Part shown: positions 1 to 64,000 of the stretch, one piece after another
Layout of the letters: the number at the start of each line of letters is the position of its first letter
Numbering within the stretch: the stretch's first letter is position 1
Virus record (IMG/VR): IMGVR_UViG_3300029915_001170
Location: 35,641-99,640 of that record
Direction: 5' to 3' (one strand)
Source: a virus
DNA length: 64,000 nucleotides
The notes under the pieces: generated by a model
What the model was told of the DNA's origin: nothing
The model's input: the letters and a program-made list of their open reading frames with translations, nothing else
The model's database searches: none
Made by a program: the position numbers and the translations under genes

Positions 1-384
1 ACTCCAGTAAAGTGGCAGTCCAGGAATATTGAGAAGCACTTCGATTGAGTCAAAGCTTCTGAACTTTAGATCATACCCTGCGTTAGTTTCGTTGTTTGTC
101 GCACTCGGCACCACAAAAGGATCGTTATAAATAAAGAACGAATTCACCTTTGTGACATCCAAAGGTGCATCAGCAGTGGCTAGAAAGTAACTGGGCGCAT
201 AGCTATTCTGATAAGCAACGAAGTTTGTCAGCGGCCCTGTGACTTCTAGCAGTGGGTGCTTGTAATCCGTTGTAAGCTCTAGCATAGCTTTTCGGATAGC
301 CTCATTAACTGTTCCCGTAGCCACAGGCCTATTCATCAACAAACCTTGAATACCCACATAACAATCACCGGCTTGAAAACTCAT
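1..384 (-). CDS. Partial virion-module protein, C-terminus beyond the left edge
   Basis: An open frame reads from ATG at 384 off the left end of the window with no stop; 128 codons are visible. AAGGAG lies just upstream of the ATG, which supports this start. I recognise no domain. It is the last visible member of a close-packed minus-strand series that begins with terminase and capsid genes, so a head-tail or tail role is inferred from position only. Confidence 0.75.
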   Translation of the reverse strand, partial: MSFQAGDCYVGIQGLLMNRPVATGTVNEAIRKAMLELTTDYKHPLLEVTGPLTNFVAYQNSYAPSYFLATADAPLDVTKVNSFFIYNDPFVVPSATNNETNAGYDLKFRSFDSIEVLLNIPGLPLYWS

Positions 385-395
385 TTTGAGACTCC

Positions 396-785
396 TTAGA
401 ACACATACACAGTAGCATTTACTGTTGCATCACTCGGTGCGAGATAGATATAGGTTGCTGTTGCTGTAGTTGGTTGCCATACTTGAAGTTGCTTATCCGA
501 GTTTACAAGATGTACTCCGATTGGCTGCCGCTGAAGACCGTGATTGACTGCAATCGCTGTACCGGTAGTTGTCCATTTATTAGCTTGCGTAGAAGACGCT
601 GCTCCAATCCGTATCAATACACCTGAGCTATTTCCCTGTCCAAACTCGCTCCAGTTTCCAGTAGCATCTTTTCCAGTTGGAATACCCATATCCACATTAC
701 CATTGAGTGTTTGATGCACACTCTGCGCCCATCGAAGAGTATCTCCAGAAACACCAGCTGATACAGGATTCTGTGTCTTTGCCAT
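396..785 (-). CDS. Small beta-rich virion-module protein, unknown
   Basis: 129 residues, ending in a beta-strand-like tail (YIYLAPSDATVNATVYVF). The composition (many Thr, Ala, Gln, Gly, no Cys, no membrane segment) resembles phage structural proteins with a C-terminal Ig-like or beta-sandwich fold. Its start overlaps the stop of the 713-residue protein by one base, which indicates translational coupling. A tail-tip or neck accessory role is inferred from neighbours; I do not recognise the family. Confidence 0.75.
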   Translation of the reverse strand: MAKTQNPVSAGVSGDTLRWAQSVHQTLNGNVDMGIPTGKDATGNWSEFGQGNSSGVLIRIGAASSTQANKWTTTGTAIAVNHGLQRQPIGVHLVNSDKQLQVWQPTTATATYIYLAPSDATVNATVYVF

Positions 786-2926
786 TATACCGGCCTCTGT
801 GAAGGATCAAAGGATGCGTACATTTGGATCTTCGAAAAGCGAATCTGCGCAGTATCAGAATTTCCAAAAGGTTGTATCTGAATCTGCAACTGAGGAGAAT
901 GCACTGTGAAAGCTCCCGCCGTGGTCGTTGTTTGTGGATATATCTGCACCTCGATTGGATTACCAGAAAGGGTATTATAGGTTGCTGGCTGCAAAATAAG
1001 CGTAGAAAATATAATACCGTTGATGTAAAACGTCACTGTAGTATCTGCTGTGACATTTGCCCATAGCGCAATGTACAAAGCATCAACTGTGATATCTCTG
1101 CCAAAAAGAAGCTCCTCTTGAGGAAATGTAACAAATGGTGCAATTGATCTTGAGTTAACATTGGCCAATCCTTCAGTTAAACTAATAGCAACTAAAGAAG
1201 TCGGACGACCTTCCTGAAATACCAGTACCGGCGAGTAGGCTGTGAGATTGGCTACTCCTTGATCAAAAGCAAGAATATCGCAAAAGATTTCGTTTCCAGT
1301 GGGAGTACCAGTGTATGAGAACACTTGCCAAGTGTTGTTGGAAGTATTATATAAAAACGTACTTCCACCAATCATAAATAAAATAACTGGCCAGGTATCT
1401 CCACCGATTGTAACTGCACATGCAACGCTTCCAGTAAGGGCAGCTTGAGATTGAAGAAGACTGAAAAACAACGCCTTGATTTTATTACCAATCGGACTTA
1501 TCGTACTAGAAAGCTGAAAAATATTCGTGTTTCCAACATATGCACCAGTTTGATCATATGCACACACAAGTTGCGAATCCTGCGCACCTTCTCCAGAGTC
1601 ACCAAGTCCAATATGCGAAAACTGAAATGGATCAGCACCGCTTCCTAGAGCAGTTGCATAAGACAATCCCTCAGAGCGAATGATGAAAGCGGTATTGTTT
1701 GAAACTACCAGACCAGTTAAAGAATCTCCAATATCTGCAAGTTGTGTAAAGCCAGCTCCAGTAATATTCCCAGAGCCGTCTTCAGGTGACCACTCATCTA
1801 AATCTTCTGCTGCACTCCATGAAAAAATCATACTCGTATCTTGTACAACGTTATTAAGCGCTGGAATATTTCCAAGACCAATCAAAGAACCTGCGAACTT
1901 TCGAAGTATTTGAACCCCGGCATAAAGTGACGAAACTTTGAACAAACCGGGACCAGCATACTTTAAGATCATCGGTCCAAGGCCGGCCATGTATAGAGTA
2001 CCGCCTACCGAGGCAGTAGAAATATTTGACGACTTAAATACAGGTTGAGTAGTATAAGCATCTGTTCCACCTTGGAGATTCGTAGGTCCGAAAGTCACAG
2101 GAGCGGCGGGAAAATAGTACGGTATTCCGCGACTAGTACTACCATTTGTTGAAGCATCTGCCACTTGATAATTGTTTCCTGCTGCTCCATTAGCAGAAGA
2201 ATCGGCATTGGCAGTTATTACAATACCAAGACCATCAGTTGATGCAGAAGCAAAGACAGCATCGAAACCAGGCGCGCCGTTGAAAACTGTGTTAAACTGT
2301 GTAACAAATGCTGCTACGACCTCCGCTACTGTTTGGGGCGCACCAACAGCTATCGAGACAGTAGCAATAAGCCCACCTGATAGATACACACCAAGTGCCA
2401 AGGTTCCATAATAGTATGCTTTATCTCCCAAGAGAGCTATTGGACCCAGTGGACTGAGTATTGGTAGCGTAATCGAAGCCACTGTCGGTGGAAATATAGG
2501 AGGTAAAAACCGTACTGAAAAAGTATCGTTTCCGATAAGTGCCGGTGCTCCATATGTATTATAATTCCACGAGGTCATATAGAAGGTATAGACTATCCCA
2601 TTAAGAGTAGATCCATCTGGGGCCTCAGCAAATCCAAGAGCATAATTTAACTGCCCAAGTGGAGAACTGTAAAACGTTCCTACTTTAAGTAACGTGACTC
2701 CCATTGTACCAGACCAAAGAGTAGGGAATACCACCGACTGCCAGTTAGCAACGCATAGCTTGTTATCTACAACTACAAAACCATCCGAGGCAGCAAAACA
2801 TTTACCATCGATATAAGCTGGCGGCGCAGACGTATCCACGCCGCCAAAAGGAGCTTCAAGACCGCCATAGGTAATTTCGACTCCTAAATTACCATTTGCG
2901 AGTTTTTCTGTTTTCGCGTGTCCCAT
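785..2926 (-). CDS. Large virion protein, possibly head-tail stopper or propeller type
   Basis: 713 residues, strongly beta-rich, without signal peptide or membrane segment. The central part (about 360-470) contains a WSAAEDLDEWSPEDGSGNIT segment followed by repeated LADIGDSLTGL and IIRSEGLSY blades. This is reminiscent of the beta-propeller of P22 gp10-like packaged-DNA stabilisation proteins and related short-tail hub proteins. That assignment is an inference from pattern, not a firm family call. It lies downstream of capsid genes in the late operon, the usual place for connector and tail proteins. Confidence 0.7.
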   Translation of the reverse strand: MGHAKTEKLANGNLGVEITYGGLEAPFGGVDTSAPPAYIDGKCFAASDGFVVVDNKLCVANWQSVVFPTLWSGTMGVTLLKVGTFYSSPLGQLNYALGFAEAPDGSTLNGIVYTFYMTSWNYNTYGAPALIGNDTFSVRFLPPIFPPTVASITLPILSPLGPIALLGDKAYYYGTLALGVYLSGGLIATVSIAVGAPQTVAEVVAAFVTQFNTVFNGAPGFDAVFASASTDGLGIVITANADSSANGAAGNNYQVADASTNGSTSRGIPYYFPAAPVTFGPTNLQGGTDAYTTQPVFKSSNISTASVGGTLYMAGLGPMILKYAGPGLFKVSSLYAGVQILRKFAGSLIGLGNIPALNNVVQDTSMIFSWSAAEDLDEWSPEDGSGNITGAGFTQLADIGDSLTGLVVSNNTAFIIRSEGLSYATALGSGADPFQFSHIGLGDSGEGAQDSQLVCAYDQTGAYVGNTNIFQLSSTISPIGNKIKALFFSLLQSQAALTGSVACAVTIGGDTWPVILFMIGGSTFLYNTSNNTWQVFSYTGTPTGNEIFCDILAFDQGVANLTAYSPVLVFQEGRPTSLVAISLTEGLANVNSRSIAPFVTFPQEELLFGRDITVDALYIALWANVTADTTVTFYINGIIFSTLILQPATYNTLSGNPIEVQIYPQTTTTAGAFTVHSPQLQIQIQPFGNSDTAQIRFSKIQMYASFDPSQRPV

Positions 2927-2949
2927 GGAAACTCCTAAGCTTTGCCCGC

Positions 2950-3225
2950 TTACTTTGTTCCGAGGTACAGATTAACTTCTCCAGTGAAGGTACCGCTAAA
3001 CGTAAGCGGCCCGCTCATCCAGCCAAGTTCTTGAAAGTTTACAGCACTTCCATCAGCCGGAAAAGTCCATTGAAATGCGCGACCAGCTACATCTGTGATG
3101 ATAAATGTCTGAGCCGCTACCGCACCGGTCCAAGTACCACCTTTAAACTTTACATTTGCTGTTCCAAAAGGAGTGGTGCCAGCACCAGTAATCTTCCAGA
3201 TACGGCCTGAGTAATCATTTGCCAT
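2950..3225 (-). CDS. Small virion-module protein, unknown
   Basis: 91 residues, rich in Gly, Thr and aromatic residues, predicted beta-sheet, no Cys. It sits between two structural proteins with short spacers and an AAGGAG-type ribosome site before its ATG. No family recognised; position suggests a decoration, fibre or neck component. Confidence 0.72.
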   Translation of the reverse strand: MANDYSGRIWKITGAGTTPFGTANVKFKGGTWTGAVAAQTFIITDVAGRAFQWTFPADGSAVNFQELGWMSGPLTFSGTFTGEVNLYLGTK

Positions 3226-3238
3226 CTGCTACTCCTTT

Positions 3239-3931
3239 CTAGTTCCAGTTAAAGTGGCACTTGATTACCACACCATAAAATGAAACTGTACCACCAGCTC
3301 CCGCAGTAAGGTTAACGTTTAAGACAAGCTCTGAATCCGCGGAAATGATCATAGCAGGAGAGGCGATCGGCACATTGATAACTTTCACCTGACCTGCCGT
3401 GTTTGTGGTAGTTGTAAGTCCATTTGCACCAAGAGCAATCAAATTCGATACTACTGGCGCAGCGGCATTGGAGAAGACTGTCTTAGTTAGCCCAATCGTT
3501 GCTACTGTGGCAGCCGCAGCATAGACTCCATAAATTACATCGATACTATCAATCTGTGTTCCCTTGGGTACTGGCCCACTCTGCGGTCCGATGAGGGTCG
3601 CCATAGCAGAAGCCAACGTAGGTGGAAATCCTGTAATACCTTCTGGACCGCTTGTACCTGCTACTGTCGAAGGCCCAGGAACCGAAGCAGCAGTTCCATA
3701 CTGCTCCTGATCATATGCAGTTGTAGCATAAACTCCTGTGCGAATAAAAGCTTCCAGATTCGCAAAGAAAGTTCCAGCTTGAGTAGCTGCAAGGTTAAGT
3801 GAGAAGAGTCCCGCTCCTGCCGATCCTCTAGCAGCCAGGCTGGCAGTATCAAAGAACTCCGATGCACCGATAAAAAACTGACCGTCAGGAACCGAAACAT
3901 CCTGAGTCCAGCGTCCGTCTGTCTGACTCAT
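3239..3931 (-). CDS. Virion structural protein, unknown
   Basis: 230 residues, Ala/Thr/Gly-rich and beta-prone, ending SFYGVVIKCHFNWN. It has the look of phage head-decoration or tail-tube-associated proteins but no motif decides. GAAGGAG lies just before the ATG. A short perfect inverted repeat (3945-3958) precedes its ribosome site. Confidence 0.72.
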   Translation of the reverse strand: MSQTDGRWTQDVSVPDGQFFIGASEFFDTASLAARGSAGAGLFSLNLAATQAGTFFANLEAFIRTGVYATTAYDQEQYGTAASVPGPSTVAGTSGPEGITGFPPTLASAMATLIGPQSGPVPKGTQIDSIDVIYGVYAAAATVATIGLTKTVFSNAAAPVVSNLIALGANGLTTTTNTAGQVKVINVPIASPAMIISADSELVLNVNLTAGAGGTVSFYGVVIKCHFNWN

Positions 3932-3944
3932 TTGAAACTCCTTC

Positions 3945-3958
3945 AGCGCCTTGGCGCT
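3945..3958. repeat. Short GC-rich hairpin between structural genes
   Basis: AGCGCC and its complement GGCGCT are separated by two bases, between the stop of the zinc-ribbon gene and the ribosome site of the next gene. There is no T-run on the minus strand. An mRNA-stability or attenuation role is more likely than full termination. Confidence 0.45.
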
Positions 3959-3959
3959 T

Positions 3960-4247
3960 TTAGACTAGAAAATCTTCCACTTCTTCTGCAAAATCTGGTT
4001 GTCGTACCTTCTCTACCGGAACAAGCTCTTCTTTACCGTCTGTGAGAACCTGTGCAATTCGCACATCTCGCTCACCTAGAAGTCCTGGTCCACGACGAGA
4101 GTTTGAATCTTGACAATGAATGCAAAGCAGCAATCCCCGTTCCCATTTCATCTGTGCAATTTTTGTTTTCCTGTCACATCTTGCACAGTAGCGCCAAGGG
4201 CCTCGCCAGAGAGTGTGTTTCAAACCGGATTCAGCAAAGAAACTCAT
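3960..4247 (-). CDS. Zinc-ribbon protein in the capsid operon
   Basis: 95 residues. Two Cys pairs (WRYCARC near residue 20 and LLLCIHC near 40) form a likely zinc ribbon, followed by an acidic C-terminus (EEVEDFLV). It sits directly downstream of the major capsid gene. Small zinc-ribbon proteins in head operons occur in several phages with unknown function. There is no membrane segment; the zinc site is visible, the role is not. Confidence 0.72.
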   Translation of the reverse strand: MSFFAESGLKHTLWRGPWRYCARCDRKTKIAQMKWERGLLLCIHCQDSNSRRGPGLLGERDVRIAQVLTDGKEELVPVEKVRQPDFAEEVEDFLV

Positions 4248-4335
4248 TTTAAACTCCTTTTAGTAGACGGAGAGCGGGGAGCAGGATCCGCTCTCCCCAT
4301 CTACCTTGCAACGATGGATTGTTGCAAACTTGAGG

Positions 4336-5295
4336 CTACGGTCCCTGAGTACCCCACACTCCCTGCCAACGAGGGCACCATGCAGCAACACGCATACGAG
4401 TTTTCTGCTTGATCGCATCCGTATCGAAGTCGTCGTCAAAGTCCGTGGAGGGTGCTTCGCGGTTGATAACCTCCAAAGCATGGTCCTGCTTCTCTGCAAC
4501 CAAGAACCAAGCGCTAGGATTATTGAGCCAAGGAACTTCGATGTTCTTGTAATCCTCGGGCAGCAGAGAGTTGATGGTGTTGTCTGCTGTGTAAGGTTTA
4601 CCCGAAGAACCAAGAATCTCACGAACAAGGAACCGAAGCTCAGGAGGCGTGATCAGATTGACCCAGCGAAGTCGAATCGGAAAGCCCATGTTATCAATCA
4701 TCCGAGAAGCATGATTGGTAGCAAGCTGTAATCCAGCAACGCTGAAGTCCACGTCCACCGGGGGCCGATTAGGATATGTGCCAGGCGCACTAATAACACC
4801 CGCCGCTCCAGGAGCAATCTGGGTAGCATAAGCACCACCGAGAAGAGCATGCTGATTGTAGAACAGCGGATTGCCGTCGAATGTGGTGACGGCACTGGTA
4901 AAGCCCTGGTTGAATACATTCCACGCAATCATCTCTTTGGTAAAGGCAGCAGAACGAGCAAGCATAGTCGGTCCCTTTTTACCTACCAACCCATACTTAT
5001 CATCGTCATACAATTCCTTCGAGGTACGAATACCCAAAGAGTATGTCAGAGGTTCAACACGCTTAGAAGCACCCTGCTTCATTTCTGTGTAAGCAGTTGA
5101 GGCGTTTTCGGGCTTTTCCTGTAGAATAGAAACGCCCGCCATTTCCAGCTCTTGTTCGTACTCAGAATCCGAATCAACTTCGTGAAACACCTTCGGATAA
5201 TCTGAAGCTTTGAGCTGGCTATCGAGGCTATCGAAGTAGATTTTACGAAGCCCCGGCTGCATAAGTTGTGGAAATTTCGCTCGTACTTGAGGCAT
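4336..5295 (-). CDS. Major capsid protein (Mu gpT-like family)
   Basis: 319 residues. The N-terminus (MPQVRAKFPQLMQPGLRKIY) and the order of elements match Mu gpT-like major head proteins: early acidic region, EMKQGASKRVEPLTYSLGI, a DGNPLFYNQHALLGG loop, then a LITPPELRFLVREILGS strand. These are expected to adopt the HK97 fold and form the icosahedral shell. Scaffold and portal genes lie just upstream in the operon, as expected. Length is normal for the family. No N-terminal propeptide is evident. Confidence 0.82.
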   Translation of the reverse strand: MPQVRAKFPQLMQPGLRKIYFDSLDSQLKASDYPKVFHEVDSDSEYEQELEMAGVSILQEKPENASTAYTEMKQGASKRVEPLTYSLGIRTSKELYDDDKYGLVGKKGPTMLARSAAFTKEMIAWNVFNQGFTSAVTTFDGNPLFYNQHALLGGAYATQIAPGAAGVISAPGTYPNRPPVDVDFSVAGLQLATNHASRMIDNMGFPIRLRWVNLITPPELRFLVREILGSSGKPYTADNTINSLLPEDYKNIEVPWLNNPSAWFLVAEKQDHALEVINREAPSTDFDDDFDTDAIKQKTRMRVAAWCPRWQGVWGTQGP

Positions 5296-5311
5296 AGAAA
5301 ATCTCCTTCGA

Positions 5312-5932
5312 TTAAGCTACCTGAATGGCAGCGGTGAGAAAAACAAAGTTAACTGGTGCGTTGACATAGGAACCAAGAGGAAGAGCAATAATCTGTACAA
5401 CTGCGGAGCCACCGGTCTTGGACTTGTCCACGTACCAGTAACCGTTAGCATCCTTGGTAAGACCGTAGGTAAGACCAATAGATGCCTGCACAGGAGTGTA
5501 ATCAGCAGAAACACTACCAGTCGCATTATCAAACAGCGCCTGGAAAATGTTATCCTGGTTCGGTTCCATATACAACGTGCGTCCATCAGAAACCGGTGTG
5601 CCAATAGCAATGTTTACACCGAGAGGCTGATTGACTACAGAACCGTAGGTTTGGATAGCAATAGTGCCAGTAACTCCACCAAACGGCGGCACCGGAGCAC
5701 CAGTTCCAACAGCTGCTAGGTTAAGGCCGAAAGATTCTGCTACTCCTAGAATCCCAGCCGATACAGTTGTGCCATCCCACTGTTGAACATAGCCGGAGCC
5801 GTTCAGTTGCACTGGGACGCCAGTAAGAAAAGTTTGCCCGGCCGCTTCAGGTTGAGAGCTAGTATAAGGTGTAGTGTTCGCCTTATTCTGTACCTGGAGA
5901 ATCGGCAGATGCGTGGTAAGATTTGCTGGCAT
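5312..5932 (-). CDS. Probable head decoration protein
   Basis: 206 residues, beta-rich, with AGILGVAESFGLN and VNIAIGTPVSDGRTLY segments. It lies between the scaffold region and the capsid gene, where Mu-like phages often encode a decoration (cement) protein. No Cys, no membrane segment. The role is inferred from position and composition. Confidence 0.68.
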   Translation of the reverse strand: MPANLTTHLPILQVQNKANTTPYTSSQPEAAGQTFLTGVPVQLNGSGYVQQWDGTTVSAGILGVAESFGLNLAAVGTGAPVPPFGGVTGTIAIQTYGSVVNQPLGVNIAIGTPVSDGRTLYMEPNQDNIFQALFDNATGSVSADYTPVQASIGLTYGLTKDANGYWYVDKSKTGGSAVVQIIALPLGSYVNAPVNFVFLTAAIQVA

Positions 5933-5985
5933 GTGCTTTACCTCATCTGAAAATGTTTAGGCGGCTCCTGCTACCGCGGTTGATG

Positions 5986-6585
5986 TTAAGCTTCCGGCTC
6001 GTAGAAGGTAGAGAATCTATCTAGCATCGGAGCCTCTCCAAGTTCAAAAGTGCCGACGATTTTAGAAGTCGGAGGTCTGTGGTTGTTACCGAGTTGACGT
6101 TTTGAAAGTTCAAGTCCCCTACGACGCTTGCCATAGAGAATTCGTTTATGAACACGCATACAGACCACATCCTGATAAGTGTAGCGTTCTTCAGAATCGA
6201 AGAGCAACGGCACCTTAAACGTAGGCTCTACATGCTCAGGCTTGAGAAACTCATAACCCTCTGCAAGAAGCTGACCAAGCCTACGCTGATCTGTAGAAGC
6301 CCAAACAATCTCATATTCGGTATCTTTGAGTTTCATGTTCATATAATCTGGAATCTCATGATCGATCACAGGAATATTGATGCGTGTATCGTACGCATCC
6401 TGCTCCTTGAGATTCTTCCAGTCCGGCTCCTTCGGAGCAGCAGCTTCTGCACGTTCTTTTTTGATGTTTGAAAGAACCTTCTTGATCTGCTCCTCAAGCT
6501 CTGTATTGTTAAGCTTTGGATCTGCAATAGCTTGTGCAACCTGTGCAGCCTGAGCGGTTTCTGTTTTATGCTCTATCGTAGGCAT
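5986..6585 (-). CDS. Virion-module protein of unknown function
   Basis: 199 residues. A charged, probably helical N-terminus (about 1-60) is followed by a mixed domain with WASTDQRRLGQLLAEGYEFL and a basic KRRRGLELSKRQL segment. Its stop-proximal neighbour is the decoration protein; its start abuts the scaffold gene (shared base at 6585). Likely a head-assembly accessory; family not recognised. Confidence 0.7.
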   Translation of the reverse strand: MPTIEHKTETAQAAQVAQAIADPKLNNTELEEQIKKVLSNIKKERAEAAAPKEPDWKNLKEQDAYDTRINIPVIDHEIPDYMNMKLKDTEYEIVWASTDQRRLGQLLAEGYEFLKPEHVEPTFKVPLLFDSEERYTYQDVVCMRVHKRILYGKRRRGLELSKRQLGNNHRPPTSKIVGTFELGEAPMLDRFSTFYEPEA

Positions 6586-7304
6586 TAGTATCCCACCCCT
6601 TCTTTATCAAGCATCTCTGCATAATCCTCAGCAGTAAAACCAAGAAGCTTGGCCGCTTTACGAACTTCGTCTGTGGGGGTTTTGCGTTCGTGAGTACCAG
6701 AGCCAGTGTCTCCAGCAGAGCCGCCGCTTGTACCACGAGAACCGTTGTCAGAAGAGGCGAAGCGACTCTTGATCTTGCCTTCGAGAAGTTCATCGGTATG
6801 GTTACCCAGAACTGTCTTATAGCAATTTTCAACCACAGAGGCATCATTCTTGGCTTGAATGCTCTGTGCGGCAATAAGAGCATCTACCTCGCGCTTGATG
6901 TCACCGTGGTAGTATTTGAATTTCTGCTCATCCTCAAAGACCTCACGCTTAACGCGATCAGCGCGAAGAAGTAGAACCTCGTTTGTCACAGGTTGATTTG
7001 CCAAAGCAAGAGCTTGCTTGGTCTTGCCTTCGAGCATCAGAGCTTCGATCTGCTCTTCCAATGTACCTTCTGCTTCTTGACGAGAAGAAACAGCGGCTCG
7101 TGCAGCAGCGGCGTCGTCCTTTTTCTTTTGCTCTGCTGAAGCGGTCACTTGAATGTTTTTAAGCTCTTCAAGCATTTCCCGAATCTTTGGAAGCTCTGCG
7201 GAGGCCGCAGCACCATCGTCGATCTTTTTCTGAAGATCGTCAGGAAGCGTAAACCCCTCCTGTCCATCTTCAGCTACCTTTTTCTGCCAGTTAAGAAATG
7301 TCAT
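6585..7304 (-). CDS. Probable capsid scaffolding protein
   Basis: 239 residues, highly charged and helical (about 20-150 reads as coiled coil, rich in Glu, Lys, Ala, Gln). A flexible Gly/Ser linker near 190-205 is followed by a short C-terminal helix (VRKAAKLLGFTAEDYAEML). This architecture and the place between portal and capsid genes are typical of phage scaffolds, which guide procapsid assembly and leave the head. No protease motif is visible. Confidence 0.75.
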   Translation of the reverse strand: MTFLNWQKKVAEDGQEGFTLPDDLQKKIDDGAAASAELPKIREMLEELKNIQVTASAEQKKKDDAAAARAAVSSRQEAEGTLEEQIEALMLEGKTKQALALANQPVTNEVLLLRADRVKREVFEDEQKFKYYHGDIKREVDALIAAQSIQAKNDASVVENCYKTVLGNHTDELLEGKIKSRFASSDNGSRGTSGGSAGDTGSGTHERKTPTDEVRKAAKLLGFTAEDYAEMLDKEGVGY

Positions 7305-7618
7305 TAGAGATTACTCCCTTCCTGTGAAGATTTGAAAGTGGTTACTTTCCTACTCTGAGCTTCGATGTTCTCTTCAATTTCTTCAACGACTTCTGGAAGT
7401 TGAAGAAGCATATTTGCAAGGTTAAGCTGTGTTTTTAGAATCGCTATGTGAGTCTTGACCTCTTCTGCTGACTTCTGTAGATTGAGTATCCTCACACCAT
7501 CAATAGCCTCTTGCTTGAGGCTATTGAGCAGTCCCAGCACCGGCTGGAACTCCTCCCTGCCCCACAATTCCTTGAGGAACTGTCGATACGGGATTAGGTC
7601 TCCCACTTTGTTGATTTC
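7304..7618 (-). CDS. Helical head-module protein overlapping the portal gene
   Basis: 104 residues from the internal ATG at 7618 (EINKVGDLIPYRQFLKELWG), preceded by GGAGCAGGA. A longer in-frame start at 7726 would overlap the portal gene by about 200 bases and lacks a clear ribosome site. The chosen start still overlaps the portal C-terminus by 98 bases in another frame. The sequence is helical with a Leu/Glu-rich centre. Possibly a portal- or scaffold-associated factor; family unknown. Confidence 0.62.
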   Translation of the reverse strand, partial: EINKVGDLIPYRQFLKELWGREEFQPVLGLLNSLKQEAIDGVRILNLQKSAEEVKTHIAILKTQLNLANMLLQLPEVVEEIEENIEAQSRKVTTFKSSQEGSNL

Positions 7619-9476
7619 CATTTCCTGCTCCTGCTCCCGCAGCTTGCGCTGCTTGTTGCATTGCGGCTTCGATAATGTTTGAGACATTCGGTAGAAGCGT
7701 CTCAGTATTATCTTTGTTAAAATCACGCAACAGAGTCTGACCCATCACTCGTGTCGCAAGAAGCATTTCAAGATAGTACTGCTTGAGATCTTGTGGAATT
7801 TGTGGCTGAGCGATTGCTTGAATAACCTGGGCCTGGGAGTTGTATAGCCGCTCCATGCGATCGCTCAACAGAATATCATTCTGGCGTTCAAGCTCCTTGT
7901 TCATAGAAGCTGAGGCTGGCCGAAGTCTCAGGCCAAGCACGCCAGCTTTATACTGATCGAGAGCTTTTTTGAGCCTCTCTGCCTGTGTACCATACTTTTC
8001 AAGTCTCGAGCCGATACCATAGTTTGAGTACATTGTCAGAAACTTTAATCCAAGTTTTACATGTGCTGAGCGCATATCACCAGTGCGCAAGTTGTTTCGG
8101 TTATTCTGCTGCATCATAACCATGGAAGTGCCGGCAGCACTGTAGATGCCACGCTTTTGATTTACAATTCCACCGCCAGTTCCACCAGTCGCCGGATCTA
8201 CTCCAGTACGTTCCTTTGCAATAGCCATGTGAAACTGATCTGGCCCATCGCTATATCCAAGGTCCGCTGCTGATTTAATATGCTCAAGCTCTCCTTCTTT
8301 CGCTGGAAGTACAACACCAGGAAAAATATCAAGCATCGAGGTAAGCTTGGATTCCGGATCTGCTCTCCAGACACCAAGCATAGCCATGTTACGATTATTT
8401 GTGCGCCAGTTGTTATTGTTAGAAAGCTCCGTCTGGATCATATGAATCATCTCAGCAAAGCCGGTGCCGAGATAGGATTCATCGTCATATGCAAGTTTCA
8501 TGTCCTGGTATGGAAGCATGTTCTTTGGATAGTTGTTAAAGGCTATCCAAAGAATCTTCCGGCTCTTCTTGTGATACTTTGCTTGGAAAGAGTAGGTCTT
8601 TCTTTGAACATCAAACTTAAAGAACAACGTGTAAATGTACCATCGCGCCGCTCCGGCATCTACGCCAGTGGATTCAATCCCAAACTGCTCGTTAACTTCA
8701 CGCTCCATTTCAGTTTCTTGAACTGCATCTGGAGATGCGAGAAGCTTGTCAATGTCTGACTGCTTGTAATATGGACTTTTAGACTTCAAATCCTGTAAAG
8801 CCCACATATCCAGAGAGTCGATATGGCCCATCAACTTCATGTTCTCAAGCTTTGGAACAGATGGATCAAAGATAAACCTGTTGAGCGGCAGCAGCTCTGG
8901 ATGAGGACCATCTCGCTTTACAAAAACCCTGGACTCAGATCTAACCGGATTACCATCCTCTAAACCACCATCAAGATATACTCGTTCGACCTCACTCTCG
9001 TATTCATATGGTGTATAGATAATCCCTGTGCCATATTTGATAGCGCTGTGAAAAGCACTTTGCTCAACGCGGTATAAGTCCAGCTCATCTGGATCATATG
9101 CCATGTCCATAAGGAAGCTTTGCACAATTTGCTTTAACTCTTCTCCATCTTTCGAGGGAAGATCACCACTCATCGTGGCTGCCCAGAGTGGATCGTACAT
9201 ATAAATGCCACCCATAATACGGGCTAGCAACTCGTCACAAGCAGTGCCGATTATGGGAATGACTAGATTTGCTGCGCCAGGCCACGGCCAATCAGCAGAT
9301 TGATTCTTTGGCCGAGCTTTATACAAGCGCACATACTCTGGCAGTTTCTCCGTGCGAAATGTCTGGAGCCGCCGGTCAAGATGCTCAACTTTTTCCTTGA
9401 TGAACTCGCACAGCTTTTTGTAGTTGTCCGGTCCAAACTCTTTCTCGGTAACTTCTGTAGGTGGCTGATATGGCAT
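7521..9476 (-). CDS. Portal protein
   Basis: 651 residues. The N-terminus contains the tryptophan-rich WPWPGAANLVIPIIG motif, like the P..WPGAS/N..VP motif of P22-type portals, followed by long helical and beta segments and a Gln/Gly/Ala-rich C-terminus (QAAGAGAGNGNQQ). Portals form the dodecameric ring through which terminase pumps DNA. It lies two small genes after large terminase and immediately before the scaffold, the canonical order. Length is within the usual range for short-tail-type portals. Confidence 0.85.
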   Translation of the reverse strand: MPYQPPTEVTEKEFGPDNYKKLCEFIKEKVEHLDRRLQTFRTEKLPEYVRLYKARPKNQSADWPWPGAANLVIPIIGTACDELLARIMGGIYMYDPLWAATMSGDLPSKDGEELKQIVQSFLMDMAYDPDELDLYRVEQSAFHSAIKYGTGIIYTPYEYESEVERVYLDGGLEDGNPVRSESRVFVKRDGPHPELLPLNRFIFDPSVPKLENMKLMGHIDSLDMWALQDLKSKSPYYKQSDIDKLLASPDAVQETEMEREVNEQFGIESTGVDAGAARWYIYTLFFKFDVQRKTYSFQAKYHKKSRKILWIAFNNYPKNMLPYQDMKLAYDDESYLGTGFAEMIHMIQTELSNNNNWRTNNRNMAMLGVWRADPESKLTSMLDIFPGVVLPAKEGELEHIKSAADLGYSDGPDQFHMAIAKERTGVDPATGGTGGGIVNQKRGIYSAAGTSMVMMQQNNRNNLRTGDMRSAHVKLGLKFLTMYSNYGIGSRLEKYGTQAERLKKALDQYKAGVLGLRLRPASASMNKELERQNDILLSDRMERLYNSQAQVIQAIAQPQIPQDLKQYYLEMLLATRVMGQTLLRDFNKDNTETLLPNVSNIIEAAMQQAAQAAGAGAGNGNQQSGRPNPVSTVPQGIVGQGGVPAGAGTAQ

Positions 9477-9805
9477 TAGAGGGCACTCGAAATGATTGTA
9501 GCATTTGTTCCAGCAACCATATTAGCTAAAGCCACTGGATCGGCCACTGTCTTTGTAACGTTAGAGGTGATTGTTTCCGTGGCACTCGTGCTTCCAGGCA
9601 CCTGCGGCGCCGAGAGAGTGTACTGAAACTGTGGCATCGGCATTTGCGCACTGAAAGTCTTAAAGTCCGCTGTTAACAAGTTTACAAACTTATAGAAAAA
9701 CTGGTACACTACATTTCCATTTGGTGCAGGTAAAGCCTGCACCAAAGCCGATGCAGCTTGATTGGCAATGTAGAATAACATAAGTTGCTGCGGATCAATT
9801 GTCAT
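9476..9805 (-). CDS. Small packaging-region protein, unknown
   Basis: 109 residues with a hydrophobic, helical N-terminal half and a Thr/Ser/Ala-rich C-terminal half. It overlaps the portal start by one base (shared TA/ATG junction). No recognisable domain. It could be a head-tail joining or lysis-related protein; nothing in the sequence decides. Confidence 0.65.
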   Translation of the reverse strand: MTIDPQQLMLFYIANQAASALVQALPAPNGNVVYQFFYKFVNLLTADFKTFSAQMPMPQFQYTLSAPQVPGSTSATETITSNVTKTVADPVALANMVAGTNATIISSAL

Positions 9806-9813
9806 GCTTGCTC

Positions 9814-10062
9814 CTAACTACGTTGATGTGCCTGAGCGCCATGATCGTAGAGAGCTTTTGCCGTGGCATAACCACTCTGAAAAGCACTTATCTTTCCAAG
9901 CTCCACTGAGTGAGCATTCAGTTCTTTTGAGTGATCCTCTAGCTGAATGTCATGCTCATCCAATCGCTTTGAGTGAGTTGACTGGTTCGAATACAAAACC
10001 CCAGCAAAAAAGATACAAGTAACAATACTTACAATTGTTGGTCCCCAGGCTGCCCAATCCAT
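9814..10062 (-). CDS. Small membrane protein with coiled-coil tail
   Basis: 82 residues. One clear N-terminal membrane segment (about 8-25, TIVSIVTCIFFAGVLYSN) is followed by a heptad-like stretch (RLDEHDIQLEDHSKELNAHS). This one-TM plus coiled-coil plan is seen in XhlA-like hemolysin/holin-associated proteins and in i-spanins. It lies between terminase and portal, so a lysis role is possible but unproven. Confidence 0.65.
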   Translation of the reverse strand: MDWAAWGPTIVSIVTCIFFAGVLYSNQSTHSKRLDEHDIQLEDHSKELNAHSVELGKISAFQSGYATAKALYDHGAQAHQRS

Positions 10063-10070
10063 GCTGTCTC

Positions 10071-11942
10071 CTAAGCTACCGCAGAAGCTACGCGGCGACG
10101 ATATTGCGCCATTTGTTTAGCAAGAAATTCATTGATCTTTTCTTCAGAGACTGTATCAAACTTCCATACCTGCGGCCCGTAGGAGAGAACATCTAGAAGA
10201 TCAATCAAACCTTTGCGCTGGCCGTACTGCTCTGCTTCTTCTTTGGTTTCGATGCAATTGTTAGCATCAAGCCAGAGTTCGTGGCGCTCGACAATTGGAA
10301 TGAAGTTCTCAATGCGCTCAGCTTTGGCATTTGCATTCTGTGGAGTTTTCAAAGGCAGAAACTGAATTCCAGCAATCTCTGGGTGAGTATGCTTGTGCTC
10401 TTCTACGAAGTAGTTCAGATGATAGAGGAGGAACTTTTGTGCGGCGACTGCTTCCACATAGACGACGCGAAGCTTCCACTTGATTGCAAAGAAGAAAATC
10501 TTTTTTACAAACTCATCAATCGGAGCGGCTTTTGCCCATTGATCGAGGAGATAGATTCTACGGGGACTGCGACTTATACCAGTCACAGCGATAGCGTGGC
10601 GGCAGCGTCCATCCTTACCGACCTCTTGGCCCATGTGTGCACCGCCGTGGTTTGGATCAACAACCATGTAACGGTCAAGGTTTCGTGGGAAGATGTCTTT
10701 TTCTACATCGCCGGCGGCAACATGGTGTCGCACCACGATACGATATTGCTGAGGTTGCGTAGTTTCGAAGAGCCGAGACATTGTCTCAGATTCTTTTGGT
10801 ATAGCCAGAGCACCAGTTACCTTCTCGAAATGGAAGTAGCGAAAATCCGCCATGTTAAACTTAGCCTTAGACGGATCAATAGGATAATTAAGAAACTGAC
10901 AGGAGAAGTGATAGCTACCCAAACGACGCTTCCAGCGAAGGAGTTTTTCTCTTGTGAAAGCTTCCGGAAAAATCGGCTGGCCAAAAGAGTGCAAAGCACA
11001 GCAGCCACCAAGAGCACTATGCGTAGTCCAACTGAAGTATGGCTCTTCTTGGCGAATGTGCGAGTTGAGATCATCATGACTCCAGCGATTTCCTACTACT
11101 ATCTCATCAAAGTCTCTACCAGGATTATTCGGGTCATTGTCTGTTGCGCCTACGAGGATTTGGTGGTAGTCAATGGTATCAGCCATGACAATCGAACTCT
11201 TACGGGCTTCTCTTCCAACAAGATCATCCTGTACGACGACGTTGTAGTGCCGCGACTGAAGAGCAGCACCGACACCAATGAAGTCAAAGGTTCCTTCACC
11301 TTGACCACGGCCAATGGGAGTGCGCCGCTGATGGAGAGACTCATTTGTCCACGTCTCCTTTTCTGTTGGCATAATCTCAGGAAAGAGATGGCGAAAGAAG
11401 GCGTTGTTCTCGTAATGGTTTGAGATACGGATGCCGAGCTTAATGGCGTTCTTGATGGTTTCTGAGACAAGTAGAATGCGAATGTCTTGTGAATGTGTAC
11501 GGCGCATCCACTCAATATAGAGGTCGGTGTAGCCAACACTGGTAAAGAAGTCTTCCTCACGGTGGCCGAAGGGCAAAGCGCGCCAGATTGGAAAGCACTC
11601 AGAGTATACTGTGGACTTGAAGTGATCGCGCGGTATCTCAATGCCTTCTTTGAGGCCATCCTTCATGACCGTGAGACACATTTGATAATGCAGATTGTGA
11701 GCTTTATCCGGATTCTTTGAAAATCGGTCCTTGCCCATTACGATAGTGCTGAAATAGTACAAGTCCATCAAAGAATTCGCACGATAGATTTGCTTTTTCT
11801 CTGTCGGAGATTTTGCAATTTCTGTAGGTATGAGATTATATCCGAGAACTGTAGACCGCGGCACAAAGGTATCTCCGATCTCTCCTACCTCAAGAGACCG
11901 GAGTATATCCCGCACACGTTGGTTTGTTTCTCGTTCGCTCAA
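10071..11942 (-). CDS. terL: Terminase large subunit
   Basis: 623 residues. The ATPase half has a degenerate Walker A (PRDHFKST, about 104-111), Walker B NVVVQDD (about 234-240) and a VVGNRWS coupling-type segment (about 282-288). The nuclease half shows the RNase H-like acidic triad: D429 in RYMVVDPNHGG, E497 in VVYVEAVAAQ and D581/D584 in GLIDLLDVLSYG. It cuts concatemeric DNA and drives it into the procapsid through the portal. Length and both domains are intact. Confidence 0.9.
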   Translation of the reverse strand: MSERETNQRVRDILRSLEVGEIGDTFVPRSTVLGYNLIPTEIAKSPTEKKQIYRANSLMDLYYFSTIVMGKDRFSKNPDKAHNLHYQMCLTVMKDGLKEGIEIPRDHFKSTVYSECFPIWRALPFGHREEDFFTSVGYTDLYIEWMRRTHSQDIRILLVSETIKNAIKLGIRISNHYENNAFFRHLFPEIMPTEKETWTNESLHQRRTPIGRGQGEGTFDFIGVGAALQSRHYNVVVQDDLVGREARKSSIVMADTIDYHQILVGATDNDPNNPGRDFDEIVVGNRWSHDDLNSHIRQEEPYFSWTTHSALGGCCALHSFGQPIFPEAFTREKLLRWKRRLGSYHFSCQFLNYPIDPSKAKFNMADFRYFHFEKVTGALAIPKESETMSRLFETTQPQQYRIVVRHHVAAGDVEKDIFPRNLDRYMVVDPNHGGAHMGQEVGKDGRCRHAIAVTGISRSPRRIYLLDQWAKAAPIDEFVKKIFFFAIKWKLRVVYVEAVAAQKFLLYHLNYFVEEHKHTHPEIAGIQFLPLKTPQNANAKAERIENFIPIVERHELWLDANNCIETKEEAEQYGQRKGLIDLLDVLSYGPQVWKFDTVSEEKINEFLAKQMAQYRRRVASAVA

Positions 11943-11957
11943 GCAGAAACCGCTTTC

Positions 11958-12392
11958 TTAGAGAGCTGAAGAGGTAATAGGTGTAGACACAGTGGAAGCA
12001 GAGACTTTATTTGCTACTGTCGATGCTGCTGTTCCTGTGGTGGTTGATGCCGGAATCGCATTCAGCGTTGCTACTACAGCATTTGCCCAAGCTGTCACAT
12101 TGGCAGGCGTAGCAGAAATGCCGGCTGATTTTGCATAATCAGCATAATCAGATTCAATTGAGGCCACAACCAAGGCCAGTTTCTGTGCGCCGCTACCGCT
12201 TTGTGCACCTGCAGCGATTGCAGCATTCTCTGCATTGATAGCAGCGGTGACAGTGAGGTTATACAGTGAGGCGATACCAGGAAAAGCCACGTCTACAATT
12301 GGCTCTGCAACCTGAGCTACCTTGGTGGCTCCTGTGAAGAACACCTCGAAAGCATGTCCAACTTCTGAGAGAATCGTGTTAATGTTTGCCAT
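11958..12392 (-). CDS. Ala/Thr-rich small protein beside terminase
   Basis: 144 residues, dominated by Ala, Thr, Val and Ser. The N-terminal half looks helical and moderately hydrophobic (HAFEVFFTGATKVAQVAEPI, SLYNLTVTAAINAENAAIAA). The ATG has TACTCC in complement (GGAGTA) just upstream. No domain recognised; retained as a gene because of spacing, ribosome site and frame. Confidence 0.68.
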   Translation of the reverse strand: MANINTILSEVGHAFEVFFTGATKVAQVAEPIVDVAFPGIASLYNLTVTAAINAENAAIAAGAQSGSGAQKLALVVASIESDYADYAKSAGISATPANVTAWANAVVATLNAIPASTTTGTAASTVANKVSASTVSTPITSSAL

Positions 12393-12463
12393 CTCTACTC
12401 CTTGCGCAAACGCTATGGGGTTTGCAGTCGGTGAGTCCTGCGTTAGAACTGAATTGCGCGGTA

Positions 12464-12571
12464 TTAGGGTATGTCTGTTGTCATTACTTCAGCCCAGTAT
12501 GGCCACTCAAAACAATGAGAACCAAAAACCGGACTGAAAACATCACGTCGATGTTTCATCGAAAGGCCCAT
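12464..12571 (-). CDS. Possible 35-residue miniprotein
   Basis: An ATG three bases after the stop of the small-terminase candidate opens a 35-codon frame (MGLSMKHRRDVFSPVFG...). No clear Shine-Dalgarno site is present, but coupling to the upstream stop is possible. The start lies in a small hairpin (CGATG/CATCG). Fills an otherwise empty 180-base gap; could equally be untranslated. Confidence 0.3.
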   Translation of the reverse strand: MGLSMKHRRDVFSPVFGSHCFEWPYWAEVMTTDIP

Positions 12572-12573
12572 TC

Positions 12574-13383
12574 TTAATTCACTGGTCCTTCCATAGAAAG
12601 TGCTTCTAGCATCGCTGCTTCGGCTTCTAGCTTATCGAGAGCTGATTGTTGATCTACCTGTGAGAGCGTGTGGGAGTTTGAGAACTCGTTGTTTACTTCT
12701 ACTGCGGCGGCCGCATGGATTGGCGTAGCAGGTGCTGCGATGCCACGAATGGTGTTAATGATACTACGAGAAGCTTCGTCCATCCGCTCAAAATCAAACG
12801 CATCAACAGGCTTGATCTCTGCACGAGATACCTTGGCGAATGTTCCTTCGCGATCCATGATATCACGAGCAACATCAACCTGATGCTTACGCTCTGTGAT
12901 TGTGGTTGCTTTCGCGTTGAGTTCATTCGCCAAAACTTGAAAAGCCGATGGGAGAAGTTGTGCTAGCATCTCCTTACGCTGGCTTTTTATGAGATCAAGC
13001 TGTGATTCGGCATCTATGATGATGCCGTGGGTGATTTGCATTCGGACTTTGAGATAGTCGGGAGAGGATTTTATGCTTTGGAGTCGCCGCAGAGAGATTG
13101 TAAGCATTGCGGCGGCAGCAATCTCGGGAATGCCAGCATTTTCCAGACGCGCCATAGTTTCGAGGCGCTTTAGAGTACGAAAGTGATGTTTAGCATCTGG
13201 CTTCCGTGCGAGCCTGTTTGTGGATGAGAGTGCGCCGCCATAGTGTAAGGTGGTCGTTGTTGAGGAAACTGGACCGGCCGGCGCCGCCGCAGACACAGTA
13301 GATGCGCTGCTCGTGGTAGCTGAGGCACTTACGGCGGCCGCGCCGCTGGCTTTTGAGAAGTTTAGTTTACTTACAAGCGTCAT
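12574..13383 (-). CDS. Probable terminase small subunit
   Basis: 269 residues. A low-complexity Ala/Ser/Thr N-terminus (about 1-60) precedes a helical DNA-binding-like region (RLENAGIPEIAAAAMLTISL, about 95-115) with the ISLRRLQSIKSSPDYLKVR continuation typical of small-terminase HTH domains, then a long helical oligomerisation region and acidic tail. It stands upstream of large terminase in the same operon. It should recognise the packaging site and load TerL. AAAAGG precedes the ATG. Confidence 0.68.
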   Translation of the reverse strand: MTLVSKLNFSKASGAAAVSASATTSSASTVSAAAPAGPVSSTTTTLHYGGALSSTNRLARKPDAKHHFRTLKRLETMARLENAGIPEIAAAAMLTISLRRLQSIKSSPDYLKVRMQITHGIIIDAESQLDLIKSQRKEMLAQLLPSAFQVLANELNAKATTITERKHQVDVARDIMDREGTFAKVSRAEIKPVDAFDFERMDEASRSIINTIRGIAAPATPIHAAAAVEVNNEFSNSHTLSQVDQQSALDKLEAEAAMLEALSMEGPVN

Positions 13384-13590
13384 CTAAATATCATCCTTTT
13401 GTGCCACCGCCAGCGCGGCGCTAGCGCCTCCGGCGCTTCTCGCAGACCCAAAGGGCGACGGAGCCGCCGCTGTGAGCACGCCTGGCTGATTCTCAAAGTA
13501 CCGTCTCAGCATACGCCGAAGCGGACTTCTATCAGTACGCTCGGAGCATGTATACACTTCTGCTGCGACGCCGCTGTTGGGATTGCTCAT
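13384..13590 (-). CDS. First gene of the late operon, 68 residues, unknown
   Basis: Basic central region (RSPLRRMLRRYF) and Ala/Ser/Gly-rich C-terminus; no known domain. Its stop abuts the next start. No Shine-Dalgarno site precedes the ATG, but a -35/-10 pair (TTGACA, 17 bases, TAACCT) ends about six bases before it, which would make the mRNA nearly leaderless. Confidence 0.55.
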   Translation of the reverse strand: MSNPNSGVAAEVYTCSERTDRSPLRRMLRRYFENQPGVLTAAAPSPFGSARSAGGASAALAVAQKDDI

Positions 13591-13596
13591 GCTTCA

Positions 13597-13625
13597 AGGT
13601 TACACCTACTGCACGGCGCTGTCAA
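13597..13625 (-). promoter_or_regulatory. Candidate sigma-70 promoter of the late operon
   Basis: On the minus strand TTGACA is followed after 17 bases by TAACCT. The -10 lies about six bases before the ATG at 13590, so transcription would start on or next to the start codon. The -10 is a weak match. Confidence 0.4.
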
Positions 13626-13939
13626 GCTCGAAAGTGGTATTTTCAAGGCCAAAATTACCTACTCTGTGGCAGCATACACCCACCGGCCACCGGTCCCGGC
13701 GCTCCGCCACTACTGCTGCTGTAGCCGTTGCTTGCTGCTACCGCTGCTTCGCCGCCGCTACCGCTGCTGCCGCTTGCTGCTGCTCAGCACCTTGAGAATA
13801 TTCTTATAATGTACATTGCTATTTTCAAAAAAGTTGAAAAAATTAGTAGCGGTGTCCCCCTCGTTTTCTATTCGCGTTTGAGATTTTTTAGGCGGAGCCT
13901 GTATAGACAACTAGAGGGATGGACAACTAGGGCACAAGC

Positions 13940-13969
13940 GTTATAGCATAGGCGGCTTGCGGCTGTCAA
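13940..13969 (-). promoter_or_regulatory. Strong sigma-70 promoter facing the virion genes
   Basis: On the minus strand TTGACA is separated by 18 bases from TATAAC (five of six matches). It points at the late operon and overlaps one copy of the GCRTAGGCG repeat (13946-13954), suggesting control by a repeat-binding protein. Confidence 0.6.
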
Positions 13970-14117
13970 GTAGCATAGGCGTTAATAGCAAAGTAGTACA
14001 TTCAAGAAAGCATAACAGGGACTATGAAAGAGTGTAGAGTGCAAGTTGTTGATAGCATTGGAGTTAGCATGAGCAAGCGTACAGATGTGCGTAGGCGCAT
14101 ATGTTATTGCGTAGGCG
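13946..14117 (+). repeat. Four direct repeats GCRTAGGCG in the divergent control region
   Basis: Copies at 13946-13954, 13973-13981, 14089-14097 and 14109-14117, all in the same orientation, two with A and two with G at position three. Spacing within each pair is 27 and 20 bases. The array lies between late and early genes beside AT-rich sequence; iteron-like origin or operator are both possible. Confidence 0.5.
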
Positions 14118-14196
14118 CGCCTGTGAATAAGCTGTGCATAACCTAAGCGGCTGTTGATTCTAAAAGACTTAGGGCGGCCATGCCGCCGCGCGGAGT

Positions 14197-14213
14197 TTGG
14201 CACGTTAATTGCT
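14197..14213 (+). promoter_or_regulatory. Sigma-54-like -24/-12 element
   Basis: TTGGCACGTTAATTGCT agrees with the RpoN consensus YTGGCACGRNNNTTGCW except for one position, with GG and GC exactly ten bases apart. It points to the early genes about 200 bases upstream of the first one. The overlapping TGCTATATA could also act as an extended -10. Confidence 0.5.
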
Positions 14214-14266
14214 ATATATAGGATGTAAGGCCAAGGCCATACGGAACACACAGAGAACCTGAGTAT

Positions 14267-14295
14267 TTGACAATTGATTCACAAGTGTAGAGTAT
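14267..14295 (+). promoter_or_regulatory. Weak candidate early promoter
   Basis: A perfect TTGACA at 14267-14272 is followed 17 bases later by GAGTAT, a poor -10. The location, 140 bases before the first early gene, is right, the match is not strong. Confidence 0.3.
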
Positions 14296-14345
14296 GGCAG
14301 GGTTAGCAGTATCGCTTAGGCCGTCAGAGCTACACGCACAGTGAG

Positions 14346-14390
14346 TAACCCTGTGCAAGCTGTATTCAGTGTATGGCTTGCACAGGGTTA
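14346..14390 (+). repeat. 15-bp perfect inverted repeat before the first early gene
   Basis: TAACCCTGTGCAAGC (14346-14360) and its complement (14376-14390) flank a 15-base loop, eight bases before the AAAGGAG of the gene at 14414. It could act as an RNA hairpin in the leader or as an operator. It is the first of a series of similar elements in the early region. Confidence 0.7.
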
Positions 14391-14413
14391 ACCCTGTAAA
14401 GGAGAAACATCCA

Positions 14414-14950
14414 ATGAGTAACAACACAATCGCCGATCAATTGAGCAACACAGCCGTAACAGCAACAGCAACAGCGGTCAAGGCTCCAACCGCGCCGGTA
14501 ACACCAGCAACGTTTAATCCTATGGACACACTGAGTGAGCGGCAGCGTATAGCGCTCGCGGGCAAGTGGGCAGCAATGAAGGAATCAGAACGTGACCTTT
14601 ACGCTGAGCATATTGCCACCGGCATTACAGACAGCGCTACGCTGTACTGCATTGCCACAATCACCACTGAAGCAAACAATCGGATTTTCAGCGAGAGTCG
14701 CCCGATATACCTTGCGACGTTGCTGCAATGGTATCTGGCACTCACGTCCACCGAGGATGCAATTAAGAAGTTTGCACAGCAACAACTTCAGAAGCTAGGA
14801 GACGAGACAAGTGGTTCACAGCAACTAACGCTGCTTTCCGCCGTAAAAAGCCGCCTTCTGGAGAAACGTACATTCCTGCCAGAAGCAACAGACAAGGCAT
14901 TCCGCGCGCTGTGCAGGTTCTACGGGTTTGATGCAAACATGGTGAAGTAA
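14414..14950 (+). CDS. First early protein, 178 residues, unknown
   Basis: Start chosen at the ATG preceded by AAAGGAG; an upstream in-frame ATG at 14369 lies inside the hairpin and lacks a ribosome site. A Thr/Ala/Pro-rich N-terminal 35 residues precedes a helical domain (SERQRIALAGKWAAMKESER). No Cys pairs, no membrane segment, no known motif. As the first gene transcribed from the control region it may be a host-takeover or regulatory protein. A strong terminator follows directly. Confidence 0.72.
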   Translation: MSNNTIADQLSNTAVTATATAVKAPTAPVTPATFNPMDTLSERQRIALAGKWAAMKESERDLYAEHIATGITDSATLYCIATITTEANNRIFSESRPIYLATLLQWYLALTSTEDAIKKFAQQQLQKLGDETSGSQQLTLLSAVKSRLLEKRTFLPEATDKAFRALCRFYGFDANMVK

Positions 14951-14971
14951 GCGGCTCCGCCGCGAAGCGCC

Positions 14972-15011
14972 AAAGCAGCATAGAGCAGCATTCTTGCTCT
15001 ATGCTGCTTTT
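14972..15011 (+). terminator. Rho-independent terminator
   Basis: AAAGCAGCATAGAGCA pairs perfectly with TGCTCTATGCTGCTTT over 16 bp around a seven-base loop. The 3' arm ends in a short T-run. It isolates the first early gene from the next promoter. Confidence 0.75.
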
Positions 15012-15292
15012 GCACGTTTGTTTCTTGGCGTGCAGTGCTATTTGTGGACTCTCTCTAGGACACTTCTCTCTCTCGGCGGAGGCATGGGGCCTGGGAAGAG
15101 CTAGCCCTTGGGGATGCGCTTTGTTTTCAGACACTTACGGGTTGGTTAGGTAGTGCTATGCAAGTGACAACGCCCCCGGAGGCAAGGCTTCGCGCCGCGA
15201 GGCAGGCCACTCATGCACGTCCAAAGAACATGCTTTCACGTAGCGCGAGCGAAGCTTGTAGTAGTATATTTTTATATATAATTCTCTCTTTG
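15012..15292. other. Gene-poor stretch
   Basis: No frame with a convincing start and ribosome site on either strand. Part is GC-rich (15040-15230), then abruptly AT-rich with TATATA runs (15260-15320) leading into a candidate promoter. Confidence 0.5.
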
Positions 15293-15320
15293 TTGTGTTG
15301 TTGATTAAAATATATATAAT
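15293..15320 (+). promoter_or_regulatory. Candidate promoter with perfect -10
   Basis: TTGTGT, 16 bases, then TATAAT in an AT-rich tract, followed 17 bases later by a short gene with its own GAAGGG ribosome site. Confidence 0.45.
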
Positions 15321-15336
15321 CTTATGAAGGGTGCGT

Positions 15337-15456
15337 ATGTACCGAGAAGTGAAGAAAGTTATGCTTTGGATGTGCAAGGGCGGCGGCACAGTCGCAGGCA
15401 GGCGCCCGGCACGGTGGGTGGTGACATTTGGGTATGACTACCCAACCATGCCGTAA
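15337..15456 (+). CDS. Possible 39-residue basic miniprotein
   Basis: ATG preceded at good spacing by GAAGGG and, further up, by a TATAAT box. The product (MYREVKKVMLWMCKG...FGYDYPTMP) is basic with a single Cys. Small early proteins of this sort often bind host enzymes, but nothing here shows a function. Confidence 0.45.
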   Translation: MYREVKKVMLWMCKGGGTVAGRRPARWVVTFGYDYPTMP

Positions 15457-15469
15457 GTCGTTGAAAACA

Positions 15470-15483
15470 TGCGACATGTCGCA
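15470..15483. promoter_or_regulatory. 14-bp palindrome, candidate operator
   Basis: TGCGACATGTCGCA is perfectly palindromic and ends ten bases before the -35 of the next promoter, the usual place for a repressor or activator site. Confidence 0.45.
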
Positions 15484-15493
15484 AGGCTGAAAC

Positions 15494-15522
15494 TTGACAG
15501 GCCCCATGCCTAGGTGTATCAT
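15494..15522 (+). promoter_or_regulatory. Sigma-70 promoter
   Basis: TTGACA, 17 bases, TATCAT; 34 bases upstream of the next gene. The same TTGACA-N17-TAT pattern recurs at 18915. Confidence 0.7.
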
Positions 15523-15555
15523 ATCCCTAGTGACCAAAAGAAGGGCGAGAAAACA

Positions 15556-16038
15556 ATGAGTTTTGGAAAAGCAATACAAAACACAAATGCAACGGCGCTA
15601 GGTGAGTTTTCTCTAGCGTCGATTGAATTTAGAGCAGCATGTAAGAGATTTACAAACATACGTTTGATGATGGATAGACCAGATGCATCAGATGCTGAGC
15701 TAGCAACGTATGATCGTGCACGTAGGGTATACAAGGTAGCATGTAAAGTCTACAATGCGGCGCGAGGAAAGTATATCTCTGCGATTCGACAGGTAACAAT
15801 TGAGGCTCCGAATCCAACAAATGAAGAACTGTACTTGTTGGCTTCAGAGACAAATCGGCAGTCGTTAGCAGAAGCAGCTAAAACAGCTCTCATTGCTGAT
15901 AGCATCACCAAAGAAGAATGGGAAGAAGCAGAGAAATTCAAGCGTGAGCGCGAAGAACGTGCAAGCGCAAAACGAGAGTTTCTCGCCAACTCAGAAGATC
16001 CTACGTTTGGAGATTTTGAACCTTTAGGAGACAGCTGA
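15556..16038 (+). CDS. Charged helical early protein, unknown
   Basis: 160 residues from the ATG after AAGGGCGAGAAAACA; an earlier in-frame ATG (15514) overlaps the promoter -10. The protein is helical, Ala/Glu/Arg-rich with an acidic C-terminus. No recognised domain. It has its own promoter and possible operator. Its TGA overlaps a further ATG that could encode a 24-residue peptide. Confidence 0.7.
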   Translation: MSFGKAIQNTNATALGEFSLASIEFRAACKRFTNIRLMMDRPDASDAELATYDRARRVYKVACKVYNAARGKYISAIRQVTIEAPNPTNEELYLLASETNRQSLAEAAKTALIADSITKEEWEEAEKFKREREERASAKREFLANSEDPTFGDFEPLGDS

Positions 16039-16228
16039 TGCAGAATCAAAAAAGGTGCTTGTGTGGTATCAATCAGCATTCTTTAGCAACCGGCAGACTT
16101 GCTCTGCCATAGCCGCTCGGATATTAGAGCCGGATAAAGACCTGATCTTTGCAGTGTGGTCACACCTCGCGAAGATTGACCGGATGAGCGGCTATGGGAG
16201 CGCAAGATGCTCCAGATTCGAGGAATCA

Positions 16229-16447
16229 ATGACAATTGTGAAGCTGAAAACCACGCCTGAGACGCACAAGAGGCTGCACGAGTTTGGCACCACAATCGTG
16301 CAGCTTCTGCTCGACGAGCTTGAGCAGATGCAAATCAAGGAAGATGCGCTGTTAGAGACGCTGAAATCCGTAGCAAACTGCATAAACGAGCGCGAGGATG
16401 TTCGGCTTGCCGATAAACTCATCCGCGAAATTGAGGAATCACGATGA
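16229..16447 (+). CDS. Small helical protein, unknown
   Basis: 72 residues from the ATG preceded by CGAGG at good spacing. A longer GTG start at 16055 is possible but the added part looks non-coding. The sequence (ETHKRLHEFGTTIVQLLLDE...) is helical with heptad character. Its stop overlaps the next start as ATGA, so the two are coupled. Confidence 0.58.
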   Translation: MTIVKLKTTPETHKRLHEFGTTIVQLLLDELEQMQIKEDALLETLKSVANCINEREDVRLADKLIREIEESR

Positions 16448-16581
16448 TGCTTTATAGCTTTGTACTATATCTGCTTCTCACATTCACCGGCGGCGGCGTA
16501 GCCGCAGGCGGGCACTTGAATCGGTTACAGCATCTTCCACGGCCGATTGCACATCCAATTGTGTCGGTGGGGCAGCGGTAA
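16444..16581 (+). CDS. 45-residue membrane miniprotein
   Basis: Starts inside the previous stop codon region. One hydrophobic N-terminal segment (LYSFVLYLLLTFTGGGVAAG) followed by a basic tail. A single-TM miniprotein; inner-membrane location is predicted, role unknown. Confidence 0.55.
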   Translation: MMLYSFVLYLLLTFTGGGVAAGGHLNRLQHLPRPIAHPIVSVGQR

Positions 16582-16646
16582 CCAACAGCCGACGACAACA
16601 GCAACAATCAGCGTAGCTGCTGGTACGTACGCGAGAGCTTTTTATG

Positions 16647-16738
16647 CTCTCTAGGAAGCATCGGTAAGCCATAGCTTACTGCGCTAGTATTGAGGATATA
16701 AAGTTCCAATGCGCTATCCTTCGATGCTTCCTAGAGAG
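16647..16738 (+). ncRNA. Three-way-junction RNA element in an early leader
   Basis: A perfect 17-bp stem (16647-16663 with 16722-16738) encloses a 6-bp hairpin (GTAAGC/GCTTAC, 16664-16679) and a second hairpin around ATTG/CAAT with GCGC flanks. A competing hairpin GAGAGC/GCTCTC (16633-16638 with 16646-16651) would disrupt the closing stem. It lies 30 bases before the ribosome site of the gene at 16779. Confidence 0.55.
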
Positions 16739-16778
16739 TGTAAGCAGCAAAATTAACACTCTATAAGGAGAACACACA

Positions 16779-17504
16779 ATGGCCAGATGGTTGTACAAAT
16801 TGACAGACCAGAATGGGAATACCTTTGGTGACACCCACTGGGAAGAAGGAACCAAACACTCAATCGAACCAGAGCTTAGAGATACCTCTAAACCTCTTTG
16901 CACCAAGCATTATCTTCATGCTTACGAAAACCCTTTTGTAGCTGTGTTCAGAAATTCAGCAGATGCAAATATCAAGGACCCAATTCTATGGCGTGCGTCT
17001 GGTTGGGTATCGAAACGCGCAGGGCAACTCAAATGCGGGTGCTTCTCTCTGATAACGCATGAGAAGCTTGAACTTCCAATACTCACAGTTGAACAGAGAA
17101 TCGCAATAGCGATCTATTGTGCCTTGGAAACTTACCTAGAGCAGGAGTTTGTTAGCTGGGCTAAGAGATGGTTAAGTGGCGAAGACAGAACTGCTGATGC
17201 TGCTGATGCTGCTGCTTATGCTGCTTATACTGCTGCTGCTGCTGCTGCTGATGCTGCTGATGCTTATGCTGCTTATACTGCTGCTGATATTGCTGCTGGT
17301 GCTGCTGATGCTGCTGCTTATGCTGCTTATGCTGCTTCTGCTGCTACTTATGCTGCTGATGCTAATGCTGCTTATGCTGCTTATACTACTTATGCTGTTG
17401 CTACTGCTGCTTGTGCTGCTTATGCTGCTTCTCTCGACCTTATCAAAATCATCAACAAAGTCCTAAAGACGAAAAACCTCTCTTTTTGTAAGGAGAACAC
17501 ATAA
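16779..17504 (+). CDS. Phage protein with long Ala-rich repeat tail
   Basis: 241 residues. The first 140 form a compact domain (MARWLYKLTDQNGN..., CTKHYLHAYENPFVAVFRNS, AGQLKCGCFSL, AIYCALETYLEQEFVSWAKR). About 90 residues then consist almost only of Ala, Asp, Tyr and Thr, encoded by GCT-rich triplets, before a basic end. Many phages encode proteins with this N-terminal domain and an Ala-rich tail; I know no function. The triplet tract is prone to in-frame length change. AAGGAG precedes the ATG. Confidence 0.75.
   Translation: MARWLYKLTDQNGNTFGDTHWEEGTKHSIEPELRDTSKPLCTKHYLHAYENPFVAVFRNSADANIKDPILWRASGWVSKRAGQLKCGCFSLITHEKLELPILTVEQRIAIAIYCALETYLEQEFVSWAKRWLSGEDRTADAADAAAYAAYTAAAAAADAADAYAAYTAADIAAGAADAAAYAAYAASAATYAADANAAYAAYTTYAVATAACAAYAASLDLIKIINKVLKTKNLSFCKENT
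17190..17440 (+). repeat. GCT/GAT/TAT triplet-repeat tract
   Basis: About 250 bases made almost entirely of GCT interspersed with GAT, TAT and ACT triplets, all in frame with the gene at 16779. It encodes Ala with regularly placed Asp, Tyr and Thr. Confidence 0.8.
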
Positions 17505-17692
17505 TGCCGACACCGGGATATAGTTTCCTTGAAGACTCAGACCTACACCAGCGACGGAATGAGTTTTGCACTCTCACCTCGCTGTCAGCAAGAAACGAGG
17601 AGCTTCTAGACATGCTTCTTCAGCTAGTGTATGTTTGCGGACAAGCAAAAGCAATCACAACACTCAGAAAGGATTTCGCACAATATGAATAA
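17504..17692 (+). CDS. Small early protein, unknown
   Basis: 62 residues; its ATG overlaps the upstream stop (TAATG) and AAGGAG lies ahead. Helical, with one Cys in LLQLVYVCGQAK. No family recognised. Confidence 0.62.
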   Translation: MPTPGYSFLEDSDLHQRRNEFCTLTSLSARNEELLDMLLQLVYVCGQAKAITTLRKDFAQYE

Positions 17693-17906
17693 CTCAGCTT
17701 CCCCAGAACCTCTCGCTAACTCCGCAATGCCATACACCGCAGGAGTACGAAAGCGCGCTTCGAGCTTAGCTCTTCTACGACCGCTTTCTTTGGAGCACCG
17801 CAATGCCTACATCGAAAGCATTCACGGAAACCTTATCCGGCGGTATGCTAAAACCTCCAAGCGCGCACGAAAACAAGCTGCTGTCGCAGCGCGAAAGGCG
17901 GCATAG
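17685..17906 (+). CDS. Basic early protein, unknown
   Basis: 73 residues from the ATG that overlaps the previous gene by eight bases. The C-terminus is strongly basic (RRYAKTSKRARKQAAVAARK), suggesting nucleic-acid binding. A longer upstream start would overlap more and has no better ribosome site. Confidence 0.58.
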   Translation: MNNSASPEPLANSAMPYTAGVRKRASSLALLRPLSLEHRNAYIESIHGNLIRRYAKTSKRARKQAAVAARKAA

Positions 17907-17907
17907 C

Positions 17908-18018
17908 ATGTTCCATCTCGATGAGGACACAATCGAGGAGCTGCAAGACTTCGCAATCGGCGCAGTGGCAATTGCGTGCAGTTTTATTGTGGGGCTGCTG
18001 CTTCTCGTAATGTTCTAG
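17908..18018 (+). CDS. 36-residue membrane miniprotein
   Basis: Follows the upstream TAG directly. An acidic N-terminus (FHLDEDTIEELQDF) precedes one membrane segment (IGAVAIACSFIVGLLLLVMF) that ends the protein. C-tail-anchored form; role unknown. Confidence 0.55.
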   Translation: MFHLDEDTIEELQDFAIGAVAIACSFIVGLLLLVMF

Positions 18019-18138
18019 CCGGCGGCTTCACCGTCACCAAAGGTTTATAAAAGGAACCGCGGAGCCATACACGTTACGTACTTCCTACAACTCCGTGGTT
18101 CCTATATAACCTTTGCACGCGGCGGTCTTGCCGCCGGC
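18018..18138 (+). ncRNA. Long imperfect hairpin with alternative outer stem
   Basis: CAAAGGTT...AGGAACC..CGGAG (18038-18064) pairs with 18091-18115 over about 20 bp with a small internal loop. GCCGGCGGC (18018-18026) is the exact complement of GCCGCCGGC (18130-18138), which can instead form a local hairpin (GGCGG/CCGCC, 18121-18135). Two exclusive folds are therefore possible, as in attenuators. Confidence 0.5.
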
Positions 18139-18173
18139 CTGTACACGAGTAGAGTCTTAGTATAGAGAACGCG

Positions 18174-18254
18174 GGTTCTTTTAGCTGCTGTTAGATTGGT
18201 GACTGTGAAGGCAGTCTTAATGAGGAACGCCAATCAGCAGCAGCTAAAAGAACC
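18174..18254 (+). ncRNA. 17-bp inverted repeat with inner hairpins in an early leader
   Basis: GGTTCTTTTAGCTGCTG (18174-18190) pairs perfectly with 18238-18254. Inside, ATTGG pairs with CCAAT and GACTG with CAGTC. It ends about 25 bases before the ribosome site of the gene at 18293, the same plan as 16647-16738 but with unrelated sequence. Confidence 0.55.
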
Positions 18255-18292
18255 AACGCTCTAACAGCAACACCATACAAGGAGAAACCAAA

Positions 18293-18871
18293 ATGCAAGA
18301 TGAGAAATCCACCTCCACCAGAGGGCCTGAAAACATGCCAACAATCGCAGAAGCTTTCAAGCCTTCAAGCTTTAACACACTCAACAGTAACGGTCGCATG
18401 ATTCATGCGATGGATGACATTTCAAATGCAATGGTCGAGTATCTAGAAAAAAGCAAGTCTCTTCTCTCTGACGAGTCAAGCTTCGATAAGGAAGAAATTG
18501 CGAAAATCTACTATCTCACAGGAGTTGAGCATGCAACTTCAATCATTGTGCGATACATGCTCAGCGAGTTAGCCTCACCAAAAACCTGCAATCCGCTAGA
18601 ACAACTCACCATAGCCACACCTTCCGAAAATCGTTTCGTAAACGCTGGTATCGTAGCGTTGAATGCGCTTCTCACGTACCACAACGCTGCGCACTTATGC
18701 TTAGGCATTGGGACTAGCGAGGACTTTTTTGATTGGCCTGACGAGAAAGTAGTAGCCTTTCTTGAACAGCACTGTCACGCTACAGAGGATGTACTTGCTA
18801 AGCTATACAAGTACATTCCAGAGGTCGTGCCTACCACGTCCACCGATGCTACTCCAGACACCGTAAACTAA
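18293..18871 (+). CDS. Early protein of 192 residues, unknown
   Basis: ATG after AAGGAGAAACCAAA. The protein is acidic and helical (MDDISNAMVEYLEKSKSLL, GIVALNALLTYHNAAHLCLG) with a disordered Thr-rich end. No known motif. It is preceded by a large leader hairpin and followed by a promoter, so it seems to form its own unit. Confidence 0.7.
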   Translation: MQDEKSTSTRGPENMPTIAEAFKPSSFNTLNSNGRMIHAMDDISNAMVEYLEKSKSLLSDESSFDKEEIAKIYYLTGVEHATSIIVRYMLSELASPKTCNPLEQLTIATPSENRFVNAGIVALNALLTYHNAAHLCLGIGTSEDFFDWPDEKVVAFLEQHCHATEDVLAKLYKYIPEVVPTTSTDATPDTVN

Positions 18872-18914
18872 CCGAAAAACCGCTCTAAGAGGTTGAATTT
18901 GGGCCTCTTAGGGC

Positions 18915-18943
18915 TTGACATCCCGGCATCGCCGGTGTATCCT
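18915..18943 (+). promoter_or_regulatory. Sigma-70 promoter
   Basis: TTGACA, 17 bases, TATCCT, 22 bases before the start of the next gene. The spacer holds an inverted repeat (CCGGCATCGCCGG) that could be an operator. Confidence 0.65.
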
Positions 18944-18964
18944 AAGACTAGGAGAACCAGTCCA

Positions 18965-19225
18965 ATGGCCATACAAACAACGCCCATCGCTACTTTAAGC
19001 TTCCCACGAGAAGTTGAAATAACAATTACACTTCGCTTGAAGATTCGAGATCAAGAAGAACTAGATGCATGGGTTGATCCGACCACCAACACACTATCTC
19101 TCGGTGCTAAAGCCGATCTTTTCAGCATTATTGAAGATGCTACAAACGCGGAGATTTTAGCTGTTAATGGCGCAACAAAGGAACAGCTTCAACTCGCTCT
19201 CTCCATAGTAGCCGACCACTACTAA
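18965..19225 (+). CDS. Small early protein, unknown
   Basis: 86 residues from the ATG after AGGAGAACCAGTCCA; an upstream in-frame ATG (18893) precedes the promoter and is rejected. Alternating beta and helix (EVEITITLRLKI, KEQLQLALSIVADHY) suggest a small alpha/beta fold. No family recognised. Confidence 0.65.
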   Translation: MAIQTTPIATLSFPREVEITITLRLKIRDQEELDAWVDPTTNTLSLGAKADLFSIIEDATNAEILAVNGATKEQLQLALSIVADHY

Positions 19226-19290
19226 CTTGCACAGAAACTTCGCCGCATAGAGCCTCCACAGCATTTTTCGCAAGCTAGACTTGCGGTGCG

Positions 19291-19384
19291 CTCTATAGGA
19301 TAGCTCGAAGCAGGGACTCTTGGAGTATGGTTTTCTGGCGATCGCCATACTCATTCTCCTCCCTTTCCGAGCTATCCTATAGAG
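19291..19384 (+). ncRNA. 17-bp inverted repeat with nested hairpin in an early leader
   Basis: CTCTATAGGATAGCTCG (19291-19307) pairs perfectly with 19368-19384. Inside, GAGTATGG pairs with CCATACTC (19323-19330 with 19345-19352) around a TGGCGATCGCCA palindrome. Third element with a 17-bp closing stem. Confidence 0.55.
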
Positions 19385-19479
19385 TACATGCGCCACCTCG
19401 GCGCTATCCCATCGGGAATACTCAACCCCTCCGTCAAGGAGAGAATGCAACACGCGCTAGCGCGCAAAAGGAGCACCAA

Positions 19480-20049
19480 ATGGCAAATGAAGTGGAGCAG
19501 GCTGGAACGATTAGCACTGAGAAGTCAACCTATCGTTCCTATGTGAAGTACGAGTCCGATGCAAGCGGCAAAACCATTGTGAAGGAGATTCAGACCAAAG
19601 CCGGCGCGCAAAAGCTGGACAAGGACACTGGCCTTCCCACCAATTGGGCAGAACTGGAAAAGGCTGGATATACGCTTTTCAACGAGAATGAATTCATCCG
19701 TTATACGGTGAAGAGCATCGAAGCGGCACAGTTGCTTGTACCGGACGAAACCCAGTTCATCTACATCTTCCAGAGCGGTTTGAACTATCTTCAGAATGCA
19801 AAGTCCAATGCCTTCATGAAGTCTCAGAAGGAAGGCGAGCCGGAGCCGACGCCGGAGTACAATCAGGATGTCATCGACCTGAAGGATGCAATCAACGAGC
19901 CTCCCACTCGCAAGTCTCTGTCGGATATTGAAAAGCTTGTCCGGCAACTTACTGCTATGGGCATTCCGGCAGACCGGCAGGAAGCTGTGCTGGCTGCGTT
20001 GCTTGCTTCTAGTCCGGTGGCGGAAGCGGAAGATCTGACCGAGGGGTAA
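19480..20049 (+). CDS. Early protein of 189 residues, unknown
   Basis: Start at the ATG after AAAGGAGCACCAA. Charged and soluble, with a Glu/Pro stretch (EGEPEPTPEY) near 130 and a helical acidic end. No domain recognised. More GC-rich codon use than the small genes around it. Confidence 0.7.
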   Translation: MANEVEQAGTISTEKSTYRSYVKYESDASGKTIVKEIQTKAGAQKLDKDTGLPTNWAELEKAGYTLFNENEFIRYTVKSIEAAQLLVPDETQFIYIFQSGLNYLQNAKSNAFMKSQKEGEPEPTPEYNQDVIDLKDAINEPPTRKSLSDIEKLVRQLTAMGIPADRQEAVLAALLASSPVAEAEDLTEG

Positions 20050-20218
20050 GGCGACTCTGCTATAGCATCAATCAATGTGAGTATGTGCAAACCAGCCATG
20101 CTCACACGGCTCCATAGACAAGCCTTTTCGTGGCGGAGCTATCAAGCATCGAAGCAACAAGAATCGTACTGCTATGATGCCTACTAATTGTCTATCGCGC
20201 GTCGCCACTGTAGGCGAC
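20050..20218 (+). other. Structured intergenic region
   Basis: GGCGAC (20050-20055) can pair with GTCGCC (20201-20206), which can instead close a local hairpin with GGCGAC at 20213-20218. Internal TGTGAG/CTCACA and ATAGACAA/TTGTCTAT pairs add hairpins. No gene is seen. Confidence 0.4.
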
Positions 20219-20236
20219 CTCGACTGAAAACGGGAT

Positions 20237-20278
20237 GGGCAACCAGCAAAAGCGGATCGGCTGGTTGCCCGATTTTTT
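20237..20278 (+). terminator. Rho-independent terminator
   Basis: GGGCAACCAGC pairs with GCTGGTTGCCC around a 12-base loop and is followed by GATTTTTT. A textbook intrinsic terminator 50 bases before the next gene. Confidence 0.8.
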
Positions 20279-20328
20279 CCTTCACAGACGATCTGCACAA
20301 CCAAACCAATATAAAGGAGAAAACCAAA

Positions 20329-20580
20329 ATGCCACAGCCTAGCGAAACAATGAAGCTAATGCGAGGACTCAATAACACTGAAAAGCGCGCTGTCAAAGCA
20401 TACAGAATACTGACACATGCTTTTTATACAAGCAGAGGAGAAGCTTTGTTTCTTACGATGCGTTATGAGCTTTTTAAAAATTTGAAAGCTACCAGCAGAG
20501 CTTATACAGTAGCCTCTAAGATTGAGAGCCTAAACTGGCAGCGTTGGTGCGATGAAGCAAGAGCAGCAGGACTTCGGTAG
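20329..20580 (+). CDS. Small basic helical early protein
   Basis: 83 residues from the ATG after AAAGGAGAAAACCAAA. Basic and helical throughout (GLNNTEKRAVKAYRILTHAF), no Cys. No family recognised. It stands just after a terminator, so it needs its own promoter or readthrough. Confidence 0.65.
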   Translation: MPQPSETMKLMRGLNNTEKRAVKAYRILTHAFYTSRGEALFLTMRYELFKNLKATSRAYTVASKIESLNWQRWCDEARAAGLR

Positions 20581-20660
20581 TAACAGCACCAACAGCCACA
20601 ATCATCCAACACACCCATAAACATTCCAAATGCGGCGTTGCCGCGGGGAAGGTAGCAGAC

Positions 20661-21233
20661 GTGTACGTATACTACGAACAACACCGTGATGCAGCTGGCG
20701 CTACTGTACTTCTTGAGCTTCGTCTCTCGTCGTACAGCGACGGCAGACTCGCAATTGCATTTAGCACCAACCTTGAGAAGGTTCTTTTTGACCTTTGCAA
20801 AACCACACTCAAAGAGCCACCAATTGGTCTTCGAAGTTACGACGATAGTACAAAGTGTTGGAGCTATCTAGGAAATTGTGGCGTTGCTGTACTTGATCGC
20901 CTGCGACAAATTACCGCCGCAATGGGACACGAAGTACAGTGTGTTGAGGTAGAAGACCTTACTTCTCAAGCAGCAAACAACCGCATTGACCTTTCTGGCA
21001 AACGCGCACGTGCGCCAAGACCAGAGGATTTTTTCTACCAGCAAAGCGCTCCAGCAAAAACTCCAGCTTTGACCAAGGAAACTGTTGCTGCGAAGCTTTC
21101 TGATCTTATGGGACCGGTGCTAGACAAGCGCGCTTACCGTCAAGCGGCGCTGCGATACCATCCAGACCGTAACAACGGCGACGGTAGCAAAATGTCCGAG
21201 CTTAACATGCTCTGGAGTGTGTACAATGGCTAA
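20661..21233 (+). CDS. Protein with C-terminal J-domain (DnaJ-like)
   Basis: 190 residues, GTG start after GAAGG. The last 35 residues carry the J-domain core (YRQAALRYHPDRNNGDGSKM) with HPD at about 167-169, which in DnaJ proteins stimulates the ATPase of Hsp70. The N-terminal 125 residues are unlike DnaJ and may bind a client or DNA. It opens an overlapping operon with VWA and FtsK-type genes. The J-domain is short and lacks the full helix IV, so a truncated or divergent form is likely. Confidence 0.68.
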   Translation: MYVYYEQHRDAAGATVLLELRLSSYSDGRLAIAFSTNLEKVLFDLCKTTLKEPPIGLRSYDDSTKCWSYLGNCGVAVLDRLRQITAAMGHEVQCVEVEDLTSQAANNRIDLSGKRARAPRPEDFFYQQSAPAKTPALTKETVAAKLSDLMGPVLDKRAYRQAALRYHPDRNNGDGSKMSELNMLWSVYNG

Positions 21234-21408
21234 AGAACCTCCTTTTTCAATCTTGAAAGCTGTTTGCACTTTAAGAAAAGAATCTGACCTCTCTTTTGAA
21301 GTAGCTCTTGACAAAGCTATAAAATTTTTTCAAGCGAGAGACTGGAGAATACCAGAATCAATTTTAACCATGTACGATAGGAGAAAACCAAAATGCCCTT
21401 CCAAATAG
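21226..21408 (+). CDS. 60-residue early protein, unknown
   Basis: Starts eight bases inside the J-domain gene and overlaps the VWA gene by 16 bases. Basic and helical (PFSILKAVCTLRKESD, ALDKAIKFFQARDWRIPES). No known family; retained for its place in a coupled operon. Confidence 0.58.
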   Translation: MAKEPPFSILKAVCTLRKESDLSFEVALDKAIKFFQARDWRIPESILTMYDRRKPKCPSK

Positions 21409-22184
21409 GTAGCTACAAACCACCCTCTTCGGTGGACGCAAAAGCCGCCGCTATCGCTGCCGCAAAAGCAGCTAGTGGCGCCAAGCCGGATGCGCTTGTA
21501 CGCTATATCTCGCCAGATAAGTGTACAGATCGCATCCGTGTTGTATTTGATGATAGCGGTAGCATGGATAGCCAAATCGGCAACGCCAAAGAAGGTGTTG
21601 TAGAGTTTCTACGAAACTGCATCCCCAACCAGACTGCTGTTGCTGTGCATTTTATGAATACTCACAACCAGCTTCAGAGTCTCCGCAGCGATTTGCCGCA
21701 GCTTGGACTAGATATCAAAGAAGCTGACCTCTCCAGCGGTGGCACACCGTTCTTTAACACACTCAAAAATGCGTTAAATGCCACTCCCACACTTACTCGA
21801 CTTGTAGCTTTCACCGACGGTTCTCCTACAGACCACCTGCAAGCAGAAGATGATGAAAAAGCTTCGATAGAAGACTACTACAGTGGCCAAATCGATGCTT
21901 GGAAATCCTCAGCGGATGTAATCATCAAGATCGCACACGCTGTAGCGCCAGCCAGCGGCTGTATCCCCATCGACACGGTGTACTTTGGACGTGGTTCTGA
22001 TTATAAGCATCATCAGATGGACCTGCTTCGCTATCTCAGCGAGCAAACCGGCGGATACTTCCTACACTTTGATCCGGCGAAGGTAAACTTTCGTACAGCG
22101 TTCAAGTACCTTGCGCCAATCAACCGGCTGATGCTTTCTAGCGGCAGTTTCCGTGCAGCGGTAGAAAGTGGGGAGAAAGCATGA
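21393..22184 (+). CDS. von Willebrand factor A domain protein
   Basis: 263 residues. A VWA/MIDAS metal site is visible: DDSGSM (about 53-58, DxSxS), T118 in SSGGTPFF and D142 in VAFTDGSP. VWA domains bind ligands through a divalent ion and often act in multiprotein complexes with AAA or FtsK-type ATPases. An Ala/Lys-rich N-terminus precedes the domain. No signal peptide, so cytoplasmic. The four-base overlap with the next gene (ATGA) shows coupling. Confidence 0.8.
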   Translation: MPFQIGSYKPPSSVDAKAAAIAAAKAASGAKPDALVRYISPDKCTDRIRVVFDDSGSMDSQIGNAKEGVVEFLRNCIPNQTAVAVHFMNTHNQLQSLRSDLPQLGLDIKEADLSSGGTPFFNTLKNALNATPTLTRLVAFTDGSPTDHLQAEDDEKASIEDYYSGQIDAWKSSADVIIKIAHAVAPASGCIPIDTVYFGRGSDYKHHQMDLLRYLSEQTGGYFLHFDPAKVNFRTAFKYLAPINRLMLSSGSFRAAVESGEKA

Positions 22185-22462
22185 GCAAGAAACGCGGCCC
22201 AAAGCCCGGTCAACCACGGCTAAATTCTGTAAAGACTCTCGCTCAAATCGCAGCTGAGCTTCAAATTTCCGAGCACACGGTAGCTACAGACTACAAAAAC
22301 GCAATCAAGAAGCTCAAGCAAATCCCTGGAGCTTTTGAAGTACTTTCTTTTGTAATTTGCAGACTTGTAGAAGATGACAAAGATGTTTTCCAAGCAAACT
22401 CCGTAGAATGTAACTGTGCTGTCCGTGAGCTGTTCTCCGATGGAGGTTCGAAAGATGACTGA
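22181..22462 (+). CDS. Sigma-region-4-like HTH protein
   Basis: 93 residues. A helix-turn-helix (TLAQIAAELQISEHTVATDYKNAI, split here: LAQIAAELQIS then EHTVATDYKNAI) resembles sigma region 4 or LuxR-type HTH. A basic N-terminal tail precedes it and an acidic Cys-containing tail follows. Probably a DNA-binding regulator of the operon or of a phage promoter. ATGA overlap with the VWA gene. Confidence 0.68.
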   Translation: MSKKRGPKPGQPRLNSVKTLAQIAAELQISEHTVATDYKNAIKKLKQIPGAFEVLSFVICRLVEDDKDVFQANSVECNCAVRELFSDGGSKDD

Positions 22463-22577
22463 GTTTATAGTTTTCTTTTTAATTCTTCTTGGAACATTTG
22501 GTCTGATTAAACTCTACGAGCTTGCTCTGCGTTTATGGAAAGAGCTTGTAGAACACTTCTGGGAAGGGGAGGAATAG
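22455..22577 (+). CDS. 40-residue membrane miniprotein
   Basis: Overlaps the HTH gene by eight bases. One N-terminal membrane helix (FIVFFLILLGTFGLIKLYEL) is followed by an amphipathic stretch. Too short for the usual search lists but well placed in the operon. Confidence 0.55.
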   Translation: MTEFIVFFLILLGTFGLIKLYELALRLWKELVEHFWEGEE

Positions 22578-22578
22578 T

Positions 22579-22725
22579 ATGAAAAGACTTCTAATAACCA
22601 TTTTCTTGGCTTTTCTTGTCGGTTTTGCAATACTTTGGACAGATGATTTTCATGAAGCTTTAGTCGGCTTTGTAACAGGAGCCGGTGCTTATGTTATTTT
22701 CATGCTAGGAAGGTATTCTCGATGA
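22579..22725 (+). CDS. 48-residue two-segment membrane miniprotein
   Basis: One base separates it from the previous stop and its own stop overlaps the FtsK-type start (ATGA). Two membrane segments (LLITIFLAFLVGFAILW and ALVGFVTGAGAYVIFMLG). It resembles small holin-like or membrane-anchor proteins; a partner of the motor encoded next is a reasonable guess. Confidence 0.58.
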   Translation: MKRLLITIFLAFLVGFAILWTDDFHEALVGFVTGAGAYVIFMLGRYSR

Positions 22726-23930
22726 GGCTTCCTTCTGAAACCGCCCGCGCACAAGCCGCTCTTCTAGCATCCTACTCACCGCTAGTACAGAAACAAGTTT
22801 CTGTCCTAACACGTAAGATGCTAGTACTCGGCTTCGGCGCGGTTTTTACACGTCTGGTAGAAGGCCCAGTTGTACGTACCTTTTACTTCCAACCTGTCGG
22901 CGAGCCGAAGTTTTCTTCCGTGCTAAACAAAGAAGAAGAAATTGCAGGCTCTCTCGCCGTGGAAAGCGTTTCCGTTGACCGCGCTCTCGGCGAAATCTCA
23001 ATTGCGGTGCCACGTGAGGATAGGCAAACTATACATTTCGATGCCTGTCTCCATAAAATGATGACTTCTACCGAAACCGCTGGAATGGCTTTGCCACTGT
23101 TGCTCGGCCAATCCACTACAGGAGAACATCTATATGCGGATCTGGCGACTCAACCTCACCTACTCATTGCGGGCGCAACGAATTCAGGTAAATCTGTCTT
23201 CACGGCCCAGCTTATATGTTCGCTTGCTTTATTTCGCAGCCCAGAAGAGCTGGAGTTTATACTCGTGGACACAAAAAACCTTGATCTCGTACTATTCAGG
23301 GGACTATCTCATGTTAAATATGTCCTCAACAACATCAGCGACCTCAGAGCAAGCCTCGTCCAGTTACTTGAAGAAGTTAGACTGAGAAACATGCAAATGA
23401 GTGGGCTGGTGAGGAACATTCGGGAGTGGAATCAAATGAATGAGGGCTATTACAATCCTGACAGACCAGAGCTTATTGATTCTCACAGAATGAAGTACAA
23501 AATCCTCATCGTAGATGAACTCGCGGATGTTTTTATGCAAGATGAAGCAGAGCTTATGCAGATGGAAAAGAAGCTTCGTTCACCGAGTATAGAATTTCTG
23601 CTTCAACAAATCAGCCAAATCTCTCGTGCTGCCGGAGTACATCTTATTCTGGCCACACAACGACCCTCGGTAGATGTTCTCCCCGGCACAATCAAAAACA
23701 ACTTTCCAGCTCGCGTGTGTTTCAAAGTCCCGGCACGTGTAGACAGTCGTGTTGTGCTGGATGCTGACGGCGCACAGAATCTTCTCGGTATGGGAGATTA
23801 CCTGTACAAGATAGCTGGCAACGACGTTGTACGGCGAGCGCATAGTGCGTTCGTTAGCATCACAGACATTGCAACTCTCATTGAGCAAAACGAACAAATA
23901 AGGAGGCAATATGCCGCAATCCCGCGATGA
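22722..23930 (+). CDS. FtsK/SpoIIIE-type DNA translocase ATPase
   Basis: 402 residues. The motor domain is clear: Walker A GATNSGKS (151-158), Walker B ILIVDELAD (261-269) and the FtsK-type ATQRPSVDV (311-319) with a following RVCFKVPARVDSRVVLD arginine-rich segment. FtsK motors form hexamers that pump double-stranded DNA. There are no N-terminal membrane helices, but two tiny membrane proteins are encoded immediately upstream. No gamma (KOPS-reading) domain is visible. A role distinct from packaging (TerL is separate) is likely, for example DNA ejection or segregation. Confidence 0.85.
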   Translation: MRLPSETARAQAALLASYSPLVQKQVSVLTRKMLVLGFGAVFTRLVEGPVVRTFYFQPVGEPKFSSVLNKEEEIAGSLAVESVSVDRALGEISIAVPREDRQTIHFDACLHKMMTSTETAGMALPLLLGQSTTGEHLYADLATQPHLLIAGATNSGKSVFTAQLICSLALFRSPEELEFILVDTKNLDLVLFRGLSHVKYVLNNISDLRASLVQLLEEVRLRNMQMSGLVRNIREWNQMNEGYYNPDRPELIDSHRMKYKILIVDELADVFMQDEAELMQMEKKLRSPSIEFLLQQISQISRAAGVHLILATQRPSVDVLPGTIKNNFPARVCFKVPARVDSRVVLDADGAQNLLGMGDYLYKIAGNDVVRRAHSAFVSITDIATLIEQNEQIRRQYAAIPR

Positions 23931-24108
23931 AGCAGAACGTCTAATGGAACGTCAGCATCTTGGAACTGGTGATTATGAGCCAGCGTTCCAAGCCCACGAG
24001 CAAGACGAACCCTTCGATGAAGATGTGTATGAAGATGATGACTGGAAGGATGATATTCCAGAGGACTGGTCTGACACAGAAGACAGGCCGATTGAGACTG
24101 AAAGTTGA
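23911..24108 (+). CDS. Small, extremely acidic protein
   Basis: 65 residues overlapping the motor gene by 20 bases. About a third are Asp or Glu (FDEDVYEDDDWKDDIPEDW). Such DNA-mimic-like composition is common in phage inhibitors of nucleases or polymerase, but no specific family is recognised. Confidence 0.62.
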   Translation: MPQSRDEAERLMERQHLGTGDYEPAFQAHEQDEPFDEDVYEDDDWKDDIPEDWSDTEDRPIETES

Positions 24109-24223
24109 TGCTACGGCTTGCGCCGGGGTCGCCCTTGGAGGCGGGGCGGTCCTGGCGGGTCGGAGGGATGCCAACCCTTTGTTTTCAACGTCTTGCGGCA
24201 TTTCATGGCCGTATGCACCCCTC
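24109..24223. other. GC-rich untranslated spacer
   Basis: Rich in GGCGGG/GGTCGG runs with no supported frame; it leads into a promoter. Confidence 0.4.
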
Positions 24224-24253
24224 TTGACAGGCGGAACTTTGCGGCTGTATACT
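24224..24253 (+). promoter_or_regulatory. Sigma-70 promoter
   Basis: TTGACA, 18 bases, TATACT, 46 bases before the next start. The leader holds a small hairpin (GCCTT/AAGGC). Confidence 0.65.
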
Positions 24254-24298
24254 AGGGGAGTCGCCTTGGGAAAGGCAACCCTACCGCATCGAGGTACT

Positions 24299-24526
24299 AT
24301 GAGCCAGTCCGAAAGTACCACAGCAACCACAATGCGAATCCTCAAGTCACAAGCAGAAGCTCTAAAGAAAGAAGGAGCTTCTGCTTCTGCTTTGATACGA
24401 GTACTATTGCATTTGTACTTTGAAGGCAGGATTCCAGAAGCAAGGCTTCTTTTGCCGGCGGAAAAGCACCGAGCAGAGGAAGCGCTACGAAAATCCCAAT
24501 TTGGGCAGTCCACGCGAGAAGCGTAA
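24299..24526 (+). CDS. Putative ribbon-helix-helix DNA-binding protein
   Basis: 75 residues from the ATG after CGAGG. A short Thr-rich strand (STTATTMRI) then two helices (SQAEALKKEGASASALI, RVLLHLYFEG) fit an Arc/CopG-type ribbon-helix-helix. It has its own promoter and may be an autoregulated repressor. A longer in-frame reading from 23960 runs through the promoter and is rejected. Confidence 0.55.
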   Translation: MSQSESTTATTMRILKSQAEALKKEGASASALIRVLLHLYFEGRIPEARLLLPAEKHRAEEALRKSQFGQSTREA

Positions 24527-24534
24527 GGAGCAAC

Positions 24535-25287
24535 ATGCCAGAAGAAGAACAAGAGTTATTTCCAGCCGATGAGTCAGAAGATTCTGCACTTGAGGAACCC
24601 GTGCAAGAAGTATTCTTTGCACCAACAGACGAGCCGGAGGAAATCTCCGCGGAGGAAGCAATAGCTACGGATATTCCATTAGAAGCTACTCCGGTAGAAG
24701 AAGCGCATCTAACATCCACAGTGTGTGATGTGTGTTTGGAGTTGAATCTCACAACCAAGACCTGCATTTGCTGTGCACGGTGCGGCCAAGCATTCTGCTT
24801 GCACTTTGCTTCTTCGGTGGATGCGCAGTATTGCGTCAACTGCCTTAGCGACATTTCAATGTCCAAGAGTACAATCACAAAGACCTACGAACACAAGAAC
24901 GACGAAACCGGCACAACGACTTTCTACCGTCGTAAAGCGCGTGAGATCAAGATCGATGGTCTGGATTGGCTTTTCAGTCAGCGTAAGATTGTAGAACTTT
25001 CAGACATGGAGCTTGATCTTTCGATAGAATACCATCGGAACATCCTTAGCTTGATGATCGCTGAGCAGGAACGCAAACGTACAGAGTATATGCACCGATA
25101 TGCTGGAGTGAAGATACATATTCCAACGCCAGCAACAACAACTGTGCATGATTCTACAACCACGACCGTGAAGAAAACTCGCACGGTTAGTAAAAACAAG
25201 CAGCAAGAGCAGCTTGCGGCGATGTTAAAGCAGATGCAAGCTAAGGGCTTGGGGTTGAATGATATTATGAAGCTAATCAAGAAATAA
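24535..25287 (+). CDS. Cys-rich zinc-binding protein with acidic N-terminus
   Basis: 250 residues. Residues 1-60 are acidic. A zinc cluster follows (VCDVCLEL, CICCARCGQAFCLHF, YCVNCL, about 60-102), resembling a RING- or FYVE-like treble-clef. A basic, helical second half ends in a Lys/Gln-rich region and GLGLNDIMKLIKK. Protein-protein or nucleic-acid binding is likely; no catalytic motif is seen. AAGGAG precedes the ATG. Confidence 0.65.
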   Translation: MPEEEQELFPADESEDSALEEPVQEVFFAPTDEPEEISAEEAIATDIPLEATPVEEAHLTSTVCDVCLELNLTTKTCICCARCGQAFCLHFASSVDAQYCVNCLSDISMSKSTITKTYEHKNDETGTTTFYRRKAREIKIDGLDWLFSQRKIVELSDMELDLSIEYHRNILSLMIAEQERKRTEYMHRYAGVKIHIPTPATTTVHDSTTTTVKKTRTVSKNKQQEQLAAMLKQMQAKGLGLNDIMKLIKK

Positions 25288-25297
25288 GGAGAAGCCG

Positions 25298-25573
25298 ATG
25301 AAAGCATTTGCACTAAGAGATAAGGTAACCGGATTGTATCTTCCTCATGGAAAGAGAGGAAAAGTGAACTCTTATAGAGACTTCACAGCAAAAAACGATC
25401 CAAGGTTATTCTCTCGCAGAAGTGCCGCCTCAAATACTTTGAATGCCTGGAAAGCCGGTAAATGGGGATGGCGAGGCTGTGGAGAGGATGTTGATCTTGA
25501 GCCACGTTCAGTTCCAGGACGCAGATCTCAAGAAATTGAGATTGTCGAATTTGAATTGATAGAGAAAGGGTGA
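25298..25573 (+). CDS. Small early protein, unknown
   Basis: 91 residues after AAGGAG. Starts with a beta-strand-rich segment (FALRDKVTGLYLPHGKRGK) and ends acidic. A widespread type of phage hypothetical with unknown role. Confidence 0.65.
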   Translation: MKAFALRDKVTGLYLPHGKRGKVNSYRDFTAKNDPRLFSRRSAASNTLNAWKAGKWGWRGCGEDVDLEPRSVPGRRSQEIEIVEFELIEKG

Positions 25574-25580
25574 AACCAGA

Positions 25581-25901
25581 ATGCCAAGAGGAGTGTACCT
25601 AAGACCAGCAAAAAAGGTAGAGCAGGCTTCGCATGTTAAGCCGCTGCCTTTTGTGGAAAGTGTGCTTGCAGAGCGTAGAAAGAAATACGGAAAGTTCTCA
25701 GACCACGCACAAATAGCGCAGAGTCTAAAGGCTGATATGCACGTTTGTTTTAACTGGCATAATCTTAGCCCAGACATGAGAGAAGCTCTGGACATGATAC
25801 AGCATAAGATAGCACGTATTCTTAATGGCGACCCAACCTACAAAGACTCCTGGGTTGACATCGAAGGCTACGCGCATCTTATCTCAGAAAGGTTGTCCTA
25901 A
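25581..25901 (+). CDS. DUF6378-like phage protein
   Basis: 106 residues. The core (RRKKYGKFSDHAQIAQSLK, then MREALDMIQHKIARILNGDP, then YKDSWVDIEGYAHL) matches the DUF6378 family as I remember it: a helical domain resembling MazG-type nucleotide pyrophosphohydrolases. Enzymatic activity is not shown. It sits just upstream of the nuclease gene. Confidence 0.68.
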   Translation: MPRGVYLRPAKKVEQASHVKPLPFVESVLAERRKKYGKFSDHAQIAQSLKADMHVCFNWHNLSPDMREALDMIQHKIARILNGDPTYKDSWVDIEGYAHLISERLS

Positions 25902-25902
25902 C

Positions 25903-26958
25903 ATGAAACCGAGCGTCGAGCTTTTAGAGTTTCTAACTCGGAATCCACTACCGTGGATGTACTGGGATGAGCAAAAGCAAAAGCTTATTGTGGTAGTAGA
26001 CAATCACCTTTTGCAAACTTATAGAAATTGTTCTCAGCATTTCGTGTACGGGAATGTATTTGGTTTGCAGAAGAAAGGCATACGTGTTGAGGGCGAACGT
26101 CAACGTAGCTGGTACTTAGACTTTGGTATCCTTCTACACAAGATGTTTGAAATCTACTACCAAGACTTTCGCAAACCTGGCTTTGATCTATGGCCGTGGG
26201 CGACTGATAGAGCGGTTGCTGAGTGGCACGAAGCAAAAATGGACGAGCACTGTGAGCACAAGGAGTACAAGCTCATCGGCGGTATGCATGGGTTTGTTGG
26301 ACTGCTTGCGCAGTATGGTACAGTGATGACGCCACAGAATGAGAAGCTTCGCATTCTTGGCGCTGAGGTATCTTTTGGGCGCAATGGTGAAGTTCCACTT
26401 TACATCGGCGAGGAGATTGAGATTTATCTCGCTGGACGGATGGACTTGATTGTGGATGATGGCTACTTCATTTGTCCCATGGATCATAAAACCATGGGCA
26501 CTTTCCGCGGCGATCCTGGGTTACAATTTGAAACCGAGGAAGGCCCAGTCGGATACATCTTCGCACTCTCGAAGATTCTCCCAACACTTGTACCAGAGGA
26601 GCAGCTTCTAAAACGTGATTGCTCGAAGATTCTGATGAACCTCATTCAGAAGAAACCCACAACCAATCCAGAAGAACGTTTTAAGCGTGTACCAATCAGA
26701 AAGTCTGCTGAGCAGCTTGAGGCATACAGAAACAGAATGATAAACACTGTACATCATCTTGTGGATGATATGGAGCTTGTAGCTGCACAGATGCCAGTCC
26801 CACGTAACACAACTGCATGTGTAAACTGGCATTACGGTGTATGTGACTACCGTGATGTATGTCGGCAAGGCTCCACCGATGGTGAGCTTGCCACACTCAA
26901 AAATGGTTTTGTACAGCTACCAATCTGGAACACAGAAGAAGTAGCACCTAACACATAG
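25903..26958 (+). CDS. PD-(D/E)XK nuclease with Fe-S cysteines (Cas4/AddB-like)
   Basis: 351 residues from the ATG after the previous stop. Nuclease motifs are present: LDFGILLHKMFE (H79), E155, GRMDLIVDD (D181) and CPMDHKT (D194, K196). Cys43 plus C306, C314 and C320 (CVNWHYGVCDYRDVC) form the four-Cys iron-sulfur pattern of Cas4, AddB and related exonucleases. It probably resects DNA ends for the recombinase encoded downstream. All key residues are intact. Confidence 0.82.
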   Translation: MKPSVELLEFLTRNPLPWMYWDEQKQKLIVVVDNHLLQTYRNCSQHFVYGNVFGLQKKGIRVEGERQRSWYLDFGILLHKMFEIYYQDFRKPGFDLWPWATDRAVAEWHEAKMDEHCEHKEYKLIGGMHGFVGLLAQYGTVMTPQNEKLRILGAEVSFGRNGEVPLYIGEEIEIYLAGRMDLIVDDGYFICPMDHKTMGTFRGDPGLQFETEEGPVGYIFALSKILPTLVPEEQLLKRDCSKILMNLIQKKPTTNPEERFKRVPIRKSAEQLEAYRNRMINTVHHLVDDMELVAAQMPVPRNTTACVNWHYGVCDYRDVCRQGSTDGELATLKNGFVQLPIWNTEEVAPNT

Positions 26959-26978
26959 GAGCAGGAGAAAGAATTAAA

Positions 26979-27323
26979 ATGTCAACCACAAAAACTTACG
27001 CAGACCTTGGGCCAGACAGTGGCACAGGAGTACCAATCGGTAAATGCTCTGGGCTTCTACCAAACCATATGCAATGCTGGAGAGCCGGAGATGTGCTTGT
27101 GTCAGCAGTTACACAAACTACGGTGCCAGCGCACACAGTAAATGAAACAGAGATTCCAGAAGCAGTGGATGAGTCTGTTACTTCTTATCAACTCTGTCGG
27201 CGTCACGCTACAATCGAGCAAGACAGAGATGCAAAACTTGCTGCGGCGGAAGCGACGTTAGCAGCAGCAGAAGTCGAAGTAGCAACGGACACACCAGTGG
27301 ATGCGCCAGTAGTTGTAACATAA
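26979..27323 (+). CDS. Small protein with Cys/His pairs, unknown
   Basis: 114 residues. IGKCSGLLPNHMQCWRAGD and YQLCRRHAT could form a small zinc site; the C-terminal third is a low-complexity Ala/Glu/Val tail. It lies between nuclease and recombinase ATPase, so a role in the recombination module is inferred. Confidence 0.62.
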   Translation: MSTTKTYADLGPDSGTGVPIGKCSGLLPNHMQCWRAGDVLVSAVTQTTVPAHTVNETEIPEAVDESVTSYQLCRRHATIEQDRDAKLAAAEATLAAAEVEVATDTPVDAPVVVT

Positions 27324-27350
27324 AAGAAGTAACTCTCCAAGGAGCAGGAA

Positions 27351-28160
27351 ATGTCCACTACACCAAATCCTTTCGCTAATATGAAAGGAATACGCTCCGA
27401 GACGATCGTAGCCTCGGAGCGTCTCAAGATAGCAATCATGGGGCGTCCAAAAAGTGGCAAATCCTGGCTTGCATCCACTGCTCCCGGTCCGATCAGATAC
27501 TATGACTTCGATGATCGTGCCGAGTCGCTGGAAGGCAAGCCGAATTTGCTGGTGCTGTCCAATCCAACAATGCTAGACGTGGAATCTGATTTATCTGTCA
27601 TGAAAGCAAACAAGATAAAAAAGGTTCCGCTTCCGGCGACGATAGTTTTTGATTCTGTTACCTTTATGGTACGAGCGCTTGAGGATGAGATTCGTCGGCA
27701 GTCTCCGGGGCTTTTCAAAGGTATCAAAGTCGGAAACTCAACAACAGTCTACAAAGGAAAGGATTGGGATGTTGTCGTTAGTATCCAACGCTACGTTGAG
27801 TATCTGGTTTCCGAGCTAACCGGCCTTGGTGTTAATCTCATTTTTGTCTTTCACGAGAGAGATGAAAAAGATGCCGCAGAGTCTACATCAGAAAAGACAG
27901 CTTATACTGGACAGGTAACAGTCAATCCGCAGTATCTTGCAAACTGTCTCAGCTTGTTCAACGAAGTTTATCGTATCACAGTCAACGCACTGAGGCCAAA
28001 TCAGATAACCTACACAGTGACATGTAGGCCATCAAACGATGTAATGGCTTCTACAACTATGATGCTTGATGCTACCGAAGAACCAGACATTATGGCGATG
28101 ATTGAAAAACACCGTCAAAGGCGAGCAGCGTTAGCTAAGAACGCGCTTGTAAAAGCTTAA
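27351..28160 (+). CDS. Sak4-like recombinase ATPase (AAA_24)
   Basis: 269 residues. Walker A GRPKSGKS (31-38), a YDFDDRAESL segment and Walker B ATIVFDS (D101) match the phage AAA_24/Sak4 family, short RecA-like annealing or strand-exchange ATPases. A C-terminal basic helix (MIEKHRQRRAALAKN) follows. It is paired with a DUF669-type protein just downstream, a common arrangement in phage recombination modules. Confidence 0.82.
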   Translation: MSTTPNPFANMKGIRSETIVASERLKIAIMGRPKSGKSWLASTAPGPIRYYDFDDRAESLEGKPNLLVLSNPTMLDVESDLSVMKANKIKKVPLPATIVFDSVTFMVRALEDEIRRQSPGLFKGIKVGNSTTVYKGKDWDVVVSIQRYVEYLVSELTGLGVNLIFVFHERDEKDAAESTSEKTAYTGQVTVNPQYLANCLSLFNEVYRITVNALRPNQITYTVTCRPSNDVMASTTMMLDATEEPDIMAMIEKHRQRRAALAKNALVKA

Positions 28161-28202
28161 CAGCGGCGCTGCCGCACAAACACAAACAAAGGAGCAGTTC
28201 AA

Positions 28203-28703
28203 ATGCCATTCCAAATGAACTTCAGCAGAGAAGAGTTTTCCGGTTCAACACCAGCACCTGATGGCTGGTACACTTTGCAGATCAAGGGCTTTCGTCCACG
28301 CGCTGCAAAGAACGGCGAGTCCGTCTCACTCAATGCCGAGCTTGCGATCATCGGCGGCACTGATCACGACGGCAAGCGAGTATTCGTTGGCCTTAACACC
28401 AAGATGGCTTGGATGTGGGCGGACTTCATTCATGCTACCGGCTTGCAGATGGAAGTTGTACAGGATGAGTTTGCCGGCACCGAGAAGGAGAACCTCACCA
28501 TTCCCGGCGTGTTCGAAGGCAGCGACACTAACCCGGATGATCCTTCGCAGTGGAAGTATCAGGGACCGTTGCTCAACAAGACACTTGAAGCAGAGCTTGC
28601 GACCCGCGAGTACAACGGCAAGAAGTCTAATGATGTGCGGCAGTTCAAGTGTGCTGTTGCGGGATGCACTGAGAAGCACAGTACCAATCTGATCAAGAAC
28701 TAG
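28203..28703 (+). CDS. DUF669-like protein, probable ssDNA-binding partner of Sak4
   Basis: 166 residues. The opening (MPFQMNFSREEFSG) and GWYTLQIKGF segment, predicted beta-barrel and place after the Sak4-like gene fit the DUF669 group, thought to act as an SSB in phage recombination. A C-terminal pair of Cys residues (FKCAVAGCTEKH) is additional. Assignment rests on pattern and context. Confidence 0.7.
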   Translation: MPFQMNFSREEFSGSTPAPDGWYTLQIKGFRPRAAKNGESVSLNAELAIIGGTDHDGKRVFVGLNTKMAWMWADFIHATGLQMEVVQDEFAGTEKENLTIPGVFEGSDTNPDDPSQWKYQGPLLNKTLEAELATREYNGKKSNDVRQFKCAVAGCTEKHSTNLIKN

Positions 28704-28718
28704 TTCAAGGAGTCCATC

Positions 28719-28913
28719 GTGGCACGATGGCGCTGTACCTTCACTGATGTATCTGGCAAGCGGTGTGAGAATGAAGCTCTCCACCGCTTGCACTTTTCCA
28801 ACGATCGTCCTTTTGATTTTGTAGATGCTTGCGCAGAGCACTTTGAGGAGTATAAACTCTTTTGCTGGGTCCAGCCTCTACAAAATCAAAACGGAGAGGA
28901 GGTATTTCAATGA
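28719..28913 (+). CDS. Small Cys/His protein, GTG start
   Basis: 64 residues. GTG is preceded by AAGGAG. WRCTFTDVSGKRCENEALHRLHF and DACAEHFEEY give a C..C..H..C..H pattern that may bind zinc. Coupled to the next gene by overlap. Confidence 0.6.
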   Translation: MARWRCTFTDVSGKRCENEALHRLHFSNDRPFDFVDACAEHFEEYKLFCWVQPLQNQNGEEVFQ

Positions 28914-29185
28914 CAGCGACACAGGAAGAAACAGCGCGTTTTGAGATGCTGTCAAAGCGTCTGAGACAGGTTGCCGCTTTGACAGCTTTGGGGTTTTCAA
29001 GGGAAGCGATAGGCATTACTTTGAGAATGAGTCAACATGCTGTTCATGCGGCATTTACAAGAATTCATCGTGTTCTTGGTTTCGAATCTAGTTTGAGACT
29101 TGCTATATTCATAGTGCGGCATCCAGAGATTGAGAAGATGTTGCGAGCGAGCTTAGGCAGCGAACTAGCAAATAAGCCAAACTGA
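28910..29185 (+). CDS. LuxR-type HTH protein
   Basis: 91 residues from the ATG that overlaps the previous stop (ATGA). An HTH (ALTALGFSREAIGITLRMS, then QHAVHAAFTRIHRVLG) resembles LuxR/GerE-type or sigma-4 DNA-binding domains. Likely a transcription regulator within the replication module. Confidence 0.65.
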   Translation: MTATQEETARFEMLSKRLRQVAALTALGFSREAIGITLRMSQHAVHAAFTRIHRVLGFESSLRLAIFIVRHPEIEKMLRASLGSELANKPN

Positions 29186-29203
29186 AGAGGAGGGGTCGTT
29201 TAT

Positions 29204-29437
29204 ATGCCAAGTAAAATCACTTACACTTGTGCAGTCTGCGGCGCGATCAAAGGAGAAGTTAACCACTGGTACGCATACTGCATACGAAATAGTGGAGTCT
29301 TGCTAAGTACTTTTAACACGCTTCACGAAGATGATTATGGCAATTCTGACGCTGATTGTGTCTGCGGCCAAAAGTGCCTTCACGCAATTCTGGATAAGTG
29401 GCTTGCGGTACAGAGAACACCGAAGGAGATAGCATGA
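29204..29437 (+). CDS. Zinc-finger miniprotein
   Basis: 77 residues. Two Cys pairs (YTCAVCGA and CVCGQKC) plus His suggest one zinc site. ATG after GGAGGGG. Role unknown. Confidence 0.62.
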   Translation: MPSKITYTCAVCGAIKGEVNHWYAYCIRNSGVLLSTFNTLHEDDYGNSDADCVCGQKCLHAILDKWLAVQRTPKEIA

Positions 29438-29640
29438 GCTACAACGATCTAAGCCAGTCTACACTTGGCCCCGACGAGCGTAGAGAAGAAGCCCTCCGCA
29501 TAATCACAATGCTCGACGACTACCAAGACGAGCTTCGTTCGCACGAGTATGATATGATAGCACGTGTTAGAGACGGCGCGCCGGTTAGCGTGAAGATGCT
29601 GTTTTGGTTGCGTGATATAAAGGATAGGATACTTGCCTAA
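29434..29640 (+). CDS. Small helical protein, unknown
   Basis: 68 residues from the ATG overlapping the previous stop. Acidic helical sequence (RREEALRIITMLDDYQDEL). Its stop shares a base with the next start, so it is coupled to the exonuclease gene. Confidence 0.6.
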   Translation: MSYNDLSQSTLGPDERREEALRIITMLDDYQDELRSHEYDMIARVRDGAPVSVKMLFWLRDIKDRILA

Positions 29641-30746
29641 TGCCTTACATCAAACCACGCGGTAATCGCAATGCACGTATCTGGTGTATCCTAGCAAAGC
29701 CTTATAGCTCTGACTACGATCCAAAAACCGGCAAGGATACTCTCATGTCAGGAGGACTCGGGCATGTTTTTGACAAGATGCTTCGTGAAGCTGGTATTGA
29801 TCCTTACAGTGTGTATTTCACTTCTCGTGCTCCTAACACTGATGATCTGCACGCTTATACAAATTTGGAGTCTGAGCTTTCAGCTTCTAAGCCTCCGTTG
29901 ATTATTGTGATTGGCGATGTTGCTGGTTGGTTTTTGCCAGAACTTCGTACACCGAAGACCGTTGAGACAAATCCTGGCCAACTACAGAAGTATGCCGGTA
30001 GCTTGCTGCAATGCGGTGTTCTCCAATACCCGCACTACATGATGCCACTTTACGGTCCCGACAGATGTGTCGGCGATTGGAAAGAGCGAAACGTCACGGT
30101 GTACGTGGACCTGCAAAAGCTTCAGGACGAGCTGGTCTATTGGCAAAAGCATGGTACGCTGCGGCCGCTTCCAGAAAGGACAATGCGTTATGGAAATCTT
30201 GAGCTTAACGAAATACTGTCATGTTTTGAGCGATTCAGGAAAGCGCCACTCTTATCAATTGATATTGAAACAGTATACCCTCGCAAAGGAAGCGCCTTTC
30301 TTCCGCATCCTGGATACCCGATTACCGTTGGCATTGCTGACAGCCATGACTTCGGGATATCCTTCAACTTATTCCGTGACAGCCCAAGTGAGAATAGGAC
30401 TCTTTGGAGAGCGTTGGATTTATTGCTTAAAGGAAAGCCCATACTGGGGCAGAACTTCTTCAATTTTGACGCGCTTTTTTTTGAGGCTCTTGGATTCCAA
30501 ATCTCGCTGGATCGTGTACAAGACACACTTTTAAGACACCATATTCTGTGGCCAGAGCTTTCGCATAAGTTACAGTTTTTGACTCGGCAATATACGCGGG
30601 AGCCTTATTACAAGGACGAAGGCCATGGATGGAGTGTAAAGCATATGGACAAACTCCGGCGATACAATTGTTTGGATGTTTGCGTAACATATGAGGTTTG
30701 GGAGCAACAAGAACTTGAATTCCAACAACGCCCACAGTTGAAGTAG
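29640..30746 (+). CDS. UDG-like domain fused to 3'-5' proofreading exonuclease
   Basis: 368 residues. Residues 1-165 resemble the uracil-DNA-glycosylase-like fold found at the N-terminus of some phage polymerases (KPRGNRNARIWCILAKPYS, LIIVIGDVAGWFL). Residues about 200-360 are a DnaQ-type exonuclease: Exo I DIET (D208, E210), Exo II NFFNFD (D277), Exo III YNCLD (Y342, D346). The matching polymerase domain is encoded separately at 31082, so the enzyme looks split into two chains. Glycosylase catalytic residues cannot be confirmed. Confidence 0.78.
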   Translation: MPYIKPRGNRNARIWCILAKPYSSDYDPKTGKDTLMSGGLGHVFDKMLREAGIDPYSVYFTSRAPNTDDLHAYTNLESELSASKPPLIIVIGDVAGWFLPELRTPKTVETNPGQLQKYAGSLLQCGVLQYPHYMMPLYGPDRCVGDWKERNVTVYVDLQKLQDELVYWQKHGTLRPLPERTMRYGNLELNEILSCFERFRKAPLLSIDIETVYPRKGSAFLPHPGYPITVGIADSHDFGISFNLFRDSPSENRTLWRALDLLLKGKPILGQNFFNFDALFFEALGFQISLDRVQDTLLRHHILWPELSHKLQFLTRQYTREPYYKDEGHGWSVKHMDKLRRYNCLDVCVTYEVWEQQELEFQQRPQLK

Positions 30747-30754
30747 GAGAACGT

Positions 30755-30916
30755 ATGAACAACCAAGTAGAGGTCTCTCTTGTCTCAATTCGAGAATCCG
30801 TAGGAAAGATCGCACAGTTTCCAATAACACACATGCTAACAGAAGTCAAGGAAGCACTCCGCAACATTATTGCGGAGTGCTCAAAGATCGAAGCGGAGTT
30901 AAAGGAGAAGCAATGA
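30755..30916 (+). CDS. 53-residue protein between split polymerase parts
   Basis: ATG after AGGAGAACGT. Helical, charged (VKEALRNIIAECSKIEAELK). Its mRNA holds an 11-bp hairpin (30856-30882). No family recognised. Confidence 0.55.
   Translation: MNNQVEVSLVSIRESVGKIAQFPITHMLTEVKEALRNIIAECSKIEAELKEKQ
30856..30882 (+). repeat. Perfect 11-bp hairpin inside a coding region
   Basis: GCACTCCGCAA pairs with TTGCGGAGTGC around CATTA, within the gene at 30755. No T-run follows. It could modulate readthrough toward the polymerase gene. Confidence 0.5.
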
Positions 30917-31092
30917 GCGAGCCAATCCATGCTCGCGCTGAATGCGAGCTAATCCCAGAAGGCCCATCATGCACAGAGACAGCCGCAGCGTACTATGTGT
31001 ATATAAGAAACGGCGACTTGATTTTTTCTGTTCGCGTGAGAAAACCTGATCTTCATTATAGTACACCAAAGGTGGAGGAACGTGACAGATAA
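30913..31092 (+). CDS. 59-residue protein, unknown
   Basis: Starts at the ATG overlapping the previous TGA and overlaps the polymerase start by 11 bases. Two Cys early (RAECELIPEGPSCTETA) and a beta-rich second half. Unknown. Confidence 0.58.
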   Translation: MSEPIHARAECELIPEGPSCTETAAAYYVYIRNGDLIFSVRVRKPDLHYSTPKVEERDR

Positions 31093-32590
31093 GGTAACCT
31101 CATCTTATGAGCACGCTCTTCAAGCAGCTTATTACCATGTCGGTAATCGTGGCATCTGCGTCAATGTCCAACGGATCGCCGAAGCTAAAGCCATTGTCAA
31201 AGCAAAGGTTGCACAGCAACTAGCAATCGCCAGCAATCAATGGGGTACAAAGGTTTTTGTCGGCGCGGCGAATGCACCGGACGAAGCTATAAAAGGCTTG
31301 AATGCCAGCGGTGCAATCAACATCAATGCTACTCAAGGAAAGTTCGCACTCCTAACCGGCCTCAAAAACCTCGGCTACGAAGTAGTAAAAATCACAAAGA
31401 AAAACTCGGAGGGAGATTATGAACAAGGATACAGCACAGGAGAGCTTGCGCTTCAGAAGATGCTCTCTAAAAATCAATTTAACTATCCGGGAGGCGATCC
31501 TGCTATTAGAGCAATTCTCAAAATTAGAGAACTCGGAAAGTTGTACTCTTCTTACCTTAGCGCTAGACTCTTGGAAAGATCCGGAGAAGCGTACTTTCTC
31601 TCTAACTACAACGTTGCCGGAACTCTCACTGGTAGACGTTCATCCAGACGCCATACTTTCGGCTTTGGAAATAACGCTCAGAACTTCCCTAAACACAGCG
31701 ACGTAGCAGCAATGTACAGGCGATGCCTTGTCGCACGTCCAGGAAACATCTTTTTAATGGTCGATCAAGTCTCCGCCGAAGACTGGCCAGTATCGGCGCT
31801 CAGCGAGAATTATCAAGCCTTGAAAGAGCTACGCGATGATACAGATGTATATGGCCGCCACACGAGACTCGCCAGTGTTATTTTTGGAATTCCGCTCGCT
31901 GCGAAAACTCCGGGGGAGTGGAAAGATTCAATGGAGAGGTATCTTGGTAAAAAAACTCGTCACGCCAGCAACTACGATATGAAGGCCGGGCGTATGAGCG
32001 ACGCCCTAGCACAAGAAGGCTTTAGCTTTAGCGAGGTCGCTTGTCAAGCATTACTCAAAAAGGTAGCAGAGCATGATCCGTCAGTAGACCTTGTCTTCCA
32101 CAAGTACGTCAAGGACCAGATCTCCAAAACCCACATGCTTGTAACGCCCTTTGGGCGAGAAAGGCAATTCCTCGATGCCAGACCAAACGACTCAAACGCG
32201 ACGGTCTTCAAGGAAGCATACGCTTACATTCCACAATCAGTCGTCGGTGATAATACCGGTTTTGCTCTCCTCAAACTCGAAAGTAACTATGGAATTCAAG
32301 AACGATTTATCGTCCAGGAAGGCCATGATAGCATTGTCCAAGATATTCGAGCAGACGCTGAAACAGTCTATAAATATCTTCTCCGAACCAACGCCGCCTT
32401 TGACAGGACTATTAAGTTTCACAATGGAATCGAAGTCAACATCCCAATCGAAGCGGAACTCGGTTACGACTTCCAAACCACAGTCAAGATCAAAGAAATC
32501 TCCAGAGCAGGAGTAGCACGAGCGATGGAAAAACTTCGAGATATTCTAGCCGCGGCGGAGCCAAAGCAGGTACTTATTCCAGTAGTGTAA
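31082..32590 (+). CDS. Family A DNA polymerase, catalytic domain
   Basis: 502 residues, GTG start after GGAGGAAC. It begins close to the polymerase thumb region and lacks an exonuclease domain, which is supplied by the protein at 29640. Motif A is VDQVSAEDW (D228, E233 in place of the usual DYSQIE), motif B RHASNYDMKAG (R293, K301) and motif C GHDSIV (H415-D416, with Ser where Glu is usual). It should copy phage DNA. The changed motif A and C residues are unusual but the two catalytic Asp remain. Confidence 0.82.
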   Translation: MTDKVTSSYEHALQAAYYHVGNRGICVNVQRIAEAKAIVKAKVAQQLAIASNQWGTKVFVGAANAPDEAIKGLNASGAININATQGKFALLTGLKNLGYEVVKITKKNSEGDYEQGYSTGELALQKMLSKNQFNYPGGDPAIRAILKIRELGKLYSSYLSARLLERSGEAYFLSNYNVAGTLTGRRSSRRHTFGFGNNAQNFPKHSDVAAMYRRCLVARPGNIFLMVDQVSAEDWPVSALSENYQALKELRDDTDVYGRHTRLASVIFGIPLAAKTPGEWKDSMERYLGKKTRHASNYDMKAGRMSDALAQEGFSFSEVACQALLKKVAEHDPSVDLVFHKYVKDQISKTHMLVTPFGRERQFLDARPNDSNATVFKEAYAYIPQSVVGDNTGFALLKLESNYGIQERFIVQEGHDSIVQDIRADAETVYKYLLRTNAAFDRTIKFHNGIEVNIPIEAELGYDFQTTVKIKEISRAGVARAMEKLRDILAAAEPKQVLIPVV

Positions 32591-32602
32591 GAAAGGCATC
32601 TT

Positions 32603-33832
32603 GTGGCTAGGGTTCTGAGAAAAGCATTCCACGAAGCATTTTTCGATTGCGTCTCTCCGCATACGGACACGCCGGATAATTTCATTGTCTGGAGTGCGCT
32701 TTCGCTTATTGGTGCGGCGCTGAAAAACAACGTACATTTCGAGATTGGCACGTACACACTTTATCCGAACATGTTTGTAGTGCTGGTTGCCCCGCCTGGG
32801 GTTGGCAAAGGCACAGCAATGAATATCATCGAGGATATGATCAAGGATGCTCAGCCCGCCGAGGTTGTAAACACCCTCAGTGACCGCATAACCGCTGAGC
32901 GCATTCTCGAACGCATTGCAGATGGCTGGTCAGCGCCACCGACAATTAAAAACATGCAGCTTGTGATCGGCGCAAAGGATCATAACTGCCTGCTTTTCAG
33001 CACCGAGCTGCGAGTATTGCTCGGTGCTTCTGAGTGGATGTTGGAGTTTCTGGAGGAGGCATGGAGCAAGAAAACTTATGATTACCAAACTAAAAACAAA
33101 GGCAGTGTATTTATTGATAACATGTGCTGTAGTCTATTGGCTGCTAGTGTACCTGACTTTTTGCGTAATGTCAATCGTGAAGCGCACATGGTTATTACTG
33201 GCGGTTTCTCTAGCAGATGCATGTTTATCTATGCGGAGAATCCAAGCAAGGATCTTCCATGGCCGGAGCCGCTAAAAAAGAATGCTCGCTCGAAAGCTTT
33301 ATACGATCAGCTTATAACCGACCTCAAAACTATTGCCTCGCTGAATGGTGAGTTCAAAGTTGATACTGCGGCACGTCTGATGTTTGAAAGCTTCCTAAAG
33401 CAGAACCGCGCTGCCGCATCTCAAGATGATTCTGAGGCCGTAGCAAACTTTCGTGCTAGGATGAAAGCACACGTCTTAAAGCTTGCCATGATTTTCTCCG
33501 CTTCTCGCGGCGATACCCTGCTGATTGAGGCTTTTGATATGGCCAATGCTATAGCAGAAGTCGGTAAAATCATAGCTTCTCTCCGAAAGCTTTTTCGTGG
33601 TGCTGGAGAAAGCATGGATGCAGCAGCCACTGCACGTGTACAAGACTTTATCGAAAAGTATGGCCGTGCATCCAAACGTGAAATGCTTCGAGCATTGCAT
33701 CGCCACATGACCAGCGAGACGCTTGATCGTATCCTATTCATTCTCGAAACAATGGGTTTCATAACACAAACAACCCAGAACAAGCAAACGTACTATTCAC
33801 CAGCAGCAAAAAACGGAAAGGTAGGACCGTAG
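32603..33832 (+). CDS. P-loop replicative helicase-like ATPase (DUF3987-like)
   Basis: 409 residues, probable GTG start. An N-terminal helical region (FIVWSALSLIGAALKNNVHF) leads to Walker A APPGVGKGT (63-71). A later CCSLLAASVPDFL and GGFSSRCMFIYAE resemble the sensor and arginine-finger regions of DUF3987/primase-associated helicases. A winged-helix-like C-terminus (KREMLRALHRHMTSETLDRIL) follows. It probably unwinds DNA beside the polymerase. No primase domain is seen in the window. Confidence 0.72.
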   Translation: MARVLRKAFHEAFFDCVSPHTDTPDNFIVWSALSLIGAALKNNVHFEIGTYTLYPNMFVVLVAPPGVGKGTAMNIIEDMIKDAQPAEVVNTLSDRITAERILERIADGWSAPPTIKNMQLVIGAKDHNCLLFSTELRVLLGASEWMLEFLEEAWSKKTYDYQTKNKGSVFIDNMCCSLLAASVPDFLRNVNREAHMVITGGFSSRCMFIYAENPSKDLPWPEPLKKNARSKALYDQLITDLKTIASLNGEFKVDTAARLMFESFLKQNRAAASQDDSEAVANFRARMKAHVLKLAMIFSASRGDTLLIEAFDMANAIAEVGKIIASLRKLFRGAGESMDAAATARVQDFIEKYGRASKREMLRALHRHMTSETLDRILFILETMGFITQTTQNKQTYYSPAAKNGKVGP

Positions 33833-34489
33833 ATGCCCTTTGAAGGCGAAGCAGAACTTCTGAAAAAGATTGACGATGCAGGTGAGATTAGCGTAAAGGA
33901 TCTTGTGCTTGACGGATCAAACAAGGTTTCTTTTCCTGGATTTCCTTACACCTTTGAGGGTTTAGGAGAGCGGATTATTGTCAGTATTGACCTCGCTGTC
34001 ACAGGTTATGAATGCAAGACTTGCAAAGGTCGAAAGCGTATCAAGCACCAGTGTGAGTGTGTAACTTGCGGTAGATCAGGACGCAAGTACTCTCTAGAAG
34101 AGATCGCTCAAATTTCAAACACACTTGGATCAGCAGCATCAGAAGCAAGGAAAGACATTCCCTGTTCTGAATGCGGCGGCGACTACAAGTCAGTCGAGAA
34201 GGATGAGCTTTGTCCAGACTGCAAAGGCGTTGGTGCCACAATCATTATTCCAAAAACCTCCAAGAACCTCCCGCAAACAGGTGTGGTAGTCTCTATGGGT
34301 GCCGAGGCCAAAGCTAAAGCTGCTTTCAAAGTCGGCGATCGTATCCTTTTTGGCCAGTATGCTGGCGGCATGATTCCTACAAAAGCTGGCCTCATGTTTA
34401 AATACATGGACTGGCAGAATGCTTTGGTAAAGATCGAAGGCGCCGAGGAGCTTGCAGCTTTTGACTTCATTCTCAATGCTACCGAATAG
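33833..34489 (+). CDS. GroES-like co-chaperonin with DnaJ-type zinc domain inserted at the mobile loop
   Basis: 218 residues. FEGLGERIIVSIDLAV (about 41-56) matches the first strand of GroES (PLxDRVLVK). ATIIIPKTSKNLPQTGVVVSMG (about 135-156; two pieces either side of KTSK) and FKVGDRILFGQYAG (165-178) match the GGIxIPxTAKEKPxxGxVVAVG and VKVGDxVLFxKYAG core. Between them, where GroES has the short GroEL-binding mobile loop, lie about 80 residues with four CxxC pairs (61/64, 76/79, 111/114, 127/130), as in the DnaJ zinc domain. GroES caps GroEL. The start overlaps the helicase stop region. Family match is by pattern; the insertion is directly visible. Confidence 0.75.
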   Translation: MPFEGEAELLKKIDDAGEISVKDLVLDGSNKVSFPGFPYTFEGLGERIIVSIDLAVTGYECKTCKGRKRIKHQCECVTCGRSGRKYSLEEIAQISNTLGSAASEARKDIPCSECGGDYKSVEKDELCPDCKGVGATIIIPKTSKNLPQTGVVVSMGAEAKAKAAFKVGDRILFGQYAGGMIPTKAGLMFKYMDWQNALVKIEGAEELAAFDFILNATE

Positions 34490-34553
34490 CAGAAAGGAGG
34501 TGCCATATTCCACCGATTGATCCTGGATTTTACATCAACGTTCCTGTAAAGCT

Positions 34554-34589
34554 AGAAAGCCCTCCTCGGAAGATTGAGGAGGGCTTTCT
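34554..34589. terminator. Bidirectional terminator between converging operons
   Basis: AGAAAGCCCTCCTC pairs perfectly with GAGGAGGGCTTTCT (14 bp) around an eight-base loop. Plus-strand replication genes end just before it and minus-strand tail genes end just after it. T-rich tails are short on both sides. Confidence 0.78.
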
Positions 34590-34630
34590 CTTGCCGGTTC
34601 TTCTCAGGCACCGCAGTGCACACAACTACG

Positions 34631-34951
34631 TTACTTCTTGGGATGTTCCGCATCCGCCATTGCCCGGGCCGATCTGGCGGCCTGCTGTGCGTCCTGCACC
34701 GCCTGCTGCGCCTGCTGCCGCACTTGGTCGAGCGATGGCCCGAGCGCCGCCTTCTGCGCCAACTGAATCTGGATTTGCAATTCCGTATTGGCCTGCTTTA
34801 GCTGAACGATCTCCAGCCGAGCCTCTGCAAGTTGTGCCTGTAGCTCGACCATTGTGATAGGTTGAGGGGCTTGGGGTTTTGGCGCGGGGGACTGCGCAAA
34901 CAAAGGAAGTCCCGCCAAGATAAGTGCGCAAACATATGCAATCTTGTTCAT
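34631..34951 (-). CDS. Exported coiled-coil protein
   Basis: 106 residues from the ATG after GAGAGGATCACC; a longer start at 34996 is rejected. A signal peptide (NKIAYVCALILAGLPLFAQS) is followed by a Pro-rich linker and a Gln/Ala coiled coil (VELQAQLAEARLEIVQLKQA). Likely exported or periplasmic. It follows the tail-fibre gene; function unknown, perhaps lysis or fibre assembly. Confidence 0.65.
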   Translation of the reverse strand: MNKIAYVCALILAGLPLFAQSPAPKPQAPQPITMVELQAQLAEARLEIVQLKQANTELQIQIQLAQKAALGPSLDQVRQQAQQAVQDAQQAARSARAMADAEHPKK

Positions 34952-34961
34952 GGTGATCCTC

Positions 34962-37900
34962 TCAATAATACGGGATGTAATGCGGAGTGCCCGCAACGTT
35001 GATGGTAAGGCATCCGGCGGAACTGGTTAGACTACCGCAACTGGACGAAGCTGTGGTGCTATTTCCAAAACCCACCTGACTAGCGGAAACTGTTGGCGTA
35101 GCTCCGATTAAAACCGTGTTTGGCATCTGCACCTGCCACGACGCCGCCCCGCCAATCTTACTGATGTAGAAGACGCTTGTAGGCGTTGTGCCAGAACTCA
35201 GACTTTCACCAACGCTCCAAGCATCCGATACTGCCGAGCTACCATTCCAATAGCTCCCATAATAATTGGTTGACACGCTGTTGTAATTTCCAGATGACGA
35301 GGTAGCGGTGCCCAACGAAAACCATTCTACACTTGACGCTAATATCTGCGCTATGTTCTTTCCGGCGATCTGAACGTAGTAGGACCCGGAGCTTGCATTG
35401 AAAACGGTGTAACTGCCAGACTGAGTGATCCCGAACGTAGTTCCGCTCCCATTATTAAGCGTCAACTGCGGGCCTGTAGAGTTACTTATTGTTTGATTAG
35501 CCGTGAAGGTGTTGGCTGATCCCGTTCCAACTAGCCCGAGAGAGGCAAGAGACTTAGGACCGTATGAACCCCCGCTCAAGCCTGTGCCAATCAAGTAGTT
35601 GGCAGGTTGTGCGTTTCCGGAAGGTAGGAGTAGGGCCGAACCGACACCATAAAGTCCTCCACTCGTACTTGTAAGCGACTCAGACCCCCCGTAAATCCAA
35701 CTGAATGGATTAGACCCGGAGCCAAGGAAAACGGTAGCCCCGCTCGACGGAGAAAAATAGTAGTAGCTCCCGCTTGGGAAAAAGGATAATGGAGAACCAG
35801 TTGTATTCTGTAAATTTCCGAGATTCAAGGTCGCAAGGTTGGCTTGAGGAGCGTTGATGATCCCCATCCCCATGCTAATGTTACCGCTGAACCATCCTAT
35901 CTGCGCGTTGACCAGGGCGACCGGATTACCAGCACTTCCGTATTGTGACTGAGTCGTGGAGGTTGGCAAGGTGCTGGGAAGCCGCGCGGAGCCATCTGGC
36001 AAGCCTGTGAATGCGGGTGCCTGGGCGGAAGAGGGGTTATAGTTCGCGGTGACATAAGTTGCTACGGCGGTTGCTATGTATTGTCCTCCGCACCAACCAT
36101 TGGGATTGTTGGCGTTTCCTCCGGTAAGGGATGCTATGCAAGGGGTAGCCATGTGCAGGTGATCCACATTGTAAGCCGGTACGCCTGCACTGTGGGCTTC
36201 GTTGTTGCCTATGCCTAATCGGTTGACAGTATAGGTGATCGTACCTGGGCAGCTTCCGCTTGCGGCTGTGATGAATGCCAACTCCTGATTGGCTCCAGTA
36301 TCAAAAACAAGCATATCTTCATTTAGAGGAATGGAACCACCTACACAAGTCATCTGTATAGATGTGTCAGTCGCGCCAATCGCATTGGTTAGTGTCCCGT
36401 AGCCGTACACAGCGCGAAGAGAAGATGGCTCAACGAGATGAATTGTGGCGTCTTCGATGTCTACCGCCGACGTTGGGTCGTAAGCGGCCAACATCGGAGT
36501 ATTCACGTTGATAAAGTGCGATCCAAAAGTGCTTTGCTCCCAAGCATTGAGCTGCTGATTAATCGTCCAAAACTGGCCGCCAGACCAATTAACTGCGGAG
36601 TTTCCGTTGTCGTATGTGTTCGACCAGACTGCATAAAGCTCCCACGGTGGCACATTCGCTACTGATGCCAGAAGATTCTGGTAGACGTACTGCGGTGCTT
36701 GTTGCGAGACGTTGTGCCCCATGCCGAAGATCTGAGCGACGGCGTTGCGACTCGGTTGGTCCGGTATGAACTGCGCTCCATAAATATTATTCACTGAGAC
36801 AGGTGATCCCGTACCGTCCGGTACCCAAGCGCAGCAGCCTGAGCTATACGTTGCCTTCCCTGGAACTCCACCCCATGTGCCATGAAGATATTGACCCGTA
36901 GTGCTAGCATTCACTGGCTCCCAGCCAACTGTGAATGTCATGGTAGCTGTGCCGGTAATGGGAATCGTTCCCGTAGAGGATATTGCATAGGTGGGGACCG
37001 CGCCGATGCGTGCCGCGATCTGGCCTGGAGACTGGCCGGAATCCCCCAAATTGGTTACGGTGAGACCTGATGGCAATGGAGCGTATGCATTGCCTAAGAG
37101 TGGGCCATAGGTTGTTTGTGTCAGCGAGTCGCCGATGATGGCTACGGTTGCCAAAGCAGAGGGGGTAGCGCCAGCCGCGACGTTGCCTGAGAACATCGCA
37201 TTTCCTGAATCGTCAATCTTCCACATATAAGCACTGTTGCTGCTGTTCGCTCCATATACTTCTGCTCGCGTGTCATTGGCGGCAGGAACAATAGCGATAG
37301 CAGTCTGTGTGAGGCTAGGATACAAAGTAAGTGCATTAGCCTGTAAAGTATAGAAATTAAACGCATCGCTCGAATAATTCTGAATATAATCTGCCCCGAG
37401 CGTATCTATGCTTGTTCCATTTAATAGTCCTTGTACCCAGTTCACGTTTACTCTTCCGGAAACCGAACTTGACGGCACATACCAGGAATATGCCGAATCG
37501 TAAATATTGAAATTGAACGTGTTGGCATCAATATTCGCAGTAGCGGTCGTAGTTGTTGTGGCAGATATTCCAATAGATGAAGGGGTTCCATTTCCTTCAA
37601 AAAACCCCTCAAATGTATTCGCCTCGATTTGTTTTCCTGCATTTAAAAGAGTGATCCCAGTGGCGGGAATTGAGGTAGATACGGCAAGAAAAGTCAGGCC
37701 CTTAAACTCATTTGCGTTAATCCAACCACCATTCGAGGTTGAAAGAACCAATGGCCGCAAAACGCCGTTAGTGTACATTCCATTGACATGGGTATACGCC
37801 GCGCCATAGTTCAAAGTTGGGCAGTTAATAAGTAGTCCTATTCCTGGCGCTGAAGTTGCTCCATCAATAGATAAATTATCAATTTCAGGCCCTATAATTG

Positions 37901-38561
37901 GCCCCCCGGTGGTGCAGGTAAAACTTACCGCACTTCCAGAATACGTGATTGGATAATTCCCCAGCCCAACATGAAGTCCTTTGAGAATACTCCCTCCCAC
38001 TACATGCACCACGTCTGATGACACTGCTGCGGGAATAATTGTCGTTGCATCCGAGAAATCAAGCTCTTGGCCAGCAGTTAGGGAAATCGTCCCGGCAAGA
38101 ACCTGCGTAGTAGTTCCAAGGCAACTTGCATCTACCTTACCCAGAGACAATGGGAGTGATGCAAAGGCATTCGCTATTTTCACATCGGCAGTCGAGCCTG
38201 AAAAATAACAGGCTGACACACCGTTATTGACCAAAGGGGATGTAATCGCAGTGCCCGCCGCGAAGGTACCAGGAGCTGTTACAACCTGCGAACTACCACT
38301 GCCTGTTGCGGTCCATCCAGACGGCAATCCTGTAAAACTAGAGCAAGTAATTGCTCCATTAGATGCGGTTGCTAATACAGGACAGTTAGCCGCAATGCCG
38401 GCGCCAGTAAAAAGATTTGCCCAAGCTCCTGCGGCGGTTGCGGAGCCAGTTCCTCCATTTGCGATAGGCAATTGATTTTTAACATCCGATCTTAAATTAA
38501 TTTGCTGAGAATATAAACATGAAGCAAAAAGTAATAATATAAGTGCCGATATTTTTTTCAT
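34962..38561 (-). CDS. Giant tail fibre/spike with SGNH hydrolase domain
   Basis: 1199 residues. A signal-like N-terminus (KKISALILLLFASCLYS) precedes the fibre-type ANGGTGSATA motif. About 200-420 looks like a parallel beta-helix. An SGNH/GDSL esterase domain follows: IIGDSLTQ (S479), a LGDSGQSPGQI block (about 505-515), GMGHN (N617) and DHLH (D800, H803). The C-terminal 350 residues are fibre repeats ending GTPHYIPYY. Such domains deacetylate or cut host surface glycans. A secretion-type signal on a virion protein is odd. Confidence 0.8.
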   Translation of the reverse strand: MKKISALILLLFASCLYSQQINLRSDVKNQLPIANGGTGSATAAGAWANLFTGAGIAANCPVLATASNGAITCSSFTGLPSGWTATGSGSSQVVTAPGTFAAGTAITSPLVNNGVSACYFSGSTADVKIANAFASLPLSLGKVDASCLGTTTQVLAGTISLTAGQELDFSDATTIIPAAVSSDVVHVVGGSILKGLHVGLGNYPITYSGSAVSFTCTTGGPIIGPEIDNLSIDGATSAPGIGLLINCPTLNYGAAYTHVNGMYTNGVLRPLVLSTSNGGWINANEFKGLTFLAVSTSIPATGITLLNAGKQIEANTFEGFFEGNGTPSSIGISATTTTTATANIDANTFNFNIYDSAYSWYVPSSSVSGRVNVNWVQGLLNGTSIDTLGADYIQNYSSDAFNFYTLQANALTLYPSLTQTAIAIVPAANDTRAEVYGANSSNSAYMWKIDDSGNAMFSGNVAAGATPSALATVAIIGDSLTQTTYGPLLGNAYAPLPSGLTVTNLGDSGQSPGQIAARIGAVPTYAISSTGTIPITGTATMTFTVGWEPVNASTTGQYLHGTWGGVPGKATYSSGCCAWVPDGTGSPVSVNNIYGAQFIPDQPSRNAVAQIFGMGHNVSQQAPQYVYQNLLASVANVPPWELYAVWSNTYDNGNSAVNWSGGQFWTINQQLNAWEQSTFGSHFINVNTPMLAAYDPTSAVDIEDATIHLVEPSSLRAVYGYGTLTNAIGATDTSIQMTCVGGSIPLNEDMLVFDTGANQELAFITAASGSCPGTITYTVNRLGIGNNEAHSAGVPAYNVDHLHMATPCIASLTGGNANNPNGWCGGQYIATAVATYVTANYNPSSAQAPAFTGLPDGSARLPSTLPTSTTQSQYGSAGNPVALVNAQIGWFSGNISMGMGIINAPQANLATLNLGNLQNTTGSPLSFFPSGSYYYFSPSSGATVFLGSGSNPFSWIYGGSESLTSTSGGLYGVGSALLLPSGNAQPANYLIGTGLSGGSYGPKSLASLGLVGTGSANTFTANQTISNSTGPQLTLNNGSGTTFGITQSGSYTVFNASSGSYYVQIAGKNIAQILASSVEWFSLGTATSSSGNYNSVSTNYYGSYWNGSSAVSDAWSVGESLSSGTTPTSVFYISKIGGAASWQVQMPNTVLIGATPTVSASQVGFGNSTTASSSCGSLTSSAGCLTINVAGTPHYIPYY

Positions 38562-38567
38562 AATCTC

Positions 38568-38900
38568 CTAGATGAAAACAATAGCATTGCCGGTAACCGA
38601 AGCATCGGAAGCAACAAGATTTAAATTGGTAGAATCATAAGATGGAATTTGGAACCAAATTTGACCGCCACTGGTCATTTGAATAAGAGCCGCAGAAGGA
38701 TTCCCTCCTAAATTATGTGCAACTGAAAAATTGCCGCTTGCTCCTGGAGAGAGGGTAATATTTGTTTTAATTTTACCGGACATATAATATGCTAATTGCA
38801 CGCTGGAAGCAGTTTGGGTTGCGCCTGCTTCAACTAACGGATAAATAGCTGAATCCGATACTGCCGCCGCTGTAGGAAGTTGTGAAATTTTAATCGACAT
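38568..38900 (-). CDS. Tail-fibre accessory protein
   Basis: 110 residues. MSIKISQLPTAAAVSDSAIY is the common start of phage tail-fibre or tail-tip proteins; the rest is a small beta domain ending TGNAIVFI. It lies directly upstream of the giant fibre. Likely a fibre subunit or adaptor. Confidence 0.7.
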   Translation of the reverse strand: MSIKISQLPTAAAVSDSAIYPLVEAGATQTASSVQLAYYMSGKIKTNITLSPGASGNFSVAHNLGGNPSAALIQMTSGGQIWFQIPSYDSTNLNLVASDASVTGNAIVFI

Positions 38901-38912
38901 GTTATCCTCTAA

Positions 38913-39464
38913 TTATGTTGTCCAAGGGTGACCTTTAACTGGACTTGTAGTACCTGCATAAACATTAAGAATTCTGTACGAAGGAGTGCCAACTTTTTGT
39001 CGTTCTGGCGCTGCAATGTACATAAGTTTTAATAATCGTCGTTGATTTTTGGGCATTGCATTAAGAATAGCGTTCCAATTAGACCCAATTGAAAAATAAC
39101 TATCCATTTCAAAAGTAGGATTGGAAATACTGCCGGTTATTACAGTTAAATTACCATCGGTACTCATATTTATGTTATTTTCAGTAGTGAGAGCGTCACT
39201 CGCCTCATCTTCTAATGTTCCGGAAGAAGTATCATATGAACCAGATTGAATGCCGGCATTTGCAAGGGGTGTATCTTTAGTATCCGTTTCATAAATATTA
39301 AAAGATCCCGGTATGGAAACAATTATATTAATTTTAGATGATGAGACGTTAGCCGTAACCCCATAGATATTTGCAGAATTTATAGAATTGACGAACGCAG
39401 ATGCATTTGTACCCAAGATTTTTATTTGAGCGCCTAACGTCGCATTGTCATAAGTATTATTCAT
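38913..39464 (-). CDS. Virion-associated protein, unknown
   Basis: 183 residues, beta-rich first two thirds (NIIVSIPGSFNIYET, GNLTVITGSISNPTF) and a helical basic end (NQRRLLKLMYIAAPERQK). No domain recognised. Base use is AT-rich like the genes to its right. Confidence 0.68.
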   Translation of the reverse strand: MNNTYDNATLGAQIKILGTNASAFVNSINSANIYGVTANVSSSKINIIVSIPGSFNIYETDTKDTPLANAGIQSGSYDTSSGTLEDEASDALTTENNINMSTDGNLTVITGSISNPTFEMDSYFSIGSNWNAILNAMPKNQRRLLKLMYIAAPERQKVGTPSYRILNVYAGTTSPVKGHPWTT

Positions 39465-39483
39465 ATCTATATTTAGCCAACCG

Positions 39484-40926
39484 TTAAGGAAGCGGTAATT
39501 TCTTCTTGTTGGGGGTAACCGATATTCTCGCAGCCTGTATCTCTCGAAAATATTGAACTAACGCAGATTGGCTTAATTGGCCTGCTAGATAAGCAGATAC
39601 ATATTGTGCATATTCTCGTTCTTCGGGAGTGGTTGTATATTTTGAAAGCAAAATATATAATTTTTTCAAATATTGATGCTTCATTTTTTCTGGATTGCAA
39701 GCCGCATCAAGAGCTACAATGAAACGAGCAATAGTTGCTTGCAAAACATTAATATCGGCGTGTAACCAATCCCCACCGGGACTGCGAAATTCAACATATC
39801 CGGTTTTCAAATTAATACTGGTATATTTAGGAGTATCGGCGAATATATTACTCACAACTCTTATTGCAAATCCTGACATTTTATCTTTCATATTAGACAA
39901 ATATTGATTAACAAGTGCGGGATCGGTAGCTAATTTTCCGCCGATTAATCCAATAGCGGGTTTGCAGAAAGTATTCGCCCCGCGCCCAAATTGATCGAGA
40001 ATATAATTATCACCCAACATTAGAGCTAACTTAGTATAATCGATTTTTGACTTATTAAAGTCAGGCAAACTTACATTTATATGTAAACCTGTAGAGCTAT
40101 TGGTGTAGCATCCATATTTAGATGCCCACGCAATTATTTTTGCAAGATCAACATTCATTGATAAAAATGACATTGGCGGGGAAATAAATTCTAACCCAGC
40201 ATCGGTTTCATCGTTCGCGGTTTCAATAGAGGAGTCAGGCTCAATAGAATATCCCGAATCACTTCTTCCCGTTCCATGATAGGTATCCGAAGTAAACGCG
40301 ACGTGGGCAACATTTTTTGAAAACAAAGAAGATACTCGATCTAGATCGGGTTCTAGATCACCTTCAGATTCTATATAATACGGCCATACAAGATTATATT
40401 GCTCTTCAACACCACTTAACCATCGTAATCCGACATCCACCAACCAATTGACTTCGTTAATATCTTTGTCGTCTTCCTCGTTAGAGAACCAATCATCTTT
40501 TATTTCGGTATATTCATCGCCGATTTCATCGTATAAATTTTCTTCGACTAGATCTTTTTCGTCACCTTCTAGGTTGGTAGTTGCCATGAATTTTTCAATC
40601 GAATTTTGTTTACCATAATTTTTCCAGTTTTTATCACATTCTTCTTGCCACCATGTATCAAAACTTGATTCTAACTCGGTACGAAGATTACGTATTTCTT
40701 CCCGTGAATTATACATGCCCTCATCAAAAAATTCAACGATTTGGTCGATGCTTGAACATCTTGCGTCCATAATATCATCTCGTTCACTGCTAACCTCGGG
40801 GGCCACCATTATATTCGGAACTGCCATTTCAAATTCAATACCTACTCTGGCATTAATTTTTGAGGCCAACGAAATTAAAATATTTGGGCTAGCTTTATAC
40901 TCGGTTAGTAACTCTTTAATCTTCAT
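39484..40926 (-). CDS. Putative amidoligase enzyme
   Basis: 480 residues. Motifs of the glutamate-cysteine-ligase-like amidoligase family are visible: RVGIEFEMAV (about 28-37), AGLEFISPPM, STGLHINVSLP and YVEFRSPGGDW. These form amide bonds between a carboxylate and an amine, often on peptides or cell-wall components. An acidic insertion (about 55-170) lies after the first motif. The N-terminus (MKIKELLTE) resembles T4-type capsid-targeting peptides. An ATP-grasp ligase is encoded three kilobases downstream in the same direction of coding. Confidence 0.75.
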   Translation of the reverse strand: MKIKELLTEYKASPNILISLASKINARVGIEFEMAVPNIMVAPEVSSERDDIMDARCSSIDQIVEFFDEGMYNSREEIRNLRTELESSFDTWWQEECDKNWKNYGKQNSIEKFMATTNLEGDEKDLVEENLYDEIGDEYTEIKDDWFSNEEDDKDINEVNWLVDVGLRWLSGVEEQYNLVWPYYIESEGDLEPDLDRVSSLFSKNVAHVAFTSDTYHGTGRSDSGYSIEPDSSIETANDETDAGLEFISPPMSFLSMNVDLAKIIAWASKYGCYTNSSTGLHINVSLPDFNKSKIDYTKLALMLGDNYILDQFGRGANTFCKPAIGLIGGKLATDPALVNQYLSNMKDKMSGFAIRVVSNIFADTPKYTSINLKTGYVEFRSPGGDWLHADINVLQATIARFIVALDAACNPEKMKHQYLKKLYILLSKYTTTPEEREYAQYVSAYLAGQLSQSALVQYFREIQAARISVTPNKKKLPLP

Positions 40927-40947
40927 AATAGTATTTATTTTACAGAC

Positions 40948-40987
40948 AAAAATATGAGGTGACTTTTAAAAGTCACCTCATATTTTT
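40948..40987. terminator. Perfect 40-base palindrome, probable terminator
   Basis: AAAAATATGAGGTGACTTTT (40948-40967) is followed at once by its exact complement. On either strand a T-run ends the hairpin, as expected for a terminator. It separates the DUF-like gene at 40986 from the amidoligase gene. Confidence 0.7.
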
Positions 40988-41228
40988 AATCTAATTCAAT
41001 TTCTAGATTATTTCGTTTTTTAAATTTCCAAATTGAAAATCTCTTTTTGCAAATTTTGTTCCATAATCTAGAAGATTGTTTTGTGATACTAAACCCATTA
41101 TTCTTCTTAAAGTATCCAGGAGAATCTTGCGGTGTAATATTTTCCTCGAGTTTACCCACTCGTTTAAATTCTCGAAATCTTCGATTTACTATTCTATCGG
41201 TACGTTCCCTTCGAGTTCTTCTGTCCAT
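40986..41228 (-). CDS. Small, very basic protein
   Basis: 80 residues from the ATG after AAGGAGAAAACCA; a longer start at 41273 lacks a site. Rich in Arg and Lys (DRRTRRERTDRIVNRRFREF), probably binds nucleic acid. It overlaps the HNH gene by 40 bases. Confidence 0.62.
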   Translation of the reverse strand: MDRRTRRERTDRIVNRRFREFKRVGKLEENITPQDSPGYFKKNNGFSITKQSSRLWNKICKKRFSIWKFKKRNNLEIELD

Positions 41229-41803
41229 TGGTTTTCTCCTTCGTCTGAATCGTAGAACAAAAACTTTCTCCAATCAGGATCATCCATACCTAGGTTGCGT
41301 AATAGATGTCGGCTTGTGTGAATACCAATCGAACGTGGCATTCTAATTAATTTCATATCGGTAAGTTCTGTTAATAATTTATTGCCTTTTTTATTGTTGC
41401 AAGAATGGCAACATGCAACAAGATTTTCCCAGGTAGATTGGCCTCCTTTAGATCTAGGCCGCACATGATCCAATGTTAACGCTTTCGGCGAGAAAACCTT
41501 ACCGCAATATTGACAGGTATTATGGTCTCTGTTGAGAATATTTCGTCGAGTAAGAATATGAAGTCTTACAGGTATAAATTTATATTCGAGCAAACGAATA
41601 ACAGACGGCAAAAATTGATCAACGAGAATAAAATCGCCGGTTATTTCATCCCACATAGTTGTGGTATAAATTTTTTCAGGCCGTGTCTTTTCAGTCTTAG
41701 CAATACCCTTATATATAAGAGTCACCGCTCTCTTTGCAGAGCAAAAAGATAACGGTTCAAATGCAGAATTCAAAACTAAGCAACTTTTTCTCGATAAATC
41801 CAT
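41189..41803 (-). CDS. HNH endonuclease
   Basis: 204 residues. The HNH core is intact: CQYCGKVF (C97, C100), LDHVRPRSKGG (D112, H113), ENLVACCHSCNNKKGNK (N127, C132, C135). This matches the McrA-like HNH group common in bacteria and phages. It may be a free-standing homing endonuclease or a DNA-processing enzyme. The N-terminal 80 residues form the usual extra domain of this subgroup. Confidence 0.8.
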   Translation of the reverse strand: MDLSRKSCLVLNSAFEPLSFCSAKRAVTLIYKGIAKTEKTRPEKIYTTTMWDEITGDFILVDQFLPSVIRLLEYKFIPVRLHILTRRNILNRDHNTCQYCGKVFSPKALTLDHVRPRSKGGQSTWENLVACCHSCNNKKGNKLLTELTDMKLIRMPRSIGIHTSRHLLRNLGMDDPDWRKFLFYDSDEGENQWTEELEGNVPIE

Positions 41804-41817
41804 TTTAACCTACCCTT

Positions 41818-42024
41818 TCAATTATTTAACCTCGATATTAATTTCAATTCAATTATTTTTTTTGCTTTATTCCATGCCAATTTTTCGGTAGCTGCCCACG
41901 GTGATAAACATTGCTGCCCGGTGAGTATAATACAGGGAAGATCGAGAGGATCCGAAGACTCTGAAGTATCTACACAGACCCGAGCAGCAGGATAAACCGA
42001 TTTTACAAATTCTTTCGCGGTCAT
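41818..42024 (-). CDS. YPxA family small protein, copy 1
   Basis: 68 residues: VKSVYPAARVCVDTS near the start and AATEKLAWNKAKKIIELKLI at the end. Four further genes in the window share this YPxA ... E-x-AW-xxA-xxxI plan (42021, 42311, 54114, 56299). I have no function; such short paralogs are common in large phages. Confidence 0.68.
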   Translation of the reverse strand: MTAKEFVKSVYPAARVCVDTSESSDPLDLPCIILTGQQCLSPWAATEKLAWNKAKKIIELKLISRLNN

Positions 42025-42356
42025 GATTCTAGCGTCCTTAATATTTTTAACGTGATGCTATTCAAGGCATCTTCCCACGCAAGATCGATACTATCGTCCC
42101 ATTTAGAAATTCGATGCGCATCTTCCATATGGGAAATTTCATACCACGTAAATAAATATTCCCGCCAATCGTTTAAAATAGTGTCGCTAGATCTATTACC
42201 AATCATTATGGTATAACTTTCTGGTAAAATTGTTTCGCGCAAATCGAACCCGGTGGCGAATCGATTAGTAACTGCAAGTGCATCCGGATATACCGACCTA
42301 ACAGAATTAATTATTCCGCCAATATCATTTGCAGCTTTTCTTGTATTCGCCTCCAT
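42021..42356 (-). CDS. YPxA family protein, copy 2
   Basis: 111 residues from the ATG at 42356; the family part begins at VRSVYPDALAV and ends WEDALNSITLKIL. It overlaps the next gene upstream by 45 bases. A shorter ATT start near 42317, after GGCGGA, would give a family-sized protein without that overlap. Confidence 0.6.
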   Translation of the reverse strand: MEANTRKAANDIGGIINSVRSVYPDALAVTNRFATGFDLRETILPESYTIMIGNRSSDTILNDWREYLFTWYEISHMEDAHRISKWDDSIDLAWEDALNSITLKILRTLES

Positions 42357-42601
42357 GCCGTCTCCCATGCCGCTTGTTCGGTAATAGCCCAAATACCTAA
42401 CGGTTTCATTTTAATATTATCCCGTCTTTGCTGAAAATCCCATGTTACAATTCCATTTTTAACTACATCTTTAAGTTCACACGGAAGTTGATGCAAAACA
42501 ATATAAATTTGCTCTCCTCCTCGTTGTTTTCCATAATTATGAGTGTCTTTACACAGCACCGCATCTGGATATAATTTTAATATTTGTTCTTTATGAGTCA
42601 T
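42311..42601 (-). CDS. YPxA family protein, copy 3
   Basis: 96 residues: ILKLYPDAVLCKDTH at the start, ITEQAAWETAWRRIQEKL at the end. The start overlaps the stop of the frame-shifted gene upstream (ATGA). Confidence 0.68.
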   Translation of the reverse strand: MTHKEQILKLYPDAVLCKDTHNYGKQRGGEQIYIVLHQLPCELKDVVKNGIVTWDFQQRRDNIKMKPLGIWAITEQAAWETAWRRIQEKLQMILAE

Positions 42602-42802
42602 TTGATTAACTTTAAATAGAATTCTGCTTCTTTCCTGGAATTTAAAATACCTAACGATTCAACTTTAGTTTTTCTAAATTCGATTTCGATCCACTTCCCC
42701 GGTGGCGGAAAATATAAATCCTGAAATTTTTAGAACTTCAATTTTTCGAAATAAAAAGCCAACTCGTTTAAATTTTAAAAATGAACGGGGAAAATCATTC
42801 AT
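42598..42802 (-). pseudogene. Frame-shifted small gene
   Basis: From ATG at 42802 the frame reads MNDFPRSFLKFKRVGFLFRK and on to SGFIF, then loses coherence and stops. In the +1 frame coding resumes (FPPPGKWIEIEFRK...EAEFYLKLIK) to a stop that overlaps the next ATG. The switch lies in a TATATTTTCC run. Either a mutation, a sequencing slip or a programmed +1 shift. Confidence 0.55.
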
Positions 42803-43568
42803 ATTTTTTCTCGATTGCAGTAACTATCTTACTAATGTCGGCGTTATAAAAGCCGCTAGAGTTAATGCTGTTAAATTCAACAATTTTAAATTCGCCGGTT
42901 GTTAATTGCGCAGCATCCATCACAACGGTGTCTGATGGTACCCAGTTTTTTAATAATTGTTCGGCGGCTTTCCAAATATCAACACCAATAGGCTCTCTAA
43001 TAGTAAGATACCCATACTTCTTGTATAAAGAGCCGGTTATGATTTTTCCATCAATGATCCAGAATCTCCACTCACGTTCAATTTTTTGAATAGGTGAACA
43101 GCAAATTTTTAAATCACCGGATAGTTCGTTATACTCTTCATTAAACCAATCTCTATCTGGGCCTTCCAATACCATACCGGTAAATTCTTTTACAGCAACA
43201 GGCTTTACAAATACCGGTTGAGTGATCCAATCTTCTCTTAACTGTGATAGGGTAATAGTGTTAACCGATTGATTTAACATATCTTTTCGATGAGTAGCCC
43301 AAATGTTGGGATTCCACCAGCCATCTTCCCAGAATATTCCGGTAGAACAATTTAGTTTTTTTGCTAAAATTGGTAATACCGTACCACCATAAAACATTGT
43401 CGGAATTGAAAAATTAACCTGTTCAATACCGGTAATTGTATGCTCAAATGGAATTACGCCGCATAATGTAAACGGAATACCCATTTTTTGCAAAGTGCTA
43501 ATTAACGGACTACAATTGTTTTGCAGAGCGGTCCAATTTAACGAATCCTGAACAATCCATTGTGTCAT
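42795..43568 (-). CDS. ATP-grasp ligase, R2K-like clade
   Basis: 257 residues. The ATP-grasp core is visible: VFVKPVAVKEFTGMVL, EWRFWIIDGKIITGSLYKKY and a final VVMDAAQL...FKIVEFNSINSSGFY metal-binding strand. This order resembles the R2K (CDC123-related) ATP-grasp clade, predicted to modify proteins or RNA and frequent in phages. It may act with the amidoligase at 39484. The start overlaps the next gene upstream (ATGA). Confidence 0.75.
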   Translation of the reverse strand: MTQWIVQDSLNWTALQNNCSPLISTLQKMGIPFTLCGVIPFEHTITGIEQVNFSIPTMFYGGTVLPILAKKLNCSTGIFWEDGWWNPNIWATHRKDMLNQSVNTITLSQLREDWITQPVFVKPVAVKEFTGMVLEGPDRDWFNEEYNELSGDLKICCSPIQKIEREWRFWIIDGKIITGSLYKKYGYLTIREPIGVDIWKAAEQLLKNWVPSDTVVMDAAQLTTGEFKIVEFNSINSSGFYNADISKIVTAIEKKYE

Positions 43569-43747
43569 TGCATTAGCCTTAGCAAAAATTCGGTATCTTT
43601 ATCTGGTGTGAACGCAATCTTGGTTGGAAAAATATGATCGATCATATAGGCATGCGTTAATCCATGTATTAGACTTCTACCATATCTAGAAAACTCCCAA
43701 CCTTTTTTATGCGCCCATAGTAATTCTTCTCGAGTAAACTCGCCCAT
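43565..43747 (-). CDS. Small protein coupled to the ATP-grasp gene
   Basis: 60 residues (EFTREELLWAHKKGWEFSRY...), helical, with several aromatic and His residues. It overlaps the ATP-grasp start by four bases. Unknown family; perhaps an accessory of that enzyme. Confidence 0.6.
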   Translation of the reverse strand: MGEFTREELLWAHKKGWEFSRYGRSLIHGLTHAYMIDHIFPTKIAFTPDKDTEFLLRLMQ

Positions 43748-43847
43748 CCAATGATAATAGTCTTCTTCATATGGATCCCAAAGTATTGCTTTTTCACAGT
43801 ATCAATGCGTTTGGATACATCTTTTTCACTCGAGATTTAAATGAAGC

Positions 43848-43873
43848 GGCCATGCTTTAATGATAGCATGGCC
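43848..43873. repeat. 9-bp hairpin in a gene gap
   Basis: GGCCATGCT and AGCATGGCC flank an eight-base loop between two minus-strand genes. No T-run follows on the minus strand, so full termination is doubtful. The rest of the 43748-43895 gap holds no supported gene. Confidence 0.45.
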
Positions 43874-43895
43874 AATGGAAAAAAGCAAGTATTTT

Positions 43896-44198
43896 TTATA
43901 GCGGTACCGAAGATACCAATTTTTCCAAAATACCAAGCGTATTATTAACCTGGTTGGCATATTCAATATCATCTTTAATCGAATTAACCAGATTCTGAAT
44001 CGAAATAATTATGGATTTATCGAACATTGCAGCAAGATTGGAAAAATTTTCGGTTCGATTCGAAATGTCCATCGCAAGAGCCGAATCGGATAATCTATTT
44101 ACATCATGTTTAATTTGGGTAATTTGATCCCGAATAGGTCCAGGCTTGCTTGACCAATATAAGGTTGTTAATTGAATTTGGACGTCGTCTATTGTCAT
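43896..44198 (-). CDS. Helical protein, unknown
   Basis: 100 residues, helical (RDQITQIKHDVNRLSDSALA, NLVNSIKDDIEYANQVNNTL). No Cys. One base separates it from the lipoprotein gene. Unknown. Confidence 0.65.
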   Translation of the reverse strand: MTIDDVQIQLTTLYWSSKPGPIRDQITQIKHDVNRLSDSALAMDISNRTENFSNLAAMFDKSIIISIQNLVNSIKDDIEYANQVNNTLGILEKLVSSVPL

Positions 44199-44199
44199 T

Positions 44200-44955
44200 T
44201 TATTTTTCCCCGGCTAACTGATGATGAATTACCGCTAATTTTTGTATATTATTAATTGCAGAATCAAGATTTGCTTGGGCTGTTAATGCATCTTTTTCGA
44301 TTTGCGCTAATTTTTCAATTTCCGTTCGTTTTTCAACAGCCGACATTTTATCCTGATTATTTTGAATAAATTGACTTTGATAAATTAACACCGATTCATA
44401 ATCATTTTTTTCTTGCTGCTTGAGATCAGTAAGATCTAATACAAATAAAACAACAAACTGTTGAACTAACGGATCTGCGGTTTTAATAATTTTGGGCAAA
44501 TCATGCCTTGCCCGTTTATGTAGGAATTGAGTAGTAATGTTGTTTAGTTGCCCGGCAGCAATTCCTAACTCTTGACCAGTGTTCTTTTGCGCCGTTGAAA
44601 TAGTGGGTTCAACAATAGAAGAAGGTAAGGCTGGAATTGCAACGGTTGGATTAACAATTGACTCTAACGCGGCTGCATAGGTTTTTAGGCTTGCAAGAGA
44701 ATTTGTACGAATTAATAAATCTTTATCTGATATAAAATTTGTAATTTGGTTGGGTTTAAAATTTGAAACGGAGTATTGATCCACCAAAACAGCCTGCTCT
44801 TGCATAATATGAATGCTGTTGCTAGTCGTGTATAAGGTTGAAATTGAATCAAATGTAGCTGGCGCGGTCGCAGAAAACGATACAATAGGTTGGGACCATT
44901 TATTATAGCCGCACCCAGAGATTAATACAAGCGAAGTGAAAAGAAGGGTTTTCAT
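44200..44955 (-). CDS. Phage-encoded lipoprotein with coiled coil
   Basis: 251 residues from the ATG at 44955. A lipoprotein signal (KTLLFTSLVLISGC) ends in a lipobox Cys at residue 15. The mature part is Gln/Ala/Ser-rich and ends in coiled coil (TEIEKLAQIEKDALTAQANL). Likely anchored to a host membrane. Phage lipoproteins can block superinfection or act in lysis; this one matches no family I know. Confidence 0.68.
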   Translation of the reverse strand: MKTLLFTSLVLISGCGYNKWSQPIVSFSATAPATFDSISTLYTTSNSIHIMQEQAVLVDQYSVSNFKPNQITNFISDKDLLIRTNSLASLKTYAAALESIVNPTVAIPALPSSIVEPTISTAQKNTGQELGIAAGQLNNITTQFLHKRARHDLPKIIKTADPLVQQFVVLFVLDLTDLKQQEKNDYESVLIYQSQFIQNNQDKMSAVEKRTEIEKLAQIEKDALTAQANLDSAINNIQKLAVIHHQLAGEK

Positions 44956-44965
44956 AAAAAATATG

Positions 44966-45556
44966 TTACTTTTTAATGTCATTGTATCCCGCCAAATCTC
45001 GTATTTGTTGAATGTCGAAAAAATTTTTTGTTTCCCACAACGTTGAGGATTCGGTTAACACGAATCGAATATTTTTTGCAGTATCGTTATAATTATCGAT
45101 CAGTTCATTTTCGGTGTGTAATATACGATAATTATAACCATCATACGCGAGAATTTTATGACCCGACCTTAATAATCGTTTCCATACCAATAATCCTGAA
45201 TCAGGTACCTGATCATCGCTAAATAATCGAATACCTTTTTTTGAATCCTTAAGAATAGCATCGTATAATTCATCGGCATACGGTCCAATTCCCTTATCTT
45301 TTTTGCCGAGTAAATGAACTACTAATCCTTGCGGCTTTTTTTCTAATTCTATTGCAAGCTGAATATCGCCATTGACCTCAAACCAATAATATATCATTGA
45401 ATCTAGATCAATTTTTCTAAGATTTCTATTAGATATCGGTTTTATACCAAGCGCGAGTAATTCATCTATATTTCTCTTCAGAAACTCGTAATAATCGGCT
45501 AAGCCGATTGGTTTCGGCGATTCAGCGATCCAAGTTTCATAGAAGTTCGATTTCAT
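44966..45556 (-). CDS. GFKIW-family paralog 4 with CTS-like N-terminus
   Basis: 196 residues. The N-terminus (KSNFYETWIAESP) resembles the T4 IPIII capsid-targeting peptide (YQEFIAEA). The body shares YYWFEVNGDIQLAIELEKK, GPYADELYDAILKDSKKG and GLLVWKRLLRSGHKILAYDG with the paralogs at 49849, 51701 and 52395. The fold is unknown, a GNAT-like fold is possible. Perhaps packaged in the head and injected. Confidence 0.68.
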   Translation of the reverse strand: MKSNFYETWIAESPKPIGLADYYEFLKRNIDELLALGIKPISNRNLRKIDLDSMIYYWFEVNGDIQLAIELEKKPQGLVVHLLGKKDKGIGPYADELYDAILKDSKKGIRLFSDDQVPDSGLLVWKRLLRSGHKILAYDGYNYRILHTENELIDNYNDTAKNIRFVLTESSTLWETKNFFDIQQIRDLAGYNDIKK

Positions 45557-45726
45557 ATTAGATGAATTCCTTCGACAATATCTTGTTTTAATTTCTCACG
45601 TCGTTTACGTTTTTCTTTAAAATATTTTTTGAAGTGGCACATAGTACAGCCACAATTCATATTCCATTTCGAATACTTACCCCATTCGGGTAATAATTCT
45701 ATGTTCCACCAGTGTGGACGCCAAAT
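45553..45726 (-). CDS. Cys-rich miniprotein, probable ATT start
   Basis: 57 residues (WRPHWWNIELLPEWGKYSKW then NMNCGCTMCHFKKYFKEKRK). The NCGCxMC motif and basic tail are typical of small zinc proteins of large phages. No ATG, GTG or TTG precedes RPHWWN; ATT at 45726 lies nine bases after GAAAGG. The first in-frame ATG (45660) would remove the conserved N-terminus. The stop overlaps the next start. Confidence 0.52.
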   Translation of the reverse strand: MWRPHWWNIELLPEWGKYSKWNMNCGCTMCHFKKYFKEKRKRREKLKQDIVEGIHLI

Positions 45727-45782
45727 ATTTTTATACCTTTCGATCGGAAAACCAGGGCGTTCAGGCCCTGGATTAGATCGAG

Positions 45783-45989
45783 TTAATTCTTAGGCATAGT
45801 TTCTTCCTTATCCGCGAAATACCTTTTAATTGCTGCTGAATATTTTTGGTTTGCGATTGCTTGCTGCATTCCTAAACCGCCGAGCATTATAGATTTCTTA
45901 ATTCCGTTAAGTGGATCATCTTCGGCTAGCACACAATCATTTTCTTGTGGATGATCGAAATTAGCGGTCGTTATGTGATATTGTTTCAT
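45783..45989 (-). CDS. 68-residue protein, unknown
   Basis: Starts at the ATG just downstream of the tRNA-His; an open frame upstream runs through that tRNA and is rejected. Soluble, with NCVLAEDDPLNGIKKSIMLG. No family known. Confidence 0.62.
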   Translation of the reverse strand: MKQYHITTANFDHPQENDCVLAEDDPLNGIKKSIMLGGLGMQQAIANQKYSAAIKRYFADKEETMPKN

Positions 45990-45999
45990 ATTACCTACT

Positions 46000-46088
46000 T
46001 GGGGTGGCCGACGGAAGTCGAATCCGCGATGTTCTTTTGAACCCAGGGTCACAACCTGGCGCAACAAACCGACAGTTGCCTCAGCCAC
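46000..46088 (-). tRNA. tRNA-His (GTG), atypical long variable arm
   Basis: Acceptor GTGGCTG pairs with CGGCCAC; C73 and CCA are encoded. Anticodon arm CCAGG/CCTGG with loop TTGTGAC gives GTG. The variable region is about 15 bases and can form GTTC-AAAA-GAAC, unusual for His. Position -1 is T, not the G typical of tRNA-His. U8 is replaced by A. Confidence 0.55.
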
Positions 46089-46122
46089 ACTTGACGAGAC
46101 GGAAAATCACATCTCTAAACTT

Positions 46123-46197
46123 TGGCTCCGACTAGATGATTCGAACACCTATTGCGTGGTTCAGCGCCACGAGCCTTAACCATTAGACGAAGTCGGA
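46123..46197 (-). tRNA. tRNA-Gln (CTG)
   Basis: Acceptor TCCGACT/AGTCGGA, good D and T arms, G73 and CCA encoded. Anticodon loop CGCTGAA gives CTG; position 33 is G where U is nearly universal. Confidence 0.68.
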
Positions 46198-46205
46198 ACA
46201 TACAA

Positions 46206-46388
46206 CTATTTACCTTTGTAATCAGATTCATACCATCCAGTGCCTTTAAAATTCAATGTAGCTGAACATATTACTCGAATCATTTTTTCATTGCACTCGG
46301 GACATTTGATAAGAGATTCATCTGAGAATCTCTGTATTTTTTCTAATTCGAAATTACATTGCTCACAACGATATAGATATAATGGCAT
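46206..46388 (-). CDS. FmdB-like zinc-ribbon miniprotein
   Basis: 60 residues. LYLYRCEQCNFELEKIQRFS then CPECNEKMIRVI gives the two CxxC pairs of FmdB-type putative regulatory zinc ribbons. Ends in a basic tail. Overlaps the next gene by one base. Confidence 0.72.
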   Translation of the reverse strand: MPLYLYRCEQCNFELEKIQRFSDESLIKCPECNEKMIRVICSATLNFKGTGWYESDYKGK

Positions 46389-46567
46389 TATAAAATTCCA
46401 GCCTCGTTTCTATTTTTAAAAGTTCTTATATCCTCATCTATTTCTTTTTGAGTCGGATAATATTTTTTTGCGCAATCGTCGCATAAAAGATTTTCGGATC
46501 CCGGAAAATAAGTAAGTGGCTTATTATATTCATCGCAGCCGAAACATGGATAATAATTTAAGTCCAT
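46388..46567 (-). CDS. Zinc-ribbon miniprotein
   Basis: 59 residues. YPCFGCDE and LLCDDCAK form two CxxC pairs; the end is acidic and helical. Coupled to neighbours by overlap on both sides. Role unknown. Confidence 0.65.
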   Translation of the reverse strand: MDLNYYPCFGCDEYNKPLTYFPGSENLLCDDCAKKYYPTQKEIDEDIRTFKNRNEAGIL

Positions 46568-47337
46568 AGAGAATTCCTCACTTTAATTAGTCGAATCAAC
46601 ATTTCGGTATCTTCTTTTTCGTATGTTGCGTCTATTCGGCGCATACCAGCAAGCATCTTTTTAACTCGTTTGCGATCTTCCGGTGCGGTTTCACCTAATA
46701 GTTCAGGCTTATTATTACAATAATCAGTCCACCCAGTGGAATCCATTGGATCTAATCTCGCTGAATATATTTTTTTCCACCAATTATATAATGATAGGAT
46801 TTCGATAGCATTCTTTGCCTGCTCCATAGGTTTTCCATATAACTTATTGGCCGGATCAATTCCAGAATTATTATCATAAATCAATTTCGATTCCCAAGTA
46901 AGATGGGCAATTCCCGCCTCAGCGCTACGCCACGTTCTCCAACGAAATATTCCATGACTCCACCAAGGCGCAGAATATTTCTTTTTTGCTTCATCATCGC
47001 AATTGATACAAAGCCATGCTTTTTCGATTTCAACAAAATCTACTAATTCATCAAATAGACAAGGTAGAAATCTATTGTCAACATCCACCCATTGACCTCT
47101 CTTAAGATGCGATGCCTTTGCTGTTAGTTGATGAGTTTTTGTAACCCATCTATTATTGATGTAATATTTAATATCGTATAATCTTCGGAAAGGCCAATAA
47201 ATAAAATCTTGTATTGCATCTAACGCGGTTTCCGCGATCCAACATCTAATGTTCCATTTGCTGGATGACAATACATATGGTTTACTTTTACCACGAATTA
47301 AATTTGCAATTTTAGAACAACTCCAATAGGTAGTCAT
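46558..47337 (-). CDS. Conserved large-phage protein, unknown
   Basis: 259 residues, Trp-rich (TTYWSCSKIANLIRGKSKPY, WWSHGIFRWRTWRSAEAGI). Similar proteins occur in many T4-like and jumbo phages without known function. Soluble; a basic helical C-terminus. Coupled to the next gene by a shared base. Confidence 0.72.
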   Translation of the reverse strand: MTTYWSCSKIANLIRGKSKPYVLSSSKWNIRCWIAETALDAIQDFIYWPFRRLYDIKYYINNRWVTKTHQLTAKASHLKRGQWVDVDNRFLPCLFDELVDFVEIEKAWLCINCDDEAKKKYSAPWWSHGIFRWRTWRSAEAGIAHLTWESKLIYDNNSGIDPANKLYGKPMEQAKNAIEILSLYNWWKKIYSARLDPMDSTGWTDYCNNKPELLGETAPEDRKRVKKMLAGMRRIDATYEKEDTEMLIRLIKVRNSLWT

Positions 47338-47693
47338 TAATTCTCTCCAAAAATTTTTCGAAGTACAAATTCATTTTCATTATTTTGTTCTTCGGATATA
47401 CTATAGTCGCTAAGAACCAAAAACTTTGAAACCTTTGCGGCTCCATTGAGTTCAAAAGTTTTATCAATACTATCATAATGCCGTTGATCTAAAACACCTT
47501 TTAAACTTTCACACCAGGTAACCGCCGTGCAATTTCGAATTTTTCCACCCATTTTAATATACGTGTAATAAAAATCCTCGCCGTCATCCATAATTCCAAC
47601 GAATCTTCCAACTTCGTCATTGACAATAACAATGTCGTTAAGCATTGTATAAGTTTCTTCGATTAATTTGTTAAGAGTTAGATAATTATCCAT
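47337..47693 (-). CDS. Protein of 118 residues, unknown
   Basis: Start at the ATG (DNYLTLNKLIEETYTML) overlapping the upstream gene by eight bases; a longer start at 47741 overlaps more. Mixed alpha/beta, acidic. Unknown family. Confidence 0.62.
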   Translation of the reverse strand: MDNYLTLNKLIEETYTMLNDIVIVNDEVGRFVGIMDDGEDFYYTYIKMGGKIRNCTAVTWCESLKGVLDQRHYDSIDKTFELNGAAKVSKFLVLSDYSISEEQNNENEFVLRKIFGEN

Positions 47694-47934
47694 TGGCAAC
47701 CTTCGAATATTTTTTGTAGTAATCAAAAAGAAATTGTCCACATGATGCGCCTACATCTCTACCGGGAGGGTCATAAAATTCACATTCAATTCCTTGCGAG
47801 TCCAATTCGCCCATCATATGCTTACCATCATCTTTATCGATATACGCAATTTCAACAATTTGATTATTGTCGTTAGTATAGATAAATTTTTGGGTATTAT
47901 CGATTTCACTTTTAATCGTAGTTTTAAAAATCAT
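47686..47934 (-). CDS. Small protein of 82 residues, unknown
   Basis: Acidic, with one Cys pair apart (GIECEFYD, GASCGQFLF). The start overlaps the upstream stop. No family recognised. Confidence 0.6.
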   Translation of the reverse strand: MIFKTTIKSEIDNTQKFIYTNDNNQIVEIAYIDKDDGKHMMGELDSQGIECEFYDPPGRDVGASCGQFLFDYYKKYSKVANG

Positions 47935-48113
47935 TTATTGAAGACTTCTTGTTCATAATCTAGGGGAAAAATTGTTTTGCCGCATATACAACATTCTTGG
48001 CCGTAATCATAACAAGAACAATGATACCCCACATCACTTTTATCGCAGGCCTTTTCGTCACTATATTCCGCAGCTACACTAATATCATTATTGAAATCTT
48101 CTAGCTTGCTCAT
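47931..48113 (-). CDS. Cys-rich miniprotein
   Basis: 60 residues. YHCSCYDYGQECCICGKTIF holds five closely spaced Cys, probably a zinc knuckle. Overlaps the downstream gene as ATGA. Confidence 0.62.
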   Translation of the reverse strand: MSKLEDFNNDISVAAEYSDEKACDKSDVGYHCSCYDYGQECCICGKTIFPLDYEQEVFNK

Positions 48114-48122
48114 ACAAGATCC

Positions 48123-49175
48123 TTAATCTATTTTGTTTCCTAACTTTTCATAGATCGTATTGTGTGTATGGTTTACTCTAACAAAGATTGCCATATCAGA
48201 AAGTTCCTTTAAATTTTCGGAGCCGACATAAGTTAACGTGCTTCTTAAGCCACCCAGAATATCTAAAACTGTCTTTTCGACTGGTCCTTTTGCAGGTAAC
48301 ATAACGTGGCGACCTTCAGTTGTGCGATATTTTGCCATACCGTTATTGAATTCCTGCATAGCCTTCTCGCTGCTCATTCCATAAAATTCAACAAATGAAT
48401 TACCGGTTGAATCGGTAATTTTTTTCGCTTCTACTTCGTCATGCCCCGCTAACATAGATCCGAGCATTACAAAATCTGCGCCGGCGCCGAATGCTTTTGC
48501 AATATCACCAGGATTTTTACATCCGCCATCCGCGCAAATAAATGCATTAAGATCATAGGCAACTTCTGAACATTCTGAAATTGCGCTTATCATTGGATAC
48601 CCGACTCCGGTTTTCAATCGAGTCAAACATCCTGCTCCCCCTCCGATCCCAATCTTTACAACATCGGCTCCGGCTTTGATAAGAGATTCGGTTTGATCCG
48701 GGGTAACAACATTGCCGGCCATAATAATTGCTTCTGGATTTTCATCGCGTAATCTTGAAACTGTATCAAGAAAAGTATTGCGATATCCATTGGCAACATC
48801 AATACATACTTTGTCTATAGTTTTATTATAGTTTACTCTTTTAAATTTGTCAAGATCTTCTTTATTTGATCCGACCGTATACCAACATAAATTTTTTGCT
48901 AGATTAGTTTCAAAAAAGGCTGTTAACTCATCTTCATTATAATACTTATGCAGTGCGGTCATTAACCGATGCCTGCCCAATTCTTTAGCCATCTTGAAAC
49001 TAGATACGGTTGTCATATTAGCCGCAATAATAGGAATGCACGGCAATGATTTGTTAACCCGGGGAAAATAAAACGTTCTCGATAGATCAACCTCTGATCT
49101 CGAATTAATATTATTGGGTTGTGGCACGATTAATACATCATCAAAATCTAATTTAATGTCGTTTGATATTTTCAT
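48123..49175 (-). CDS. guaC: GMP reductase
   Basis: 350 residues from the ATG at 49175; an open frame upstream crosses the tRNA-Gly and is rejected. The IMPDH/GMPR barrel is clear: LDFDDVLIVPQ, MAGNVVTPDQTE and the catalytic loop IGIGGGAGCLTRLKTGVGYP with C183, plus ADGGCKNPGD and FVMLGSMLAG. The lack of CBS domains and the length fit GMP reductase (NADPH-dependent GMP to IMP) rather than IMPDH. It would shift purine pools during infection. Confidence 0.85.
   Translation of the reverse strand: MKISNDIKLDFDDVLIVPQPNNINSRSEVDLSRTFYFPRVNKSLPCIPIIAANMTTVSSFKMAKELGRHRLMTALHKYYNEDELTAFFETNLAKNLCWYTVGSNKEDLDKFKRVNYNKTIDKVCIDVANGYRNTFLDTVSRLRDENPEAIIMAGNVVTPDQTESLIKAGADVVKIGIGGGAGCLTRLKTGVGYPMISAISECSEVAYDLNAFICADGGCKNPGDIAKAFGAGADFVMLGSMLAGHDEVEAKKITDSTGNSFVEFYGMSSEKAMQEFNNGMAKYRTTEGRHVMLPAKGPVEKTVLDILGGLRSTLTYVGSENLKELSDMAIFVRVNHTHNTIYEKLGNKID
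48825..48853 (-). promoter_or_regulatory. Perfect sigma-70 consensus inside guaC
   Basis: On the minus strand TTGACA, 17 bases, TATAAT. It lies within the GMP reductase gene and points at the genes 48113 to 46206. Whether it works inside a coding region is uncertain. Confidence 0.5.
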
Positions 49176-49197
49176 TTTTATCCGATTTGTTAAGAAA

Positions 49198-49281
49198 TGG
49201 AGCGGGCTGCGAGGTTCGAACTCGCATGTCTTACGACAGTGGTTTGGAAGACCACCGGGCAACCAATTACCCAAAGCCCGC
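49198..49281 (-). tRNA. tRNA-Gly (TCC) with extended variable arm
   Basis: Acceptor GCGGGCT/AGCCCGC, U73 and CCA encoded, as usual for Gly. Anticodon loop CTTCCAA gives TCC. The variable region is 13 bases and forms TGTC-GTAA-GACA, a tetraloop hairpin rare outside Ser, Leu and Tyr tRNAs. Confidence 0.75.
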
Positions 49282-49290
49282 TTAAAATTG

Positions 49291-49365
49291 TGGAGCCCCG
49301 AACCGGAATTGAACCGGTGACCTTTCGCTTACAAGGCGAGCGCTCTACAACTGAGCTACCAGGGC
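49291..49365 (-). tRNA. tRNA-Thr (TGT)
   Basis: Acceptor GCCCTGG/TCGGGGC, D arm GCTC/GAGC, loop CTTGTAA (anticodon TGT), T arm ACCGG/CCGGT, U73 and CCA encoded. One mismatch at the top of the anticodon stem. Confidence 0.82.
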
Positions 49366-49391
49366 CTATTACTATTTATGCTATTTTAATT

Positions 49392-49467
49392 TGGCGCTCC
49401 CGAACGAATTTGAATCGTTATTTCTAGCTTAGGAGGCAAGTGCCCTATCCAGTTGGACGACGGGAGC
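49392..49467 (-). tRNA. tRNA-Arg (CCT)
   Basis: Acceptor GCTCCCG/CGGGAGC, loop CTCCTAA (anticodon CCT), T arm AACGA/TCGTT, G73 and CCA encoded. Its 5' three quarters are copied exactly at 51637-51697. Confidence 0.82.
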
Positions 49468-49474
49468 ATGTTAG

Positions 49475-49548
49475 TGGAGCCGAAGCTGGGAGTCGGACCC
49501 AGAACTAGACTATACCAAAGTCTTGTTATACCGTTTAACTATTTCGGC
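49475..49548 (-). tRNA. tRNA-Thr (GGT)
   Basis: Acceptor GCCGAAA/CTTCGGC with one end mismatch, anticodon arm AGACT/AGTCT with loop TTGGTAT (GGT), T arm CTGGG/CCCAG, U73 and CCA encoded. Its 5' end overlaps the stop of the next gene by 14 bases. Confidence 0.78.
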
Positions 49549-49837
49549 TAGCAGCGTGTCTATCTTCGCACCAGCAATATTCATCCTGATCAATAAGTAC
49601 CTTGCATTGCTCATAATGATTATGGCCGCAATCAGGACATTTTGATGAAGATATCTTCTCCTGTGACTCTGTACAAGCGGCGCATCTAATAATTCGTTTA
49701 TTGATTATCTCGTGACCAGGTACTATATCTAGTATCGTTTCGAATATATTACATACATCGATAATTCTCCACTTACAATTACCGCAATGAATATTATCGC
49801 TATCCGGAGTAATCGTTATCATGTGATCAAAATTCAT
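49535..49837 (-). CDS. Multi-zinc-ribbon protein
   Basis: 100 residues with five Cys pairs or near pairs: IHCGNCKW, IRCAACTE, SKCPDCGHNHYEQC and YCWCED. At least two zinc ribbons are likely. The 3' end runs into the tRNA-Thr. Function unknown; nucleic-acid binding is plausible. Confidence 0.65.
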   Translation of the reverse strand: MNFDHMITITPDSDNIHCGNCKWRIIDVCNIFETILDIVPGHEIINKRIIRCAACTESQEKISSSKCPDCGHNHYEQCKVLIDQDEYCWCEDRHAASRNS

Positions 49838-49848
49838 ATTTTTCCTTT

Positions 49849-50514
49849 CTACTCCAAAGGTAAATTATTTTCTTCCCGAGCTTTACGTATTTTAAATGAC
49901 GGCCAAATATTAATTTGATCATCCGTAGATTCCGATAAAATATATCGATAATTCTGATAATTACGATCTTTGCCGAAGAATGATTTTAATTCGTCTTCCG
50001 TTTCGCATCGAGTAAAACTTGCGCCGGGTTTGGTTCGATCATACACAGAAACTACATGGCCATCCGAAAATAATCTGTGCCAAATCTTAAAACCGGATGT
50101 ACTAAGAGTTTTATCACTTACGACTAAATTTTTTGCAGAGCCGGTTAAATTTTTCAAATCTTTTAAAATGGCAATATACAGGTCACTTGCATACGGGGCA
50201 CCAGACGCCTCAGGATTTTTTCCGGTCATTAACACCGCGACATTTCTTGAGGTCTTTTCTAATGATGTTCCTACCCAGAATATTCCATTTTTTTCATACC
50301 AGTAATAGACCTCTCTATCGAAATCCATCCTGTATAAATCGGCACCTATCTTTTTAACTGATTGCGGCCGAGCTTTTCGTAAATCATTAATATCGTTTTT
50401 AACGGTTGGCCAGGCGGCGAATTCCATCTGTTCTGGCTCTTCATAAAGCCAGGATTCATTGAAAGAGAGCCTATCGTCAATATCAGATTCAGCTAAAATA
50501 TCTTGTATTTTCAT
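49849..50514 (-). CDS. GFKIW-family paralog 1 with CTS-like N-terminus
   Basis: 221 residues from the internal ATG at 50514 (MKIQDILAESD). The N-terminus fits the T4 capsid-targeting plan with an ILAE/S cleavage site. The body has FNESWLYEEPEQMEFAAWP, YYWYEKNGIFWVGTSLEK, APYASDLYIAILKDL, SDKTLSTSGFKIWHRLFSDG and ends REENNLPLE. It is most similar to the gene at 51701. Function unknown; a GNAT-like fold is one guess. Confidence 0.72.
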   Translation of the reverse strand: MKIQDILAESDIDDRLSFNESWLYEEPEQMEFAAWPTVKNDINDLRKARPQSVKKIGADLYRMDFDREVYYWYEKNGIFWVGTSLEKTSRNVAVLMTGKNPEASGAPYASDLYIAILKDLKNLTGSAKNLVVSDKTLSTSGFKIWHRLFSDGHVVSVYDRTKPGASFTRCETEDELKSFFGKDRNYQNYRYILSESTDDQINIWPSFKIRKAREENNLPLE

Positions 50515-50571
50515 CTTTCCGACCACTAATCCAATTTTTATCTTCATTAATTTTCATATTTTTTCTTAAAT

Positions 50572-50647
50572 TGGTGCTCCCCACGGGATTTGAACCCGTA
50601 TACTCGGTTTAGAAGACCGAGGCCCTATCCGGTTGGACGAAAGGAGC
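50572..50647 (-). tRNA. tRNA-Arg (TCT)
   Basis: Acceptor GCTCCTT/GGGGAGC with two G-T pairs, loop CTTCTAA (TCT), T arm ACGGG/CCCGT, A73 and CCA encoded. A decayed copy lies at 53057. Confidence 0.82.
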
Positions 50648-50655
50648 AAAAACTT

Positions 50656-50729
50656 TGGAGCCGATGACAGTACTTGAAACTGCATTACCCGATTACGAAA
50701 CGGGTTTTCTACCTTTGAAATACATCGGC
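50656..50729 (-). tRNA. tRNA-Thr (CGT), copy 1
   Basis: Acceptor GCCGATG/CATCGGC, loop TTCGTAA (CGT), T arm GCAGT/ACTGT, U73 and CCA encoded. A second intact copy lies at 53141. Confidence 0.8.
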
Positions 50730-50737
50730 AAAAACTA

Positions 50738-50908
50738 TTTGCATTGACGGGTTAATTATCAACCGCTAAGTTGACCTCTCACCGCTATTCAGTTGCTCTC
50801 AAAGAGCATCCCATTATATTGCCGTGATCGCAACATAATATCGACTGATTTAAGACCACATCACCTGCGTAATCTCTCGTGTCCGCTCCACGATGCAATG
50901 CAAATTTT
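50738..50908 (-). ncRNA. Hairpin-rich noncoding element, copy 1
   Basis: Closed by TTTGCATTG/CAATGCAAA at its ends (50738-50747 region and 50896-50904). Inside are GCTCT-TTG-AGAGC, ATTAT..TTGC/GCAA..ATAAT, CGTG/CACG and CAAC/GTTG hairpins. No frame is supported. The ends recur at 53222-53305 with compensating changes. It follows tRNA-Thr(CGT) in both places, so a processed structured RNA on the minus strand is likely. Confidence 0.55.
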
Positions 50909-51118
50909 TGAGCCCCCGAAAAGATTTGAACCTTTTCCATCCTGAACCGACGAGTTACGGGGCAAAACTTATCCTGGACTTACGGTGGAGAATGATAGTA
51001 GCATCAACCATCAAGAAGGAGAGCAGCATCCTAGTTCTTATGCGCATTATCACCTAGGCCCTCGCTCTTAGTGCGACCTCTTCCCGCTATAGCTGCGGTT
51101 CTCTCCCGTAAATCCACG
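50909..51118 (-). other. Structured region with a tRNA 3'-half-like segment
   Basis: Minus strand 50912-50940 reads like a T arm and acceptor end (AAAGG TTCAAAT CTTTT CGGGGGC) but no matching 5' half (GCCCCCG) is found nearby. The rest shows CCGC/GCGG, CGC/GCG and CCTAG/CTAGG hairpins and no gene. It may belong to the same RNA as 50738-50908 or be tRNA debris. Confidence 0.4.
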
Positions 51119-51121
51119 ATA

Positions 51122-51373
51122 TTAAAATCTTATAATCTTATATCGTTTTTTTGAATGAATATTATTATAGGCCCATTTTTCAAAACGCTTCGTCGCAGAA
51201 ATTATTTCCGGAGTTGTAAAATCCGGGGTAAAACCTGCGAGTAGTTCGCCTATAGGTTTATAAATCTTTCTCATGCGATTGATTAAATTTATTTTTACAG
51301 CTTTTGGCAATTTTTTATATTGCGTCAAAATACATACCGATACGCTTTCGATTTCGTTTAATCTAATTGGCAT
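51122..51373 (-). CDS. Small basic protein, unknown
   Basis: 83 residues, basic (QYKKLPKAVKINLINRMRKI...SKKRYKIIRF), helical. Isolated between structured RNA and a pseudogene. Unknown. Confidence 0.6.
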   Translation of the reverse strand: MPIRLNEIESVSVCILTQYKKLPKAVKINLINRMRKIYKPIGELLAGFTPDFTTPEIISATKRFEKWAYNNIHSKKRYKIIRF

Positions 51374-51426
51374 TCTAATATCCTATAAATTCTTCAATCT
51401 TCTGTTCCCAATGGTGATTTCTCTCA

Positions 51427-51612
51427 AAATTTTCGTATTCCGAAATTACTAATCACTTCGACTAGCATAAAATTTGACTCACACAGAACATACTGATAAT
51501 CTTAATATTTATGATCGGCGTGAAAATATTTCTTCATATCATTTAGTGTTGGAAATTTAGCGAACGATGAACCAGGAGCGGTTTTATCATTTAACCCAAC
51601 TTTATGACCGGA
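51427..51612 (-). pseudogene. Decayed fragment of the GFKIW family
   Basis: Minus strand reads ISGHKVGLNDKTAPGSSFAK, FPTLNDMKKYFHADHKY, then a TAA, then DYQYVLCES and FGIRKF. This matches the C-terminal half of the paralogs (GHKISLYDKNNPGQTF, KKYFGVGKNYQDYQYVLSES). The 5' half is missing; the ψtRNA-Arg directly precedes it. Confidence 0.75.
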
Positions 51613-51620
51613 TATATAAT

Positions 51621-51696
51621 TGGTAATCCCGAGCAAATTTGAATCGTTATTTCTAGCTTAGGAGGCAAGTGCCCTATCCAGTTGGACGACGGGAGC
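51621..51696 (-). pseudogene. Chimeric pseudo-tRNA-Arg (CCT)
   Basis: Bases 51637-51697 equal tRNA-Arg(CCT) at 49392, while 51613-51644 equal the 3' end of tRNA-Arg(ACG) at 53464. The acceptor arms therefore no longer match well (GCTCCCG against CGGGATT) and the T stem has a mismatch. A recombination product, probably inactive. Confidence 0.75.
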
Positions 51697-51700
51697 AATA

Positions 51701-52381
51701 TTAATCTAATGGTAAATTATTTTCTTCTCTAGCTTTACGAATTTTAAATGATGGCCAAATATTTATCTGGTCGTCCGGCGTCTCTGATAAAATATATCGA
51801 TAGTTTTGATAATTTCGATCCTTACCGAAAAAAGATTTTAATTCATTTTCTGTTTCACACCGAGTAAAACTTTCTCCAGGTTTTGTTCTATCATATACCG
51901 AAACAACATGTCCATCGGAAAATAATCTATGCCATATCTTAAAACCGGATGCACTCAATGTTTTATCACTTACTACCAAATTCTTTGGCGATCCAGATAA
52001 ATTTTTTAAATCGTTTATGATTGCAAGATACAAATCGCTGGCATATGGACTTCCGGACGCATCGGGATTTTTTCCCGTCATTAAAACAGCAACATTTCTA
52101 GGTTTCTTTTCTAAAATCGATCCAATCCAAAGTATTCCATCTTTTTCATACCAATAATATACATCATTTTCAAAATCCATTTTATACAAATTGTTATTGA
52201 TTTTTTGCACGGCATTTGGCCGGGCTTTTTTAAGATCATTAATATCGTTTTTAACCGCCGGCCACGCTGCAAATTCCATCTGTCCTGGCTCTATGAAGAG
52301 CCAGGATTCGTTGAAGTCAATTCTTCCGTCAATTCCATCGCCCCAATTTTTATCTTCATTTATTAATTCATTGACCTTCAT
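51701..52381 (-). CDS. GFKIW-family paralog 2 with CTS-like N-terminus
   Basis: 226 residues. Starts MKVNELINEDK, again a capsid-targeting-like peptide. Very close to paralog 1 over the whole length (FNESWLFIEPGQMEFAAWP, SDKTLSASGFKIWHRLFSDG, REENNLPLD), indicating recent duplication. Stop lies five bases before the chimeric ψtRNA. Function unknown. Confidence 0.75.
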   Translation of the reverse strand: MKVNELINEDKNWGDGIDGRIDFNESWLFIEPGQMEFAAWPAVKNDINDLKKARPNAVQKINNNLYKMDFENDVYYWYEKDGILWIGSILEKKPRNVAVLMTGKNPDASGSPYASDLYLAIINDLKNLSGSPKNLVVSDKTLSASGFKIWHRLFSDGHVVSVYDRTKPGESFTRCETENELKSFFGKDRNYQNYRYILSETPDDQINIWPSFKIRKAREENNLPLD

Positions 52382-52394
52382 ACAGCTTTTTCAC

Positions 52395-53042
52395 CTAATC
52401 TAATGGTAAATTATTTTCCTCTCTCACTTTCCGTAGGCTAAAATATGAAAATGCTTCAGCAAAATTCTTAGCTGATTCAGATAACACATATTGATAATCT
52501 TGATAATTTTTACCAACACCAAAATATTTTTTCATTTCGTCGAATGATTTAAAATGTTTAAATGTCTGCCCCGGATTATTTTTATCGTAAAGACTAATTT
52601 TATGGCCCGTATCAAATAATTTTTCCCAAATTTTAAAACCGTCTTCACTTAATGTTTTATCGCTTCTTAAACAAATATTATGCATACAGTCTTTTAGAAT
52701 AGATAGATATAAATCACTTGAAAACGGTGGGACCCCGAATAAATTAGGATCTTTTCCAACCATTCTAACAATATAGGCATACTTTTGTTTTTCTAGTGTA
52801 ACCGCTAATACAATTTTATCATTCTTTTCTACCCAATAGTAAATGTTATTGGGTAATTCTAACTTTTTTAAATCCATATTCAATACAATAACATTTTCTG
52901 GATAAATTTTTATTATTTCCAACACAATATTTTTAATACCGGGCCATGAATTAAACTGCATTTTTTCGGGAGACTCGTATAAAAATGCCCTATTAAAACT
53001 CGTTCTATCTGATTCTTCATTGCATATATCATTAATTTTCAT
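52395..53042 (-). CDS. GFKIW-family paralog 3 with CTS-like N-terminus
   Basis: 215 residues from the ATG at 53042 (MKINDICNEES); a longer start at 53066 is less likely. More divergent than paralogs 1 and 2 but keeps SPEKMQFNSWPGIKN, IYYWVEKNDKIVLAVTLEK, SDKTLSEDGFKIWEKLFDTG and REENNLPLD. Lies upstream of paralog 2 in tandem. Confidence 0.74.
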   Translation of the reverse strand: MKINDICNEESDRTSFNRAFLYESPEKMQFNSWPGIKNIVLEIIKIYPENVIVLNMDLKKLELPNNIYYWVEKNDKIVLAVTLEKQKYAYIVRMVGKDPNLFGVPPFSSDLYLSILKDCMHNICLRSDKTLSEDGFKIWEKLFDTGHKISLYDKNNPGQTFKHFKSFDEMKKYFGVGKNYQDYQYVLSESAKNFAEAFSYFSLRKVREENNLPLD

Positions 53043-53056
53043 ATTTTTCCTTAAAT

Positions 53057-53132
53057 TGATGCTCACTGCGGGATATGACCACGCATACTTGGTTTCGAAA
53101 ATTGAGGCCCTATCCAGTTGGACAAACTGAGC
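53057..53132 (-). pseudogene. Decayed tRNA-Arg (TCG-like)
   Basis: Aligns throughout with tRNA-Arg(TCT) at 50572 but the anticodon stem has three mismatches, the T loop reads GTCATAT, an acceptor pair is lost and CCA has become TCA. Confidence 0.7.
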
Positions 53133-53140
53133 AAAAACTT

Positions 53141-53214
53141 TGGAGCCGATGGCAGAAATTGAATCCGCATCTCCCGATTACGAAACGGGCACTCTACCAT
53201 TGAGATACATCGGC
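53141..53214 (-). tRNA. tRNA-Thr (CGT), copy 2
   Basis: Acceptor GCCGATG/CATCGGC, D arm TCTC/GAGT, loop TTCGTAA (CGT), T arm GCGGA/TCTGC, U73 and CCA encoded. All arms are intact although the adjoining tRNA-Arg copy has decayed. Confidence 0.8.
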
Positions 53215-53221
53215 ATACTTA

Positions 53222-53305
53222 TTTTCACTGACAGGTTACTTACAAACCGCGTGAGTGCGTATATTATTGCTCAATCCCTCGCGTCTACTCTATGCTGCAA
53301 TGAAA
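53222..53305 (-). ncRNA. Hairpin-rich noncoding element, copy 2 (shortened)
   Basis: Both ends align with 50738-50908 (TTTCACTGACAGGTTACTTAC at one side, CTCGCGTCT..GCTGCAATGAAA at the other; each quoted in part), but about 85 internal bases are missing. The closing stem is kept by paired changes (CA/TG for GCA/TGC). Directly follows tRNA-Thr(CGT). Confidence 0.5.
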
Positions 53306-53307
53306 TT

Positions 53308-53445
53308 TTAAACTCTTCTTAAACTTTTTGCTAATTTTTTAGCTTCTTTTCCTAATCGATTTGTTAATTTTCGTCTTTGTTTTTCGGAAGGTTGTTTGGA
53401 TAAAAATGCTAAAATTGCTGCTTCCGTAATGGTAATGGTTGTCAT
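53308..53445 (-). CDS. 45-residue basic miniprotein
   Basis: MTTITITEAAILAFLSKQPS followed by a Lys/Arg-rich helix (EKQRRKLTNRLGKEAKKLAK). Clear ATG and stop; ribosome site weak. Probably binds nucleic acid. Confidence 0.52.
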   Translation of the reverse strand: MTTITITEAAILAFLSKQPSEKQRRKLTNRLGKEAKKLAKSLRRV

Positions 53446-53463
53446 ATTACTCCAGTATATAAT

Positions 53464-53539
53464 TGGTAATCCCGAGCAAATTTGAATTGCTATCTCAAGC
53501 TTCGTAGACTAGTGTCCTATCCATTTGGACGACGGGATC
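53464..53539 (-). tRNA. tRNA-Arg (ACG)
   Basis: Acceptor GATCCCG/CGGGATT, loop CTACGAA (ACG), T arm AGCAA/TTGCT, A73 and CCA encoded. Anticodon stem has one mismatch. Its 3' end is copied in the chimera at 51621. Confidence 0.75.
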
Positions 53540-53556
53540 GTAATTATTAATAAAAT

Positions 53557-53636
53557 TGGTGCGTTCGGAAGGACTCGAACCTTCGATCATTTCCGATTTG
53601 TAAGAACGGTGTCTTGGCCACTCGACGCACGAACGC
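53557..53636 (-). tRNA. tRNA-Val (TAC)
   Basis: Acceptor GCGTTCG/CGAACGC, D stem GTC/GAC, loop CTTACAA (TAC), eight-base variable region, T arm GAAGG/CCTTC, A73 and CCA encoded. Confidence 0.78.
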
Positions 53637-53656
53637 ACTGTGTAAATCTATATATT

Positions 53657-53806
53657 TTACGCATTAATCTTTCTATTTAGATCATTTATTATTTTTGATA
53701 ATTGCTTTCGTAACTGGCGGAGGCAAGTTTCTGGTTCCCATCCTCGGGCAATTAAGTCAAGATAATTATCTAATGCAATCGTGACTGGATCTATTGGTTT
53801 AAGCAT
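53657..53806 (-). CDS. 49-residue protein, unknown
   Basis: LKPIDPVTIALDNYLDLIAR followed by GWEPETCLRQLRKQLSKIIN. Helical; ribosome site GAGGAAA before the ATG. Unknown. Confidence 0.58.
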   Translation of the reverse strand: MLKPIDPVTIALDNYLDLIARGWEPETCLRQLRKQLSKIINDLNRKINA

Positions 53807-53996
53807 ATTTTCCTCGTATATGAACTACCGCATTTCAGTGTGCTACCACGTCAAAAGCAGCGGCTCCTTGGGCAATTTGCCACGGGACCTATTATTGTAA
53901 TACATATCTAGAAATTAATTTCCCAAAGAAACTTCAATTTTTAATGCAAATGAGTTCATTCGCTAATATTTATTCAAAATTCGGTGTTAGAATCAT
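53807..53996. other. Spacer without a supported gene
   Basis: Contains a tRNA-like scrap on the minus strand around 53840-53890 (GCTGC TTTTGAC GTGGT resembles a Gln anticodon arm) but no T arm or acceptor. Otherwise AT-rich. Confidence 0.35.
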
Positions 53997-54069
53997 TAGC
54001 CCCAGTAGGAGTCGAACCTACACTAAATTTCGTTCGAAGCGAAATTGACTATCCATTGCCGATGGGGCC
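53997..54069 (-). tRNA. tRNA-Arg (TCG)
   Basis: Acceptor GGCCCCA/TGGGGCT, anticodon stem TTTCG/CGAAA with loop CTTCGAA (TCG), T arm GTAGG/CCTAC. CCA is not encoded (ATG follows A73), unlike most tRNAs here. D stem is short. Confidence 0.65.
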
Positions 54070-54077
54070 TTATTAAT

Positions 54078-54111
54078 TATAAGATACTCTATCCAGTTGA
54101 GTTACAGGACC
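54078..54111 (-). pseudogene. 5' fragment of a tRNA
   Basis: GGTCCTG TA ACTCAACTGGATAGAGT reads as acceptor and D arm, then stops before an anticodon arm. It abuts tRNA-Arg(TCG), which probably replaced the rest. Confidence 0.55.
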
Positions 54112-54113
54112 AG

Positions 54114-54314
54114 TTAACTTGATATTTTATTAACAAACATTTTATCAATTTCTTCTTCTGCACTAGCCCATGCTTCCTTTTCATTTCGAACAACACGACT
54201 AATAAGCATATAATAAGGAGTGTCCAGAGTATCAATCGATAATGCACATTCATTTCGGCAAAATTTAATTAATTTTGGAAAAGGATAAATCGATAAAACT
54301 TTTTCTTGGTTCAT
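54114..54314 (-). CDS. YPxA family protein, copy 4
   Basis: 66 residues: EKVLSIYPFPKLIKF near the start, NEKEAWASAEEEIDKMFV at the end. Three bases separate its stop from a tRNA fragment. Confidence 0.66.
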   Translation of the reverse strand: MNQEKVLSIYPFPKLIKFCRNECALSIDTLDTPYYMLISRVVRNEKEAWASAEEEIDKMFVNKISS

Positions 54315-54319
54315 AATTT

Positions 54320-54394
54320 TGGTAGACCCTCAGAGAATCGAACTCTTGTATTTCCCTAATCGGGGGAATGTCCTAGCCACTGGACGAAGGGTCT
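54320..54394 (-). tRNA. tRNA-Ile (GAT)
   Basis: Acceptor AGACCCT/AGGGTCT, D arm GTCC/GGAC, anticodon arm TTCCC/GGGAA with loop CCGATTA (GAT), A73 and CCA encoded. Position 33 is C. One T-stem mismatch. Overlaps the next gene's stop by two bases. Confidence 0.72.
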
Positions 54395-55325
54395 ATAAAC
54401 CTTTCTTTTCATTCTGCTGCCGTTGTAACTTATTGGCAACAGCCGTTCTTTCTTCTTCACTTAACTGATCAACATCAATTCTTGCATCTAATAATTCTTT
54501 AATAAGTGAATCTACATCTTTATTTATGCGAGCTTTTTTCTTATGTTTAATCGGCGCATCAATAATTTTCGATGTATTGTGAAGATCAAATGCAAGTAGC
54601 ATAGATAATGCCAATGGATCAAAAACAATAACGAGTAAAATAATCATCCAACGTACGGCATGATCTAATAAATCCTGACTTGGGTTATCTCCATACATCA
54701 TTGCAGCAATATATTTAATTGGCCCTACATCAACGTTATTTTTCTGCAATTCTAATTTTAAAGGTGCTTCTTTTTGCTGTAACTGATCAATCTGTTTCTG
54801 TTTATCTTGCATATCAGAATTGATTTGCGCTCGTTCTTTTTGCTGGCCGTTTCGAACTGTTAGTGCCTTTGTTGCACCAGTTTCATTTGTGCTGCTCGAA
54901 ATTACTTGTGTTATTGCGGTATCTAATTGTTTAAGTGTGCCTTCATCGGATTGTTTTTCTGCTTGTAAGGTTGTAATTTGGCTATCGTAAATTCCAATAT
55001 TCGATTGAATTGCATCGCCAGTTAAACTTTGTGCTACGTGAGCCTTTGAAAGAAAACCAAAAATACCGATTGAGGTAATCGTCATTAAAATTATAATTGC
55101 GGCTGATAGATAAATTCTTAATAAGAATTTGGTTCGACCCCAATTTTCGTGAAGAAATAGTGTAAGAACTACCTTCGCAATTTCTAGTACCGTGCCCATT
55201 GTTATTACAGCAGTAAATGCTCCAGAAAAAATACTTGTTAAACCATTAATTGAATAAAAAGCTGCGGTACAACTTATCGATAATGCAGCCAAAAGGAGTG
55301 CATAATCTAAAAATTTGTTCTTCAA
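54393..55325 (-). CDS. Membrane protein with central coiled coil
   Basis: 310 residues. Three N-terminal membrane segments (about 8-28, 33-55, 70-92), a long coiled coil (about 105-195; SQITTLQAEKQSDEGTLKQL, DMQDKQKQIDQLQQKEAPLK), a fourth segment (about 225-248, MIILLVIVFDPLALSMLLAF) and a charged end. Similar proteins occur in many large phages. Inner-membrane location; role unknown, perhaps membrane remodelling or exclusion. Confidence 0.72.
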   Translation of the reverse strand: MKNKFLDYALLLAALSISCTAAFYSINGLTSIFSGAFTAVITMGTVLEIAKVVLTLFLHENWGRTKFLLRIYLSAAIIILMTITSIGIFGFLSKAHVAQSLTGDAIQSNIGIYDSQITTLQAEKQSDEGTLKQLDTAITQVISSSTNETGATKALTVRNGQQKERAQINSDMQDKQKQIDQLQQKEAPLKLELQKNNVDVGPIKYIAAMMYGDNPSQDLLDHAVRWMIILLVIVFDPLALSMLLAFDLHNTSKIIDAPIKHKKKARINKDVDSLIKELLDARIDVDQLSEEERTAVANKLQRQQNEKKGL

Positions 55326-55363
55326 ATCACTGTCCTATGATTTAATTATATTACAGATCTGCG

Positions 55364-55981
55364 CTACCACAGATCTTTCGAATTTAAAAAAGTGAACGCA
55401 GGTTTAATAATTGAAGGTGAATTCCACTTTTTAGTATTTTCTGAAATTTTTTGTAATCGATCCGCCGCACAATTATTTTCAATTAAAATTGCGGTTTTTG
55501 CATTATGCAACGTATTTGCACGAAGACTTATTTCGGCGTCCAAATGTTCTTTGGATAAATCGGAGAAATTAATTGGGTTGCCATTTTGATCTTTAAAAAT
55601 TAACCCTCGACCACCGTTCGTTAATAACTTTCCTAGCCATTTTAATCCGTCAGGCGTTAATTCCTCGGTATGTTGTATGATTAATTTAATTTTATGTGCG
55701 GTTAATGAAAATATAATTATAGAAATGAGGCCTTTAATTTGTGCGATATTTTCAATTCTTACCAATGGATAATAATCATCGATTGGTGAATCTAAAATAG
55801 TTACATATGCCTGCACCTCTTTATTTTCATCACAGATTAGATAAAAAATTTCATTACCGAATCGAAGCTGTAAAATATTTTTTCCATCTATAGAATCAAA
55901 AGGTATTGCTGCGGATATATCAACCGTATTCCAACTAATTGACGGAATTGCATCTGCATATAAAATTTCATTTATTTTCAT
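55364..55981 (-). CDS. Distant GFKIW-family member with CTS-like N-terminus
   Basis: 205 residues. Starts MKINEILYADA. Retains only ELTPDGLKWLGKLLTNGGRG and GNPINFSDLSKEHLD from the family pattern. Base composition very AT-rich. Function unknown. Confidence 0.65.
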   Translation of the reverse strand: MKINEILYADAIPSISWNTVDISAAIPFDSIDGKNILQLRFGNEIFYLICDENKEVQAYVTILDSPIDDYYPLVRIENIAQIKGLISIIIFSLTAHKIKLIIQHTEELTPDGLKWLGKLLTNGGRGLIFKDQNGNPINFSDLSKEHLDAEISLRANTLHNAKTAILIENNCAADRLQKISENTKKWNSPSIIKPAFTFLNSKDLW

Positions 55982-55984
55982 ACT

Positions 55985-56287
55985 CTATAGATATGTCTTT
56001 TCGTCTACTACGGTTAATACTCGTATCGATTCAATAGTATGGACGCCGTTGCTGTACGGACAGTATGAATTAAAATTCTCGATTTGATTTTCTGTTAGAA
56101 TGTCTTCATATGTTTCCCGCACAGTAGAATCTGACGATTGCCCGTGAGGCCAATCACCATCCTTATCTTTGATAGCCTTAAAAATCGGCTTTAATTTTTC
56201 CAGCACATCGGTAGTGATCTCTTTAATCGACATTATATAATCGGCATCATTTGTGTCTGCCTTAATTACCAACAGTAGTTTTTCCAA
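55985..56287 (-). CDS. Conserved large-phage protein, unknown
   Basis: 100 residues. EKLLLVIKADTNDADYIMSI and GDWPHGQSSDSTVRETYEDI are typical of a short family widespread in jumbo and T4-like phages. No known function. Confidence 0.7.
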   Translation of the reverse strand: MEKLLLVIKADTNDADYIMSIKEITTDVLEKLKPIFKAIKDKDGDWPHGQSSDSTVRETYEDILTENQIENFNSYCPYSNGVHTIESIRVLTVVDEKTYL

Positions 56288-56298
56288 AAACCCTTTCC

Positions 56299-56490
56299 TT
56301 ATTTTGCTAATCTTGCAAGTACCGCACGATCTATAATCTTAGCTGCATTAGCCCAGGCAGTTTCTTCTCGATAACAAAAGCTGCTAATTTTTCGATAGCC
56401 ATCCTGTATGTAACATCTACCATCTGCTCTAATCACTCGAGCCGTAGGATAAATCGACTTTACTTTTTTAATAGCTTCTTCTAGTATCAT
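56299..56490 (-). CDS. YPxA family protein, copy 5
   Basis: 63 residues: VKSIYPTARVIRADGRCYI and REETAWANAAKIIDRAVLAR. The shortest, clearest member of the family. Ends five bases before a tRNA-Glu in the opposite reading order. Confidence 0.68.
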   Translation of the reverse strand: MILEEAIKKVKSIYPTARVIRADGRCYIQDGYRKISSFCYREETAWANAAKIIDRAVLARLAK

Positions 56491-56495
56491 AATTT

Positions 56496-56570
56496 TGGTA
56501 GGGAATCGGAAAGTTGAATTCCGGTCTCATGATTGAGAATCATGCATCCTAACCACTGGACGAATTCCCC
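56496..56570 (-). tRNA. tRNA-Glu (CTC)
   Basis: Acceptor GGGGAAT/ATTCCCT, anticodon arm CATGA/TCATG with loop TTCTCAA (CTC), T arm CGGAA/TTCCG, A73 and CCA encoded. Confidence 0.82.
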
Positions 56571-56577
56571 ATAATTT

Positions 56578-56652
56578 TGGTAGGGCGTATCGAATTCGAA
56601 TCGATGCTCCGAGATTGAAGGTCTCGTAACCTAACCGCTAGTTGAACGCCCC
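56578..56652 (-). tRNA. tRNA-Glu (TTC)
   Basis: Acceptor GGGGCGT/ACGCCCT, anticodon arm CGAGA/TCTCG with loop CCTTCAA (TTC), T arm ATCGA/TCGAT, A73 and CCA encoded. Position 33 is C. Confidence 0.8.
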
Positions 56653-56659
56653 ATAATTT

Positions 56660-56860
56660 CTAATACTTTCCGAACCCAATATTAAATAGATCGTCGATGG
56701 ATTTCAAATGAGTATGTTTCAAAAAGTATTTATTCTTACATTCATCAGAACAAAACGAATAAAATCCAGGAACTGGGCCATAACATTTGTGACACATAGT
56801 TGTGGGCTTTTCGGTTCCATTAATAGGAGCAACTTTCCCGTTTAGACAATCTGCCATCAA
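56660..56860 (-). CDS. Zinc-finger miniprotein
   Basis: 66 residues. TTMCHKCYGPVPGFYSFCSD then ECKNKYFL gives a CxxC...CxxxC pattern like MYM/TRASH-type fingers. Its ATG overlaps the cREC gene stop. Confidence 0.65.
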   Translation of the reverse strand: MMADCLNGKVAPINGTEKPTTMCHKCYGPVPGFYSFCSDECKNKYFLKHTHLKSIDDLFNIGFGKY

Positions 56861-57228
56861 AAAGCCCTCCCATAATGATGTCGTATTACCTGTTCCATTC
56901 TAGCCTTACCAACGGGATTCATACTATGCACTCGAACACCCTTGACCGGCCAAATATTTTTTTCTTCCATATAACAAATAATGTCATACCCGGACTTTAC
57001 ATGTGGACAACGATTAAAAAATGTTGTTTCAGCCGTTTTCATATCACCGATATGATAATTTGAATTTGTGCATTCTAGGCAAGCGCCGATATCGTGATCG
57101 AGACTTGCAAATATGACTTCGCCCGTTTCTAACGCCGCGATTGCTTCCTCATAGCTCTTGGCCCAATCCCATCCGATGCATCCGAATTTTGCTGGATCGC
57201 GTACATCATCTAACCAAAGATATATCAT
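56857..57228 (-). CDS. Cyclic-phosphate-processing receiver-like (cREC) protein
   Basis: 123 residues. IYLWLDDVRDP near the start, VIFASLDHDIGACL, a GYDIICYMEE segment and VRVHSMNPVGKARME match the cREC family, receiver-like proteins predicted to process cyclic phosphates on RNA. Acidic residues of both loops are present. Could act in tRNA end repair, which would suit the tRNA-rich setting. Confidence 0.72.
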   Translation of the reverse strand: MIYLWLDDVRDPAKFGCIGWDWAKSYEEAIAALETGEVIFASLDHDIGACLECTNSNYHIGDMKTAETTFFNRCPHVKSGYDIICYMEEKNIWPVKGVRVHSMNPVGKARMEQVIRHHYGRAF

Positions 57229-57229
57229 T

Positions 57230-57460
57230 TTATTGTCCCAAAATATAGATTAATTTTTCATCTTTTGGAAGAACACGAATTATTTCACTTTCTATTATAA
57301 TTCCCCCGTTATCGATGATGTATGCAGGCCCATTTCCAAGACTAGCTCTTCCTATCAGTATAGTTCGGTTAATCGGATACCCATTAGCCGAATATTCAAC
57401 TAAATCATAAATATCGTACTTATAATCAAAATCAAAATTTCCTAAAACAGATTGTCGCAT
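57230..57460 (-). CDS. SEIIR family miniprotein 1
   Basis: 76 residues ending IIESEIIRVLPKDEKLIYILG. Four related genes lie at 57474, 62504, 62728 and 62955; all start with a VG/IG-x-YVEY-like strand. Probably a small SH3-like barrel; role unknown. Confidence 0.65.
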   Translation of the reverse strand: MRQSVLGNFDFDYKYDIYDLVEYSANGYPINRTILIGRASLGNGPAYIIDNGGIIIESEIIRVLPKDEKLIYILGQ

Positions 57461-57473
57461 CGCATATCCAATC

Positions 57474-57683
57474 TCATTGTCCCAAAATATAGATTAATTT
57501 TTCATCTTCTGTCAAATACCGAATTATTTCACTTTGCAGTACAACTGTTTGATGGTCAGTCCAATATGCCGATCTACTTAGATAGTATGTAGGTATCGTT
57601 AATTTAACAATATCCGACCAATCCCCATCTACATGACATTTGACGTAATCGCCGACATGATACTTGAATATTTCATCGCTCAT
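57474..57683 (-). CDS. SEIIR family miniprotein 2
   Basis: 69 residues: FKYHVGDYVKCHVDGDW at the start and LQSEIIRYLTEDEKLIYILG at the end. Immediate neighbour of copy 1, so a tandem duplicate. Confidence 0.66.
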   Translation of the reverse strand: MSDEIFKYHVGDYVKCHVDGDWSDIVKLTIPTYYLSRSAYWTDHQTVVLQSEIIRYLTEDEKLIYILGQ

Positions 57684-57763
57684 GAAAATTATACCTGTTT
57701 CGTATATTATCCCTTGTTGAAACTATAGGGCGTCCAGAGAATTGAATATTTAATTCTAAAACT

Positions 57764-57840
57764 TGGTCGGAATGGTGGAATTCGAATCCACGTCGTCCTG
57801 TTCCCGAAACAGGTGCCTCAAACCACTAGGCTACATTCCG
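57764..57840 (-). tRNA. tRNA-Pro (CGG)
   Basis: Acceptor CGGAATG/CATTCCG, D arm GCCT/AGGC, anticodon arm CCTGT/ACAGG with loop TTCGGGA (CGG), T arm GTGGA/TCCAC, A73 and CCA encoded. Confidence 0.85.
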
Positions 57841-57915
57841 AAATAGCAAACTACTCGGGGTCGAATTTGGTTGGTTTTCCTTCCTTCGACAGTTTGCTGG
57901 GTAAACTTATTTTAT

Positions 57916-57991
57916 TGGCTACCAGAGAGGAACTCGAATCCCCATCACCAGGATCAAAACCTAGGGTCCTAACCAATTGAACGATCTGGCA
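57916..57991 (-). tRNA. tRNA-Gln (TTG)
   Basis: Acceptor TGCCAGA/TCTGGTA, loop TTTTGAT (TTG), T arm GGGGA/TCCTC, G73 and CCA encoded. Ends exactly at the stop of the next gene. Confidence 0.8.
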
Positions 57992-58531
57992 TCAAAATTT
58001 GTAATTCTTATAAATCTTCCAAAAATCAGCTCGATTTTCAGCAGGAATAACTTTTAATCCCAGTGCCGAAAAAACATCCTCTTCTGTTTCACTTGCTATA
58101 ATATGGCCATCTTTGAAAAGACCATATTGATTCAACTTATCGAAACCTTTATTCTTGCAATATGTTCGCATTGCAATATTGAACTGAGCATTGCCGGTAG
58201 CGTGAAGGCGCGCGGATCCAAAACTTTCCTTTGGCACGGTAATGAACTCAACTTGAATTTCCTTACCATAACACAATACCTTAAGGCTGAGTAAAGAACC
58301 GCCAGACCGATGTACTGCGCTAGGAAAAACGTCACCTACGACATCGAGTAATTTGCTAATAGCGCAATCAGTTATTACAAAATCTAAATCTCCGATTTCA
58401 GTTTTTCCGCGCCGCCAAGAACCACAGATTTCGAAATTAATATTTCGATCGGTTAACACATCTAGATAGGCTGAAATAATGCCATAGGCCTGAGATCGTG
58501 TAATTTTGTTTTCAACCGCAGTGCTAGACAT
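57992..58531 (-). CDS. Pol X-like nucleotidyltransferase
   Basis: 179 residues. ICGSWRRGKTEIGDLDFVIT gives GSxRRG and the two metal Asp (D48, D50). The third acidic position (EIQVEFITVP, about E95) is Glu rather than Asp. FGSARLHATGNAQFNIAMRT and GLFKDGHIIASETEEDVFSA resemble the C-terminal palm of family X polymerases. Thumb and 8-kDa domains are missing. It may repair gaps or add nucleotides. A TTGACA-N17-TATACT promoter precedes it. Confidence 0.75.
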   Translation of the reverse strand: MSSTAVENKITRSQAYGIISAYLDVLTDRNINFEICGSWRRGKTEIGDLDFVITDCAISKLLDVVGDVFPSAVHRSGGSLLSLKVLCYGKEIQVEFITVPKESFGSARLHATGNAQFNIAMRTYCKNKGFDKLNQYGLFKDGHIIASETEEDVFSALGLKVIPAENRADFWKIYKNYKF

Positions 58532-58569
58532 ATATCCAATTTCGCTCTACTGAATTTAACAACAAATAT

Positions 58570-58598
58570 AGTATAGCAAAATTGGATATGAATGTCAA
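58570..58598 (-). promoter_or_regulatory. Sigma-70 promoter of the Pol X-like gene
   Basis: On the minus strand TTGACA, 17 bases, TATACT, about 40 bases before the start at 58531. Confidence 0.68.
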
Positions 58599-58634
58599 GA
58601 GAAATTAAACTCTTTGTTTTTAATAATCTAAAAA

Positions 58635-58715
58635 TGGCGGGACTGATGGGATTCGAACCCACGTTAAATAACTTAATCGACAATTAAGCGCCTTAAACCA
58701 CTTGGCTACAGTCCC
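58635..58715 (-). tRNA. tRNA-Asp (GTC)
   Basis: Acceptor GGGACTG/CAGTCCC, D stem GCC/GGC, anticodon arm CTTAA/TTAAG with loop TTGTCGA (GTC), nine-base variable region, T arm GTGGG/CCCAT, G73 and CCA encoded. Confidence 0.82.
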
Positions 58716-58723
58716 ATTAAAAA

Positions 58724-59038
58724 TTATCGTCTGCCTCTTTTAATGCTGCGGGTAAAGCCATATCCACGTAACGATCTCGGTTTGGGACCGTAAGGATGCG
58801 GGCCACGCCACGCTCGCCATGGGCCAATTCCAATAAATATTCCGCGTACAAACCACGCCGAATCGTAATATCCATATGGAGCGCAATCATACGGAGCATA
58901 TGAATAATATCCCCATAGACAAACCGGTTCTTCTACGACAGCAGGCTGTGGCTGTTGAACAATAACCTGTACTCCGGCCTGCCCCTCCGCCACTAAACTG
59001 CATAATATTAATGCTACTGCGAAAATTAAATTTTTCAT
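58724..59038 (-). CDS. Exported small protein, Tyr/Gly/Pro-rich
   Basis: 104 residues from the ATG at 59038; a longer start at 59113 is rejected. A signal peptide (KNLIFAVALILCSLVAEGQA) is followed by VQVIVQQPQPAV and a Tyr/Gly/Pro-rich middle and a basic end (RSIKRGRR). Probably exported by the host; role unknown. Confidence 0.62.
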   Translation of the reverse strand: MKNLIFAVALILCSLVAEGQAGVQVIVQQPQPAVVEEPVCLWGYYSYAPYDCAPYGYYDSAWFVRGIFIGIGPWRAWRGPHPYGPKPRSLRGYGFTRSIKRGRR

Positions 59039-59237
59039 TGCGTCCTTATTTATGTCGATTATTCTGAGGATGGGATCAAACCATCTCCGCCGGACTCCGC
59101 GCCCGGTGTTCAAACACTTTATTGGTTTCGAAAATCATAAGTGTCGCGACACTTTGATTATATCCTGCCAATTGGTCCTGGGATCTGTAACCGCGCAGCT
59201 ACTCTTCACCCAATCTTTTAAACTACTCAGAAACTTT
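59039..59237. other. Gap with one perfect palindrome
   Basis: No supported gene. AAGTGTCGCGACACTT (59139-59154) is a perfect 16-base palindrome. A T-arm-like scrap (GATGG TTTGATC CCATC on the minus strand, 59073-59089) may be tRNA debris. Confidence 0.4.
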
Positions 59238-59759
59238 TTATTTTTCTACTTGCTCCGCCAAGTTTTCTAATTCTTGTGCAATTGTCTGTTCGATAAATTT
59301 ATTTAGAGTAATATCTTGTTCGTGAGCCATTAGCATAATTGTATGTAATGTTTCTTTATCGAATTCTAAAGGAATTTCAACTCTTTCATCATAAGAAGTA
59401 TGATTAACAATTGCCGTCAATTTGTCAAGAAAATCTGCGGTGGTTTCTAGTTCCGTAAAGTTTACGCCGTCGTATGCTTCATGACTATCGACGCCATACG
59501 CTTCATTTTCTTTTAAAAATTCGTCCAAATATTCAGGATTAGACAATCGGTACGCATGACCAGTTGAATAATCAAAAACCTCCGCGGAAAAAACAACCTG
59601 GGTTACATTATCAAAAATAATTGATGCCTGCACACCATCGACTTCACCGTCCCAGTAATCTAATAAATAAGCGTTCTCACCGTAACAGCTCCAACCGTAT
59701 TTTTCTCCGCTTGTAATCTGGTACTTAATTCCAACTAACCATTCACTTAGAGTAATCAT
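59238..59759 (-). CDS. Large-phage protein with C-terminal RHH-like helix pair
   Basis: 173 residues. The N-terminal part is acidic and beta-rich (SCYGENAYLLDYWDGEVDG). The end (EIPLEFDKETLHTIMLMAHE then QDITLNKFIEQTIAQELENL) resembles an Arc-type ribbon-helix-helix. Seen in many large phages; unknown function, possibly a regulator. Preceded by a perfect consensus promoter. Confidence 0.68.
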   Translation of the reverse strand: MITLSEWLVGIKYQITSGEKYGWSCYGENAYLLDYWDGEVDGVQASIIFDNVTQVVFSAEVFDYSTGHAYRLSNPEYLDEFLKENEAYGVDSHEAYDGVNFTELETTADFLDKLTAIVNHTSYDERVEIPLEFDKETLHTIMLMAHEQDITLNKFIEQTIAQELENLAEQVEK

Positions 59760-59865
59760 TATTTTTCCTTTTAATGTGGGTTATCCTACATATAATTCGG
59801 TAGTACCCTGTATTCCTAGATGCTTGTGATGCAAGGATTTCGAAAATGCCTTTCATCACTCTTTT

Positions 59866-59894
59866 ATTATAGCAACTATATTATTGCCTGTCAA
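59866..59894 (-). promoter_or_regulatory. Perfect sigma-70 consensus promoter
   Basis: On the minus strand TTGACA, exactly 17 bases, TATAAT. It overlaps the 3' end of the nucleotidase gene and lies about 107 bases before the start at 59759. Confidence 0.8.
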
Positions 59895-60486
59895 GAGATA
59901 AGTTATTAACGATATCGGAAAATTCTTGGAAGGAGTAAACTCGAGTATACGGAACCTTAATCTTTTCATCGGCATCTTGATTCCATTCTCTATCGCGTAG
60001 AAATAAAACTGTATCCGTACTTTTTTCTGAAACCTCGATCAAATTTTCTGGCCTATCATCAATTATTGCATCCAATCGTAATGCTCTTGCAATTTCGCCT
60101 TTTTGTTTTTCAACCAATACCGTGGGATATTTGATTCCGCAACACGATAACCATTTTGCGGTCTGAATTTCTATTGGGTCTCCCTCGGTTATTACCCGTG
60201 TAGTAATGAAATATAATCGATATTTCTTTGAAAATGCAGTCATATCAAAATTTAAGATATCCGAAAACGGCATATTATGTAAATAAAAATTTTTGGTGTT
60301 TGAAATCACATCCCATGCCTGCTTATGAATTTCCGGAGTTAAATTCCAATTTGATTGAAACCAATCTTTAACTTCGGCGGGCAATACCTTTCCAGTTAAT
60401 TGTTCGCAAATCGTATGATAAGGTGTGGTGAAATCCGATAATACTCCATCAATATCAATGCCTAATCGTAATCTAGTATCTTTCAT
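59881..60486 (-). CDS. HAD-type 5'(3')-deoxyribonucleotidase
   Basis: 201 residues. LGIDIDGVLSDF (D11, D13) is the HAD nucleophile loop; LYFITTRVITEGD, a conserved Lys region and AIIDDRPENLIEV complete the fold. The length and HICEQ..LTGK cap fit phage NT5C-like nucleotidases, which dephosphorylate dNMPs. It would balance nucleotide pools with GMP reductase. Confidence 0.8.
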   Translation of the reverse strand: MKDTRLRLGIDIDGVLSDFTTPYHTICEQLTGKVLPAEVKDWFQSNWNLTPEIHKQAWDVISNTKNFYLHNMPFSDILNFDMTAFSKKYRLYFITTRVITEGDPIEIQTAKWLSCCGIKYPTVLVEKQKGEIARALRLDAIIDDRPENLIEVSEKSTDTVLFLRDREWNQDADEKIKVPYTRVYSFQEFSDIVNNLSLDRQ

Positions 60487-60496
60487 CTAATCCTTT

Positions 60497-60573
60497 TGGT
60501 GTCGCCGATCTGATTTGAACAGATGGCATCTTCCATATGAGAGAAGCGTTCTACCGAGCTGAACTACGGCGAC
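60497..60573 (-). tRNA. tRNA-Met or Ile2 (CAT)
   Basis: Acceptor GTCGCCG/CGGCGAC with a normal G1-C72 pair, D arm GTTC/GAAC, loop CTCATAT (CAT), T arm ATCTG/CAGAT, A73 and CCA encoded. A paired acceptor end argues against an initiator. Overlaps the next gene by 10 bases. Confidence 0.8.
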
Positions 60574-60890
60574 ACATATAATTTGTGAAGTTTAATAAGA
60601 ACATCACCGTGACAGCGATGTCTAGGTCTGCAAAAGCATCCTAAAATATCAGAATCTTTTAAACATGGTATTAATTCGAGTATCTGTATTCTTCTGATTT
60701 GTTCAACATGTGACCATTTTGGATTCCCCAATAACCATTCTTCATAGGCATCGACAGATTCATCAATGGATCCTACTTGTACAGACGCCTTTGTATTTTT
60801 AATCGGAAGATGGGTGAATGGATTGCCGTAAATGCTACCACGCCCAATATAAATTGTGAATGGCTCGAATCTTTTATCTACAACTTGCAT
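60564..60890 (-). CDS. DUF4326 protein
   Basis: 108 residues. IYIGRGSIYGNPFTHLP, a SVDAYEEWLLGNP helix and ILGCFCRPRHRCHGDVLIKL match DUF4326, a small phage and bacterial domain of unknown function with Cys and His residues that may bind metal. The gene's 3' end overlaps a tRNA. Confidence 0.75.
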   Translation of the reverse strand: MQVVDKRFEPFTIYIGRGSIYGNPFTHLPIKNTKASVQVGSIDESVDAYEEWLLGNPKWSHVEQIRRIQILELIPCLKDSDILGCFCRPRHRCHGDVLIKLHKLYVSP

Positions 60891-60908
60891 AACTATCCCT
60901 AGTTAATT

Positions 60909-60979
60909 TGGTTGCGGGGCTGGGAATTGAACCCAGAAGGCCGAGTTTATGAGGCTGGCCGGCAACCTCGCTCCCCGCA
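60909..60979 (-). tRNA. tRNA-Met (CAT), initiator-like acceptor
   Basis: Acceptor TGCGGGG/CCCCGCA with ACCA resembles bacterial initiator tRNA except that position 1 is T, giving a T1-A72 pair. The loop CTCATAA matches initiators, but the stem has a bulge rather than three G-C pairs, and the D arm is unusual. Possibly atypical or decaying. Confidence 0.6.
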
Positions 60980-61209
60980 GTGGTATTTATAATTATCTGG
61001 AACGCTATAATAAACTCTAATCACGGTCCTTCGGCAATCAGTTAGCTAATGAACGACGCGTGCATATTGATAATTCTATGAGATCGATTAATCGCTATAA
61101 ACTAGGCAGCTTTAGGAAAATAATTAAACGTAAAACATGGGTAATAATCGTCATAATTATCGGTACCTAGTGTTAGCCAAACATGCCCATCCGAAACGTC
61201 AACTAAATT
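60980..61209. other. Spacer without a supported gene
   Basis: AT-rich; short inverted sequences only. No frame with start and ribosome site, no complete tRNA. Confidence 0.4.
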
Positions 61210-61428
61210 TTATCCAGAGAAATCGTAATTATCTTCGATTTTAACTCTAGCAAAAGGAATCGCATAAAAGATAAGGCCCACAGGATCTTCAACAATTGCG
61301 ACATCGTGCATCATACTACGATATCCATCTGATTCATCTTCAACAGCTTCGAACACCGTCCCGTTTAATTTAAATCTATTGCAGTCAACGCCATAAAAAT
61401 CTGCTTCTTGTCCAACTTCAAATTTCAT
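61210..61428 (-). CDS. Small protein, unknown
   Basis: 72 residues. EVGQEADFYGVDCNRFKLNG suggests a beta-barrel start similar to the SEIIR family, but without its C-terminal motif. Unknown. Confidence 0.6.
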   Translation of the reverse strand: MKFEVGQEADFYGVDCNRFKLNGTVFEAVEDESDGYRSMMHDVAIVEDPVGLIFYAIPFARVKIEDNYDFSG

Positions 61429-61502
61429 AATTACTAGACCTCTTCAATGCGATCGTTTTAAAGTATGAGAGCATGACTACATTAGCCGTACTCTACGAAT
61501 TA

Positions 61503-61588
61503 TGGCGGATGGTTGAGAAATCGAATCCCCTTCCTTTCGGAAGCCTCCTGCTTTCAAAACAGGCTGAACACCTTGTTCGGAACCATCC
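61503..61588 (-). tRNA. tRNA-Ser (TGA)
   Basis: Acceptor GGATGGT/ACCATCC, D arm GAAC/GTTC, anticodon arm CCTGT/GCAGG with loop TTTGAAA (TGA), a long variable arm (CTTCC/GGAAG) as expected for Ser, G73 and CCA encoded. T stem carries one mismatch. Confidence 0.8.
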
Positions 61589-61591
61589 TTC

Positions 61592-61679
61592 TGGCGGCTA
61601 GCAGACCACTCGAAGGCCAATCCTTGTGAGATCGCAGTGCTTTCCAAGCACGCTCGGAATCCTATCCAATTTACTAGCC
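61592..61679 (-). tRNA. tRNA-Ser (GGA)
   Basis: Acceptor GGCTAGT/GCTAGCC, anticodon arm CGTGC/GCACT with loop TTGGAAA (GGA), long variable region, G73 and CCA encoded. D arm is weak. Confidence 0.7.
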
Positions 61680-61724
61680 CCTAGTTAAACCCACAGGTAA
61701 TCTAGGCAAAATTCAACAGCAAAC

Positions 61725-61892
61725 TTATTTTTCAATCTTCATCAACTGATGCTTCTTTGTATCACAATCACCATTACGATGCATTTCTTCAAATTGTTTT
61801 CGATTCTTTGCCCACCATTGTTTCCAATCTGAAGTTCTTTTATTGTTGAGCAAGGGGAGTAGATGCTTACAATTATTGCACCAAAATTTCAT
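61725..61892 (-). CDS. 55-residue CxxC protein
   Basis: MKFWCNNCKHLLPLLNNKRT with an N-terminal CxxC, a Trp-rich middle (DWKQWWAKNRKQFEEMH) and a late Cys. Basic; may bind zinc with NGDC. ATG after AAGGAGTCAT-type site. Confidence 0.6.
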   Translation of the reverse strand: MKFWCNNCKHLLPLLNNKRTSDWKQWWAKNRKQFEEMHRNGDCDTKKHQLMKIEK

Positions 61893-61908
61893 ATGACTCC
61901 TTAAAATT

Positions 61909-62002
61909 TTGCGCTTATCCGGTGCGGACCCGGCTTCTCTCTTTTAACAATCACATGCATATGACCAACAAAGTGTCCTAAACCCGTTAGACGATCGCGC
62001 AA
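61909..62002 (-). pseudogene. Degenerate tRNA-like sequence
   Basis: TTGCGC pairs with GCGCAA at the ends and GTCT/AGGAC forms a D arm, but the anticodon region is expanded and has no 5+7+5 arm. The T loop reads GTCCGCA and CCA is absent. Probably a decayed or interrupted tRNA. Confidence 0.5.
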
Positions 62003-62020
62003 ATTTCATTAATTTTTCTT

Positions 62021-62197
62021 TCACATTGTATTAATAGCATTTATTAAAAATATTGCCGTTCCTATTTCGGGCGAAATTTTAATATCTGTTAAATCAATTG
62101 TTTTAACGACCTTATCACCGGTATCAAATTCTTTTGAAATAATAATACCAATAGCCTTATTATTTTTACGAATAATTTGCTCGATATTATATTTCAT
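62021..62197 (-). CDS. 58-residue protein, unknown
   Basis: MKYNIEQIIRKNNKAIGIII followed by SKEFDTGDKVVKTIDLTDIK. Alternating strands and helices. Its ATG overlaps the upstream stop by one base (TAATG). Confidence 0.58.
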   Translation of the reverse strand: MKYNIEQIIRKNNKAIGIIISKEFDTGDKVVKTIDLTDIKISPEIGTAIFLINAINTM

Positions 62198-62364
62198 TAA
62201 TCTTTCTTTCGATCCTTAAACTGTTTAAAGCAATCTTCAAAATTCTTATCCGAAGAATATCCTATTCCAAATAATGTAATCGTAAACAGCGTCTTAGCAT
62301 GTTGATATAGCGCTGCCATTGGATCAATTTTTTTTGCCTTTTGCAATGCAACTTCAAATTTCAT
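62197..62364 (-). CDS. 55-residue protein, unknown
   Basis: MKFEVALQKAKKIDPMAALY then FTITLFGIGYSSDKNFEDCF. Helical with a basic end. Coupled to the next gene. Confidence 0.58.
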   Translation of the reverse strand: MKFEVALQKAKKIDPMAALYQHAKTLFTITLFGIGYSSDKNFEDCFKQFKDRKKD

Positions 62365-62375
62365 TCTACCCCTTA

Positions 62376-62501
62376 TTAGTTCTTTCGATTTGTAAAAATA
62401 TATTTAATTGCATTAACCAACGTTTTGATTCCACCAATAAACCCTGGTTGCGGGGCTTCGATTGGGTTTTGCTCATTAATTGGATTCTGTTTTTGTGCCA
62501 T
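62376..62501 (-). CDS. 41-residue miniprotein
   Basis: MAQKQNPINEQNPIEAPQPG then FIGGIKTLVNAIKYIFTNRK. Pro/Asn-rich start and one amphipathic or membrane helix. Role unknown. Confidence 0.52.
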   Translation of the reverse strand: MAQKQNPINEQNPIEAPQPGFIGGIKTLVNAIKYIFTNRKN

Positions 62502-62503
62502 AT

Positions 62504-62716
62504 TTACTCCGTTAATCTAAAAATTAATTGCTCACCGGTCGTAAGTTCTCGAATAATTTCACTTTCAAGAATAATTTCAATATGCGTGGGTTGAATAACA
62601 TACGCCAGCCGGCCTACTCAAAGGCTGCGACCGGTAATTCTAGCGACGTGTGTCTGACCGCCGTCGCCAAACGAATATTCGACATAAGAACCAACTTCGT
62701 ATTTATAGATTCCCAT
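62504..62716 (-). pseudogene. SEIIR family gene with in-frame TGA
   Basis: From ATG at 62716: YKYEVGSYVEYSFGDGGQTH, then TGA at codon 33 (62618-62620), then the same frame continues VGRLAYVIQPTHIEIILESE and IIRELTTGEQLIFRLTE to a normal stop. Both sides match the family, so this is a nonsense-mutated copy or a readthrough gene. Confidence 0.65.
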
Positions 62717-62727
62717 TGAATCCTTTC

Positions 62728-62958
62728 TTATTCGGCTAACCTTAAAATTAGAGCTTCATCTTTTGTTAACTCACGAATAATTTCGTCTTCAAAAACATAA
62801 TCTCGATTAGACATGTGGTAACCAGGCAAGCTAGGCAAGCCTTCATTCCACACTTCAGAATATACAATTAACGATGTGCGTATCGAATTAACCGCGACGC
62901 CCAGTTCGTCGTTCATTTGGTATTCAACATATGCGCCAATTTCATATTTGTTTTTCAT
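62728..62958 (-). CDS. SEIIR family miniprotein 4
   Basis: 76 residues: KYEIGAYVEYQMNDELGV at the start and FEDEIIRELTKDEALILRLAE at the end. Overlaps the next copy by four bases; tandem duplicate. Confidence 0.67.
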   Translation of the reverse strand: MKNKYEIGAYVEYQMNDELGVAVNSIRTSLIVYSEVWNEGLPSLPGYHMSNRDYVFEDEIIRELTKDEALILRLAE

Positions 62959-63179
62959 TCGGCTAGTCGATTAATTAAAACTTCAACCGGAGTTAACTCA
63001 CGAATTATTTCGCTTTCTAAAAGTATGTTTCCCATTTCGCTAGGCGTGATATAATATGCCGGCGACTCAGCCCAATCAGTGAGTCCCCAAATTGATACTA
63101 TCCGAGATGCCGGAGCATCGACATTTTTGTAATCGAATAAATATTCAATATATGCGCCGATTTCATATTTCCATTTCAT
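62955..63179 (-). CDS. SEIIR family miniprotein 5
   Basis: 74 residues: KYEIGAYIEYLFDYKNVDA at the start and LESEIIRELTPVEVLINRLAE at the end. ATG lies 25 bases after the tRNA-Ile 3' end in transcription order. Confidence 0.67.
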   Translation of the reverse strand: MKWKYEIGAYIEYLFDYKNVDAPASRIVSIWGLTDWAESPAYYITPSEMGNILLESEIIRELTPVEVLINRLAE

Positions 63180-63203
63180 AGCGCCCCTTCGTTTGAAAAA
63201 AAA

Positions 63204-63280
63204 TGGTAGGCGAGGTCGGGTTCGAACCGACGACCTTTCGATTATAAATCGAAGGCTCTATCCAACTGAGCTACTCGCCT
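63204..63280 (-). tRNA. tRNA-Ile (TAT)
   Basis: Acceptor AGGCGAG/CTCGCCT, D arm GCTC/GAGC, anticodon arm TTCGA/TCGAA with loop TTTATAA (TAT), T arm GTCGG/CCGAC, A73 and CCA encoded. All arms perfect. Confidence 0.85.
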
Positions 63281-63284
63281 ACAT

Positions 63285-63830
63285 TTAAATGATGGTGTGA
63301 TTTAATTTTTGATTAGGAATATGGTATTCACTCCTAAGAAGTCGTATAATACTTTCTGAATCATCGAATTTAATCCATTCACCATTTTCGATATTTACAT
63401 TAAATTTATTTAATAATGCATTTTCAACTTTTCGTCTATCTAAAACAAATTCATAATGCTTAACTTTATATTGTTTAAATGGATCGCAAGTTTGATATGC
63501 GAGAAGTCTCTTATTTAAATCCATCGTCATACCAATTTTTAAATGATCTGGCCATATTGGATTCCAAATTAAATAAACAATGCCTTCTTTACAAGTTTTA
63601 ACATCGCCACCGCGCGAAATTAACAGTTTTAAAAATTCTAGCCCTCCCATTTTTCTTGCATAATTTTTACTGAATTTATTATTATGCTTGGGCCGACAGT
63701 CTCCATAAATCTCGATATATGCCTGCATAATATTTTCATTAAGAGAAAATAAACCTTTTTCAGGAATAATACGGTTATTTATCATTATATCAAATGTTTG
63801 CTTAATTCTTGATAATTTATCTTGATTCAT
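63285..63830 (-). CDS. GIY-YIG/T5orf172-type nuclease domain protein
   Basis: 181 residues. The C-terminal half (EGIVYLIWNPIWPDHLKIGM, then DLNKRLLAYQTCDPFKQY, KVENALLNKFNVNIENGEWI) matches the T5orf172/Meiotically-type branch of the GIY-YIG superfamily: YLI...KIGM core, Arg, and catalytic Glu in the VENALLNKF helix. The N-terminal half is basic and may bind DNA. Free-standing homing-type nucleases of this class often sit near tRNA genes. Confidence 0.75.
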   Translation of the reverse strand: MNQDKLSRIKQTFDIMINNRIIPEKGLFSLNENIMQAYIEIYGDCRPKHNNKFSKNYARKMGGLEFLKLLISRGGDVKTCKEGIVYLIWNPIWPDHLKIGMTMDLNKRLLAYQTCDPFKQYKVKHYEFVLDRRKVENALLNKFNVNIENGEWIKFDDSESIIRLLRSEYHIPNQKLNHTII

Positions 63831-63857
63831 TTTCCTATTCTTTAATTATATAACTTT

Positions 63858-63994
63858 TGGTGGGTCCAGCGGGACTTGAACCCGCCACCAACCGGTTACC
63901 CGTGTCCATTCGGTAAACGCCCTCGCCAGATTCGAACTGGCATCATTCCTTTAAGGACCAAAGCCGGTTGCTCTACCAGATGAGCTATAGACCC
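63858..63994 (-). tRNA. tRNA-Lys (TTT) interrupted by 61 bases
   Basis: The 5' part (63960-63994) and 3' part (63858-63898) join to GGGTCTA/TGGACCC acceptor, GCTC/GAGC D arm, ACCGG/CCGGT anticodon arm, loop CTTTTAA and a perfect T arm with CCA. Bases 63899-63959 split the loop between CTTT and TAA. The insert itself holds a T-arm-like hairpin (GCCAG TTCGAAT CTGGC). Confidence 0.72.
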
Positions 63995-64000
63995 ATAAAA

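Follow-up and report, generated by a model that had tools for sequence, protein, structure and literature searches.

The anticodon loop of the tRNA-Lys(UUU) gene at the end of this phage contig contains a 61-nt insert that is itself an armless mini-tRNA, made of an acceptor stem and a T-arm and beginning exactly at the border of the 5′ exon; the insert belongs to a widespread, recurrent class whose borders lie at the ends of mature tRNAs. Within the window, that is, the whole stretch of 64,000 nt that was analysed, the gene occupies 63858-63994 on the minus strand, and ARAGORN, with introns allowed, recovers it with every arm intact, the CCA encoded and the insert between nt 35 and 36; removal of the 61 nt leaves a 76-nt tRNA-Lys(ttt) with an intact cloverleaf. 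Rfam RF00005 matches 63861-63994 (minus strand) over its full length with 52.7 bits despite the insert (gathering threshold 29), which bears out the claim of the first-pass annotation that a tRNA-Lys is restored when 63899-63959 is taken out. The gene is missed by ARAGORN in default mode without introns and is the only insert-bearing one among the 21 tRNAs found by ARAGORN in the window; a consensus pattern for the split tRNA-Lys layout has one match in the window and none in 100 shuffles. The splice junction is ambiguous by a few bases, and a shifted removal of 61 nt would yield the loops CTTGTAA, CTGGTAA or CTTTGAA; identity as tRNA-Lys is favoured over these alternatives because of the acceptor stem GGGTC...GACCCA. 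The parts of the gene, all on the minus strand, are as follows.

63960-63994, minus strand: 5′ exon of tRNA-Lys(UUU), 35 nt, containing the acceptor strand, D-arm, 5′ anticodon stem and C32-U33-U34-U35 (ARAGORN with introns, Rfam)
63899-63959, minus strand: insert, 61 nt, between nt 35 and 36 (ARAGORN with introns)
63953-63959, minus strand: nested acceptor 5′ strand GGTCCTT, at the exon border (pairing with GAGGGCG; RNAfold)
63942-63952, minus strand: linker AAAGGAATGAT, replacing the D- and anticodon arms (sequence)
63925-63941, minus strand: nested T-arm GCCAG TTCGAAT CTGGC (5/5 pairs; shuffling)
63918-63924, minus strand: nested acceptor 3′ strand GAGGGCG (pairing with the first 7 nt of the insert)
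63899-63917, minus strand: T73 position and 18-nt trailer TTACCGAATGGACACGGG (atypical compared with the class)
63858-63898, minus strand: 3′ exon of tRNA-Lys, 41 nt, containing UAA, 3′ anticodon stem, variable loop, T-arm, acceptor strand and CCA (Rfam, ARAGORN with introns)

The insert is identified as a mini-tRNA because its order of acceptor, linker, T-arm and acceptor is that of a tRNA minus the D- and anticodon arms. The nested T-arm has all five pairs and the canonical TTCGAAT loop, for which dinucleotide shuffles give a chance probability of 2e-4, and GGTCCTT and GAGGGCG form six of seven pairs (0.004 by shuffling, given the T-arm). A T-arm-like hairpin followed by an acceptor-like strand had already been noticed in the insert, and both exceed chance; overlooked at that stage was the 5′ partner of GAGGGCG, which is formed by the first 7 nt of the insert. 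RNAfold includes the nested acceptor helix in its globally most stable fold of the precursor; the first pair of the helix is a mismatch, a competing outer stem GUCC/GGAC is possible, and the insert has neither CCA nor D-arm nor anticodon arm. The discovery of the acceptor partner at the 5′ border led us to abandon a reading in which the insert was the 3′ half of a class II tRNA.

IMG/VR was searched by layout instead of sequence; at least 120 stretches matched a general D-arm...T-arm pattern, and once most tandem artefacts had been filtered out automatically, at least 109 insert-bearing tRNAs remained, which fall into several classes. The nested class was found with two patterns for a second, nested T-arm. 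Tandem-tRNA artefacts occur among the ARAGORN intron calls, and with five of them removed by hand (L396, L397, L371, L352, L368) 48 host tRNAs with a nested T-arm were parsed. In 35 of the 48, against an expected 1.6, the nested acceptor begins right at the exon border. These border-starting inserts end after N73 (11/35), after N73 and three further bases, mostly CCA (22/35), or after two bases (2/35), so that 33 of 35 have an N73 or N73+3 end; this precision was not built into the search, because trailers of up to about 25 nt were allowed. The contents of the slot vary: a complete tRNA-Gly, from G1 to CCA, lies between U35 and U36 of a tRNA-Asn (L199), a 43-nt armless tRNA with CCA lies inside a tRNA-Gln (L205), and L348 and L391 have a common host 5′ exon and different nested tRNAs. 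In 257 Gb of bacterial and archaeal contigs, the first of the two nested patterns had only tandem or chance matches as parsed here, none of them convincing. A conserved 5′ leader resembling TACAGNRTGGTTCACTGNAACRAACCA, possibly a folded element, precedes a nested tRNA abutting the 3′ exon in L332, L360, L366, L370, L382, L383 and L387; L172, L141 and the Lak-A1 insert L311:22004 are similar. The tRNA-Lys studied here shares with the class a host tRNA that is intact apart from the split in its anticodon loop, and a nested T-arm and acceptor (at least 6/7 pairs) at the 5′ exon border; it departs from the class at its 3′ end, which lies 18 bases beyond N73 instead of at N73 or N73+CCA. It is thus an atypical member, divergent or possibly decaying.

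Close relatives of the locus were sought in several ways. BLAST with the whole locus gave no match, and BLAST with the tRNA-Lys and with the insert gave ordinary tRNA and T-arm matches only; the GIY-YIG gene downstream and the gene at 59881-60486 led to no relatives, and the terminase led to many, on short contigs without the interrupted tRNA-Lys locus. The proposal to look for the same insert in related genomes therefore met with divided success: no near relative carrying the locus turned up, and L381 is a tRNA-Lys(UUU) interrupted at the same site by a nested tRNA of the same length, 61 nt. A first Lys-specific pattern had no match; it missed L381 because it required the D-arm GGTAGAGC, where L381 has GGTTAGAGT. 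The contig (99,640 nt, IMG/VR) stops 6 nt past the 5′ end of the tRNA-Lys, and a second assembly of the locus was not found in the searches made, as would be expected of an assembly chimera at a contig end. Such an origin is nevertheless very remote, as the tRNA halves match exactly in the acceptor and anticodon stems, the layout of the insert agrees with that in dozens of independent contigs, and Lak-A1, which is described as manually curated, has a nested insert as well.

The interrupted hosts appear to work, because they show compensatory changes without broken acceptor pairs: the acceptor stems of ten pairs of hosts with homologous inserts contain 18 compensatory changes and no broken pair, counted on pairs that are not all independent and on hosts preselected for at least 6/7 acceptor pairs. 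Between L261 and L264 the exons differ at 2 of 71 positions (one compensatory pair) and the inserts at 14 of 65. If the hosts are apparently working, the insert should therefore be removed; judged on sequence evidence, the class behaves as introns, because its borders match mature-tRNA ends and its hosts keep their pairing by compensatory change. These data also bear on the idea that the insert is tolerated debris, a tRNA inserted into a tRNA-Lys that has become a pseudogene or decaying relic and yields no mature tRNA-Lys from this copy. The 18-nt trailer and the missing CCA, D-arm and anticodon arm speak for it, as does the occurrence of tRNA recombination in the array: a chimeric tRNA-Arg (51624-51696, minus strand) has a 5′ part like 49392-49467, a 3′ end like 53464-53539 and a mismatched acceptor stem. 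We consider debris rather unlikely in view of exons without decay and the compensatory evolution of interrupted hosts across the class. The first-pass annotation offered two options, an unusual intron or an inactivating insertion of tRNA debris, and the data combine them in part: the insert is a nested tRNA-like element, and its class is recurrent and intron-like. Given the atypical 3′ trailer, inactivation of this particular copy is possible.

The reading that we prefer, at roughly even confidence, is that the insert is a nested armless tRNA-like intron, excised by the enzymes that process tRNA ends, after which the exons are sealed by a phage RNA ligase. RNase P leaves a 5′-phosphate on its product and a 3′-OH upstream, and RNase Z leaves a 5′-phosphate downstream. 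Host RNase P would cut at the nested 5′ end and leave a 3′-OH on the 5′ exon; tRNA 3′ processing, by RNase Z after N73 or by processing to CCA, would leave a 5′-phosphate on the 3′ exon; and a phage RNA ligase of the Rnl1 or DRB0094 type would join the exons to a functional tRNA-Lys. Ends of this kind, as left by RNase P and RNase Z, would require no healing before an ATP-dependent RNA ligase joined the exons. The 18-nt trailer of the studied copy would demand one extra trimming step or mark the start of decay, and the 5′ leaders of the Lak-type and L261/L264 inserts would need an extra step beyond RNase P.

Both RNA ligases are encoded by the phage, an Rnl1-type enzyme with the motif KMDG (it passes the Pfam cut-off but not the stricter one of NCBIfam) and a DRB0094-type enzyme (247 bits against a TIGR02306 cut-off of 151), as is a Pnkp that has both kinase and phosphatase motifs. 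An RNA ligase was detected in 17 of 24 class contigs and 15 of 44 tRNA-bearing controls, which were only partly screened for inserts (pooled p 0.004); the first sample gave 10/13 against 6/21, and the second, alone not significant, 7/11 against 9/23. No RNA ligase was detected in seven class contigs, some of them fragments. The DRB0094-type family is present in 9 of 23 class contigs, the studied phage included, and in 1 of 28 controls, as counted with a model built from eight of the nine. Divergent DRB0094-like RNA ligases of 430-480 aa, 36-63% identical (G081, G083, G086, G091, G038, G039, G040), recur in contigs with nested inserts. Inside the tRNA array of the window, 56857-57228 (minus strand) encodes a cREC_REC (cyclic-phosphate processing receiver) protein, possibly an RNA-repair gene.

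A true intron might also be removed by another route, either through an anticodon nuclease-like cut with healing by Pnkp and sealing by Rnl1, on the model of T4 tRNA-Lys repair, or by a dedicated endonuclease. Pnkp and Rnl1 are both at hand, T4 is known to repair tRNA-Lys in this way after cleavage by PrrC (PMC10264068), and the insertion sites cluster in the anticodon loop; the coincidence of insert ends with tRNA ends is left unexplained by this route, which we hold to be quite improbable. Removal by tRNA-end enzymes and a ligase is favoured, in our judgement, by the intact exons, nested structure beyond chance, the class borders, L381, the compensatory changes, the ligases and Pnkp of this phage and the ligase association; it is disfavoured by the 18-nt trailer, the first-pair mismatch, the leaders of the Lak-type and L261/L264 inserts, the non-significant second ligase sample, the seven class contigs without a detected ligase and the GUCC/GGAC stem. 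We would extend it to a general form of phage tRNA splicing with a shade less than even confidence: the intron would itself be a tRNA or mini-tRNA, excised by RNase P at its 5′ border and by RNase Z or processing to CCA at its 3′ border, with the exons resealed by a phage ligase, notably of the DRB0094 type, and the anticodon loop would be a slot for exchangeable nested tRNAs, as in L348 and L391, which carry different ones behind a common host 5′ exon. RNase P would then act as a ribozyme that removes introns, and the phage RNA ligases would have another function in addition to the repair of tRNAs.

Other inserts were met in the layout search of IMG/VR. A second class, 35-60 nt long, has a conserved ACAGCAA-like motif after a hairpin and includes L105, L114, L126, L144, L150, L153, L165 (Aeromonas phage Aeh1), L166, L167 and L168, among others; it has no Rfam match beyond tRNA, and in Aeh1 it lies within a 122-nt gene annotated as tRNA-Val. 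A third (L100, L103, L120, L129, L132, L137, L149, L156, L164, L170) sits in the anticodon stem near nt 28-29 and has a conserved AGAGTTACTTC-like end. Neither class has a T-arm, and by eye the tRNA-Lys insert matched neither. Because default ARAGORN misses the tRNA-Lys and Aeh1 has its 122-nt ‘tRNA-Val’, phage tRNA counts and anticodon assignments made with default tools may be wrong where inserts occur. Directly downstream of the interrupted tRNA-Lys lies a GIY-YIG-type (T5orf172/MUG113) gene (63285-63830, minus strand), which may be compared with the homing endonuclease SegB of the T4 tRNA region. At 29640-32590 (plus strand) the DNA polymerase is divided between two genes, 29640-30746 and 31082-32590, which match successive portions of a single PHROG family.

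Among known systems, group I introns also occur in anticodon loops, after a 5′ exon ending in U and with an intron ending in G as here; however, 61 nt leave no room for a catalytic core and the insert has no Rfam group I match, in agreement with the initial view that it is too short for a group I or II intron. The protein-spliced introns of Archaea and Eukarya are likewise short and in the anticodon loop, and enzymatic cutting and ligation is what we propose as well, but their canonical site is 37/38 rather than 35/36, and a bulge-helix-bulge (3-nt bulges, 4-bp helix) was not seen by inspection of the precursor, where flanks of 5 and 8 nt surround GUCC/GGAC. In the T4 repair of tRNA-Lys (PrrC, Pnkp, Rnl1) a ligase acts on the same anticodon loop and the enzyme kit is the one found in this phage, but its task is to mend host tRNA that has been damaged, and no intron is removed. 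Closest are the introns of Lak megaphage tRNAs, likewise split in the anticodon loop, one of them possibly encoding a tRNA (Devoto et al. 2019; PMC6784885); Lak-A1 has many RNA ligase matches. The Lak-type layout, a 5′ leader and a nested helix abutting the 3′ exon, is seen without trailer in the tRNA-Ser insert of Lak-A1 (L311), whereas in the tRNA-Lys insert the nested acceptor comes first and a 3′ trailer follows the nested helix. Lak tRNA introns were called enigmatic in 2019 (PMC6784885), and no removal mechanism for this type was found in the literature searched, whose reach excluded most subscription journals and bioRxiv; the mature-tRNA footprint of the inserts suggests a concrete route for their removal.
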